From positions 1-39,882 of IMG/VR virus record IMGVR_UViG_3300027906_000050: a stretch of 39,882 nucleotides of DNA; one strand, 5' to 3'. Position numbers and translations under genes: made by a program. The notes under the pieces were generated by a model. The model did not search any database. It was not told where the DNA came from and saw only the letters and a program-made list of their open reading frames with translations. Shown one piece after another: positions 1-39,882 of the stretch. Source of the stretch: a virus. How positions within the stretch are numbered: the first letter of the stretch is position 1; the number at the start of each line of letters is the position of its first letter.

Positions 1-1
1 C

Positions 2-244
2 GCTGGTGGTGCATTGAAACCTGATACAACTACATATAAAGCAGTTGCTGACACAACTTGGAAAGTATTTACCAAGGATGGTGCTAACGGTACTGCTGCT
101 GCTGATGGAGTATATCTATCAGATGCTGACGCTGATGCAGGAAACAAAGGATACATTGTTGTTGAAGTTTGCTACATGCAACAAGACGACGCTCCTGGAT
201 ATGCTGACATCGAGCAGTATCTAACTAACCGTACTGTTTCTTAA
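2..244 (+). CDS. Virion protein, C-terminal part (possible major capsid protein)
   Basis: The reading frame is open from the first bases of the window, so the gene begins upstream and only about 80 C-terminal residues are visible. A TTG at base 14 is probably internal. The fragment is rich in Ala, Asp, Gly and Thr (for example a GTAAADGVYLSDADADAG stretch) and ends YLTNRTVS, which looks like a beta-rich capsid or other abundant virion protein. A perfect 10-bp hairpin follows the stop directly, as often seen after highly expressed capsid genes. The capsid call is inference from position and composition; no domain can be named. Confidence 0.6.
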   Translation, partial: AGGALKPDTTTYKAVADTTWKVFTKDGANGTAAADGVYLSDADADAGNKGYIVVEVCYMQQDDAPGYADIEQYLTNRTVS

Positions 245-258
245 TTTTTGAGCTAAAC

Positions 259-287
259 TAGGACCAGAAATTAAAACTCTGGTCCTA
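259..287 (+). terminator. Perfect 10-bp hairpin after the virion gene
   Basis: TAGGACCAGA (259-268) pairs perfectly with TCTGGTCCTA (278-287) around a 9-base A/T-rich loop. It starts 14 bases after the upstream stop. There is no U-tract; instead the ATG of the next gene overlaps the end of the right arm. It could attenuate transcription, protect the 3' end of the capsid message, or hide the next start codon. Confidence 0.5.
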
Positions 288-704
288 ATGGCTTCGCTCT
301 TTAAACATAAGAAAACTGGTGCAAGAGTTAAATTAATAAGTGAATTAGACAATGGCGACTGTTTCATGGTGGAAGATCAGGACAGTCGCACTTTTTATGC
401 TTATAAACATGAACTAGAAGAAGATCTTGAAGGAACGAAAAAAGTTAAAACTTTACAGATAAAAGATAAAGCTGCCAAAGAGGATCCCCGTGATTTTCCT
501 CCAGACATGAGATTAAATATCAATGGTGCTACTGCACAAATGATTGCAGATCATATAAAAGGTATAGGTGTCAAAACAGCTCGTGAGATTAAAGATCTTC
601 AAATGTCCTTATCGGGTGAGAGGTTCAACAATTTAGAGCAATTAAGACAAATAAAAAGGGTAGATTGGGATTCACTTTTTGCAGCTGATTTAATCAGAGT
701 TTAA
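288..704 (+). CDS. Helix-hairpin-helix (ComEA-like) protein
   Basis: 138 aa. Residues about 76-130 follow the ComEA/HhH pattern: LNINGATAQMIADHI, then the hairpin GIGVKTA (92-98), then a second helix pair around FNNLEQLRQIKRVDWDSL. Such hairpins bind DNA backbone non-specifically. The N-terminal 50 residues look like a small beta domain (GARVKLI, GDCFMVEDQ, TFYAYKHELEEDL), and a Lys/Glu-rich linker joins the halves. The ATG overlaps the end of a perfect hairpin and has no clear Shine-Dalgarno. Lying between a virion gene and neck-like genes, it may act in packaging or as a head component. That role is inference; the HhH fold is fairly clear. Confidence 0.7.
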   Translation: MASLFKHKKTGARVKLISELDNGDCFMVEDQDSRTFYAYKHELEEDLEGTKKVKTLQIKDKAAKEDPRDFPPDMRLNINGATAQMIADHIKGIGVKTAREIKDLQMSLSGERFNNLEQLRQIKRVDWDSLFAADLIRV

Positions 705-762
705 CTAGAGGGTTTTTAGTTTTAGAATATATCTAAGACTATGTTCTTGAAGAGAGGTAAAC

Positions 763-1227
763 GTGTCACAATTATCTGACTTTGATAAAAGTAGAGTCAG
801 ATATCACTTGGGATATTTTACTGTTTCTGTGCCAGCTGGAGATTATGCCAGATTGGAAGAAGCAATGAATACAATCCCAGATTCATATTTTTATGACAAG
901 ATATCTGTTCAAATTGGTCGCTGTGATACAGCAGAGAAAAAGACAGAAGTAGCAACTTCACCTTCTACTCGTTTAGAAAGTATTGCTGGTGACGTAGATC
1001 GTACTATTAAATCCAGTAATGCTCAAGAGGCATTAAAGGTTTGGGATGATATTTATTTATATGAAACAAATCGTTTGGCTGGTATTTTGTATGTACCTAA
1101 TTTTAAAGATCCTACACAGGCAAGATATAGATATGACAGATCAGGCGCAGAATTTATACAAGCTTTACCAGGACCAGCGGATACTTCCGTAGGTTCTCGT
1201 GTTGTTTTAGCGGAGTCTTGGAGATAA
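763..1227 (+). CDS. Putative head-tail connector/neck protein
   Basis: 154 aa with a GTG start 8 bases after a good Shine-Dalgarno (AGAGAGG). The sequence begins SRVRYHLGYFTVSVPAGDYARLEEAMNTIP, a pattern that resembles small connector or adaptor proteins after capsid genes in tailed phages, but no domain can be assigned with certainty. It contains a helical middle section (residues about 55-110) and ends AESWR. The stop overlaps the next ATG (TAATG), which suggests translational coupling. Function is inferred from gene order. Confidence 0.5.
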   Translation: MSQLSDFDKSRVRYHLGYFTVSVPAGDYARLEEAMNTIPDSYFYDKISVQIGRCDTAEKKTEVATSPSTRLESIAGDVDRTIKSSNAQEALKVWDDIYLYETNRLAGILYVPNFKDPTQARYRYDRSGAEFIQALPGPADTSVGSRVVLAESWR

Positions 1228-1535
1228 TGTCTACTTATGGTCGTCTTACAGGAACAACAGTTGGTCCAAGTGGACTCAGTGGATATGATGCTGGAAGTAT
1301 ATGGGGTGGATTTAGTCCTGGTGCTTATATAAAAGCAGGTAAAACTTATGGAGGAAATGATAAGTGGGCAATGGATAGAGGTATTGCCAGAGGATTTCAA
1401 GGAGCAGAGAATAAAGGAGTAGGCAGTTTTGAAGAATTTATGAATTTAAAAAAGAATCCAAATTCATTATTTAGTAATATAGTGGCAAAGGGTTCCCCTG
1501 ATTTTGTTCTTACCCAAATGAAATTTGCAGGATAG
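1227..1535 (+). CDS. Small Gly-rich virion-region protein, unknown
   Basis: 102 aa. The ATG at 1227 overlaps the previous stop (TAATG) and has a GGAG just upstream, so I prefer it to an in-frame TTG nine bases earlier. The protein is rich in Gly, Ser and aromatic residues (MSTYGRLTGTTVGPSG, then SIWGGFSPGAYIKAG), with a helical C-terminal half. There is no signal peptide or membrane segment. I do not recognise the family. Its tight coupling in the neck-like gene run suggests a head or tail component. Confidence 0.55.
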   Translation: MSTYGRLTGTTVGPSGLSGYDAGSIWGGFSPGAYIKAGKTYGGNDKWAMDRGIARGFQGAENKGVGSFEEFMNLKKNPNSLFSNIVAKGSPDFVLTQMKFAG

Positions 1536-1537
1536 AT

Positions 1538-1690
1538 ATGATTTCAGTTCGACTGGCAGGACAAGCTCCATGGGGCAAACTTTTACAAGATGATTTAACT
1601 TCAAAAGAAGAAGCTGAAAAATCACATATTTTAAAAGAAGGAAGAGATGCAGAAGAAGAATTTAGGAGAAAACGTTTTAAGACGTTATAA
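1538..1690 (+). CDS. Small charged protein, unknown (50 aa)
   Basis: A 50-aa frame starting MISVRLAGQAPWGKLL and ending FRRKRFKTL, two bases after the preceding stop. The C-terminal two thirds are Glu/Lys/Arg-rich and probably one long helix. The gene fills the space between two virion-region genes exactly, and its stop codon lies inside a TATAATTA box that probably serves the next gene. Function unknown. Confidence 0.5.
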   Translation: MISVRLAGQAPWGKLLQDDLTSKEEAEKSHILKEGRDAEEEFRRKRFKTL

Positions 1691-1693
1691 TTA
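1686..1693 (+). promoter_or_regulatory. TATAATTA promoter-like box
   Basis: TATAATTA lies 30 bases before the GTG of the 265-aa virion gene and is one of five such boxes placed 27-37 bases before + strand genes in this window. It embeds the stop of the previous gene. No consistent -35 element is visible. Confidence 0.4.
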
Positions 1694-1715
1694 AAGAAAA
1701 TTAGTGTGAATAAAC

Positions 1716-2513
1716 GTGTCATCAACCTCTACTAATAAACAACCCCTATTAGTTGATCGTCCGCTATTTGATTCAGTTAGGGTAACGACTCAGACAGTTG
1801 GGCAAGAATCAAGTAATACTTTATTTGTTCAAGGTGGACAAGCTCCTTCCATCCTTGTTGATATGGATGCAGCTTTAAGTGAAGATAATAATAATGGAGG
1901 AGTAATTGATTCAATACAAATTACTAGAAACGATAAATATAGAGGGAATGATTACGTATTAGATTCCACAACATCAGGAACAGCTTCATCTTTTGTTAGT
2001 GGACAAATTATTTATGCTAAAGATTCTCAGCAATCTGCAGTTACAGCTGTTAAAAATGCAGGTAATAAATATTACAAATTTATTGGATCAACTCCTGTAA
2101 CAGGTTTAATTAGTGCTTTTGATTTTACTAATACAGCTACAACAACTGGTTATACAGATTTAGGTCTTGTACGTGGTAAACAGCCCGAAGTAACTTTTAT
2201 CTTTTATCAAACAAGAGGAACTACAACACCTATTCCTGCATCTGGTGATTACAATATTCTTTTTTCTAAAACAGTACCCGCTGAAACTGCTGTCTGTGAT
2301 TGCTCAGATGTAATGCCACATCTTGCTACTCCAGGAATTCATTCTGCATATGCTTCTTCTACAGGAGATACAAGAGCAGGATTACCTATAAGAAACAGAG
2401 GTATTTATTTAGAACAAGGTGATCGTTTATATGTTGGTGTTTATGCAGAAGGAAATAATTCAGCTGGATATGCCGCAGGTGCTAATGTTACAGCTCAAGG
2501 TGGATTCTTCTAG
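1716..2513 (+). CDS. Virion structural protein, putative
   Basis: 265 aa, GTG start. The start sits in the 11-base string TAAACGTGTCA, which is also present at the GTG start at 763. The protein is low in Lys and rich in Thr, Ser, Gly and Asn, predicted mostly beta, with a short Cys pair (CDCSDVMPHL, near residue 193) and a Gly/Ala-rich end (AGANVTAQGGFF). No signal peptide or membrane segment. Composition and position between neck-like and other structural genes suggest a virion component. I do not recognise the family. Confidence 0.55.
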   Translation: MSSTSTNKQPLLVDRPLFDSVRVTTQTVGQESSNTLFVQGGQAPSILVDMDAALSEDNNNGGVIDSIQITRNDKYRGNDYVLDSTTSGTASSFVSGQIIYAKDSQQSAVTAVKNAGNKYYKFIGSTPVTGLISAFDFTNTATTTGYTDLGLVRGKQPEVTFIFYQTRGTTTPIPASGDYNILFSKTVPAETAVCDCSDVMPHLATPGIHSAYASSTGDTRAGLPIRNRGIYLEQGDRLYVGVYAEGNNSAGYAAGANVTAQGGFF

Positions 2514-2544
2514 TATCTTTAGAAGACAAGACATTTAGTAAATT

Positions 2545-3255
2545 TTGAAAAAATACATTTTCGATGTTGACGGAACGTTGACTCCTAGTCGGCAAAAGAT
2601 CGACTTAAATTTTGCTGACTTCTTTTTACGGTTTATTTCTAACCGTTACGTTTATCTAGTAACAGGAAGTAATCGTAAGAAAACTATTGAACAAATAACA
2701 GAACCAATTTATAACGAATGTAAGAGAGTTTATAACTGTTCAGGTAATGATGTGTATGAAGGTGCAAAAGTTATATATAGATCAGATTGGAAAATACCAA
2801 ATGAACTAAGAGAGTTCTTATTAGATGAATTAGATTTCAGTACTTTCCCTGTACGTTGCGGAAATCATATAGAGGAAAGACCTGGAGGTATTAATTTTAG
2901 TATTTTAGGAAGAAGGAAAGTTATTGATCTCAGAGAAAGACAAGACTATGTTGAATGGGATTTAAGAACTAATGAACGAAAAGATATAGCAGAAAGATTG
3001 AAAGATAGTTTTCCAAATATTTCTGTACAAATTGGTGGAGAAACAGGATTAGATATAACACCTTTAGGTAAAGATAAGAGTCAGATACTCAAAGATTTTA
3101 AGAATGAAGATGAAATATACTTCTATGGAGATATGATGGAAAAAGGTCAGAATGACTATCTTTTAGCAGAAGCAGTACTTAAAAGAAAAGGTTCTATTTA
3201 TTCTGTTAAAGATTATAAAGAAACATGGGATCTATTAGAACAGTATGAATTATGA
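2545..3255 (+). CDS. Phosphomannomutase-like HAD phosphatase/mutase
   Basis: 236 aa, TTG start with a weak ribosome site. HAD motif I is FDVDGTLT with nucleophile D7 and acid/base D9; motif II is LVTGSN near 38-43. The middle (EERPGGINFSILGRR) matches the substrate-binding cap of eukaryotic-type phosphomannomutases. Motif IV lies in YFYGDMMEKGQNDY after IGGETGLDITPLGKDKSQIL, also typical. Length is close to the usual ~245 aa. Family knowledge: these enzymes convert mannose-6-P to mannose-1-P in the cytoplasm on the way to GDP-mannose. A mannose-6-P-isomerase-type cupin and a glycosyltransferase lie near the other end of the window. Its stop overlaps the next ATG (ATGA). Confidence 0.8.
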   Translation: MKKYIFDVDGTLTPSRQKIDLNFADFFLRFISNRYVYLVTGSNRKKTIEQITEPIYNECKRVYNCSGNDVYEGAKVIYRSDWKIPNELREFLLDELDFSTFPVRCGNHIEERPGGINFSILGRRKVIDLRERQDYVEWDLRTNERKDIAERLKDSFPNISVQIGGETGLDITPLGKDKSQILKDFKNEDEIYFYGDMMEKGQNDYLLAEAVLKRKGSIYSVKDYKETWDLLEQYEL

Positions 3256-4793
3256 CTTTCGGATTCGGTAATTTCAATTCTTTTGATAAAAAGATTAAAG
3301 ATAACAAGTATAAATTTAAACCAATTAAGAATGAATTTGGTGGTAGTAGTCCTGAATCTTTATATACAATCAATAGAGAATCATGCTGGGCAAGATGGAG
3401 GAGAGGCTATGAGTTAGCCACAGCGTCGTTATATCACAATTCCTTTGATTATCCCTTTAAGTACAAAATACCCTTGCCTACGGGCGTCCCAGGAGCCTCT
3501 GGGAACCAACCAGCAATCCCTGGAGTATTCCGAGGCTTCCCAACCAAGAATAAAGAACTAGGAGTTCATTGGGCAGGTGTACGTGTAGCAGGAAGTCTTC
3601 GCTTTGATAATGTTTTAGATACTAATAATGTTCGAGCCTCTATAGCTTCAGTTACAGAAGATAATGAATTTTGGTATGTACAACTTGCAGGAACCTGGAG
3701 TTCTACTAATCCTCTGCCAGCTCCTTTATTTATTCCTATTGCTGGTACAGCTGGAATTAAACCTACAAATGGTGAAGTAATAGAAGATCGAATTATTGAA
3801 CCAGAAGGTGTACCTATCAGTAGAGGAACAATTAATCCAAGTACACAAACCAGATATGGTTATGTGCAAGCAGTCTTAGCTGATGTAAATCCAAATACAG
3901 GTTTATTAAAACTTAGAAAACGTGGATCTGTTGAAGCAACTCCTGACCAAGTACTAGTCACACCAGCAACTCGACCTCCTAATGTTGGTCGGTATTTTAT
4001 GACAGGTACTCGTTACTATTGCACTTGTCAGGATTTCACTCGTCGTCAATATGCTTACGTATCATCATTAGGGCAAAGGTCAGGTCCAAGATTTCCAAAA
4101 ACAGGAGTAGCAACATTAAAACCTGGACGTTATGAAGTTATGACGGAAGCAGGTAAAGTTGCTAACCAAGCAATGACCAGTGCTTTAACTAATAGGCAAT
4201 TAGAGATTGTTGCACCTACTGTTGAATATGAAATACCTCCAACAACTGCTGCTACAAGTAGTACAAAGATCGGAGCAACTAGAGATAACCCAGGCGTATT
4301 CAGTGACTTTGGTGGAGTATATCTAAGAAGTGGAGCTGATCCTTCTCTTCCAGGAGCAAGGTCAGAAGGCTTACCTGATTTTGAAGATTACAAAGCAAAA
4401 GATAATGTAATCACATCTTTAACAGATAGATGGAGTCCAACTCTTGATGAGTTTAGATATTGCAAACATATCTATTCGATGAAATATGAAGAAGGAGTTT
4501 TCCCTCCTGAACCCTCTGATATCCCTGTTGAAATAAAAGATGTTGTTGCATGGGAACAAAACCTTGTAAATCAAGTTGAAAAAGATCAAGAAGGAGCTGC
4601 TGCAAATATTAATAGATATGGATTGGCTTATATGGATATTCCTCCATTCAACTGTCAGTCACCAATGATGATTCAGATGATGCAAAAACTATTTAATATT
4701 CCTTCTACTTTTGTAAAATTACAGAATTTCACTATGTATGATAAAGCTGGAAGAGCTTATACACCATCTCAAGGAGGAGCACCTACAACATGA
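3252..4793 (+). CDS. Virion structural protein with split SWIM-like zinc motif
   Basis: 513 aa, ATGA-coupled to the phosphomannomutase gene. The body is Pro/Gly/Thr-rich, and DNFEFWYV-like and GRYEVMTEAG segments suggest a beta-rich structural protein. C257-T-C259-Q-D-F and C404-K-H406-I-Y look like the two halves of a SWIM-type zinc finger (CxC...CxH) separated by 144 residues. The C-terminal region has two possible helices around MIQMMQKLFNIP. Context (neck and tail genes) supports a virion role. The zinc-site reading is inference from the motif only. Confidence 0.6.
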   Translation: MTFGFGNFNSFDKKIKDNKYKFKPIKNEFGGSSPESLYTINRESCWARWRRGYELATASLYHNSFDYPFKYKIPLPTGVPGASGNQPAIPGVFRGFPTKNKELGVHWAGVRVAGSLRFDNVLDTNNVRASIASVTEDNEFWYVQLAGTWSSTNPLPAPLFIPIAGTAGIKPTNGEVIEDRIIEPEGVPISRGTINPSTQTRYGYVQAVLADVNPNTGLLKLRKRGSVEATPDQVLVTPATRPPNVGRYFMTGTRYYCTCQDFTRRQYAYVSSLGQRSGPRFPKTGVATLKPGRYEVMTEAGKVANQAMTSALTNRQLEIVAPTVEYEIPPTTAATSSTKIGATRDNPGVFSDFGGVYLRSGADPSLPGARSEGLPDFEDYKAKDNVITSLTDRWSPTLDEFRYCKHIYSMKYEEGVFPPEPSDIPVEIKDVVAWEQNLVNQVEKDQEGAAANINRYGLAYMDIPPFNCQSPMMIQMMQKLFNIPSTFVKLQNFTMYDKAGRAYTPSQGGAPTT

Positions 4794-5020
4794 CTGATCC
4801 TAAATTTGGTGACATTGTTGATACTAATTTCATCTACTCAAATGAGCAAAGAGCTGTAAGAAAATATGGAGATAGTGAAGTACAAGTTAGTGGGCAACCA
4901 GCTACTTATCATGCTGGAGATGTAGTACATTTACCTTATAAATCAACCGAAACATCTACTATTGAAGCTATCGGTTTAGCATGGTCTGGGTATGCAAATG
5001 GAGTAGCACCAGCAGAGTAG
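4790..5020 (+). CDS. Small protein, unknown, coupled to the virion gene
   Basis: 76 aa, ATGA overlap with the preceding virion gene, so probably co-translated. Mostly polar with short beta-like segments (SEVQVSG, DVVHLPY) and no Cys, membrane segment or signal peptide. It is the last gene of the left structural run before a hairpin and psbA. Function unknown; a small head or tail component is the simplest guess. Confidence 0.5.
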   Translation: MTDPKFGDIVDTNFIYSNEQRAVRKYGDSEVQVSGQPATYHAGDVVHLPYKSTETSTIEAIGLAWSGYANGVAPAE

Positions 5021-5043
5021 TCATTAATTGTATAGTTATATTA

Positions 5044-5062
5044 AGCCTTTTGTTGAAAGGCT
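5044..5062 (+). terminator. Hairpin before psbA
   Basis: AGCCTTT (5044-5050) pairs perfectly with AAAGGCT (5056-5062) around a TGTTG loop. No U-tract follows, so termination would be weak. It separates the structural run from psbA, and its stem resembles the left part of the stronger terminator after psbA. Confidence 0.5.
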
Positions 5063-5088
5063 AACACACGCCCTTATATTTAAGTACT

Positions 5089-6177
5089 ATGGCTACCGCT
5101 ATTGAAGTTAGGGAGCGACGAAGCTCTTTAACTGGCTGGCCTGAGTTTTGCGAGTGGGTTACATCAACAGACAACCGACTATATGTCGGATGGTTTGGAG
5201 TATTGATGATACCTTGCTTGCTGACGGCAGCCACTTGTTTCATTGTTGCATTTATTGCAGCACCACCAGTTGATATTGATGGAATCCGAGAACCCGTTGC
5301 AGGATCACTCCTATACGGAAACAACATCATCTCAGGAGCAGTCGTACCAAGCTCCAACGCAATCGGCATGCATTTCTACCCAATATGGGAAGCTGCAACG
5401 ATTGATGAATGGTTATACAACGGAGGGACATATCAACTCGTCATTTTCCACTTCCTCATTGGTATCGCTGCTTACATGGGACGACAATGGGAACTTAGTT
5501 ATCGACTAGGTATGCGCCCATGGATATGCGTTGCATATTCAGCTCCTGTATCCGCAGCTTTTGCAATATTTCTTATATACCCCTTTGGTCAAGGTTCCTT
5601 TTCTGATGGAATGCCTTTAGGTATTTCTGGAACTTTTAACTTTATGTTTGTCTTCCAGGCAGAACACAATATTCTGATGCATCCATTCCATATGCTTGGT
5701 GTAATTGGAATGTTTGGTGGAGCGTTGTTTTCAGCAATGCATGGTTCATTAGTGACTTCTTCACTAATCCGTGAAACAACTGATAATGAATCTCAGAACT
5801 ATGGGTATAAATTTGGACAAGGAGAAGAAACTTATAACATTGTTGCTGCACATGGCTATTTTGGTCGTCTGATCTTCCAATATGCTTCTTTCAACAATAG
5901 TCGTTCTCTTCATTTCTTTCTTGCTGCTTTCCCAGTGGTATGTGTCTGGTTTACCTCCATGGGAGTATCCACTATGGCGTTTAATCTGAATGGTTTTAAC
6001 TTTAATCAATCAGTTGTTGATGCCAATGGAAAGATCGTTCCCACCTGGGCTGACGTTCTAAACAGAGCAAACTTAGGTATGGAAGTAATGCATGAGCGTA
6101 ATGCTCATAATTTCCCACTTGATTTAGCTAGTGCTGAAACTTCTGAAGTTGCATTAATAGCACCTTCAATAGGTTAA
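5089..6177 (+). CDS. psbA: Photosystem II D1 protein
   Basis: 362 aa, full length. All cofactor ligands are present with an offset of +3 from standard numbering: Tyr-Z Y164, manganese-cluster ligands D173, E192, H335, E336, H340, D345 and A347, P680 histidine H201, quinone/iron ligands H218 and H275, and herbicide-site S267. The 15-residue tail after A347 is the usual CtpA-cleaved extension. Q133 corresponds to the low-light-type Q130. The QEEET motif of the stromal loop reads QGEET (244-248). GC falls from about 45% (first ~490 bases) to about 39% in the rest, suggesting a mosaic origin. Known role of phage psbA: replacing fast-turning-over host D1 to sustain photosynthesis during infection. 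Flanked by a hairpin and a strong terminator, so probably its own transcription unit. Confidence 0.98.
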
Positions 6178-6196
6178 ATTACCTAGATCAATTAAT

Positions 6197-6225
6197 AAGC
6201 CTCTCTTAACGGGAGGCTTTTTTTT
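6197..6225 (+). terminator. Rho-independent terminator of psbA
   Basis: AAGCCTCTC (6197-6205) pairs with GGGAGGCTT (6211-6219), one G-U pair, loop TTAAC, running into eight T residues (6218-6225). It begins 20 bases after the psbA stop. Confidence 0.9.
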
Positions 6226-6254
6226 GGCTATCTTTTCATACAATATATGTAAAG

Positions 6255-6470
6255 ATGAATCCAATGGATAAGGAAGAGGTTAAAAAACTAATAGATAAAT
6301 CCATTGAGATTGCAATGGACAAGCATAATCGTAATGCAACGATCATTAGTGCAATACTAGGTTTCTTATGTTTAGCAGCTTTCGTGGATGGTCTATTTAG
6401 AATCCTTGGAAAGATACCTCCATTCCTTGGATTAGATGTAAATATTATTCCAACTCTATTAGGACAATGA
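6255..6470 (+). CDS. Small single-pass membrane protein, unknown
   Basis: 71 aa (or 68 from the ATG at 6264). A charged N-terminus (MDKEEVKKLIDKSIEIAMDK) precedes one hydrophobic segment, about residues 28-50 (TIISAILGFLCLAAFVDGLF), then a short Pro-rich tail. Topology resembles small inner-membrane proteins or holin-like proteins, but no family is recognised. It lies between psbA and hli and overlaps the following 32-aa gene by four bases. Confidence 0.5.
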   Translation: MNPMDKEEVKKLIDKSIEIAMDKHNRNATIISAILGFLCLAAFVDGLFRILGKIPPFLGLDVNIIPTLLGQ

Positions 6471-6565
6471 ATGACTTTATTTATGTGATGGCATGGAGTT
6501 ATTTAACAGCATTCCTTATCGCACTGTTGTTTATGGCACTTAAAGAAGATGATGAGGATGATTAA
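6467..6565 (+). CDS. 32-aa membrane microprotein
   Basis: ATG at 6467 overlaps the preceding stop (ATGA). Sequence pattern: MNDFIYVMAW, a hydrophobic segment of about 16 residues (SYLTAFLIALLFMAL), then an acidic tail KEDDEDD. The size and single hydrophobic helix are like small photosystem or cytochrome b6f subunits, but I could not match it to PsbM, PsbT, PetL, PetN or PsaJ. The tight overlap and clean hydrophobic/acidic layout support a real gene. Confidence 0.45.
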   Translation: MNDFIYVMAWSYLTAFLIALLFMALKEDDEDD

Positions 6566-6645
6566 ATAAGTGTCTTAAATAGTAAACTTTACATTTCGTT
6601 AAGTGTTAGATTTACATTTAGTAATTAAATCTTTTTTTAATTGAG

Positions 6646-7008
6646 ATGATTAAGTCATTATTTGGTATAGCTGCTGCAACTGCTCTTGCGGTTCCATCTG
6701 CTTTTGCAGGTGTTTATGTAAACGTAGAAAACAACGGATCCAGAACTGGTTCAGATTTCACTTCTGCCACTACAGATTTTCATCTGGGGTATGAAGGAGA
6801 AGCTGGTGCTCTTGGTTACTATCTTCAGGGAGGACCAGCTGTAGTCCGTCCTGACGGTGGTGATAGCGATACACAGTTCTCTGGTAAATTAGGTGGTTCT
6901 TTTGGTGCTACTGAAAAGTTAGATGTCTATGGTGAAGTTTCGTTTGTAACTGCTGACGATGCAGATAACAACTACGGAACAAAATTAGGTGTCAAATACG
7001 CCTTCTGA
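6646..7008 (+). CDS. Outer-membrane (porin)-like secreted protein
   Basis: 120 aa. A clear Sec signal peptide (MIKSLFGIAAATALAVPSAFA, cleavage before G22) is followed by alternating beta-strand patterns (FHLGYEGE, LGYYLQGGP, KLDVYGEVSF) and a terminal aromatic residue (KLGVKYAF) as in outer-membrane barrels recognised by BamA. At about 100 mature residues it would form only 6-8 strands. Similar short barrel-like proteins occur in marine cyanophages. Located between psbA and hli; it may alter the host outer membrane, but that is inference. Confidence 0.65.
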   Translation: MIKSLFGIAAATALAVPSAFAGVYVNVENNGSRTGSDFTSATTDFHLGYEGEAGALGYYLQGGPAVVRPDGGDSDTQFSGKLGGSFGATEKLDVYGEVSFVTADDADNNYGTKLGVKYAF

Positions 7009-7052
7009 TCTAGGTTATTAATTTAATTAATAGTATTGATTAGAAAGTATAA

Positions 7053-7072
7053 AGTAGGAATTTATACCTACT
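7053..7072 (+). other. Small inverted repeat before hli
   Basis: AGTAGG (7053-7058) and CCTACT (7067-7072) flank an 8-base A/T loop, 45 bases before the hli start. Too weak for a terminator on its own; it may be an operator or a leader hairpin. Confidence 0.3.
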
Positions 7073-7116
7073 AGGTTGAATACGGCATAAAGTATTAGGT
7101 AAGTCGCCTTAATACA

Positions 7117-7302
7117 ATGACCGTTACAACTGAAGATGGTGGAAGACAGAATATGTTCGCCAAAGAGCCTCAAATACAAGTCCTTGAAGAGAACTACGGA
7201 CCTGCAGCAGAACTTGCTAATGGTCGTTGGGCAATGATTGGATTTGTAGCTGCTATGGGAGCATATATTACAACTGGACAAATTATCCCAGGAATCTGGT
7301 AA
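7117..7302 (+). CDS. hli: High-light-inducible protein (Hli/HLIP)
   Basis: 61 aa. The chlorophyll a/b-binding-like helix has the diagnostic pattern AELANGRWAMIGF with E32, N35 and R37 as chlorophyll ligands and ion-pair residues, then VAAMGAYITTGQIIPGIW. Family knowledge: HLIPs are single-helix thylakoid proteins that bind chlorophyll and carotenoid and protect photosystem II during light stress and assembly. Phage copies are usually found near psbA, as here. A strong terminator follows at 7349. Confidence 0.95.
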   Translation: MTVTTEDGGRQNMFAKEPQIQVLEENYGPAAELANGRWAMIGFVAAMGAYITTGQIIPGIW

Positions 7303-7348
7303 GATTTATTTGATCCCCATCATCGAAGGGTTTCCTCGAAACCAAAAG

Positions 7349-7377
7349 ACCTCAGTATTGTCGTACTGGGGTTTTTT
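7349..7377 (+). terminator. Rho-independent terminator after hli
   Basis: ACCTCAGTA (7349-7357) pairs with TACTGGGGT (7364-7372), one G-U pair, 6-base loop, followed by six T residues. It ends the photosynthesis island, just before a convergent gene. Confidence 0.85.
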
Positions 7378-7381
7378 CTTG

Positions 7382-7597
7382 TCAGGCTATAGCTAACTTT
7401 CCTTGCTTAGATAATTCCTTTTTAATACGGTTTACATTCCATCTAAAGCTGCTACGGGAACGTGTCTCAGGGAAGGCAGCATAATGAGAACCAAGTTTTA
7501 AGGTTCCGTCGTCTCTATATTTAAATAACGTTGGACGATCAATACCGAGTGATTCATATGCATGACGGGTTATAACCCATCCTTTGGCCTTTGACAT
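7382..7597 (-). CDS. Small HTH (excisionase/AlpA-like) DNA-binding protein
   Basis: 71 aa. ITRHAYESLGIDRPTLFKYRDDG resembles a MerR/excisionase-type helix-turn-helix; it is followed by GSHYAAFPETRSRSSFRWN, a winged basic segment, and a final helix (VNRIKKELSKQ). It shares this plan, including the G-x-HY step, with the HTH protein at 16650-17075. It stands alone on the minus strand, convergent with hli and divergent from the giant gene, so it could regulate the latter. Role is inference. Confidence 0.6.
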   Translation of the reverse strand: MSKAKGWVITRHAYESLGIDRPTLFKYRDDGTLKLGSHYAAFPETRSRSSFRWNVNRIKKELSKQGKLAIA

Positions 7598-7658
7598 GTG
7601 AGGAATTGAAAACTGTACCTACCAACAGTATTAACACTTAGAAATATGTCAAGCGATT

Positions 7659-7664
7659 TATAAT
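7659..7664 (+). promoter_or_regulatory. Promoter-like -10 box for the giant gene
   Basis: TATAAT lies 36 bases before the ATG at 7695 in the ~97-base divergent spacer. A weak TTAACA occurs 22 bases upstream, too far for a standard -35. Confidence 0.35.
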
Positions 7665-7694
7665 AAAGAAAAGTTAAATGCTTAAACGATAAGG

Positions 7695-10600
7695 ATGGCT
7701 AATTACTCTTTAACAACTAAAGAAAAAAATTCAGTATCGTGGAATAGTTCAAACGAGCTAGTTATAGATGGAGAAGTCTTAGGTCCTAGTACAGGTTGGA
7801 AGAAAGAAGATACTTACTATGTAAACAGGAAAAAACCTAATAGTAAAATTTTTCAATATAGTAAAGATCATGCAGATAAAAAATCATGGCTGGATGTTGA
7901 TGAAATTTCATATCTTCTTGCAGATACTTATTCAGAATGGGGTATAAGACCCTCTAATTGGTATAGAGATGGTAGACCTAAAGAAAGATATGATGAGAAA
8001 GTTAAAAACTTTGAACAGTATGGTCATCCAGGAGGAGATTTAACTAAATCAGATCAGTGGGACGAGTGTAATGATTATGGCTGTCCTGTCCAAGATAGTT
8101 GGAATGCATATGACAACGTTCGTAATCCTGTATTACCTACAACTGATGATCCTAATTGGGTACAAAATTTTTATTCAGATAATAATATAGGTGGTCAAGG
8201 TGGAGATCTTAGTGAAGATGCAAAAAAATATTGGACTGAACAATTAAGAGAATTAGGAAGTCAATCAGAAGTTGAAAGAGTTATTAGAGATACATCACAG
8301 AATGATGGCACATGGAATATGGGACATTCTAATAAAGTAAATATAATTAAAGCTGGTGCAGAAGAAGGTTCAACTGTATATAATTCTGATAATAAAAAAT
8401 TTGATATACGATTATATAACATTAGCAATAAAACAGATCATAAAACAGACCATGATACTAATCCTAATACTGTTCAGAAAACTGAAAGTTATGACGAGAA
8501 AGTATGTGGTGGAACTTGGCCTTTTGATTGGTGTGATTACGTAACGAAAACACGTGAAGTTACGGATCACGCTAAGATTAGTCAACATAAAATAATGAAT
8601 GCAGAGAATGAGAAATTAAATGAAAAAAATCATAAGATAAATGAGATAAATAGAAAAAGAAATAAACAATTAGCAAATTTAAAGAATACAGTTTTACCTT
8701 CTACTAAAGGACATGATTATGTTGAACAAAGAGAGAAACTTAGAGATTTTGATTTAGATCAAGAAACTAAATCAGCTATAGAAAAAGAATTCAGAAATTA
8801 CTATAAAGAAGAAAAAATAGTCGAATGGGATTCATCTTTAGCAGCTCCTATACCTGGAGTAGCAGGATCAAAATTTGATGCTGATTATTATAGAAGTCTC
8901 ACAAAAGGAAAGACCAATGATGTAGGTGAAAAATGGAAGGAGGCTGAAGAAGATGACGATATTGATATTACAGAACGTTATGGAGATAGTAATACATATG
9001 CTTTACAAGATTGGTCGAATACAGGTAGACATGCAGGTTTAAGAGCTTATGAAAAAGAAAATTTAGTTTTCTCTGATACTTATAAAGAATCTTTAGGAGG
9101 AAGTATTGCTGCAATACCTCAAGGTTCTTTTGAGGATGCTCTGGAAGGGAAACTCTTCATGACACCAGAAGGATGGAAAGATTTAGCAGGAGCAAATGAT
9201 TGGTATAAATCAGATGTAAAAGACAGACAATTAGGTATAGGTGAAATTGGATCACAAACAGAGCGTTTATTCAAAATTCCTTATATTAATAATGAATTTA
9301 ATAAAGCTAATAATGGAGATGAATATTGGTTAAAGCTTGCTAGAGAAAAACGTTTAAATGTTAAAAAGAAAGATGATTTTGTTTTGTTGTTTAGATTATC
9401 AGAAAGAGAAGAAGATAAAGATATACAATTCATTAATAATGTAAATAATCCATATTTCACTGGTATTACTGAATTAGAAGATGCTGTTAATCAAGCAGCT
9501 GGTGAAGATGTAGAAACAGATGTTAAGAAATTTGGAGCTTTAACTCAAAGTGTTTTAAAAGATACGATTGCAGAAATGAAGAAAGCTAAACAAAATGAAC
9601 AATTTATATCGACTATTTCAGGCTTTGGTGGATTTAGTGAAATTATGGATATGAATAGAACTCTTACTAATAGTATTTTAGGTGATAGTGGAGTAGGTGG
9701 TTATATGAGTATGATGGGTGGTGGAAAAGGAGAAGAGAAATTAGAAGAATCTATACAAAACCTTTCAGGTATTGGTAATAGTGTTACTTATAATTGGCAA
9801 AAATGGTTTGATGAAAGACTTGTTGAAAAATATTCAAAAGGTTATAAGGAACTTTTCCCCTTACAAAGAGCAAATCAAATCATAGAAAAATATCAAGAAT
9901 TTACTAAGCCTGGTAGAGCTAAAGAACAAGAAAAGATTTTCAATAAAAGTACAGGTGCTTTTACTAAAGAATTTTTAAATCAAGTAGGATTCAATACTAC
10001 AGAAGAACTTGAAGATTTTTTAAATAATCCAGAAAATTTTCCTGCTTACAATTTAGAAGCAGAAAATCCAGATGCAAGAGGGGAGTTAGATGGAAAACAT
10101 TTATTAGCAAAATTAAAAGATGAAATATATCTATCAGAATCAGATCGAACGTCTGGATTAGGGACAAAGAAAGATAATGAATGGTTAGAAGCATTGAAAG
10201 ACAATATTAATACTAGATTTACAGATAAATCAGAGGAATTAGGTGTTGAAGATTCAATAAACTTAGCAACTGGAACAGAAGATGATCCTGATACACTTGA
10301 AGATGAAAGTATAATATCTATAGAATCTGATTTTGCTAGAGATTTTATAAACAATTATTTGACAAAAAGATTTGATACTTCTAGATCTATGGATGAATTT
10401 GTTGAGTATTTAGATATTAGAGATGAAGAACAGAACCCTTTCCAAACACAAGATTTATTGAATGCTGTAAAACAAACTGCTGAATTAGAGAGTAAAGCAT
10501 ATCTAAGCTCATTTAGTAATACGGACTATGCTGGTTTCAATGCTAGTTATTATTTAGATCCTACACAAGTTGAAACCGAATATGTAGCTAGAGCAACTAG

Positions 10601-11576
10601 AAATGAAGAGCAAAGAGATAGAATAGCTAAAGATTGGGATGCTACTAAACAGACTCCAGATGAATTGATAGATGAAGATCTACCAGCTTTAGGAACATGG
10701 ACACAACAATTTTATCGTTATGGTATAAATCCAAAAGATCCAAATTTATCAGAGGAAGAGAGGAGAGAACAATTTGCTAAAATGCATTATGAACTTATTG
10801 GAAGAAGTAATAAGTTTGATGGAGCAGAAGATATGATGAGTGTAGATAAAGTAAAAGATCATATTTATACTAATATTCTTCCAAATCTTTCTGATGAAGC
10901 TTTAAAACAAGGAACTGTATTTGGTCAATTCTTAAAACCAGAAGAATGGGCAGATGACATATTGCAAGGATTAGATCCATATGATAAAAAAACATGGAAA
11001 GAAGCATTGCAAAGATTTGGATTAGAGCACTATGAAGGAGATTTTGATGAATTTAAAGACTATGTTGCAGAGGCTTTGCGTACAAGTTCAGCACAAGAAA
11101 TAAGAGAACAGATTAAATATTTAAATGAAAAACGTCAAAGACCTACACAAGATAAATTAGGAATTTCGTATATCGAAAGAGAAGAAGATTACATGGATGA
11201 ACAATCAAAACCTGATAGTGAATTATATAAAACCTTTCAAGATGCTGGCTTTCAAGGAACAGAAGATGAGTTCTATAACGATTTCTTCCCAGATGTAGAT
11301 AGATCTGAACAACAGTTACTTACAAAAGGAGGTAAAGATGATCCTTTAAAAACTTTTGGTTTAGATATGAGTGATCCCTTTGCTTCATTAGGTACAGTTA
11401 GCAGTTTCTTCGAGCAAGACGAAGATGAAAGTGATGAAGTTGAAAAAGATGAAGATTCTACTGGTAAGAGTTACTTTACTTTTGATACAGATGATGATGG
11501 ATTGGATTGGGATTATAAACCTAAGAAAAAAGAACAAGTATTCGATGAATTCACTACAATATTCAAAGGATTATAA
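7695..11576 (+). CDS. Giant (1293 aa) virion-type protein, unknown
   Basis: Largest gene of the window. Very hydrophilic, Lys/Glu/Asp/Asn-rich, mostly helical. Two Cys pairs occur in the first quarter (ECNDYGC and CGGTWPFDWC). A coiled-coil-like stretch near residues 290-330 is rich in Asn, Glu and Lys. Two similar elements, FDADYYRSLTKG (about 395) and FNASYYLDPTQ (about 950), may be diverged copies of one module. The last 60 residues are strongly acidic (EDESDEVEKDEDS). No signal peptide, membrane segment or enzyme motif is visible. Position before the lysozyme and size suggest an internal or ejected virion protein, but this is inference. AAGG abuts the start codon. Confidence 0.6.
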   Translation: MANYSLTTKEKNSVSWNSSNELVIDGEVLGPSTGWKKEDTYYVNRKKPNSKIFQYSKDHADKKSWLDVDEISYLLADTYSEWGIRPSNWYRDGRPKERYDEKVKNFEQYGHPGGDLTKSDQWDECNDYGCPVQDSWNAYDNVRNPVLPTTDDPNWVQNFYSDNNIGGQGGDLSEDAKKYWTEQLRELGSQSEVERVIRDTSQNDGTWNMGHSNKVNIIKAGAEEGSTVYNSDNKKFDIRLYNISNKTDHKTDHDTNPNTVQKTESYDEKVCGGTWPFDWCDYVTKTREVTDHAKISQHKIMNAENEKLNEKNHKINEINRKRNKQLANLKNTVLPSTKGHDYVEQREKLRDFDLDQETKSAIEKEFRNYYKEEKIVEWDSSLAAPIPGVAGSKFDADYYRSLTKGKTNDVGEKWKEAEEDDDIDITERYGDSNTYALQDWSNTGRHAGLRAYEKENLVFSDTYKESLGGSIAAIPQGSFEDALEGKLFMTPEGWKDLAGANDWYKSDVKDRQLGIGEIGSQTERLFKIPYINNEFNKANNGDEYWLKLAREKRLNVKKKDDFVLLFRLSEREEDKDIQFINNVNNPYFTGITELEDAVNQAAGEDVETDVKKFGALTQSVLKDTIAEMKKAKQNEQFISTISGFGGFSEIMDMNRTLTNSILGDSGVGGYMSMMGGGKGEEKLEESIQNLSGIGNSVTYNWQKWFDERLVEKYSKGYKELFPLQRANQIIEKYQEFTKPGRAKEQEKIFNKSTGAFTKEFLNQVGFNTTEELEDFLNNPENFPAYNLEAENPDARGELDGKHLLAKLKDEIYLSESDRTSGLGTKKDNEWLEALKDNINTRFTDKSEELGVEDSINLATGTEDDPDTLEDESIISIESDFARDFINNYLTKRFDTSRSMDEFVEYLDIRDEEQNPFQTQDLLNAVKQTAELESKAYLSSFSNTDYAGFNASYYLDPTQVETEYVARATRNEEQRDRIAKDWDATKQTPDELIDEDLPALGTWTQQFYRYGINPKDPNLSEEERREQFAKMHYELIGRSNKFDGAEDMMSVDKVKDHIYTNILPNLSDEALKQGTVFGQFLKPEEWADDILQGLDPYDKKTWKEALQRFGLEHYEGDFDEFKDYVAEALRTSSAQEIREQIKYLNEKRQRPTQDKLGISYIEREEDYMDEQSKPDSELYKTFQDAGFQGTEDEFYNDFFPDVDRSEQQLLTKGGKDDPLKTFGLDMSDPFASLGTVSSFFEQDEDESDEVEKDEDSTGKSYFTFDTDDDGLDWDYKPKKKEQVFDEFTTIFKGL

Positions 11577-11584
11577 GGAATTTT

Positions 11585-11592
11585 TATAAATA
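11585..11592 (+). promoter_or_regulatory. T4-late-type promoter box before lysozyme
   Basis: TATAAATA, the consensus late-promoter core of T4-type phages, lies 43 bases before the lysozyme ATG. In sequence this AT-rich a chance match is possible. Confidence 0.35.
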
Positions 11593-11627
11593 ATTGTGTA
11601 TATTAAAGACAATAAGTGTTACTTTTC

Positions 11628-12296
11628 ATGGCAGATTTCTCATTAGCTATTACTTTAATTCGTAAGTATGAGGGATTCAGTGAAAGAGCTTACCCAGATC
11701 CGTACACAGGCAAAGAACCATATACCATTGGTTATGGAACTGAGTTTTATCCAGACGGCACTCCTGTAAAAAGAGGTCAATTATGTACTAGAGAAAAAGC
11801 TTTAGAATATTTATTCAATGAGATTGAAGTTATAAATTCAGAATTAGCTAAAGAAAATTTACCCTTAGATCAATATATGAATCAGGCATTAATTTCATTT
11901 ATACATTCTGTAGGATGGGAAGCATTTTTATATAGCCAAATTATTGATTGTATAGAAAACGAAAATTTCGCTGGTGTTTGTGAAGATATAGGACGTTGGA
12001 TTTTTGATGAAGAATATCAAGTTATTGGTGGCTTATTAGATCGTAGGAAAGAAGAGATTAAATTATTCTTAACTGAAATCCATACCAATGAGTGGAAAAC
12101 GAGCCAAATTCTTTTAAATACTTTTAGAACTTTTACAGGAACACCTGGGCAGATAAGAGCTATAACTAAATTGGAAGAGAACATTAATCCTTACATACTG
12201 AGTGAGTTTGCTAATGGATTTCGTATTGATATTAATAGCTTAGAAGGCTATCCTGATTATGATTTCTCTAATGTACTGGATCAAGCAAAGGTCTGA
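11628..12296 (+). CDS. Endolysin, GH24 (T4-type) lysozyme
   Basis: 222 aa from the ATG at 11628; a GTG at 11616 would add four residues, with no better ribosome site. The catalytic signature is present: E15 in IRKYEGF, D24 in RAYPDP, T33 in YTIGYGT, matching E11/D20/T26 of T4 lysozyme with a three-residue insertion. The muramidase domain covers about residues 1-145; a C-terminal extension of about 75 residues (TFTGTPGQIRAITKLEENINP onward) is unassigned and may bind cell wall. No signal peptide, so release would need a holin. It cleaves peptidoglycan at lysis, or locally if packaged. Next to the giant gene and the NblA-like gene. Confidence 0.9.
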   Translation: MADFSLAITLIRKYEGFSERAYPDPYTGKEPYTIGYGTEFYPDGTPVKRGQLCTREKALEYLFNEIEVINSELAKENLPLDQYMNQALISFIHSVGWEAFLYSQIIDCIENENFAGVCEDIGRWIFDEEYQVIGGLLDRRKEEIKLFLTEIHTNEWKTSQILLNTFRTFTGTPGQIRAITKLEENINPYILSEFANGFRIDINSLEGYPDYDFSNVLDQAKV

Positions 12297-12302
12297 TTTA
12301 GA

Positions 12303-12617
12303 ATGAATGAATCAATGAATGATGAAATGGCACATCCAGCAAAGGAGGGAGAATTCGTCTTACCCTTGGAACTCCAATTCTCAATGCGAAAGGCTGAGAT
12401 AGGTGCTAAAGAAATGACTTGGGAACAATTATATTCAGCTTTATTAAATCTTTATTATCAACGTTTAATGGAATGGCATGCTGTAAAAGCATTAATAGCA
12501 CAAGAGAATATAGAAATAGATTTTGATATACCTACTGATTTAGAATTACAAAAATTAGCAGAAGATGTTCAACATATGAATGATCGTGAAGAAGAAGATC
12601 CTTTTGAACCTGTCTAG
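12303..12617 (+). CDS. NblA-like small protein (putative phycobilisome-degradation adaptor)
   Basis: 104 aa. Residues 20-70 read LPLELQFSMRKAE...MTWEQLYSALLNLYYQRLMEWHAVKALI, which follows the NblA pattern (leucine-rich start, QF, KxE, M-S/T-xEQ, helix turn, then LYxQxM and a second helix). NblA is a helical-hairpin protein that links phycobilisomes to Clp protease. Freshwater cyanophages such as Ma-LMM01 carry nblA. Here the N-terminus is ~18 residues longer and the acidic C-terminus (REEEDPFEPV) about 30 longer than the usual ~60-aa NblA. It could instead be a related cyanophage protein with another role. Its stop shares the CTAG tetranucleotide with a convergent gene. Confidence 0.5.
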   Translation: MNESMNDEMAHPAKEGEFVLPLELQFSMRKAEIGAKEMTWEQLYSALLNLYYQRLMEWHAVKALIAQENIEIDFDIPTDLELQKLAEDVQHMNDREEEDPFEPV

Positions 12618-13192
12618 TTTGGCTTAATTAATTTATTTAAATACCATTGAGCTTTTTTTAAAGATTCAACTCCACCTTTATGTTTTTCTCTCCAGAGATA
12701 CTTAATAATATTTCCTTTTAAATAACCACGGAATTCTTCAGGAGATAACTGAGCTTCAATTGCATCAATGCATTCGATATTACCAGCTGCATAGTGCATG
12801 GGACGATCTACTACGTCAAAGAAATGTCCTAAATTATCTTTATCTTTTTTATTATCTTTTTTATTATCAAGAAGTTGAGTAATTCTATCCCAAGCAACGA
12901 CTGAAATCTTAGCTGGCTCGACTTCCTTTTTTTCTGCTTCAGGTCCAGCCATACGCATTTTTGGAGAAGTCTCGTCTATCGGCTCAAGCCACGCCTCTGC
13001 ATTGATTCTAGCTTCATCTGATCGTTTGGCATTCCTAGAGCTATCATCACTTTCGGAGATTTCGGAGATGAACCTGGAAATTGGCCCGCTTGTTCCATCG
13101 ACGGAATGTATCCAGTCAGCCCTGCCCTTTGGCTCTTGTCTCTCTTCTGACCTTCCAGTGCTAGGTTCTTTCTTTCCATCCCTGTCTCGCAT
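12614..13192 (-). CDS. DUF3310 family protein (SaV-like)
   Basis: 192 aa from the ATG at 13192. The C-terminal ~70 residues are a clear DUF3310 domain: RPMHYAAGNIECIDAI, LSPEEFRGYLKGNIIKYLWR, then KGGVESLKKAQWYLNKLI. This family is common in phages and often annotated as nucleotide kinase-like, with no proven role. The N-terminal ~80 residues are disordered (Ser, Glu, Arg-rich) and overlap another minus-strand gene in a different frame. A shorter start at 12958 (MRMAGPEAEKKEVEP, 114 aa) would remove the overlap; neither start has a good ribosome site. The stop overlaps the NblA-like stop in CTAG. Confidence 0.7.
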   Translation of the reverse strand: MRDRDGKKEPSTGRSEERQEPKGRADWIHSVDGTSGPISRFISEISESDDSSRNAKRSDEARINAEAWLEPIDETSPKMRMAGPEAEKKEVEPAKISVVAWDRITQLLDNKKDNKKDKDNLGHFFDVVDRPMHYAAGNIECIDAIEAQLSPEEFRGYLKGNIIKYLWREKHKGGVESLKKAQWYLNKLIKPN

Positions 13193-13329
13193 GCAGTTAA
13201 TCCACGGTTGTACTGATCATATAGTGGAACGTCGTTATTTTCATTACTAAGTTCCGCACCAAAATCTTCAATGTCTATATAAGAACAATCTAATTCACTT
13301 TTTAGATACTTACCTAGAAATCCAGCCAT
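12976..13329 (-). CDS. Unknown protein overlapping the DUF3310 N-terminus
   Basis: 117 aa from the ATG at 13329 (MAGFLGKYLKSELDCSYIDI). The first ~45 residues look like a normal folded, acidic segment (IEDFGAELSNENNDVPLYDQY); the rest is a low-complexity Lys/Pro/Ser/Met-rich tail. Bases 12976-13192 are shared with the DUF3310 frame, and this stretch has near 49% GC, far above its surroundings, as expected when two frames are constrained. An upstream in-frame start exists at 13407, but it would overlap the divergent gene. Family not recognised. Confidence 0.45.
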   Translation of the reverse strand: MAGFLGKYLKSELDCSYIDIEDFGAELSNENNDVPLYDQYNRGLTACETGMERKNLALEGQKRDKSQRAGLTGYIPSMEQAGQFPGSSPKSPKVMIALGMPNDQMKLESMQRRGLSR

Positions 13330-13371
13330 GGCTTTATATAAGTCTTGATGTATTGCTTTTACAATATTATC

Positions 13372-13752
13372 ATGGCAAGATTCTATGACCCCACTTACGA
13401 TCCTCAAAAGGATTCAGGTACTTCTGGTAGTGAAGTATCCGATTTAAATCCTGAAAGATTATATGATACAGATTTAAGACGTGTAGATACAGATTTTAGA
13501 GAAGATCTAGATGTCAATGATAAACAAGATCGAGTTAAAAAATTTATGAGAGCTGCAAGAAGTGCAGGTAAATATAAACAAAGTCAAGGAATAGCAGAAC
13601 CAACTATACGTGGTAAGACTCCTGTAGGTAAAGGAAATGTGAGTGGTGTGGAAATACCAAGCTTAAGAGGAAGGAACTATGGAGATCCAGGAGCAGGTGC
13701 TACTGAATATGCTCATAAACCTAAACCAAACTTTGGAAAACCTTTTGTTTAA
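13372..13752 (+). CDS. Small basic, probably disordered protein, unknown
   Basis: 126 aa from the ATG at 13372 (MARFYDPTYDPQKDSG); an ATG at 13348 and a TTG at 13345 would add 8-9 hydrophobic residues and lie closer to the divergent gene. Charged, Gly/Pro-rich, with few hydrophobic clusters; one probable helix (DKQDRVKKFMRAARSAGKY). The end (AHKPKPNFGKPFV) is Pro/Lys-rich. It is followed two bases later by another small gene, and the pair forms a two-gene + strand island. Function unknown; the composition fits a packaged or scaffold-like protein. Confidence 0.5.
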   Translation: MARFYDPTYDPQKDSGTSGSEVSDLNPERLYDTDLRRVDTDFREDLDVNDKQDRVKKFMRAARSAGKYKQSQGIAEPTIRGKTPVGKGNVSGVEIPSLRGRNYGDPGAGATEYAHKPKPNFGKPFV

Positions 13753-13754
13753 AA

Positions 13755-14045
13755 ATGATTAATCCTCAACAATTTTTATCAAGATTTAGAGAACTCTCCT
13801 TTACCTTACCTACTGTTGATCCCTCTATTGGTCCATCAGGAGCTAGAAGAACTGTCAAAATTCCTGAAGCAATACAAAATTATGGAAAAGATCTTGTATC
13901 TGGACAGTTTAATCATACACAATATCAAGATAGACCTTACATGGGAAATATTCCCGAAGTTAAAGAAAGAACTGAAAGAATAAAAAGAAATCCTATTCAG
14001 TTACTTCTAAATACAGATGCTAATTATATGAATAGAGGTAATTAG
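13755..14045 (+). CDS. Small basic protein, unknown
   Basis: 96 aa, two bases after the preceding stop. Begins MINPQQFLSRFRELSFTLP, with a central GPSGARRTVKIPEAI and a basic helical end (VKERTERIKRNPIQLLLN). No signal peptide, membrane segment or known motif. Probably expressed with the gene before it. Its stop overlaps that of the convergent dcd-like gene by four bases, leaving no room for a terminator between them. Confidence 0.5.
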   Translation: MINPQQFLSRFRELSFTLPTVDPSIGPSGARRTVKIPEAIQNYGKDLVSGQFNHTQYQDRPYMGNIPEVKERTERIKRNPIQLLLNTDANYMNRGN

Positions 14046-14629
14046 ACTTTTGCATAAACAACTTCTTTAGGTTGATTATGGTATTTACCTTTACGATCTT
14101 TATAACTAACCATACAAGATTTACCACGGAAAAATAACAATTGAATGATTCCTTCATTTGCATATATACGATTAAATAATCCTGTTGCATTATTAATTTG
14201 CAAAGTTAAATATCCTTCCCATCCACCTTCTGCAGGAGTAATATTACAATGAATTCCTGTACGTGCATAACTTGATTTTCCAGCAGGGATAACAGTAATA
14301 TCTTCAGGCAAACTTAAACGTTCATGAGCAACACATAAAGCATATCCATAAGGAGGCAATAAGAAATACTTACCTTTCTCATCTTCACTCAATTCTGCTT
14401 CTTTTAAAATTTTGGCATCAAAGCTTTTTGGATCACATACACCTGCTTGAGTACCACCAAAGATTAAACATTGTTTGGAAGATAAACGAATATCATAACC
14501 ATAAGAACCCAGTCCATAACTTAATAATTTACGTCCGTCTTCTTCTCTAACAACATGATCAACAAAGGGAGAAATAAGTTTTCCATCTAAAGACAAAGCT
14601 TTAATTTCCCAATCGGAAAGAAGAGTCAT
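14042..14629 (-). CDS. dcd: dCTP deaminase-like protein with catalytic Glu replaced by Gln
   Basis: 195 aa, close to the Helicobacter-type Dcd length. Matches the family through SYGLGSYGYDIRLS, the nucleotide-binding GKSSYAR (117-123), a TPAEGGWEGYLTL segment, RIYANEGIIQLLFF and the C-terminal GKYHNQ. Family knowledge: Dcd deaminates dCTP to dUTP using a glutamate (E138 in E. coli) in the LExxN strand. Here that residue is Q144 (codon CAA at 14198-14200), with the same 21-residue spacing from R123 as in the Helicobacter type. The protein may be inactive, regulatory or changed in activity; a single-base sequence error (GAA to CAA) is also possible. It is the last gene of a minus-strand run. 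Confidence 0.85.
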   Translation of the reverse strand: MTLLSDWEIKALSLDGKLISPFVDHVVREEDGRKLLSYGLGSYGYDIRLSSKQCLIFGGTQAGVCDPKSFDAKILKEAELSEDEKGKYFLLPPYGYALCVAHERLSLPEDITVIPAGKSSYARTGIHCNITPAEGGWEGYLTLQINNATGLFNRIYANEGIIQLLFFRGKSCMVSYKDRKGKYHNQPKEVVYAKV

Positions 14630-14662
14630 ACTAATTTTGCACGTTCTATTACTATAGGAAAA

Positions 14663-15250
14663 CTAACAGAGGATGCGACCTTTTTCTGAATAAATCTCAA
14701 TAAATCTTTCGGTCATCTCTGTAGGATTATCAACAGGTGGTAGATACACTAAGAATGATGTACAAGTTTTGTGTTTACTAACGCCAGTACTTGTATTTTT
14801 AAGTAATAATGGAGCTGTTTTTAATATACAGATAGGGAAATCAAATATCTTTTGTTCGTATCTGATCATATCTGGACAATTAGTAAAATATAAACCTTGT
14901 TTTATATCACCAGACAACCATGAATTATATAATTTTCTAAACCAAACAGCATGTGAAGAAGTCAGTGTAGGAGAAGAAGCTCGTGTCATTTTCCATTTAT
15001 CATTTTTCTTATCCCAAAAGTATGCACCTCTTGGAGGAAATAGATAAGCACTACCAAACCATTGCTGACAATTTAAAGAATCATCAGATGGTGTAAAGAA
15101 GTTCTCTGCTTCAACATATTTATTTGCTGTCTTAGAACTAGCAACATCTAAATCAATCCCTTCTAATAAAGCATGTGCAGATGCCACCAGATCATAGTTA
15201 GTAATTAACTCCAAATCTTCACGACGTTTTCTAATATCATGTATAGCCAT
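14663..15250 (-). CDS. Phage Dam-like N6-adenine methyltransferase family, degenerate motif
   Basis: 195 aa. The pattern IDLDVASSKTANKYVEAENFFTPSDDSLNCQQWFGSAYLFPPRG follows phage DNA adenine methylases of the Dam family (D-x-A-S...N...FFT...DD-L...W-G). In that family the W-G segment leads to N/DPPY; here it is FPPR, lacking both the amide/acid and the aromatic residue that position the adenine. A later segment (CPDMIRYEQKIFDFPICIL) resembles the family C-terminus. It may be an inactive relative or have another substrate. It overlaps the 2OG-oxygenase stop by one base. Confidence 0.6.
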   Translation of the reverse strand: MAIHDIRKRREDLELITNYDLVASAHALLEGIDLDVASSKTANKYVEAENFFTPSDDSLNCQQWFGSAYLFPPRGAYFWDKKNDKWKMTRASSPTLTSSHAVWFRKLYNSWLSGDIKQGLYFTNCPDMIRYEQKIFDFPICILKTAPLLLKNTSTGVSKHKTCTSFLVYLPPVDNPTEMTERFIEIYSEKGRILC

Positions 15251-15783
15251 TAGTCAAACAATAATTCTTGTACTTGATCAAAATTTAAATGAGGTGAAGC
15301 TAAACATAATGCTTTACGTTTTACTTTCCTATCATCAATAGGTATAACACTATGTACTTTACTGACATCCAAAACATATACTTCCCCTGGTTGTGAATGA
15401 AAAGAAGGACCTAATATAAGATCATCCAAATTATATAGATGTCCATTGGTTTGATTATCTAATTGGAATGGTTTTGCATCATCTTTAATTTCATAGAATT
15501 GAGTAATACATTCGTCTGTCTCTATATAAAAATTAATAACTGCAAGTGTATCGCTATCTGTATGTGGAGGAATAAATGAATTTACTTGCATCAATTGCAT
15601 TACAAAGGCCTCTTGAAATTCTTCTGGAATAATTCCTTTTAAAGAACATTCATTTTCTTTATCAATTTCGTTATACCAAATACCATGAAATTTATTTTCA
15701 ACTTTCAATCCATATTTCATTGCAAGTTTACCGACCTGAAAATCAGGCGCATCAAAAGTTAGATCTAATTTTTTAAAATACAT
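15250..15783 (-). CDS. 2-oxoglutarate/Fe(II)-dependent oxygenase
   Basis: 177 aa. Iron ligands H74 and D76 lie in NSFIPPHTDSD; the distal ligand is H144 in VLDVSKVHSV, followed by R152/R156 as candidate 2-oxoglutarate-binding residues. The beta strands AVINFYIETD and PGEVYVLDV complete the jelly-roll pattern. Such oxygenases are common in marine cyanophages; substrates are mostly unknown (proteins, sugars, nucleobases). It lies six bases after the frameshifted gene and directly before the Dam-like and dCTP-deaminase-like genes, so a role in nucleotide or DNA modification is possible but inferred. Confidence 0.75.
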   Translation of the reverse strand: MYFKKLDLTFDAPDFQVGKLAMKYGLKVENKFHGIWYNEIDKENECSLKGIIPEEFQEAFVMQLMQVNSFIPPHTDSDTLAVINFYIETDECITQFYEIKDDAKPFQLDNQTNGHLYNLDDLILGPSFHSQPGEVYVLDVSKVHSVIPIDDRKVKRKALCLASPHLNFDQVQELLFD

Positions 15784-15789
15784 TAAAAG

Positions 15790-16195
15790 TCAACCAAAAC
15801 CTTTAGTAGTTTCAGATTCTGACATAGTTTGGAAATCTATTTCAAAATATCTCATACCTTCTTTATCCACAATTACAAAACCTGCTTTTTCTTTTGGTTT
15901 AATTTTTTGAGCAGCTTCAATAATGCGCCTAAAACTCTCGACTAAATCATGATTATTATTCCTTTCAGCATCTTCCTTTGCTGAATTAAGTTCTTCCAAA
16001 GTTAAAGAACATAGAACGTTCTTTATCCCCTGGTTGAAAGACCATAACTCCTGGTCCTTCTGCTTTCCAGAATTTTTTATATTGTCCACACATATCACCC
16101 AAGATGAATTTGATAGTTGTATCCAACATCTTGGCTTTATCTTTATCCATTTCTGGACCAATGATTGAAGCTAATAATCTTTCTCTACGATTCAT
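15790..16195 (-). CDS. Unknown protein interrupted by a +1 frame change
   Basis: The N-terminal frame starts at 16195 (MNRRERLLASIIGPEMDK, ATGA overlap with the upstream gene) and stops at 15986 after KERSMFFNFGRT. The natural continuation, LEELNSAKEDAERNNNHD to the end SESETTKGFG at 15790, is in the +1 frame. Skipping one base at TTT-AAC (16001-16006) gives KERSMFF-TLEELNSAKEDAERN, which reads as one helical protein of about 134 aa. No good start codon serves the second part alone, only a TTG. This could be programmed +1 slippage, a real mutation, or one extra base in the assembly. Family not recognised. Confidence 0.55.
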
Positions 16196-16650
16196 TTTTC
16201 TAATAATCCTTGGCGTGATAGTGATTCCAAAAGCTTAGGCATTGGTTGATATAGAACAACCATTTTTCCTAATACACCTCGTTTTTTAACGAGCTTACCT
16301 TCTTCATCTCTTACTTTATCGAATTCTCCTGAACGTATCAGATATTCAGCTACACAACGGAGTCTTCTCTTTAAAGGTAATTCAGCTTTTGGAAATTTCC
16401 CACAAATTGTATCTGGAGTCATATCTTTAAAGGCGATACGTAAACGATTAGCTAACGTCATATTTGAATTAGCATCTTCTTGCTCATAGTTCTTTATATT
16501 TTCTAGATATCTTTGTAAGCATTTATTATCAAAAGAACCATGTGGAGGCAAGAATGGATCAACTTGCTTTACTAAGGATTCTGGTAAAAGTTCTATATAA
16601 TTATGAACTGTTACTTTTGTGATATCTACTTTTTTAAAACGGTGAGCCAT
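16192..16650 (-). CDS. Unknown basic protein, possible winged-helix
   Basis: 152 aa. I chose the ATG at 16650 (MAHRFKKVDITKVTVHNY) because it overlaps the preceding stop as TGATG with GGAG just upstream; the longer in-frame start at 16761 would run 112 bases into the HTH gene. Helical, basic, with a C-terminal block RRLRCVAEYLIRSGEFDKVRDEEGKLVKKRG then GKMVVLYQP that could form a winged helix. It sits between the HTH gene and the frameshifted gene in one tightly coupled run. Function unknown; DNA binding is a guess from shape and charge. Confidence 0.6.
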   Translation of the reverse strand: MAHRFKKVDITKVTVHNYIELLPESLVKQVDPFLPPHGSFDNKCLQRYLENIKNYEQEDANSNMTLANRLRIAFKDMTPDTICGKFPKAELPLKRRLRCVAEYLIRSGEFDKVRDEEGKLVKKRGVLGKMVVLYQPMPKLLESLSRQGLLEK

Positions 16651-17075
16651 CACTCCAGTTTTCCAACACTTGTTGACTTGTACATAGGAGAAGCTTTTTT
16701 TCGATAATCTTGATTCTCCATCTTTCGATTCTTGGAGAATGATTGTATTAATTGAGTCCACGGGATTCTAATAATTGCTTTTTTAGAAGGATTTGGCGAG
16801 GCATTGACATAATGGATTCCTTCAATCCATCCTTTATCAGGAGTCTTACGTCCTAATGCCATCCAATTTCTTAAAGTTTGGTCGGAAACATTTAATCTTC
16901 TAGCGCATTCTTCTGTAGATATATATTCATCAGCAAATGCATCTGGATCTAGAACATCTGTTTCACCTTCTTTATAACGACTATGCCACATAGAAGATAA
17001 AGTATTTTTTATTCCTTTTAATTCCCATGCAATATCTTCCAAACCTTTACGAATACCGTACTTCATAATAAGCAT
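16650..17075 (-). CDS. HTH DNA-binding protein (excisionase/MerR-like)
   Basis: 141 aa from the ATG at 17075 (or 138 from 17066). EYISTEECARRLNVSDQTLRNW is a clear helix-turn-helix, followed by GIHYVNASPNPSKKAIIRIPW, the basic wing, and a short helix. It shares this plan with the 71-aa protein at 7382-7597. First gene of the minus-strand run that leads to the oxygenase, Dam-like and dCTP-deaminase-like genes, and divergent from the + strand gene at 17120, so it may control both. Role is inference. Confidence 0.65.
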   Translation of the reverse strand: MLIMKYGIRKGLEDIAWELKGIKNTLSSMWHSRYKEGETDVLDPDAFADEYISTEECARRLNVSDQTLRNWMALGRKTPDKGWIEGIHYVNASPNPSKKAIIRIPWTQLIQSFSKNRKMENQDYRKKASPMYKSTSVGKLE

Positions 17076-17119
17076 TTCTCTTTATTAGATGCTAGTGTAA
17101 TCATGAATGTTTTGCCAAA

Positions 17120-17401
17120 ATGGATTCTCAATTACCTCCTAATCAAGAACCAACTCAAGCTCAGATCACTCCAGAACAATTAGAACAAATGAAATTTCTT
17201 GCTCGCCAACAAGCGATGCAACAAGTAATAGCTCAAAGGCAAGTTCAAACTCAACCTAAAGTTGTTTATGTGAGAAGAAACCTTACTGTTGCTGAAGTGA
17301 TTGCTGTGTTTGTTATATCTTGTGGATTAGTAATAGGAATTCCTGCTACTTGGAATTTTGCTACTAATTATTTACCAAGGATAGAAGTAAAAGTAAATTA
17401 A
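17120..17401 (+). CDS. Gln-rich single-pass membrane protein, unknown
   Basis: 93 aa. The N-terminal ~50 residues are Gln/Pro-rich and hydrophilic (LEQMKFLARQQAMQQVIAQR), followed by VVYVRRNL and one transmembrane helix, about 56-80 (VAEVIAVFVISCGLVIGIP), ending LPRIEVKVN. Proteins of this plan occur near tail-fibre genes in marine cyanophages; function is unknown. Positive residues before the helix suggest an N-terminal-in orientation. First gene of the long + strand fibre region. Confidence 0.6.
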   Translation: MDSQLPPNQEPTQAQITPEQLEQMKFLARQQAMQQVIAQRQVQTQPKVVYVRRNLTVAEVIAVFVISCGLVIGIPATWNFATNYLPRIEVKVN

Positions 17402-17420
17402 TGCCGTAAGATTAGCAATC

Positions 17421-17428
17421 TATAATTA
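17421..17428 (+). promoter_or_regulatory. TATAATTA promoter-like box
   Basis: TATAATTA lies 34 bases before the GTG of the 619-aa fibre gene in a 53-base gap. Followed by GTATAAGG, similar to the sequence after the other boxes. Confidence 0.4.
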
Positions 17429-17454
17429 GTATAAGGCTTTTATGTAGATAAGAA

Positions 17455-19314
17455 GTGGCAAACCGCAGGATTAGTGAACTCCAAGAACAGGCGGGACTTC
17501 AGTTAGATGAAGACGATCTATTGAACGTGGTTCATGTAGCTGAAGTTGACCCTGCGATTAAGAATAAGAAATTAACAATATCAGGAACAAAAGCATATTT
17601 AAATGTATATTATCTTCCTAGAACAGGAGGAACAGTAAGCGGAAGTGTAATCGTACAAAATGATCTAACGGTTTCAGGTGCAACAACAGTAAATACTCTA
17701 AGTTCAACAAGTACTTCTACTCTTAATGCATTAATTGTTAAAACAGATGCGACAGTAACAGGAACAATAAGTGGTGCAACAATAACTGGTGTTTTTGTTA
17801 AAGCGACAAATATTACAGGACAACTTGTCAGTGGTGTTAATGTTTCTGGTACAACAGCAACATTTACCACAGGTACTTATACAAGACTTACAGGTGTAAC
17901 AACCACTGGTACTTCTGCACAATTCACTTCAATTACTGGTGGAATAATAAGTGGTACGACAATTACAGGTGTAACTGTTAGAGCAACAACAGGTGTCTTT
18001 GCTGAAGTTGATACACCATCTCTTGCTGTTGGTAACTTAACGGTACAAACGGGATTAGTTGTTTCTGGTACAGGAAAAATTCAAAATGTAGAAACAAGTG
18101 GCACTTTATCTGGAGCGACAATAACTGGTGGAGTAAAAATTCTTTCTCCTTTAATTACAGGTGCGACAGTCGTTGGTACTACTAAAGTCTCAGGTGCAAC
18201 TGTTACTGGTACGAATGCTTTATTTACGAATGCAACTGCTGTTAATGTTACTGGTACAACTTTAGTTTCGGGAGCAGTTGTTTCTGGAGCTGTTGGTAGA
18301 TATGGAACTTTAACTGGTAGTACTGCAACATTTACCCAAACTGTTTCAGGTGCTGTTGTTACTGGTAATGCAGGTCAATTCACAACCTTCACTGGTATCA
18401 CTGGTATGTTTACTTCCTTAACAGGAACTACCATACAAGGTACACATGCGAATATTGCAAATATTACTGGAGCAACTATTCAGGGAACAACTAAAGTTTC
18501 TGGTGTCACAGTAACAGGTGCTAGTGGAGCTTTTACTTCAGTTACTGGTACTACAGGTGTCTTCACAACTCTTGCCTCTGGTGCAGTTGTTAGTGGTAAT
18601 GCTATTCGAGGAACTGTAATTACAGGTGGAACAATCGTTGGTACGACTAAAGTTTCAGGATTAACAGTTACTGGTAATGCAGGTAAATTTACTGATGTAA
18701 CCGCAACCAATATTACAGGAACAATTATTACAGGTAGTACGAAGATATTATCTCCCTTAATTACTGGAGCAACAGTTGTAGGTACAACTAAGGTTTCAGG
18801 TGCAACAGTTACGGGTACTAACGCTTTATTTACCAACGTTACTGCTCAAGATTTTACTGTTGAAGATGATTTTATAGTTGCAGATGATGTAACGGTAGGT
18901 GGTGATTTAACAGTTACTGGAACAATTGAAGGCAAAGGTACAGTTACAGGAGTTACTGCTAATTTCACTACAGTTAATGCAGTTGATTTAAATGTTACTG
19001 ATGATGCAATTATTAGAGATGATTTAACAGTTACAGGAATAATCGAAGGAAAAGATGTAATAAAAGGTGTAACAGTTACTGGTACAACAAAAGTTTTATC
19101 CCCACTAATTACAGGTGGAACGGTTGTTGGAACAACTAAAGTTTCTGGTGTTACCGTAACAGGTACTCATGGTCAATTTACAAATATGACTGCAGCTAAC
19201 ATTACAGGATCAACATTAATTACTGGTACAACCATCAAAATGAGTGGTGATACAGTTGCGACACAAACATATGCAACCGATACATCTATTGTTTTTGCAA
19301 TTGCTCTTGGATAA
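17455..19314 (+). CDS. Repetitive Thr/Gly/Val-rich tail-fibre-like protein
   Basis: 619 aa, GTG start. An ordinary N-terminal ~60 residues (RRISELQEQAGLQLDEDDLL) probably anchor to the virion; the rest is almost only Thr, Gly, Val, Ser, Ile and Ala in short strand-turn units (VSGTTATF, ITGATVVGTTKVSG), a pattern expected for a triple beta-helix or shaft. A 32-residue unit beginning KILSPLITG occurs at 228-259 and 430-461 (identical) and 546-577 (diverged). Charged segments (EDDFIVADDVTVGGD) break the shaft near 470. No C-terminal chaperone is evident. Likely a trimeric fibre shaft. Confidence 0.75.
   Translation: MANRRISELQEQAGLQLDEDDLLNVVHVAEVDPAIKNKKLTISGTKAYLNVYYLPRTGGTVSGSVIVQNDLTVSGATTVNTLSSTSTSTLNALIVKTDATVTGTISGATITGVFVKATNITGQLVSGVNVSGTTATFTTGTYTRLTGVTTTGTSAQFTSITGGIISGTTITGVTVRATTGVFAEVDTPSLAVGNLTVQTGLVVSGTGKIQNVETSGTLSGATITGGVKILSPLITGATVVGTTKVSGATVTGTNALFTNATAVNVTGTTLVSGAVVSGAVGRYGTLTGSTATFTQTVSGAVVTGNAGQFTTFTGITGMFTSLTGTTIQGTHANIANITGATIQGTTKVSGVTVTGASGAFTSVTGTTGVFTTLASGAVVSGNAIRGTVITGGTIVGTTKVSGLTVTGNAGKFTDVTATNITGTIITGSTKILSPLITGATVVGTTKVSGATVTGTNALFTNVTAQDFTVEDDFIVADDVTVGGDLTVTGTIEGKGTVTGVTANFTTVNAVDLNVTDDAIIRDDLTVTGIIEGKDVIKGVTVTGTTKVLSPLITGGTVVGTTKVSGVTVTGTHGQFTNMTAANITGSTLITGTTIKMSGDTVATQTYATDTSIVFAIALG
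18136..19185 (+). repeat. Three copies of a 96-base coding repeat in the fibre shaft
   Basis: Copies at 18136-18231, 18742-18837 and 19090-19185. The first two encode the same 32 residues but differ at about 19 of 96 bases, all in silent positions by hand comparison. The third begins KVLSPLITGG and differs in several residues. Shorter related units (GTTKVSG followed by VTVTG or LTVTG) lie between them. Confidence 0.8.
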
Positions 19315-19321
19315 GTACTCA

Positions 19322-19329
19322 TATAATTA
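19322..19329 (+). promoter_or_regulatory. TATAATTA promoter-like box
   Basis: TATAATTA lies 37 bases before the ATG of the 122-aa gene at 19359, directly after the fibre-shaft stop. Confidence 0.4.
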
Positions 19330-19358
19330 AGATACTAGTGCTAAGGTTTTACAAATAA

Positions 19359-19727
19359 ATGGCTCGTTTTCAATCAGTCTGCCGAGCAAGTATTTCCAAT
19401 AATTCTGGCTCACCAACTACAGTTATAACTGGAGCAACGAATTCGAGTGGAATACCTGCTAGTACTTATGGAGTTATCTTAAGTATTCTGGCATCAAATA
19501 AAACTGCAAACTCTGTAGATGTAACAGTCAATCTTATAAAAGGAGGAACGACTTCAACATCATTAATAACTTCTGGAAATGTTCCTAATAAATCTTCTTT
19601 AGAATTTATGACAGGAAATAAGATGATTATTGAACCAGGAGATTGGATCAAAGCTTATGCAGGAACTGCAAGTGCAATAGATATAACTGTTTCTTACATG
19701 CTTAATCCACAAGATACTACAATCTAG
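19359..19727 (+). CDS. Small virion/fibre-associated protein
   Basis: 122 aa, Ser/Thr/Gly-rich and probably all beta: ILASNKTANSVDVTVNLIKGG, a LEFMTGNKMIIEPGDWIKAYAG turn, and AIDITVSYMLNP. The EPGDWIKAYAG segment is of a kind frequent in small structural proteins beside cyanophage tail fibres. It is followed two bases later by the next fibre gene. Possibly a fibre tip or adaptor; function inferred from position. Confidence 0.6.
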   Translation: MARFQSVCRASISNNSGSPTTVITGATNSSGIPASTYGVILSILASNKTANSVDVTVNLIKGGTTSTSLITSGNVPNKSSLEFMTGNKMIIEPGDWIKAYAGTASAIDITVSYMLNPQDTTI

Positions 19728-19729
19728 TC

Positions 19730-21949
19730 ATGCCATATATAGGTAATACCACTGCTGATTTCAGTATTAATACTGGAAATATAACAAATAGGGCAGTAAC
19801 TGCATTAAAACTTAGTCCTTCAAGTGTAGGTTCTAATGGTCAAGTATTAAGTGTAGATGGAAGTGGGAATTTACAATGGGGAAATGATACAGCAGGAATT
19901 CCAGCTTCAGGAGGTACGTTTACAGGAGATATAAGTTTTAATGATAATATTTCTGCTAAATTCGGAGCTGATTTTGATTTAACTATTAAAAGTAATGGGT
20001 CTTCTGGTTTTATACAGACTCAACATTCTGGAGGAACTTTATATTTAGGAACAACAACTAGCGATAATTTGATGAATATCACAGCAAGTGGTATTACTTT
20101 CTTAGGTGAAACTTTTTGGACTAATGGTAATGATATTAAAATAAATGATAGTTCTAAAATTTTAGTTGGTACAGGAAATGATCTAACTATACAGCACAGT
20201 AATTCAAGTAATATTAGTAGTATCGGACATAGTAACGCTGCTGGAAGTTTACAGTTAAGTAGTCCAAATAGTGTAGGTGTGGAATTATATGCTGTTGGAG
20301 CAAATACAGATTATGTACTTCTTAGATATGGAGGAGGTGATAGATTATTCACAACTGCTGAAGGAATAAAAGTACAATGGGCTACTGGAAATGCAGGAGA
20401 AATTCATATAGCTGAAGGAACTAGTAATGGTTCACATACAGTAGCTTTAACATGTCCAGCTTCTGTTGCTGCTAGTTATAAGATTACTCTTCCAGGTGCA
20501 GTTCCAACTAGTAACGGACAAGTATTAGCTGCCACAACTGCTGGTATAGGTAGTTGGATTGACGTAACTGCATTATCTGGATCAACTAATAACACTATTT
20601 GTACAGTCACAGGTGCAAACGCTATTCAAGGGGAGGCAAATCTTACTTATAACGGTACTGATACATTAAGTATTGATCATAGTGCTACAGATGAAAATAG
20701 TTATATAAAAATAGCTGCTGATGATAATAGAAGAAAAACTTTAGTATTTGATAGTGGTGGTACGACTAGAGGAGTTATAGGTATTGGAGATTCTGACGAA
20801 GCTGTTGCAACTACATTATTTTTAAGTGCAAATAGTAATGTTGCTGGTAATAGTCCACATTTAGTTATATTATCAGATGGAAAAGTTGGTATAACAACTA
20901 CAACACCAACAACAAATTTGAATGTTGCTGGAGGTTTCCATGTTTCAGGAACTGCAAACCAAACTAAAGCACAAGATGGTTTACTTTTTCAAAGAAATAC
21001 TTCAAGTGGTAATTGTGAGATTATTGCAGGTAGAGCTGGAGGTAATTATACAGCACTAGAACATTATGTTGCTGGTGCAAATGGAGTAACGAAAAGATAT
21101 TCTGTTGATTATCAAAGTAATCATAAATGGTTTGCTGCAAATGGAACTACACAGACAGTGTGTATAGATTTGAGTGGTCATGTTGGTATAGGTACAGCAT
21201 CTCCAAATGTAGGAGGGCATGATAAATCTCTAAGTATTAGTAATACAGCGGTATCAGCAAGATCAGCAGTCAATATTGAAGGTAATACTGCTAACTGTCA
21301 TGCCTGTGTTGAGATGAGGAATAATGGAACATTAGTTAGTGGTGTCTATAGTAGAGGTACAAATAGATTACAATTCGGTACTGGTGCTAGTGGGACTGTT
21401 GCAGTAGAGGTTAATGATAAAGACTTAAAAATAGAAGACGGCAACCTAATAATAGGAACTGCTGGTCACGGTATTAACTTTCATAATTATGCAACTTCTG
21501 GAAACCCTAGTTCAAATTTATTAGATGATTATGAAGAGGGAACTTGGACACCTGTATTAGCAGGTCTAACTAATCACACTGTTTATTATGTCTCTGGTAA
21601 TGGAAGTTATACAAGGATTGGTAGGCACGTATATTGTCAAGTATCTTTGCATAATGTAGATCTCAACGATAGTGCAAGTGGACGAATATTGATAAAAGGG
21701 TTGCCTTTCACTGAATATAAAACTGCCAGTGGAGCAGTAAGAGCCGTCACTAGTGATTTTATGACTCACAAAGTATATTACCCTCACTCTGGTGATAGGA
21801 ATTGGTACTCGTGGTATATATCTGACAGTGATCATCTAGTTGGACAGAGATCTAATGACGGTGGTGATTGGACCGCTTGGGACGCAAGTAATTTCACTTT
21901 ATCTGGCGTATATATTGATCTAAGTTTTACCTATGTAACTACTACATAA
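19730..21949 (+). CDS. Tail fibre protein with exchangeable tip domain
   Basis: 739 aa. Begins MPYIGNTTADFSINTGNITN, a common start of cyanophage fibre proteins, followed by long Gly/Ser/Asn-rich strand-turn repeats typical of fibre shafts. Near residue 577 comes GHGINFHNYATSGNPSSNL and then a DDYEEGTWTP motif, which marks the junction to a ~130-residue C-terminal head (RIGRHVYCQVSLHNVDLND onward). The junction is almost identical in DNA to that of the gene at 23309, but the heads differ. The tip probably binds host surface glycans. It starts two bases after the preceding stop. Confidence 0.8.
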   Translation: MPYIGNTTADFSINTGNITNRAVTALKLSPSSVGSNGQVLSVDGSGNLQWGNDTAGIPASGGTFTGDISFNDNISAKFGADFDLTIKSNGSSGFIQTQHSGGTLYLGTTTSDNLMNITASGITFLGETFWTNGNDIKINDSSKILVGTGNDLTIQHSNSSNISSIGHSNAAGSLQLSSPNSVGVELYAVGANTDYVLLRYGGGDRLFTTAEGIKVQWATGNAGEIHIAEGTSNGSHTVALTCPASVAASYKITLPGAVPTSNGQVLAATTAGIGSWIDVTALSGSTNNTICTVTGANAIQGEANLTYNGTDTLSIDHSATDENSYIKIAADDNRRKTLVFDSGGTTRGVIGIGDSDEAVATTLFLSANSNVAGNSPHLVILSDGKVGITTTTPTTNLNVAGGFHVSGTANQTKAQDGLLFQRNTSSGNCEIIAGRAGGNYTALEHYVAGANGVTKRYSVDYQSNHKWFAANGTTQTVCIDLSGHVGIGTASPNVGGHDKSLSISNTAVSARSAVNIEGNTANCHACVEMRNNGTLVSGVYSRGTNRLQFGTGASGTVAVEVNDKDLKIEDGNLIIGTAGHGINFHNYATSGNPSSNLLDDYEEGTWTPVLAGLTNHTVYYVSGNGSYTRIGRHVYCQVSLHNVDLNDSASGRILIKGLPFTEYKTASGAVRAVTSDFMTHKVYYPHSGDRNWYSWYISDSDHLVGQRSNDGGDWTAWDASNFTLSGVYIDLSFTYVTTT
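21464..21552 (+). repeat. Fibre junction repeat, copy 1
   Basis: 89 bases nearly identical to 24320-24408: the first 54 bases are identical, and about five mismatches follow. Encodes the junction between fibre shaft and receptor-binding head. Confidence 0.9.
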
Positions 21950-21965
21950 GACCGTAGCTAAGTCT

Positions 21966-21984
21966 CTAAATGTATTACGAATAA
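21966..21984 (+). repeat. Intergenic fibre repeat, copy 1
   Basis: CTAAATGTATTACGAATAA, 16 bases after the fibre stop. Related copies occur at 24812, 26520 and 28187, each between a fibre stop and the next start. Confidence 0.8.
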
Positions 21985-21986
21985 AA

Positions 21987-21994
21987 TATAAATA
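21987..21994 (+). promoter_or_regulatory. T4-late-type promoter box
   Basis: TATAAATA lies 24 bases before the ATG at 22011, directly after the intergenic repeat. Exact match to the T4 late core; chance cannot be excluded. Confidence 0.4.
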
Positions 21995-22010
21995 ATATCA
22001 ATTAAATAAA

Positions 22011-22349
22011 ATGGCTGTTGTTTGGAAAATCGTTTCTTTAGATCGTGCTCCTACCGAAGGATCTCTTTCAGATGTAATAAAAAATGTACACTGGACTGCT
22101 TCTGATTCAGAAACTGTAGGTTCTGGCGATTCTGCTGTTACTCACGCAGGTCATTCTTATGGTGCTATAAGTTTAAAAGCTGCAGATTCTGGAGATTTCA
22201 AAGCATATGCAAGTGTTACAGAAGCAAATGCAATTGATTGGGCTAAAGCTGCTATTGGTTCGGATGAGGTTACAGCAATAGAAACTTCTATAGCTGCTCA
22301 AATTACAGAGTCGAAAACACCGACCTCTAAAACAGGTGTGCCTTGGTAA
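22011..22349 (+). CDS. Small fibre-region protein of cyanophage type
   Basis: 112 aa. The order MAVVWKIVSLDRAPTEG, VHWTASDSE, SYGAISL, VTEANAIDWAK and a final helical segment (TAIETSIAAQITES) matches small proteins regularly found next to cyanophage tail-fibre genes. Probably one beta domain plus a short helix pair. It may be a fibre-associated virion protein; no biochemical role is known to me. Preceded by a repeat and a late-type promoter box. Confidence 0.65.
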   Translation: MAVVWKIVSLDRAPTEGSLSDVIKNVHWTASDSETVGSGDSAVTHAGHSYGAISLKAADSGDFKAYASVTEANAIDWAKAAIGSDEVTAIETSIAAQITESKTPTSKTGVPW

Positions 22350-22359
22350 CTATTTGCTA

Positions 22360-22367
22360 TATAATTA
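22360..22367 (+). promoter_or_regulatory. TATAATTA promoter-like box
   Basis: TATAATTA lies 27 bases before the ATG at 22387, in the 37-base gap. Confidence 0.4.
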
Positions 22368-22386
22368 GAATAGTTTTTGATTTGTC

Positions 22387-22584
22387 ATGTCTTCTGTTAA
22401 CGAAAGAATAGAAAAGCTCACTGAAGAGCTAAAAGCTGCTGTTGAGAAACATAATGAGGCTTTACAAATAGTCAATACTGAAAAAGAAAATGCTTTTGGT
22501 CTTCAAAAACAGCTTGAAGTACTAGAAGAATTGAAAGTAGAAGAAGAAGGTCCAGCAGAAACAGTAGAAACTGAAGTTGCTTAA
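22387..22584 (+). CDS. Short coiled-coil protein
   Basis: 65 aa. Residues about 5-52 have a clear heptad pattern (NERIEKLTEELKAAVEKHNE, then LQKQLEVLEELK), followed by an acidic tail (EEEGPAETVETEVA). No other motif. It lies between fibre genes, so it could be a chaperone or a trimerising adaptor for fibres. Its own promoter-like box precedes it. Function inferred. Confidence 0.6.
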   Translation: MSSVNERIEKLTEELKAAVEKHNEALQIVNTEKENAFGLQKQLEVLEELKVEEEGPAETVETEVA

Positions 22585-22640
22585 TTGTTCTTCGTAAAGT
22601 TAGTCAATTTAGAATAAAGAATAGTTAGTGATGTCAGAGC

Positions 22641-23300
22641 TTGGCTTACCTTGGGCAAAGACCTGTTGTTGGAAGATACACCAAATTAGATCAGATTAAT
22701 ACTGGTTTTAACGGAAGTCTTGCAACATTTAATTTACAAGCTGGTAGCCAAGCGGTTCTACCAGGTAGTGAGCAGAATTTATTATTATCTTTAGGTGGTG
22801 TAATACAAGAACCCAAAACAGATTTCACAATCTCTGGTTCACAAATAACATTTACAACTCCTCCTGTTGCTAATACAACATTCTTTTGTATCGTCTTTGG
22901 CGATATGCAAGCTATTGGGCAACCAAGTGATGGGACAGTTATACCAGCTAGTATTGCAAACACAGGAGATTTTACTTTCCCTGCTGATATTAAATCCACT
23001 GGTACTGGAGGAGTTAAAGTTCCTGCAGGTACAACAGCACAACGACCTTCTAATACAGCTGGATATATAAGATATAACAGTACAACTTCTCAGTTTGAAG
23101 GTTATGGAGCTGCTTGGGGTGCATTAGGAGGTGGAGCAACTGGTGGTGGATCTGATCAGGTATTCGTAGAAACGAATCAAGATATAACAACTTCATATAC
23201 ATTAACTTCTAATTTTAATGCTCTTTGTGCAGGTCCAGTGGACATTGCATCATCAGCCACTGTCACTGTCCCAGCTGGGGCTACTTGGGTAATTGTTTAG
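22641..23300 (+). CDS. Tail-fibre adaptor-like protein
   Basis: 219 aa, TTG start. MAYLGQRPVVGRYTKLDQIN and the following beta domain (NLLLSLGGVIQEPKTDFTIS, FFCIVFGD) are typical of the virion-proximal domain of cyanophage fibre proteins. A linker AGYIRYNSTTSQFEGYGAAW and a Gly-rich stretch lead to a short C-terminal strand domain (SSATVTVPAGATWVIV). It may bridge the baseplate and the longer fibres downstream. Its stop lies within the ribosome-binding region of the next gene. Confidence 0.7.
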   Translation: MAYLGQRPVVGRYTKLDQINTGFNGSLATFNLQAGSQAVLPGSEQNLLLSLGGVIQEPKTDFTISGSQITFTTPPVANTTFFCIVFGDMQAIGQPSDGTVIPASIANTGDFTFPADIKSTGTGGVKVPAGTTAQRPSNTAGYIRYNSTTSQFEGYGAAWGALGGGATGGGSDQVFVETNQDITTSYTLTSNFNALCAGPVDIASSATVTVPAGATWVIV

Positions 23301-23308
23301 GAGATACT

Positions 23309-24796
23309 ATGGCACTCACACTTAACGGAACAACAGGAATTTCAGGTATCGCAGGTAGTGAAGGAACACCAGCATTACAAGGAAATAATGATGCCAATAC
23401 TGGTTATTTTTTTGCTGCAGATACTTTAGGTTTAAGTACAGCTGGTACTGAAAGACTTCGCATAGGATCTTCAGGCGAAATGTACATTGGAACTACTAGT
23501 TGGCCTACTGGTACAATGGCCAAAGCAGCAGGTAGAGTATTAGTAGGTGGTGGAGGTGATTTAACTTTATGGAATGAAACTAATAGTGCTGGTGGTGTTG
23601 CTTCCTTTAAATTAGCTTGTAAAGAGGGTGGAGATGCTACCAAGATTGGTTACGTTCAGTTCTTTGGAGGAACAGAAAATACAAGTGATCAGAAAGGTTT
23701 TTTAAAAATAAACGTTTCAGATGCAAGTGGTAGTGGACAAGAAAGACTTCGCATCACATCAGGTGGAGATCTAAGACTTGGTTTAGATTCAGTTGCTAAC
23801 GTAACTGACTCTGCCCATTATATAATGACTTTGACTGGAAAATCTGGACAGACTGGTGCAGGAGCAATTGCATTTAGAGATCCATCTGCAAATACAGATG
23901 GTTTTATATTTGCAGATAGTGGAAATCTTTTTATAACAGCAGATTATAGTAGTGCTACCGCAGACTCAAGTATAAGATTTAGGATAGATGGATCTAGTGA
24001 AAAACTTCGCATTGATTCGAGTGGAAGATTAATACAAAGATATAGTGCTGCTCCATATGATAATAGGGCAGCCACATTCCAATCATCAGCTGGAATAGAT
24101 TCAACTTATATTGCTATCGTAAACACCGAGACAAATGGTACATCTGGAATATTATTTGGAGATCATGCTGGGCAAGCTGCTGGTAACTACACAGGTTACA
24201 TAAACTACCAGCATAATAATGATGAAATGAGGTTTATGACTAATGGTGGGAATGAGAGATTTATGATTGGATCAGGTGGCGATGTAACAATAACTGACGG
24301 CAACCTAAAAGTTGTCTCTGGTCACGGTATTAACTTTCATAATTATGCAACTTCTGGAAACCCTAGTTCAAATCTATTAGACGACTATGAAGAAGGAACT
24401 TGGACTCCAAGTTACTCAGCAGGTAGTGCTACTACTTTATCCGTCTCAGCAGCTGGCAGATATACAAAAATTGGTAGACAAGTATTAGCAAGATTTGAAA
24501 TGAAGACAGGTAATACTAATAATGTTAGTGGACAAATTAAAATTACTGGATTACCGTTCACATCAGCTAGTGACTCTGTTTATGGTAGTCCCGTATGTTT
24601 TAATTTTGTGAGAGATTGGGCAACAAATTTTGGAACGAATCTTAGAGGTGGTGTTGATAACGGAGGAACAACAATTAGTTTATTTGTACATGCTAGTAAT
24701 GCAGATGAATCTACAACTTACCTTCAAGGATCTGATATGGCAATGGGAAATGCAGCAGAGAACTATATGGAAGGAGTAGCAATCTATACTGTCTAA
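23309..24796 (+). CDS. Tail fibre protein with exchangeable tip domain
   Basis: 495 aa from the ATG at 23309, preceded by AGGAG; an in-frame TTG at 23225 lies inside the preceding gene and is rejected. MALTLNGTTGISGI and TGYFFAADTLGLSTAGTERL open a shaft with repeated ERLRI and SSGRL units. The junction GHGINFHNYATSGNPSSNL followed by EEGTWTP is shared with the gene at 19730, then a different ~125-residue head (YTKIGRQVLARFEMKTGNT onward). Probably a receptor-binding fibre. Confidence 0.8.
   Translation: MALTLNGTTGISGIAGSEGTPALQGNNDANTGYFFAADTLGLSTAGTERLRIGSSGEMYIGTTSWPTGTMAKAAGRVLVGGGGDLTLWNETNSAGGVASFKLACKEGGDATKIGYVQFFGGTENTSDQKGFLKINVSDASGSGQERLRITSGGDLRLGLDSVANVTDSAHYIMTLTGKSGQTGAGAIAFRDPSANTDGFIFADSGNLFITADYSSATADSSIRFRIDGSSEKLRIDSSGRLIQRYSAAPYDNRAATFQSSAGIDSTYIAIVNTETNGTSGILFGDHAGQAAGNYTGYINYQHNNDEMRFMTNGGNERFMIGSGGDVTITDGNLKVVSGHGINFHNYATSGNPSSNLLDDYEEGTWTPSYSAGSATTLSVSAAGRYTKIGRQVLARFEMKTGNTNNVSGQIKITGLPFTSASDSVYGSPVCFNFVRDWATNFGTNLRGGVDNGGTTISLFVHASNADESTTYLQGSDMAMGNAAENYMEGVAIYTV
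24320..24408 (+). repeat. Fibre junction repeat, copy 2
   Basis: Partner of 21464-21552, 2856 bases apart in direct orientation. The identical 54-base core ends at 24373. A shared GACGGCAACCTAA lies shortly upstream in both genes. Confidence 0.9.
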
Positions 24797-24811
24797 AAAT
24801 TATTTAAACAT

Positions 24812-24859
24812 CTAAATGTACTACGAATAAAATGTATTTAAGGAACTGATATTATGGCA
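24812..24859 (+). repeat. Intergenic fibre repeat, copy 2 (extended)
   Basis: CTAAATGTACTACGAATAA followed by sequence running through the ribosome site (AAGGAA) and the first codons ATGGCA of the next gene. Bases 24814-24859 match 26520-26565 with one mismatch. Confidence 0.85.
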
Positions 24860-26353
24860 CTTAGACTTCGAGGAGCTACATCTGGTTATATCGAGCTAAA
24901 AGCTCCTGCTTCTGCTGGAGATAATACTTTAACTCTTCCAACAAATAACGGAAGTGCAAATCAGCTTTTAAAAACCGATGGAAATGGAAATTTAACTTGG
25001 GTTGATAGTGCAACAAGCATTGGTGGTGCGACAGGTGTTGCCTTTAATGATGGAGTTAAAACTAGATGGGGTAGTCAAGGTGCGGGATATGATTTAGAAA
25101 TTTACCATGTGGCAGGGGATAAAAGTCTAATAAGAAATGTAAGTTCTAATTTAGAATTATGGTCACAAGGTGTAAATATACAAGGTGAAGCAGGTTCAGC
25201 TTATACAGCAAAGTTCCATGTTTCAAATGGTTGCGAACTACTTCATAATACACATAAAAAAATAGAAACCAGTTCAACGGGAGTAACAGTAACAGGTTCA
25301 GTTATTGCTGATAATACTCCTGGTAGAAATTTAATAATTAACGGTGGCATGAAGGTGGCTCAAAGAGGCACTGATACAGCAAAATTGTATGATTATTGTG
25401 GCCCAGATAGATTTTATTTCGGAGGTGATGGAAGTCAAAGATCAACTATATCTCAAGCCAATTTAGCAATTGATAGTAAAGGTCAAGCGAATGCTTGGAG
25501 AATGGAGGTTACAACTGCAAGTGGTTCACCAAGTGCGGGAAATTTTCAAGTATTACAGTATAGATTTGAAGGACAAGATCTCCAACACTTAAAGAAAGGT
25601 ACTGCAAATGCAGAAGCACTTACTTTACAGTTTTGGGTAAAGTCACCTAAAACTGGAATACATATTGTTGAATTAGCAGATCAAGACAATTCCAGGCATA
25701 TCAGTAAATCTTATACAGTCAGTTCTGCTAATACATGGCAGAAAGTAGTAATTACATTTGCAGGAGATACTACAGGAGCTTTTGGAAATGATACTGCTCG
25801 TAGTCTTGATTTAGTATTTTGGCTAATGGCAGGTTCTACTTATAGCAGTGGTACACTAGCAACCTCTTGGGCTTCATCAACTAATGCTAATAAAGCAGTA
25901 GGACAAGTTAATTGTGTCGATAGCACAAGTAATAATTTCTATCTTACGGGCGTTCAATTAGAAGTAGGCTCAGCAGCCACTGACTTTGAACATAGATCAT
26001 ATGGTGATGAATTGGTTAGATGCCAAAGATATTACAACCGACAGAATCTCACACAATGGGGGTCAATAGAAACTGGTGTCTTTACTGGATCAGCACAGAT
26101 TAGAGGTACAATTGGACAATTCCCTGTAACTATGAGAGCAACTCCCTCTATTACTTTCAATGCTCTTGCTGCGGATCGTGAAGTAGGTTCCTCTTCTACT
26201 GTTACGGCTGTAGCTAGTAACTATTTAAATCCAAGTGGTGGTGCTATTAGTTGGACTATTAATTCCCATGCCACTGGTTCATCAGGGGATGCTTGTGCTA
26301 TTTTAGCTACTCATGCTAGTGATAGTTACATTGCCTATGCAGCGGAGCTTTAA
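24854..26353 (+). CDS. Tail fibre protein with carbohydrate-binding-like domain
   Basis: 499 aa, start preceded by AAGGAACTGATATT. MALRLRGATSGYIELKAP and TLTLPTNNGSANQLLKTDG form a short shaft start. From about residue 160 there is a domain starting NLIINGGMKVAQRGT and ending FYLTGVQLEVGSAATDFEHR, common in phage fibre and tailspike proteins and resembling jelly-roll carbohydrate-binding modules. RSYGDELVRCQRYYNR links to a ~100-residue C-terminal tip. Likely binds host lipopolysaccharide or another surface glycan. Confidence 0.8.
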   Translation: MALRLRGATSGYIELKAPASAGDNTLTLPTNNGSANQLLKTDGNGNLTWVDSATSIGGATGVAFNDGVKTRWGSQGAGYDLEIYHVAGDKSLIRNVSSNLELWSQGVNIQGEAGSAYTAKFHVSNGCELLHNTHKKIETSSTGVTVTGSVIADNTPGRNLIINGGMKVAQRGTDTAKLYDYCGPDRFYFGGDGSQRSTISQANLAIDSKGQANAWRMEVTTASGSPSAGNFQVLQYRFEGQDLQHLKKGTANAEALTLQFWVKSPKTGIHIVELADQDNSRHISKSYTVSSANTWQKVVITFAGDTTGAFGNDTARSLDLVFWLMAGSTYSSGTLATSWASSTNANKAVGQVNCVDSTSNNFYLTGVQLEVGSAATDFEHRSYGDELVRCQRYYNRQNLTQWGSIETGVFTGSAQIRGTIGQFPVTMRATPSITFNALAADREVGSSSTVTAVASNYLNPSGGAISWTINSHATGSSGDACAILATHASDSYIAYAAEL

Positions 26354-26355
26354 TC

Positions 26356-26520
26356 ATGACTTATACTTACAAAAAAACACCAACACCCTCTAGAGGCCCA
26401 GAGAATACAATTATTAGGAAGGAAGACAATGCTGCCATTCCTTTTGATGAGTCAAACACAGACTACCAAGAATACCTAAAATGGGTAGCAGCAGGTAACA
26501 CAGCAGAAGCTGCTGATTAA
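26356..26520 (+). CDS. Small tail-fibre assembly-like protein (54 aa)
   Basis: Starts two bases after the preceding fibre stop: MTYTYKKTPTPSRGPENTII. The C-terminal AIPFDESNTDYQEYLKWVAA-GNTAEAAD matches the short motif (IPxDxxNxDYxxYLxWxxxGNxPxxAD) seen in small proteins beside phage tail-fibre genes, some annotated as assembly chaperones. Position and motif agree; the chaperone role is inference. Confidence 0.7.
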   Translation: MTYTYKKTPTPSRGPENTIIRKEDNAAIPFDESNTDYQEYLKWVAAGNTAEAAD

Positions 26521-26565
26521 AATGTACTGCGAATAAAATGTATTTAAGGAACTGATATTATGGCA
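26520..26565 (+). repeat. Intergenic fibre repeat, copy 3 (extended)
   Basis: Matches 24814-24859 at 45 of 46 bases, spanning the gap, the ribosome site and the first codons of the next fibre gene. Begins at the last base of the previous stop. Confidence 0.85.
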
Positions 26566-28182
26566 ACACTCAAAGTCACTGATATAAGAAACGAAAGTTT
26601 TACAGGAACTACTCAATTAAAATTAGATTCCAGTGGAAGATTATTAATAGGAACAACAACTGAAGGTCATGCTGATGCAGATAATATAACTATTGAGGAC
26701 ACTGCTAATGCTGGTCTAACAATTCGTTCTGGTACTAGTAATTGGGGTTCAATATACTTTAGTGATGCAACTTCTGGAGCTGGTGAATATGATGCTTGGA
26801 TTCAATATACTCAGCAAAGTCGATACTTATCATTTGGTACAGCACAAGGTACAAGACTTACTATTTTATCTGATGGAAAAGTAGGTATAGGTACAACAAG
26901 TCCTAATTCAAGATTAAATTTAAAGTTATCTTCAAGAGGTTCTGCTGATTTTCGTATTACAGATTCCGATACAACAAATGATGTTTTAGGGGCGGGTTCA
27001 CAAGCTGATGGAGATGGTTTTTTTCAATTAAGAACAATAGCAGGTGCTGGCAATGTTTTGTTTGATGCTTCTGGTGTAAGTTATTTTACTGGTGGAAATG
27101 TAGGTATAGGAAAAACATCAGATATTTATGAAAAACTTAACATCTTAGATGCAAGCCAAGCTGCAAATAGTAGATCGGGGGGGTTACTTCTCCAATGTTC
27201 TGCTACTTCTGGTGCGGATGTTGGTGTGCCGATAGCTTGGAGAGGACAAATAGGAAATGGAACAGAAGCGCAGACGTATGGATTCGCTGCTATTTGTGGA
27301 AGGAAAGAGAACTCAACATATAGCTATGATGCAACATCCTCAAAAGGTTATTTGCAATTTTGCACGACTGATAATAGTGCTGCTGAGAGGATGCGTATTA
27401 CTTCAAGTGGAAACGTAGGTATAGGGACAACTACTCCTGATAGAACTCTTGATGTCTCTGGATCTGGCAATGTATATGGTAAATTTCAAAGTACAGATGC
27501 TACTGGTGCTGGTATAGAGGTAAGTGATACAAGTGAAACTTGGTTAATACAAGCAGATGGTGCTAATAGTTCGCTTGCTTTTTATGACTTAGATAATACC
27601 GCTTACAGATTTCATATGAAGAGTGATGGTACTTTAAAAATTGTGGGAAGAGGTTTTGAAACGGCTACATTCTCCGATACTGGTGGTTCTGTTGGTATTA
27701 AACATAATTTGTGGAGTAATAATGAGCTTGGAATTGCAATGTCTCACAAAGTAACAGGTGGACAAACAGCATTTAGTTTTTACAACCCAAATGGAAACGT
27801 AGGGTATATACAAACCAGTGGATCTGCAACTATTTATTCAACATCTTCTGACTATAGATTAAAAGAAAATGAAGTAGCTATATCTGATGGAATAACAAGA
27901 TTAAAACAACTCAAACCTTATAGATTTAACTTTAAAAAAGATCCATCAACAACTGTAGATGGTTTCTTTGCACATGAAGTAGAGCCAGTTGTACCTCAAG
28001 CAGTAAGTGGGACTAAAGATCAAGTAGCCACAAAAGATGAAGGAGACAGAAAAACTGGAGACCCTATGTATCAAGGTCTGGATTATGGCAAAATTACGCC
28101 TCTTTTAACCGCAGCTTTACAAGAAGCAATAACAAAAATAGAAACCTTAGAAACAAAAGTAGCAGCACTAGAGGCGGGCTAA
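26560..28182 (+). CDS. Tail fibre with C-terminal intramolecular chaperone (peptidase S74)
   Basis: 540 aa. Shaft units such as DSSGRLLIGTTTEG and DGKVGIGTTSPNSRL are typical of trimeric fibres. The C-terminal ~110 residues are an S74 chaperone: SSDYRLKEN with the Ser-Lys dyad S430/K435, then LKPYRFNFKKD, DGFFAHEVEPVVPQAV, LDYGKITPLLTAALQEAI and a final coiled coil (KIETLETKVAALEAG). Family knowledge: S74 domains assist trimerisation and then cleave themselves off at the Ser. Last of the fibre genes. Confidence 0.88.
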   Translation: MATLKVTDIRNESFTGTTQLKLDSSGRLLIGTTTEGHADADNITIEDTANAGLTIRSGTSNWGSIYFSDATSGAGEYDAWIQYTQQSRYLSFGTAQGTRLTILSDGKVGIGTTSPNSRLNLKLSSRGSADFRITDSDTTNDVLGAGSQADGDGFFQLRTIAGAGNVLFDASGVSYFTGGNVGIGKTSDIYEKLNILDASQAANSRSGGLLLQCSATSGADVGVPIAWRGQIGNGTEAQTYGFAAICGRKENSTYSYDATSSKGYLQFCTTDNSAAERMRITSSGNVGIGTTTPDRTLDVSGSGNVYGKFQSTDATGAGIEVSDTSETWLIQADGANSSLAFYDLDNTAYRFHMKSDGTLKIVGRGFETATFSDTGGSVGIKHNLWSNNELGIAMSHKVTGGQTAFSFYNPNGNVGYIQTSGSATIYSTSSDYRLKENEVAISDGITRLKQLKPYRFNFKKDPSTTVDGFFAHEVEPVVPQAVSGTKDQVATKDEGDRKTGDPMYQGLDYGKITPLLTAALQEAITKIETLETKVAALEAG

Positions 28183-28186
28183 GTCT

Positions 28187-28205
28187 CTAAATGTACTACG
28201 AATAA
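28187..28205 (+). repeat. Intergenic fibre repeat, copy 4
   Basis: CTAAATGTACTACGAATAA, four bases after the fibre stop; the preceding AAGTCT is also shared with copy 1. Followed by a TATAATTA box. Confidence 0.8.
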
Positions 28206-28213
28206 TAAAGCAC

Positions 28214-28221
28214 TATAATTA
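28214..28221 (+). promoter_or_regulatory. TATAATTA promoter-like box
   Basis: TATAATTA lies 30 bases before the ATG at 28244. Confidence 0.4.
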
Positions 28222-28243
28222 AAACACAAATTAGTTTTCTATC

Positions 28244-28495
28244 ATGCAAAAAATAGTTAATGTACTTGCTATTACGTCTTTCGCTGTATCTACTGCCGTT
28301 ATTGGGACTGCTGGTTACGTGTTCCTTAATAAGGAAGCACTAATTGAACAAATTAAAGATGCAGCTCTTGGTCAAGTTGGTGCTATTGCAGGAAATGCAG
28401 TAAAAGATTTAATGCCTGATATACCATCCATACCACCAAGTACAGGTCCTGTTATTTCTAGACCAAGTGCTGGATTGGGTGTTCCTAAGCTGTAA
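28244..28495 (+). CDS. Small membrane protein of cyanophage type
   Basis: 83 aa. An N-terminal hydrophobic segment (VNVLAITSFAVSTAVIGTAG) could be a signal anchor, followed by an amphipathic helix (KEALIEQIKDAALGQVGAIA) and a Pro/Ser-rich end. Proteins of this plan precede the next gene's family in cyanomyoviruses. The stop and the next ATG overlap (TAATG), so the two are probably made together. Function unknown. Confidence 0.65.
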   Translation: MQKIVNVLAITSFAVSTAVIGTAGYVFLNKEALIEQIKDAALGQVGAIAGNAVKDLMPDIPSIPPSTGPVISRPSAGLGVPKL

Positions 28496-29259
28496 TGGCT
28501 GAAATACCTGAAATTGGTATTAGGAATATAAATATACAGACAAGAGAAATTCCAACTTTTAATTTTTATCTATTAAATAGTCTTCCTCAGAATCCTCCTG
28601 TAACGCTATACATTGGTTCTCCAATTATTGAATTACCTGGATGTGTTGAATATAATCCAGCCAATAAAAATTCAAATGAATTAGTTAATGATGACCCAAA
28701 AGGGAATCGTGTTCTTTGTGATGGGACAGTACCTAGTTATAACCCTATTGATTACACCCCAGAACAATTACTTTATACACAAGAAGCACAAGTACCTACG
28801 GTTCCTGTTGGTACAGATGAGGTTTTTGAATCACCTACTCCAGAAATACCAACTACTCCTGCCCCTGAGGTAATTTGCCCCCCAACCGAGGCTCCTATAG
28901 TCGGTTCAAAAGTTGAAGGTAATAAAAAAATTAGTGGATATGAAATACAAGATGGACGTTGTGTAACTCTCTATGAAGAGATACCGATTATTCAACAAGT
29001 TGTAGAAGCATTACCAACAGCGGGAGCTGTCACCACAACTACTTCGATAGCTGTAGTTGCAACGACATCGGCGGTCCTAGCGAAGCCGCTGGCTGATCTT
29101 GCTTTGAAGGCGATAAAGCCTCTGATAAAGACTGTAATGAAGAAGATTCAGGCTTTACTTGGGAAGACTCCGATCCGTCCGAGTCGTTCTGAGGTGATTG
29201 CTGATCAGTATCGAGAGAAGAAGGGACTTCCTCCACTGAAGAAGAAGAAGGGGAAATAA
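28495..29259 (+). CDS. Cyanophage virion-type protein with Pro-rich middle
   Basis: 254 aa. The family pattern is clear: IELPGCVEYNP, ELVNDDPKGNRVLCDG, PSYNPIDYTPEQ, a Pro/Thr-rich middle (90-130), KISGYEIQDGRCVTLYE, AVTTTTSIAVVATTSAVLAK and a basic C-terminus ending KKKKGK. Four Cys may form two disulfides. Similar proteins occur in T4-like cyanophages and are usually called virion or hypothetical proteins. The last 221 bases are antisense to another frame and have raised GC (about 49%). Confidence 0.7.
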   Translation: MAEIPEIGIRNINIQTREIPTFNFYLLNSLPQNPPVTLYIGSPIIELPGCVEYNPANKNSNELVNDDPKGNRVLCDGTVPSYNPIDYTPEQLLYTQEAQVPTVPVGTDEVFESPTPEIPTTPAPEVICPPTEAPIVGSKVEGNKKISGYEIQDGRCVTLYEEIPIIQQVVEALPTAGAVTTTTSIAVVATTSAVLAKPLADLALKAIKPLIKTVMKKIQALLGKTPIRPSRSEVIADQYREKKGLPPLKKKKGK

Positions 29260-29902
29260 TTGAATGTTGATGTTGTGGTATTACACCATGAGGATTAGTA
29301 ACTACAATGTCAGCACATATTTGAAATGCAGGAGATTTTGGATGAAATGATACTCCAAGCCTTCTTTGTTCTGAACAGTGTTTTAATCTAGCCATTTCAA
29401 AATCTAATCTTTTATTTGCAAGTAATTGGGTTGCTAATTGTGTTTGTGTATTTGCAGCTTTTAAACAGCCTTCATGATGTCTCCTATCTAATGGAATAGA
29501 GATAGTTGCACTAAGACCTAATGACATATTATTGTTTGCTTTTTGTCCAGTCCTAGTTGGAACATAATATAAAATAGAACCTGGATTATTTAAATTTCCA
29601 TCAGAATCTGTTGTCATGTCATATACAGGTGAATCCCAGTAACTTTCATAGGGTTCCTTCCAGGAATTAGATCCAGTAAGAAATGGCGTAATGTTTAAAG
29701 TAGGACCCTGGCACGAGACTCCGTTCCCATAGGTGTTGGTAATGTACGGTCCTTGAAGGACTTGAATTGCTTGATTTGTAACGCTGCCACTACTATTAGC
29801 AACAGGAGCAGCGGAAGCACTGACACCGCCAACGCTTTCTGCACGAACACTTTGCGGGAAAAAAGAAAGTACATTTACTAATGCTACTAAAAAATATTTT
29901 AC
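29039..29902 (-). CDS. Secreted/virion protein without a standard start codon
   Basis: About 287 aa. A signal-peptide-like start (KYFLVALVNVLSFFPQSVRA, cleavage before ESVGG) is followed by SSGSVTNQAIQVLQGPY, CQGPTLNITPF, CLKAANTQTQLA and LARLKHC-type segments found in secreted cyanophage proteins. The codon where Met is expected is GTA (29900-29902); no ATG, GTG or TTG is suitably placed, and the long upstream extension to 30070 is a shadow of the next gene. The C-terminal ~70 residues (Ser, Glu, Gln-rich) are antisense to the convergent gene. Confidence 0.6.
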   Translation of the reverse strand, partial: VKYFLVALVNVLSFFPQSVRAESVGGVSASAAPVANSSGSVTNQAIQVLQGPYITNTYGNGVSCQGPTLNITPFLTGSNSWKEPYESYWDSPVYDMTTDSDGNLNNPGSILYYVPTRTGQKANNNMSLGLSATISIPLDRRHHEGCLKAANTQTQLATQLLANKRLDFEMARLKHCSEQRRLGVSFHPKSPAFQICADIVVTNPHGVIPQHQHSIISPSSSSVEEVPSSLDTDQQSPQNDSDGSESSQVKPESSSLQSLSEALSPSKQDQPAASLGPPMSLQLQLSK

Positions 29903-30324
29903 TGACTGAAGGTGGACACGGTATCGGTTACTGATTCTATTTCTGTAGTTCGAGTGATTATCGTCTGAGATTTCATCCCTGGTTGGCTTACTGTCGTAGT
30001 AAATTGCCAAGCCTTTGCTGGATCTGTGATCGTGAAATCGGGCATATTGTTTGCGTCTATTGCTGTCCATGTTGAAGTTACACCGTTAACCGTATTAGAT
30101 ATTGATGTGGAAGGAGGTACAAGACTACTTGCATTTGTATTTATATTATTACCTGTTACTGTCATTTGCCACCCTGTTTGATAATCTATGACGTTAATTA
30201 CTTCTGATACTTTACTAGTAGTCTCCGTATGACTCGTCATACTTCCACTTTGAAAATTTGGCGTAACAGGAACAGCTAATGCAGGTAAAGGATATAACAA
30301 TAACAGTAGCAAAAGCCGCTTCAT
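29899..30324 (-). CDS. Secreted virion-type protein
   Basis: 141 aa. The signal peptide MKRLLLLLLLYPLPALA is cleaved before VPVTPNF. The mature part, rich in Thr and Ser (GSMTSHTETTSKVSEVINVI, then AWQFTTTV, IITRTTEIESVTDTVSTF), follows a pattern known from cyanomyoviruses, where it precedes a gene like that at 29039-29902. Probably all-beta, exported or virion-bound. The stop overlaps the apparent start of the next gene. Confidence 0.75.
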   Translation of the reverse strand: MKRLLLLLLLYPLPALAVPVTPNFQSGSMTSHTETTSKVSEVINVIDYQTGWQMTVTGNNINTNASSLVPPSTSISNTVNGVTSTWTAIDANNMPDFTITDPAKAWQFTTTVSQPGMKSQTIITRTTEIESVTDTVSTFSQ

Positions 30325-30329
30325 GACTG

Positions 30330-30842
30330 CTATTTGACGGTTATTTCGCTCACAAATTGTCCCGTGGCTGTAGTACCCGCACCACCGCCAACTATCGTCA
30401 TAACTCCCGAACTTAAAATCGTACCTGCCAAAGTACCTGCAACACCACCAGATTGGGTGGTTGTTTCACCAAAAGCTGGCATATCTGCAACAACACCAGC
30501 TGTAACATCAACACCTGCACCCATTGCAGGTATGGGGTCTCCTTGTAAATAGCTAGTCGAAAAACTGAAGGCAGATCCTGCGGTATTGATATCATACGTA
30601 CCCACGTCAAGAGTGGGGGCAGCAGTTGCACTACCAGCAGTTAGAGCACCAAAATGACCACTATTTGAAGTATCTACTTTTATATTTGATCCTGATACAG
30701 AATAAGTTGAACCTAATCTAGTTCCAGTTGTTGCTGCTCCATTAACAGTCAGCTGAGTACTTGTTGCTAACCTATGCACCAGATCTGCCTTAGCAGATAT
30801 AGGTGAAAATAGGAGCATTAAAAATGCTGCAAACTTCCACAT
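30330..30842 (-). CDS. Secreted virion-type protein
   Basis: 170 aa. Signal peptide MWKFAAFLMLLFSPISAKA, cleaved before DLVHRL. The mature part is Gly/Thr/Ala-rich with strand-turn patterns (TYSVSGSNIKVDTS, SGGVAGTLAGTILSSG, ATGQFVSEITVK), similar to a protein placed in the same order in cyanomyoviruses. Together with the two downstream genes it makes a set of three exported proteins. Its start overlaps the nucleotidyltransferase end by 25 bases. Confidence 0.75.
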   Translation of the reverse strand: MWKFAAFLMLLFSPISAKADLVHRLATSTQLTVNGAATTGTRLGSTYSVSGSNIKVDTSNSGHFGALTAGSATAAPTLDVGTYDINTAGSAFSFSTSYLQGDPIPAMGAGVDVTAGVVADMPAFGETTTQSGGVAGTLAGTILSSGVMTIVGGGAGTTATGQFVSEITVK

Positions 30843-31330
30843 TTTTCATCATTCACATTACTTAACTTGAGTCTATCATCGGTAATTAATTCCCTATCTT
30901 GGTAGTATTTATCTAATATCCAAGAACTACTATTAATCTTATCGTCACCTCCAACACTCCAAACAAAATCTACTCTTGGGTCTGAACCATATTCATCTAA
31001 TTCAGGAGTATTAGTAAGTGTACGATCTCCTCCATTTGCAAAATAAATCTTATCAGTTAATTGAAAACATTTCTTAATTGCTCCACATGCAGAATTATCA
31101 GAATCATCCCAATCTATAACGATATTAACCATATCTAAATGACCAATAATAGTTGAACGTTCTTCCCAAGTTTGAAAGTATTGTCCCTTTTTATTTTTTA
31201 ACCATTCATTACTATTTAATCCAACAACTAAACAATCAGATATCTTTTTTGCATTCTCAAAATATCTTATATGCCCACTATGTATAGGATCAAATCCTCC
31301 TGTAACAAGAGTGATTGAATTAAAGAACAT
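30818..31330 (-). CDS. Cytidylyltransferase-like (HldE/RfaE type) nucleotidyltransferase
   Basis: 170 aa from the ATG at 31330, one base after the previous stop; an upstream ATG at 31363 would run into that gene. The nucleotide-binding signature is TLVTGGFDPIHSGHIRYF, with HSGH at 17-20. GLNSNEWLKNKKG and WEERSTIIGHL follow, and FANGGDRT lies in the second half, as in adenylyltransferases for heptose-1-phosphate. The ISSS-type signature is SSSW. It would transfer a nucleotide to a sugar or polyol phosphate; substrate not deducible. It fits the sugar-related genes at 35229-36831. Confidence 0.75.
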   Translation of the reverse strand: MFFNSITLVTGGFDPIHSGHIRYFENAKKISDCLVVGLNSNEWLKNKKGQYFQTWEERSTIIGHLDMVNIVIDWDDSDNSACGAIKKCFQLTDKIYFANGGDRTLTNTPELDEYGSDPRVDFVWSVGGDDKINSSSWILDKYYQDRELITDDRLKLSNVNDEKCGSLQHF

Positions 31331-31331
31331 T

Positions 31332-31556
31332 TTATAAATATGCTTTAGAAATATTAGTAGCAAATCCTATGACTGTAACTCCAGCAGCAAGAACAGCAGC
31401 TGCACCAATAACCCATTTTTCGACAACTTTTAAACGTTCTCTTAGCTCTTCTTGTTTCTCTTCTAGTCTTTCTATTCTTAAAGCTTGAACTACTAATCGA
31501 GTTTCCTGTGCAGCATCTATAGCAAAGTCACGTGCATGATCTAATGGTTCGGTCAT
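31332..31556 (-). CDS. Coiled coil plus membrane helix (XhlA/holin-like)
   Basis: 74 aa. A long charged helix (IERLEEKQEELRERLKVVEK) is followed by one transmembrane segment, about 48-68 (WVIGAAAVLAAGVTVIGFA). This plan is like XhlA-type holin accessory proteins. No lysis gene is adjacent on this strand; the lysozyme is at 11628. Holin function is possible but not shown. Confidence 0.55.
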   Translation of the reverse strand: MTEPLDHARDFAIDAAQETRLVVQALRIERLEEKQEELRERLKVVEKWVIGAAAVLAAGVTVIGFATNISKAYL

Positions 31557-31564
31557 CTTACTAA

Positions 31565-31729
31565 TTAATCTTCTTCAATAATAGACGTAATTGCATGAGG
31601 ATGCTCATGTAAATATGAATCAGATTCTATTGCTACATGTTCTGCATCCCAGCAGCTATCTGCATAGGTACATAGGTCATGATGATGATTTTGAGAATCA
31701 CGATAACCAATAAGATAATGTTTAGTCAT
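31565..31729 (-). CDS. His-rich small protein (54 aa)
   Basis: MTKHYLIGYRDSQNHHHDLC, then a middle with SCWDAEHVAIESD and HEHPHAITSIIEED. Nine His and two Cys suggest metal binding. Small proteins with this plan (YxIxYRDxxxHH...AE....HEHP) occur in cyanophages. Too short for most gene callers, but the family-like pattern supports it. Confidence 0.6.
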   Translation of the reverse strand: MTKHYLIGYRDSQNHHHDLCTYADSCWDAEHVAIESDSYLHEHPHAITSIIEED

Positions 31730-31733
31730 TTAA

Positions 31734-31750
31734 ACAAGGACACACCTTGT
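31734..31750 (-). other. Small hairpin between two minus-strand genes
   Basis: ACAAGG (31734-31739) pairs with CCTTGT (31745-31750) around ACACA. On the minus strand the hairpin lies just before the start at 31729; it could be a weak terminator or hide that start. Confidence 0.3.
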
Positions 31751-31763
31751 AAAACAATAACAA

Positions 31764-31904
31764 TTAGATGTGCCTTAATTTTTTAATTATTGCCTTTCCA
31801 CGATGTAATGCTCTTCTCATCATATTCTCTTTTTTTATGAAGTCTGCCTTTATATCTTTCTTTGAGTGATACTGCCAATTAGGAATATAAAGTGGACTGT
31901 ACAT
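31764..31904 (-). CDS. Small basic protein, unknown (46 aa)
   Basis: MYSPLYIPNWQYHSKKDIKA, then a strongly basic helix (MMRRALHRGKAIIKKLRHI). An excellent ribosome site (AAGGAG) lies 9-10 bases before the ATG, which is the main reason to call it. No known motif; it could bind nucleic acid. Confidence 0.55.
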   Translation of the reverse strand: MYSPLYIPNWQYHSKKDIKADFIKKENMMRRALHRGKAIIKKLRHI

Positions 31905-31936
31905 AAGCCTTACTCCTTGGATTTATTATCTTAATC

Positions 31937-32398
31937 CTACATCTGGTACTTAGATTCTTTACTAGGTGTTTCTGCCTTAATTACTAACGGAGCTTGCTCA
32001 ATTCTAATAGTTTGTACAGCAGCATTAGATGCAGCTTTTGTAATCATTGCTTCCATATCTTTCTTGCTTATTTGTCCATTACTATCCCCATTCATCTTCA
32101 TTGTTCCATCACCTTTTTTAGAGGCTGTAACAATTCCGAACGAACTTAAAACTCCTGTAAATACACTGGCAATAAAGGTCGGATCTATCTTCTGTTGGGT
32201 TAATCCTGGGATAGAAACGTAATTTAAAGTTAATACTCCACCACTCCAAATCAATACTCCAAGACGTACAAATGTACTAACGATTGCAGCTTGTTCTTCT
32301 TGATCTGGAAGTATTGCATCTTTTACTTTTCCTAGTACACTTTTTTTCTTTTGATCATGTTTTTCTTCTAGGATTTCTGTATCTTTCTTCTCTGCCAT
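31937..32398 (-). CDS. Two-helix membrane protein of cyanophage type (holin-like)
   Basis: 153 aa. A charged start (MAEKKDTEILEEKHDQKKKS) and LPDQEEQAAIVSTFVRLGV lead to a hydrophobic segment (VLIWSGGVLTLNYVSIP), then QQKIDPTFIASVFTGVLSSFGIV as a second. A hydrophilic C-terminal ~60 residues follow. This plan is common in marine cyanophages; some annotate it as a possible holin. Function unproven. Confidence 0.6.
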   Translation of the reverse strand: MAEKKDTEILEEKHDQKKKSVLGKVKDAILPDQEEQAAIVSTFVRLGVLIWSGGVLTLNYVSIPGLTQQKIDPTFIASVFTGVLSSFGIVTASKKGDGTMKMNGDSNGQISKKDMEAMITKAASNAAVQTIRIEQAPLVIKAETPSKESKYQM

Positions 32399-32466
32399 GT
32401 GTAATAATTAACTGCTACTGATTAGTATAAGATTATGACACTTAATAAAAATACAACGAAGATGTA

Positions 32467-32640
32467 TTATTTAGAGGTTTTGTCTCCTGGGAATAGACCA
32501 TCCTTAATTAAGGAAACAGCTTTATCATCTAAAGTATTATCTGTAGATTCTGCTAATGCTGTTAATAAATCAACTATCAATTGTTTAACTTGAATAGTAT
32601 TGACAAATTTAGTTAGGATTGGGCGAATAAGAGTAACCAT
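32467..32640 (-). CDS. Small protein of cyanophage type (57 aa)
   Basis: MVTLIRPILTKFVNTIQVKQ, then LIVDLLTALAESTDNTLDD and a final AVSLIKDGLFPGDK. Similar short proteins with the D-D-x-AV...LFPG end occur in cyanophages. Helical, no membrane span. A TATAAATA box lies 17 bases upstream on the same strand; no clear ribosome site. Confidence 0.55.
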   Translation of the reverse strand: MVTLIRPILTKFVNTIQVKQLIVDLLTALAESTDNTLDDKAVSLIKDGLFPGDKTSK

Positions 32641-32656
32641 TTTTTTGAAGGATTAA

Positions 32657-32664
32657 TATTTATA
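32657..32664 (-). promoter_or_regulatory. T4-late-type promoter box, minus strand
   Basis: The minus strand reads TATAAATA, 17 bases before the ATG at 32640. Exact late-core match; chance possible in AT-rich DNA. Confidence 0.35.
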
Positions 32665-32672
32665 ATTTTAGT

Positions 32673-32894
32673 TTACTCATTCCTATAGAAAAAGAATGAT
32701 TTATGTTTATCAGAAATTTCCCATTCATAACTTTCATTTTTAATAAACCATTTTTTCCATATTTTAAATTGCTTATCTGGTAGACAACATTCACAACGTA
32801 ATGTCATTGAGTCTCCAACAGGTATTTCTTTCATCCACTTTCTTACCTGACGAATAGCAATAGCCTGTGTTTTAGGTCCAGCTTTACCTGTCAA
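32673..32894 (-). CDS. Small protein, unknown (73 aa)
   Basis: TTG start at 32894 (MTGKAGPKTQAIAIRQVRKW), overlapping the end of the upstream gene. A CECC motif follows MTLR near residue 35, then IWKKWFIKNESYEWEISDKH. The longer frame to 33107 is a shadow of the 76-aa gene. The Cys cluster may bind metal. Function unknown; the start is uncertain. Confidence 0.5.
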   Translation of the reverse strand: MTGKAGPKTQAIAIRQVRKWMKEIPVGDSMTLRCECCLPDKQFKIWKKWFIKNESYEWEISDKHKSFFFYRNE

Positions 32895-33114
32895 AGATAA
32901 ATTCAGGCGGTGGACCCTTCGGTTTTTCTTTAGAGATTTCCAATCGTTCAGTTGCCTGTTGCTTTTGCTGATTGCCATGCTTGCGAGCCATATCACTCCG
33001 CTTTCTGTACGCATCCATGGGAAGAGTCTCAGCTTCAAAATATGTTTGCCAATATGCGTCGTCGCTACTTTCCTCCTCCTGGTCGTCCTTAGTGTCATTA
33101 ATCTCAACAGTCAT
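32884..33114 (-). CDS. Small charged protein of cyanophage type
   Basis: 76 aa. MTVEINDTKDDQEEESSDDA is acidic; YWQTYFEAETLPMDAYRKRS and a Gln/Lys-rich helix follow, ending PPPEFIFDR. No motif recognised. It overlaps neighbours on both sides (11 bases each), a sign of one transcription unit. Confidence 0.55.
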   Translation of the reverse strand: MTVEINDTKDDQEEESSDDAYWQTYFEAETLPMDAYRKRSDMARKHGNQQKQQATERLEISKEKPKGPPPEFIFDR

Positions 33115-33322
33115 ATAACTTACATTGTTGCAGATATGGAATGGTTTCGCATTCTTCTTTAAATCTAGCTGTTAAATTTTGATATGGTTGTACTTCATGA
33201 TGTTCTTTCCAGAAATCATATTGTTCATCGAGTATAACTGTATATAAATTAGAGTCCATGATTGATACATTACCTTCGGTATTATCAAAATCGAATTTGA
33301 TAACTTTATCGTATGAAGTCAT
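33104..33322 (-). CDS. Small protein, unknown (72 aa)
   Basis: MTSYDKVIKFDFDNTEGNVS, with VILDEQYDFWKEHHEVQPYQ and a C-terminal Cys-containing segment (CETIPYLQQCKLYDC). No known fold. Starts ten bases after the structural gene stop and overlaps the next gene, so it belongs to the same unit. Confidence 0.55.
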   Translation of the reverse strand: MTSYDKVIKFDFDNTEGNVSIMDSNLYTVILDEQYDFWKEHHEVQPYQNLTARFKEECETIPYLQQCKLYDC

Positions 33323-33332
33323 TAAAAATTAA

Positions 33333-34055
33333 TCAAGGCTTAGTTGTCAAAGGAACAAGAACATCTGGGAACTTCTCATATGCTTGACGTTCTCTACTCC
33401 AGGCAGTTTTCCACTCAGTTAATGAATGTTCATGATCTTCAGCTCCAGTGTAGTTAGGAGTTGTGTCACAAATAATATCATCTTGGGTGGCAACCGTTTC
33501 TAACAATAAACGATCATAATCTTCAGTTAGTAAGACAGGATAAGGATCTGCCATCTCAATAACTACACCAACTGCATAGTTAAATGGAGTATTGAGATTA
33601 CTAGAAACACAGATTAAATATTCACCAATTTCTAATGGGTAATATCTTGAATCTCCTTTATCTAATCTTCTGGAATCAAAATTATTATAGAGATCTGACT
33701 GTGCGCCCATTACATGACCGACATAAGGATTTAAAATTTTCCCATCAGATTCAATTGTTATAGTGTCATCATCAAATACTCCTCTACCTTGGATAGGATT
33801 TTTATTAATATCATATGCAGAAACATTGAACCATTTCTCCCAACCACCACCTTTAGCTAAAATAATCCATGCATTAGTTTCAATCTTAAATTTAAACCAA
33901 TGGTTAACAGTACCTCCTCCATAACCTCCAGGTCCAGGAACATGTGTACCGCCTAATTGACCAGTTAAATAACGTATTGAAGTTTGATCAAATGTACCAA
34001 CTAATAGAGGATTACTTGCAGTACGTGCTCTTTGAGTGGTCTGGTTGCGAGCCAT
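33333..34055 (-). CDS. Virion structural protein of cyanophage type
   Basis: 240 aa. MARNQTTQRARTASNPLLVG, GTVNHWFKFKIETNAWIILA, YYPLEIGEYLICVSSNLNTP and TTPNYTGAEDHEHSLTEW follow a pattern known from cyanomyovirus structural proteins. Mostly beta, with a helical C-terminal ~40 residues (TAWSRERQAYEKFP). No signal peptide. Probably a baseplate or fibre-related protein; exact role unknown. Confidence 0.65.
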   Translation of the reverse strand: MARNQTTQRARTASNPLLVGTFDQTSIRYLTGQLGGTHVPGPGGYGGGTVNHWFKFKIETNAWIILAKGGGWEKWFNVSAYDINKNPIQGRGVFDDDTITIESDGKILNPYVGHVMGAQSDLYNNFDSRRLDKGDSRYYPLEIGEYLICVSSNLNTPFNYAVGVVIEMADPYPVLLTEDYDRLLLETVATQDDIICDTTPNYTGAEDHEHSLTEWKTAWSRERQAYEKFPDVLVPLTTKP

Positions 34056-34075
34056 TATTATTTTGAAACATTACT

Positions 34076-34759
34076 CTATCCTTCATCATAATCGGGCGTA
34101 TCTTTGACAGCCAAAGGATGTTGAATAGTTTTCTGATATTTCTCTTTAATTATTTCTTGTTCTCGGTTTAATAATTTAGCTTTACTAATACGCATTAATT
34201 TGGCTGCATCGAAATCTAAGATAAATGGTTTTATTTCTTTAGGCATATGACGACGATTCCACCTGGAGGTCATATGTAGAGGATTCAAACACCACGGGTT
34301 TCCACATAATCTGGTTACAAACATGGATCCAATATCACCCCATGCAGATTGGTATATTGCTTTATGTGCTGTTATGTTCTCGGCTTTTTGACAACTATAT
34401 TCTGAACGATAGGAAGGGAAACAAACTCTATGAGGGCCACGCTTCCCTGGTAGACTAGCTTCCCAACATTCTTCATGATGTTTTATATTGACATGTTTCC
34501 ATAGCTTATGATATTTAGTTTTGTAATCATTATGGATGTAGTTGATATCAAAACCACAGACATTAGATTGGATTTTTATAGCACAGTGATAGCACCAATG
34601 ATTTTTCTTATCTCTAATGACATGGTTGTGAACGCAAGGAAAACCAATGTAGTATCCATTGTCATCTAGCTCCTTTTGGCTTATAGAATCAATGTCAGGT
34701 ATATAACGGAACTCGTTTAATTCAGCAGAGAATTCAATTAATTGATCAAGCTTAGACAT
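34076..34759 (-). CDS. HNH endonuclease-like zinc protein
   Basis: 227 aa. The N-terminal half has paired metal ligands (FPCVHNHVIRD, HWCYHC) like a zinc ribbon. The nuclease part is ITAHKAIYQSAWGDI, then LCGNPWCLNPLHM, followed by a basic segment, matching HNH endonucleases where a Cys pair and NPLH frame the active site. Free-standing HNH genes are often mobile in phages. It overlaps the next HNH-like gene by eight bases, and the C-terminal 40 residues are helical and basic. Confidence 0.7.
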   Translation of the reverse strand: MSKLDQLIEFSAELNEFRYIPDIDSISQKELDDNGYYIGFPCVHNHVIRDKKNHWCYHCAIKIQSNVCGFDINYIHNDYKTKYHKLWKHVNIKHHEECWEASLPGKRGPHRVCFPSYRSEYSCQKAENITAHKAIYQSAWGDIGSMFVTRLCGNPWCLNPLHMTSRWNRRHMPKEIKPFILDFDAAKLMRISKAKLLNREQEIIKEKYQKTIQHPLAVKDTPDYDEG

Positions 34760-35093
34760 AGGAAGTTAGTTTCTTTTGAGGATAAGGTAAATGGGTAGCT
34801 TTTAAATCGAGTCGATTGTCTTTTATACGATTTAAAAAAGAATGTTGTACGCAGTAACGGTCAGGACATAGGCCACTTCTCAGATAATAAACAATACGAT
34901 GAACCATGTAGCTTTCGTTATCTATTGAAACGAAATAATAACCATTACTTTTGTTAATTTTTCCTGCTTGATCTCCCTTTTTATACCCAGCTTTATCTAT
35001 ACTCCATTCAAGACCACTTGGGTACTTGTCAGAGAGCTTAAATAACTCCTCAATCCTCCATATTTCAGGCATTTTTTTATAGTTGCGAGGCAT
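34752..35093 (-). CDS. HNH-type homing-endonuclease-like protein
   Basis: 113 aa. GYYFVSIDNESYMVHRIVYY, then YCVQHSFLNRIKDNRLDLKA matches the HNH_3-type pattern (hydrophobic-HR-x-V-x-Y...V-x-H...DNRxxNL), with Q in place of the usual D before the first catalytic His and D in place of the usual N. It may be weak or inactive. It follows a 135-base gap holding a large inverted repeat. Confidence 0.6.
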   Translation of the reverse strand: MPRNYKKMPEIWRIEELFKLSDKYPSGLEWSIDKAGYKKGDQAGKINKSNGYYFVSIDNESYMVHRIVYYLRSGLCPDRYCVQHSFLNRIKDNRLDLKATHLPYPQKKLTSYV

Positions 35094-35110
35094 AGGTGTT
35101 GTAAAAACCT

Positions 35111-35235
35111 AGAATAGGATAGAAATTTCTTATGTCTATAGCTAAATTACACTTTTATTCTAAGTTTTGTAGTCTCATAAGACTCAGAATAGAAGTGTAA
35201 TCTTCCCTATGTATAAGAAAAAAATAACCTATTCT
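35111..35235 (-). other. Nested inverted repeats (structured RNA or cruciform)
   Basis: Four nested arm pairs: AGAATAGG (35111-35118) with CCTATTCT (35228-35235); TTTCTTAT (35126-35133) with ATAAGAAA (35213-35220); ATTACACTTTTATTCT (35146-35161) with its partner 35186-35201 (15 of 16 paired by Watson-Crick, plus one G-U or C/A depending on strand); and AGTCT (35171-35175) with AGACT (35180-35184). It fills most of the intergenic gap and just overlaps the cupin stop. Confidence 0.7.
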
Positions 35236-35588
35236 GTGTTTTTCTGCACACGCCCATAGTCATCTTCGATCCTTATGATGTCGTCTTCAGAAAGTTTTTC
35301 CCCATGTTGGACTTCTATGATCACTAGTTGATCTCCAATAGCTTTCGCTCTATGTTCTGATCCACGCTTGATTTTGACGACCTTACCTTCACGAGCGATC
35401 TGCCAAAAGTTCTCAGAAAATATTTCTCCCTTTCCACGGGCTATAGTCCAAGTTTCATCTCGATGCTCATGCTTCTGGAGGCTTAATTGTTGACCTTCAT
35501 TGATGGTGATGATTTTAGTCTTATAACCTGGTTCTTCATAAAGATCCATCCACCATCCCCAAGGTCGGAATGTGATCTTTCTAAACAT
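35229..35588 (-). CDS. Cupin, mannose-6-phosphate isomerase type II-like
   Basis: 119 aa. RPWGWWMDLYEEPGYKTKII, LSLQKHEHRDETWTIARGKG, RGSEHRAKAIG and IEVQHGEKLSEDDIIRIEDD-YGR follow the C-terminal isomerase domain of bifunctional ManC/AlgA proteins closely. Metal ligands would be H40, H42, probably E45, and H79. Family knowledge: interconverts fructose-6-P and mannose-6-P. It overlaps the glycosyltransferase stop by eight bases. Confidence 0.85.
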   Translation of the reverse strand: MFRKITFRPWGWWMDLYEEPGYKTKIITINEGQQLSLQKHEHRDETWTIARGKGEIFSENFWQIAREGKVVKIKRGSEHRAKAIGDQLVIIEVQHGEKLSEDDIIRIEDDYGRVQKNTE

Positions 35589-36831
35589 TACCTATCTTCC
35601 TCTTCTTACGAGTTTTTTTAGCAGTTACTTTTTTAACAGAATGATCAACACCTTTAACTGTGTCCTCAAATATTCCTGCGAATTGTGCTCCTATCTTTTC
35701 CCAAGTAAATTGTTCTTCTAAAGCTCGTGTATAACAGAGTTCAGCCGTAGCATCTAATTTATCTCTATCATTATATAGATCGTTAAGAATTTCTACTAAA
35801 TGATCAGTAGAAGGACAAGGCATTTCTCTACCGTAATTTGTATCTACATCTATATGATCACATCGTATGAGTTGACCGTATCCTTCAAAGATTTCCTTAC
35901 ATGAAGTATGCCCTGGAACAACTTGGGCTATTCGACAAGCAGCTTGCTCAAAATTAACAAGACCCCAACCCTCACCCTTACAGGTATTTACACCTACATC
36001 AGCAGCATTATAAATTGTATTCAAGGTTTCTACCTCAACACTTGGAGGACCCTCAACATCTGCTGTAAGAATAATCCTGCCATTTGGATCTATTTTATTG
36101 CGTTTCATTTCTCGATCAAAGAGATGCATGATATCCCAGCCTTGATCTTTCTTACCCATATGTAAGTAGAGCTGTGTGTCAGGTTTATCTTTTGCGAACT
36201 TAGCGAAGGCAGCGATTGTTATATCAATACGTTTACGGAATTGATTCCTATTACCGTTGAAGACAATAAAAATATCTTCTTTGAGATTTAGTTCCTTACG
36301 AGCTTCTTTTTTATCCATTGGATAGAACTGCCCTGGAGTAACACCATGAGGTACAACAGCAATAGGTTTTGTAATACCGCCTTGTATAAATTCATAAGCA
36401 CCAAACTTTGTATATGAAATAACTCCATCCCAATCGTTAGCAGTATCAGCTAAACAACCAATCCAGCCATAAGAATCCATAGGTGCATAACCTATAAATT
36501 TAAATTTCTTTTTCTCATGGAAATCTTTTATTTGTCGATATTGCTCATTAATAATCCACATATCATTGATTGTGAATACTAAGTCAGGAGCTTCTGCTTG
36601 AACTATTTCTCTAATTCTGTTCTCTCCAAAAGGTGCAGTCTGAAACCTATTGGATGAGGGATACATTTTATATTTCTTTTGAAGCGGATGAGGATCACCC
36701 CACCAGTTATGCCCTAATACAACAATATTAAATTTCTTGGCTAAGTAAGGAAGAACATTTTCAGTCACACGAGCGAATCCAGTCTTTGCAGCTATGTCAC
36801 CACACCACAAAAGCTTTGGTTTTTTTGCCAT
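35581..36831 (-). CDS. Glycosyltransferase, GT-B fold (GT4-like)
   Basis: 416 aa. The N-terminal Rossmann half (KLLWCGDIAAKTGFARVTEN, phosphate loop near GFAR) and PHGVTPGQFYP lead to the donor-binding half (VFNGNRNQFRKRIDI) and EGWGLVNFEQAA, the ExxxxxxxE sugar-nucleotide motif of GT4-type enzymes. The C-terminal 25 residues are Lys/Arg-rich. Cytoplasmic, no membrane segment. With the cupin it suggests transfer of mannose or a related sugar, to host surface glycan, virion or DNA; the acceptor is unknown. Confidence 0.85.
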   Translation of the reverse strand: MAKKPKLLWCGDIAAKTGFARVTENVLPYLAKKFNIVVLGHNWWGDPHPLQKKYKMYPSSNRFQTAPFGENRIREIVQAEAPDLVFTINDMWIINEQYRQIKDFHEKKKFKFIGYAPMDSYGWIGCLADTANDWDGVISYTKFGAYEFIQGGITKPIAVVPHGVTPGQFYPMDKKEARKELNLKEDIFIVFNGNRNQFRKRIDITIAAFAKFAKDKPDTQLYLHMGKKDQGWDIMHLFDREMKRNKIDPNGRIILTADVEGPPSVEVETLNTIYNAADVGVNTCKGEGWGLVNFEQAACRIAQVVPGHTSCKEIFEGYGQLIRCDHIDVDTNYGREMPCPSTDHLVEILNDLYNDRDKLDATAELCYTRALEEQFTWEKIGAQFAGIFEDTVKGVDHSVKKVTAKKTRKKRKIGNV

Positions 36832-36888
36832 TACGATTTTATTTCTAACTCAAATATACACAGATTCTAGCTAAATAGAAATAATTAG

Positions 36889-37047
36889 TTACCGATCTTC
36901 TCTATCTAAACTAATAAATACTGGCTCTACATATGCATAATTCTTTTCAAAGTCTTCTAAGTTATAAACCAGAGAAGACAGTTTAGCCATGTACTCTGGA
37001 TACATAATGTTCGCAGTCTTTAGTTGTTTGATTTGGGTTATCTTCAT
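36889..37047 (-). CDS. Small protein, unknown (52 aa)
   Basis: MKITQIKQLKTANIMYPEYM, then AKLSSLVYNLEDFEKNYAYV and VFISLDREDR. Two bases after the primase-helicase stop, whose GAGTAA gives a ribosome site. Mixed helix and strand; no motif. Probably co-translated with the primase-helicase gene. Confidence 0.5.
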   Translation of the reverse strand: MKITQIKQLKTANIMYPEYMAKLSSLVYNLEDFEKNYAYVEPVFISLDREDR

Positions 37048-37049
37048 AC

Positions 37050-39632
37050 TTACTCATTCTCTTTTTCTTTCTTGTCTAGCACATCGCCATACTCTTGTCT
37101 CCATTTCTCTTTATTTAAACCTACTTCGATGATAGAAGGATAAGCTTCATACTTTTGATCAGAAGAACGACAAGCTAAATTCTTAACTCTCATACCTCTA
37201 CGATCTTTAAACTTATAGATATTTAGGCGTAGCTGATGAACACATACATCCATAAGTAAGGTTTCAAATCTGCTACGACCAAGAATATTGCTATTGGATC
37301 CACGAGAGAATTCACAATAGCTGGCATAAAGCCACTTATCCCAAGAGACATAAACATTAGAAGAACCTGGTTGGGAATTTTTAGCTAGACCAACAGGAGC
37401 TGATGCCCCTGCATCAAATATCAAACAATGATCCATCCAATCCATAATTTGATTTGATTTAAGGATTTGTTCTCGATGATGCTTGGCAAAGAAGTTGACT
37501 TTATTATTTGTTTCCATGAGATATTCTCTCATCTCAATCTCTGACATATCCAATACCCAGTTAACCAAACCTGGAAGTAAAGAAGCGAAATCACCAAACG
37601 GTGTTCCACTATCATCCATATCAATTAAGGTACGTTGTTCAGCCGAACTGCCAGTGAAAGGTCTATCAAAAGGAATAGTAAGACGACGACGTGCAAGCCC
37701 AGATGTAGGATCCGTCGTTTGAATCGGTTCATTTGCAGTTATCATTACCAACCCATTAAATTTAAATGGCTTTAATGAACCAGCTTGGAATTTACGTTCA
37801 TTCCGAATTAAATCACGACCTGTAATTGCCTTTAGTACTGAAACGGAGCCACCATATCTTTCAACATCATTAAACAAAAGTAGTTTCTTTTTATATAAAT
37901 TAGCAGTTTCAAATCTACTTTTTTCTAGATGATCGAGAGATGAAATAATTGCATTAGTGTCACCAACCAATGCATGTGCAAGGTTGGAATAAGTGGACTT
38001 ACCTGATTTACCTGGGCCAACAATTTCAACGAACTTCTGTATATCAGAATGACTTAATAATACCGCACGTAACCATGCTCTAAGGACTTGTACACGCCCC
38101 CAGCTGCCATCTTGTACATGTTTTAACCACTTAATTATCGGCTCACAGGAAGCCCCTGGATCGTAATCATAAGGGAGCTGTTGAGTCATGTACATATCCC
38201 TTCTAAAAGGAATAAGTTCTCTAGTAGTTACTTCAAGAATTCCATTCTTAAATAATAAATAGTCATTACCTTCATACCATTCATCATGTATTAATGTGAT
38301 CCTTAATTGTTCTAATACATCATTAACAAGATTCATACTATAACCATTAGGTAATAGTTGATCTTTCAATATTTCTAATCTATTTTTAATTTCACCTTTT
38401 GTTTCAGTATCAGATAAAGCAGTCCATAACCCTCTGCTTTGATATTCATAATTTAAGAAACAATCTTGCGCTTGGCTGTATCGAAGGGTTCCATCATAAG
38501 ACTGTAAAAGCACACCAGCAATTACATCAGAAGAAGGATTACGTGGCTTTTGTTCTTTACCTGATCCTCCTGATACTGCAATTTTTTTAGGGTTACGTAC
38601 AACCTTTGGTTTTGTTGGTGCTGGAATGTCGAAATCTGCAAGCATGGAATTTAACTCATCTAATGTTTTTTCATCAATCTCTCTATTGATAGCTTTATGT
38701 TCTTGGGAAGGAGTCCAACCAGCTTCTTTTGCATAATGGATTAGAGAACCGAGAGTACGTGCTCCACCTTTATCAAAACTCTTCCAACGTTTGCTGCATT
38801 CACCAGACCTATATTTTTCAGATTGTTTAGACCAATCATCCCATTGATCAAGCATCGAATCATCCAACGAATGAAGCGACTGACCAATAGTAATCCAAAT
38901 GTCGTAGTCATCGCATGCTTCTGGAGGCAAAGCCCACATAGCTTCACTAGCGAGTTGCATGTCTCTTTCGAGTGAAACTTCAGCATTTAATGCAAAGGTA
39001 GGACCTACTATTCTAGTCGTTTCTTTCGCTGGCAAGCCCTGTTTTACATTTTTATTTATAATACAATTCAGAATCCATTCAGGTAATTCAGGTAATTTAC
39101 CGATCCATTCAAATCCTTCCTCTGGTGCTGTGTAGTAACCCTCTGTGTCTGGGTGCAACCCCATCAACACTCCTTGATGTTTTTGCCAAAGTATCTCAAG
39201 TTTTTCTTTATCTGTTTCAGCATGCCAAGTATACTTATTACGTACAAAATGTTTATGCTTTTCTCTTTTCAAACGATAGAGTTTTCTTTCTCGACCATCC
39301 TTGCCACTTAATATAGTTAATGTTTTAGGTAGTACTTGATCTGCACCGTCACCAGCTAAACCTTCAATTAGGTTATATACACTAGGACCGTCAACATCAA
39401 CCCACACCAAACCATAAGGGAGATTATAAACTGGACCTGATAAAAGTCCGATGGCCTTACATTTCCCTGTAAGAATTTCAGCTTCAATTTCATTGACACT
39501 ACAAGGATTGTTTTGCCAGCCAGGGATATATGGATCTTTACTACCGCCTAATGGAGTAAGAGGCCATTCTGCAGAGATAAGATCTAGTCTAATTTCTCCT
39601 GGGCGTAAGATTTGAGGATTGAGTTCTGTCAT
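37050..39632 (-). CDS. Prim-Pol / PriCT / SF3 (D5-like) primase-helicase
   Basis: 860 aa. Residues about 1-200 are a bifunctional primase-polymerase domain, with the metal motif VWVDVDG near 75-82. About 225-310 are a PriCT-2-like linker (ALPPEACDDYDIWITIGQSL, WKSFDKGGARTLGSLIHYAK). From about 440 there is a D5_N region, then the SF3 helicase: Walker A GPGKSGKST near 538-546, Walker B-like LLLFNDVE near 585, motif C around LVMITANEP. Primes and unwinds DNA at the fork. T4-like cyanophages use separate gp41/gp61 instead. Confidence 0.9.
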   Translation of the reverse strand: MTELNPQILRPGEIRLDLISAEWPLTPLGGSKDPYIPGWQNNPCSVNEIEAEILTGKCKAIGLLSGPVYNLPYGLVWVDVDGPSVYNLIEGLAGDGADQVLPKTLTILSGKDGRERKLYRLKREKHKHFVRNKYTWHAETDKEKLEILWQKHQGVLMGLHPDTEGYYTAPEEGFEWIGKLPELPEWILNCIINKNVKQGLPAKETTRIVGPTFALNAEVSLERDMQLASEAMWALPPEACDDYDIWITIGQSLHSLDDSMLDQWDDWSKQSEKYRSGECSKRWKSFDKGGARTLGSLIHYAKEAGWTPSQEHKAINREIDEKTLDELNSMLADFDIPAPTKPKVVRNPKKIAVSGGSGKEQKPRNPSSDVIAGVLLQSYDGTLRYSQAQDCFLNYEYQSRGLWTALSDTETKGEIKNRLEILKDQLLPNGYSMNLVNDVLEQLRITLIHDEWYEGNDYLLFKNGILEVTTRELIPFRRDMYMTQQLPYDYDPGASCEPIIKWLKHVQDGSWGRVQVLRAWLRAVLLSHSDIQKFVEIVGPGKSGKSTYSNLAHALVGDTNAIISSLDHLEKSRFETANLYKKKLLLFNDVERYGGSVSVLKAITGRDLIRNERKFQAGSLKPFKFNGLVMITANEPIQTTDPTSGLARRRLTIPFDRPFTGSSAEQRTLIDMDDSGTPFGDFASLLPGLVNWVLDMSEIEMREYLMETNNKVNFFAKHHREQILKSNQIMDWMDHCLIFDAGASAPVGLAKNSQPGSSNVYVSWDKWLYASYCEFSRGSNSNILGRSRFETLLMDVCVHQLRLNIYKFKDRRGMRVKNLACRSSDQKYEAYPSIIEVGLNKEKWRQEYGDVLDKKEKENE

Positions 39633-39814
39633 TAGTGTTGATTGGATTTAACAGTTACGTTAAATTGTTTGTTTGGAAATTCTGTCTCCTTTAATAGCTT
39701 AAACGCATGAAGATGCATATTGGTTGGTAAATGAAAACAATCCCCCTCAACCGCACTTTCCATACGATTTTTAAGGCTATTCATCCACTCACCAACGGAA
39801 ATCTGAATTTCCAT
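39632..39814 (-). CDS. Small protein, unknown (60 aa)
   Basis: MEIQISVGEWMNSLKNRMES, then AVEGDCFHLPTNMHLHAFKL and VTVKSNQH. Its stop overlaps the primase-helicase start (39632), so the two are coupled. No family recognised; it could be a small regulator or primase partner. No good ribosome site. Confidence 0.5.
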   Translation of the reverse strand: MEIQISVGEWMNSLKNRMESAVEGDCFHLPTNMHLHAFKLLKETEFPNKQFNVTVKSNQH

Positions 39815-39861
39815 CGGAGGTTATTTTTTATGTGTTCTATTATCTTAGTCCGAAGAAGCCA

Positions 39862-39874
39862 GAACAAATTGTTC
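39862..39874. promoter_or_regulatory. Palindrome upstream of the replication genes
   Basis: GAACAA-A-TTGTTC, perfect 6-base arms, 48 bases before the 60-aa gene start. Possible operator; the window ends shortly after. Confidence 0.25.
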
Positions 39875-39882
39875 AAAATGTT

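Follow-up and report, generated by a model that had tools for sequence, protein, structure and literature searches.

A nested inverted repeat that varies together with an adjacent HNH-fold gene in a family of cyanophages

Introduction

In the 39,882-nt stretch of virus DNA analysed here (IMG/VR record IMGVR_UViG_3300027906_000050; hereafter the window), a large nested inverted repeat (IR) separates a cupin gene from a small HNH gene, both on the minus strand. What is this element, and is it maintained as RNA or as DNA? The initial annotation, made from the sequence alone, had considered a structured RNA, an attachment or resolution site, a target of the HNH protein and a replication element.

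Results

Structure and setting of the inverted repeat

All four annotated arm pairs were found in the window sequence (Table 1), and the single mismatch reported for the 16-base pair is a G-U pair in the RNA of the plus strand. AAAAAC/GTTTTT prolongs the repeat outward, giving outer arms at 35103-35133 and 35213-35243 and a total extent somewhat larger than the 35111-35235 annotated initially. In the sense (minus) direction, the IR runs from the last cupin codons to ~10 bp upstream of the hnhS start codon. Across the 39.9-kb window, no other closely matched inverted repeat whose arms lie within 150 bp of each other is as long, and no second copy was found in the window record. Chance nesting had been called unlikely, with folding of both strands against shuffled sequences proposed as a check. 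The predicted RNA folds reached -49.9 kcal/mol on the plus strand (z -7.6) and -43.5 kcal/mol on the minus strand (z -6.1), and none of 200 shuffles attained either value. The IR is thus far above chance on both strands, and its arms are preserved in relatives. No terminator-like site was detected at the IR in a search for intrinsic terminators; in distant relatives, inspection by eye showed a terminator-like hairpin ahead of the IR and distinct from it.

Table 1 Features of the IR locus, with positions in the window
Feature	Position	Strand	Remarks
Whole nested inverted repeat (IR)	35103-35243	no strand	Fold, repeat scan, same place in relatives
Outermost reported arm pair, AGAATAGG / CCTATTCT	35111-35118 / 35228-35235		
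Second arm pair, TTTCTTAT / ATAAGAAA	35126-35133 / 35213-35220		
Third arm pair, ATTACACTTTTATTCT / AGAATAGAAGTGTAAT	35146-35161 / 35186-35201		One mismatch
Innermost arm pair, AGTCT / AGACT	35171-35175 / 35180-35184		
Apex palindrome AGTCTCATAAGACT	35171-35184	no strand	Glycosyltransferase gene there instead in some relatives
Motif copy a' (AAAACCTAGAATAG)	35104-35117	+	Outer, adjoining hnhS start
Motif copy b' (minus strand AAAACTTAGAATA)	35156-35168	-	Inner
Motif copy b (AAGACTCAGAATAG)	35179-35192	+	Inner, weakest copy
Motif copy a (minus strand AAAACACAGAATAG)	35229-35242	-	Outer, overlapping cupin stop codon
Core motif ATTACACT	35146-35153	+	Partner of copy at 35194-35201
Second core motif copy (AGTGTAAT on plus strand)	35194-35201	-	
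Weak sigma-70-like promoter, TAGACA-16-TATTCT	35111-35138	-	-10 overlaps motif a'; suggestive only
Cupin gene (mannose-6-phosphate isomerase C-terminal type)	35229-35588	-	Its end inside the IR
hnhS, small HNH_3-type protein, 113 aa	34752-35093	-	Modelled fold nearest I-HmuI; co-varies with IR
hnhL, conserved zinc-loop His-Me-finger-type protein, 227 aa	34076-34759	-	

The gene order on the minus strand of the window is primase-helicase, glycosyltransferase, cupin, IR, hnhS, hnhL and a conserved gene of 240 aa. A psbA gene at 5089 suggests that the host is a cyanobacterium, and the window is a member of a large cyanophage family. Among cultured phages, Synechococcus phage S-EIV1 is the closest to the window, with 61.5% identity in the primase; in the collection searched, no other cultured member of the family was found and no other phage record contained a relative of hnhL. 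In S-EIV1, the longest short-range inverted repeat sits at the same locus as the IR. The right part of the window gave no match to phages by megablast, no hnhL relative turned up in the bacterial and archaeal genome contigs searched, and a literature search returned no paper with both S-EIV1 and inverted repeats.

We sampled more than 80 IMG/VR contigs with primase or HNH genes. Most of the 66 distinct loci have the order primase, glycosyltransferase, (cupin), IR, hnhS, hnhL and conserved gene, and a large IR was present in most of the 66 distinct gaps upstream of hnhS that were compared. Additional hnhS loci provided 31 new upstream regions; in 16 of them the IR was unreached by any shuffle, with a z of 5 or more, and several others contained a weaker IR. 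Little or no IR was present within 300 bp upstream of hnhS in L242 and L247-L251, and in the groups L110-L118 and L242-L251 it was weak or reduced to the outer pair. Nearly all relatives whose stretch covers the locus carry hnhS and/or hnhL there.

Motif array within the arms

The outer and inner arms bear one shared motif four times, via two further inverted pairs (I3 and I4) that the initial annotation had missed. In the window this motif is AAAACnnAGAATAG, with copies in alternating orientation. It is ~13 bp long and genome-specific, and at up to one mismatch it occurs only or nearly only at the IR locus in the window and the relatives checked. When it changes between genomes, all copies change together. 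Across ten motif alleles, agreement between genomes was 0.64-0.65, compared with 0.93 for the hairpin partners a and a' and 0.90 for the non-partners a and b' within a genome; motif quartets were picked by similarity, which somewhat favours the inner-copy figures, and their positions were consistent. L170 has six copies symmetric about one centre plus one extra, and S-EIV1 (L177) has three exact copies of GGATATGTAAGAT at 7716, 7876 and 7909, all at the IR locus. One of the S-EIV1 copies lies shortly upstream of a possible unannotated hnhS start. The core motif recurs inside the IR of many relatives as the variants (A)ATTACACT and (A)ATGACACT.

Some alleles accommodate a whole gene between the arms. 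A glycosyltransferase gene occupies this place in L003, L089, L095, L096, L097 and L187, and probably also in L188; the arms of L187 and L188 are more widely spaced. The last residues and the stop codon of the interposed gene are encoded by the right IR arm. The gene accompanies the AGAATGA allele, being present in L097 and absent from L082, two genomes with flanks 90-95% identical. Outside the arms, L082 carries a 344-aa minus-strand ORF between cupin and IR (4767-5801), kinase-like by eye; an insert of similar size is present in L083 and absent from L081.

Joint exchange of the IR and hnhS

Phage pairs that are 94-97% identical in the glycosyltransferase gene were found to share only 62-83% identity in the IR and 71-74% in hnhS. 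For example, L108, L109 and L144 are 96-97% identical in primase and glycosyltransferase, compared with 78-83% in the IR and 73-74% in hnhS. The edges of the exchanged tracts are sharp; between L109 and L144, counted from the hnhS start, they fall near -180 and +300, and between L108 and L144 the tract extends into hnhL. Similar drops in identity were observed for L082/L097, L086/L096 and L145/L147. Against L108 and L144, L109 shares its motif and seven hnhS columns at 80-96 with L119, despite flanking genes that are just 77-86% identical between L109 and L119.

For 58 genomes, IR divergence was correlated with that of the neighbouring genes using pairs with close glycosyltransferase genes. 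IR and hnhS were associated given the flanking genes (partial Mantel r = 0.67, p = 0.002, the permutation floor). In these pairs no significant correlation was obtained between the IR and hnhL with hnhS included (r = 0.09), the primase (r = 0.07) or the downstream gene p240 (r = -0.09). The IR also correlates with hnhL over all pairs, among which distant pairs have unreliable IR alignment. Sequence comparison indicates that the IR and hnhS are exchanged together as matched versions of one cassette. Because the two are adjacent, their association could also reflect linkage within one exchange tract without recognition.

Proteins encoded next to the array

HnhS matches a PHROG HNH family (E 6.5e-12), and 19 of 37 members gave a weak match to Pfam HNH_3 (best 2.7e-05). 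Its AF2 model (pLDDT 88.8) is nearest to I-HmuI (Z 6.3 over 84 residues), and HnhS is accordingly predicted to have an HNH/His-Me fold related to that enzyme. The gene evolves fast, with just four invariant columns. The HNH His/Asn segment is present in the window protein and most other members; it is lost in L145, L147, L151, L156, L158 and L162, where the gene and, mostly, the IR persist.

HnhL is highly conserved, and 10 of 30 members give a weak match to a zinc-loop signature. Its model is nearest to the DNA-binding folds of NFI, Smad MH1 and I-PpoI (Z 4-5); the moderate fold matches of both proteins could reflect a common arrangement. PDB sequence searches with the hnhS and hnhL profiles gave no useful match. 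Two positions ahead of the first Cys in CGNPWC, at what we take to be the site of the catalytic His in I-PpoI, most HnhL members have Arg, and this makes a nuclease or homing role uncertain. In L120, hnhS and hnhL are fused in one reading frame; the four-copy motif of the L120 IR is AATGACACTTT.

Discussion

On balance, we favour the view that the IR is an array of type-specific DNA sites which HnhS would bind and which is exchangeable with hnhS as a cassette. The IR would then be a double-stranded DNA recognition element, made of convergent ~13-bp motif copies and a more conserved core motif. HnhS, whose gene starts ~10 bp from the IR, most likely binds this array, probably with HnhL as its partner. 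When co-infecting relatives recombine, the cassette of IR and hnhS would be replaced whole, leading to matched alleles among otherwise near-identical phages; heterotypic alleles may be outcompeted or converted. The cassette probably originated from a free-standing homing-endonuclease locus, perhaps domesticated since, and the copies beside hnhS may act as an operator that is bound without cutting, by analogy with I-TevI. These putative operator sites lie ~10 bp upstream of hnhS; the promoter-like match overlapping a' is weak, and matches of this kind are no commoner in the IR region than expected by chance. Of the roles first suggested, the HNH target fares best, as a site in DNA tied to the neighbouring HNH gene, with which it co-varies and is exchanged.

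Alternatively, the locus could be a classical selfish homing locus, in which cleavage is directed at the IR of rival genomes and the link with hnhS is a mere co-conversion tract. We regard this as possible but rather unlikely. The sharp replacement tracts centred on IR and hnhS, sometimes reaching into hnhL, and the modelled I-HmuI-like fold of HnhS would fit such a locus, and published work has documented HNH genes that sit at exchange boundaries and HNH genes that act in marker exclusion (PMC10448857, PMC12724721). However, the gene's own genome holds intact motif copies, and several hnhS genes lack the catalytic residues. Furthermore, the locus is kept family-wide instead of showing the sporadic spread of homing genes, and exchange was seen only between alleles that both carry the gene.

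That the IR acts as a structured RNA, or as a hairpin in the mRNA ahead of hnhS through which translation or processing is controlled, is improbable. Both strands do fold far better than shuffles, pairing survives changes on both sides in a few cases (4 of 38 pairs), and hairpins are known ahead of T4-type homing genes (PMC2988022); control of this kind has been proposed for seg43(25) and shown for other phage homing genes. Yet non-partner motif copies match as well as hairpin partners, and a whole gene parts the arms in several relatives. Sense-strand G.U pairs do not consistently exceed A.C in the IR stems (G.U:A.C 29:50 and 15:58 in the marine clades, and 36:35, 25:26 and 39:22 elsewhere), in counts restricted to avoid long gaps, where loop sequence mixes in. 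The equal match of non-partners and the lack of a preference for G.U over A.C argue that RNA structure is not the main constraint on the IR. Moreover, an Rfam scan gave no match at gathering scores and a tRNA scan found nothing. In the search for covariation suggested initially, the arms proved to be kept in relatives and the RNAalifold covariation term was not favourable (+0.6). In the marine clades, the two- to fourfold excess of A.C over G.U on the sense strand makes the antisense strand G.U-rich, which may be due to base composition or to an antisense RNA.

We also give little credence to a replication origin or replication/segregation site, formed by an iteron-like array with a phage initiator. 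The iteron-like copies, their palindromic layout and the DNA-level constraint agree with this idea, as does a primase-helicase gene 1.8 kb from the IR in the window, but the primase is 96-97% identical where the motif changes and shows no correlation with it (r 0.07), and neither S-EIV1 nor the window has a GC-skew extremum at the IR. Since the primase does not track the motif, recognition of an origin by this neighbouring protein is disfavoured; the replication element of the initial annotation retains some room in other replication roles.

A recombination/attachment or packaging site is very improbable: the palindromic layout and the cargo gene between the arms of some alleles would suit it, but in ten contigs of 68-85 kb the IR and the contig ends are 10-37 kb apart, which rules against a virion end, cos or pac and disfavours the virion-end version of the attachment or resolution site, and in addition the terminase is >30 kb away in S-EIV1, whose annotation contains no integrase, and the window record has no second IR copy.

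The favoured reading, an HnhS-bound array, has partial parallels in known systems. In the lambda immunity region (repressor and operators) and at lambda O-ori, a specificity gene and several cognate DNA sites are swapped together between close relatives, as are hnhS and its several sites; the HnhS fold is unrelated, and the setting is a cyanophage. Smad MH1 and NFI have His-Me-finger-like DNA-binding domains that bind palindromic DNA, and the HnhL model resembles these as well as I-PpoI; they are, however, eukaryotic transcription factors, and the likeness is moderate (Z 4-5 only). T4 I-TevI represses its own synthesis by binding to an operator that precedes the I-TevI gene (PMC2988022). A copy of the enzyme's own recognition sequence lies at the promoter of this gene, and by analogy the same DNA-level autoregulation may apply to hnhS. 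In contrast to I-TevI, a GIY-YIG intron enzyme with one operator, the IR locus combines a palindromic array of 4-6 copies with a free-standing HNH-fold gene, family-wide. A study on Skunavirus describes I-HmuI-like HNHEs as free-standing HNH homing genes linked to marker exclusion and cites SegF and SegG (PMC12724721). Like these, hnhS has a predicted I-HmuI-like fold and is surrounded by tracts of exchange among close relatives; unlike them, it is not sporadic, its conserved multi-copy palindromic site is exchanged with it, and some members lack the catalytic segment.

The locus ties a non-coding palindrome to a specific protein through evolution alone, in a widespread cyanophage group. If HnhS binds its own array, these phages would possess a typed module for DNA recognition whose diversification outpaces that of the remaining genome, a homing-type fold would have been domesticated into a specificity factor, and competition or compatibility between cyanophages would become directly testable. 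Speculatively, and with considerable doubt, the array, a fast-evolving HNH-fold protein for which cutting is no longer required and a conserved His-Me/NFI-like partner might form a family-wide specificity module deciding whether co-infecting phages are compatible, be it through exclusion, immunity or replication typing; the arm gap would serve as a cargo slot.

Elsewhere in the window, a palindrome with 15-nt arms, AACTTTCATAATTATGCAACTT, occurs twice in tail-fibre-like genes (21476-21497 and 24332-24353). A eukaryotic-type phosphomannomutase-like HAD protein is encoded at 2545-3255 (PF03332, 8.5e-22) and, together with the cupin and the glycosyltransferase (35581-36831), possibly makes up a surface-sugar set.
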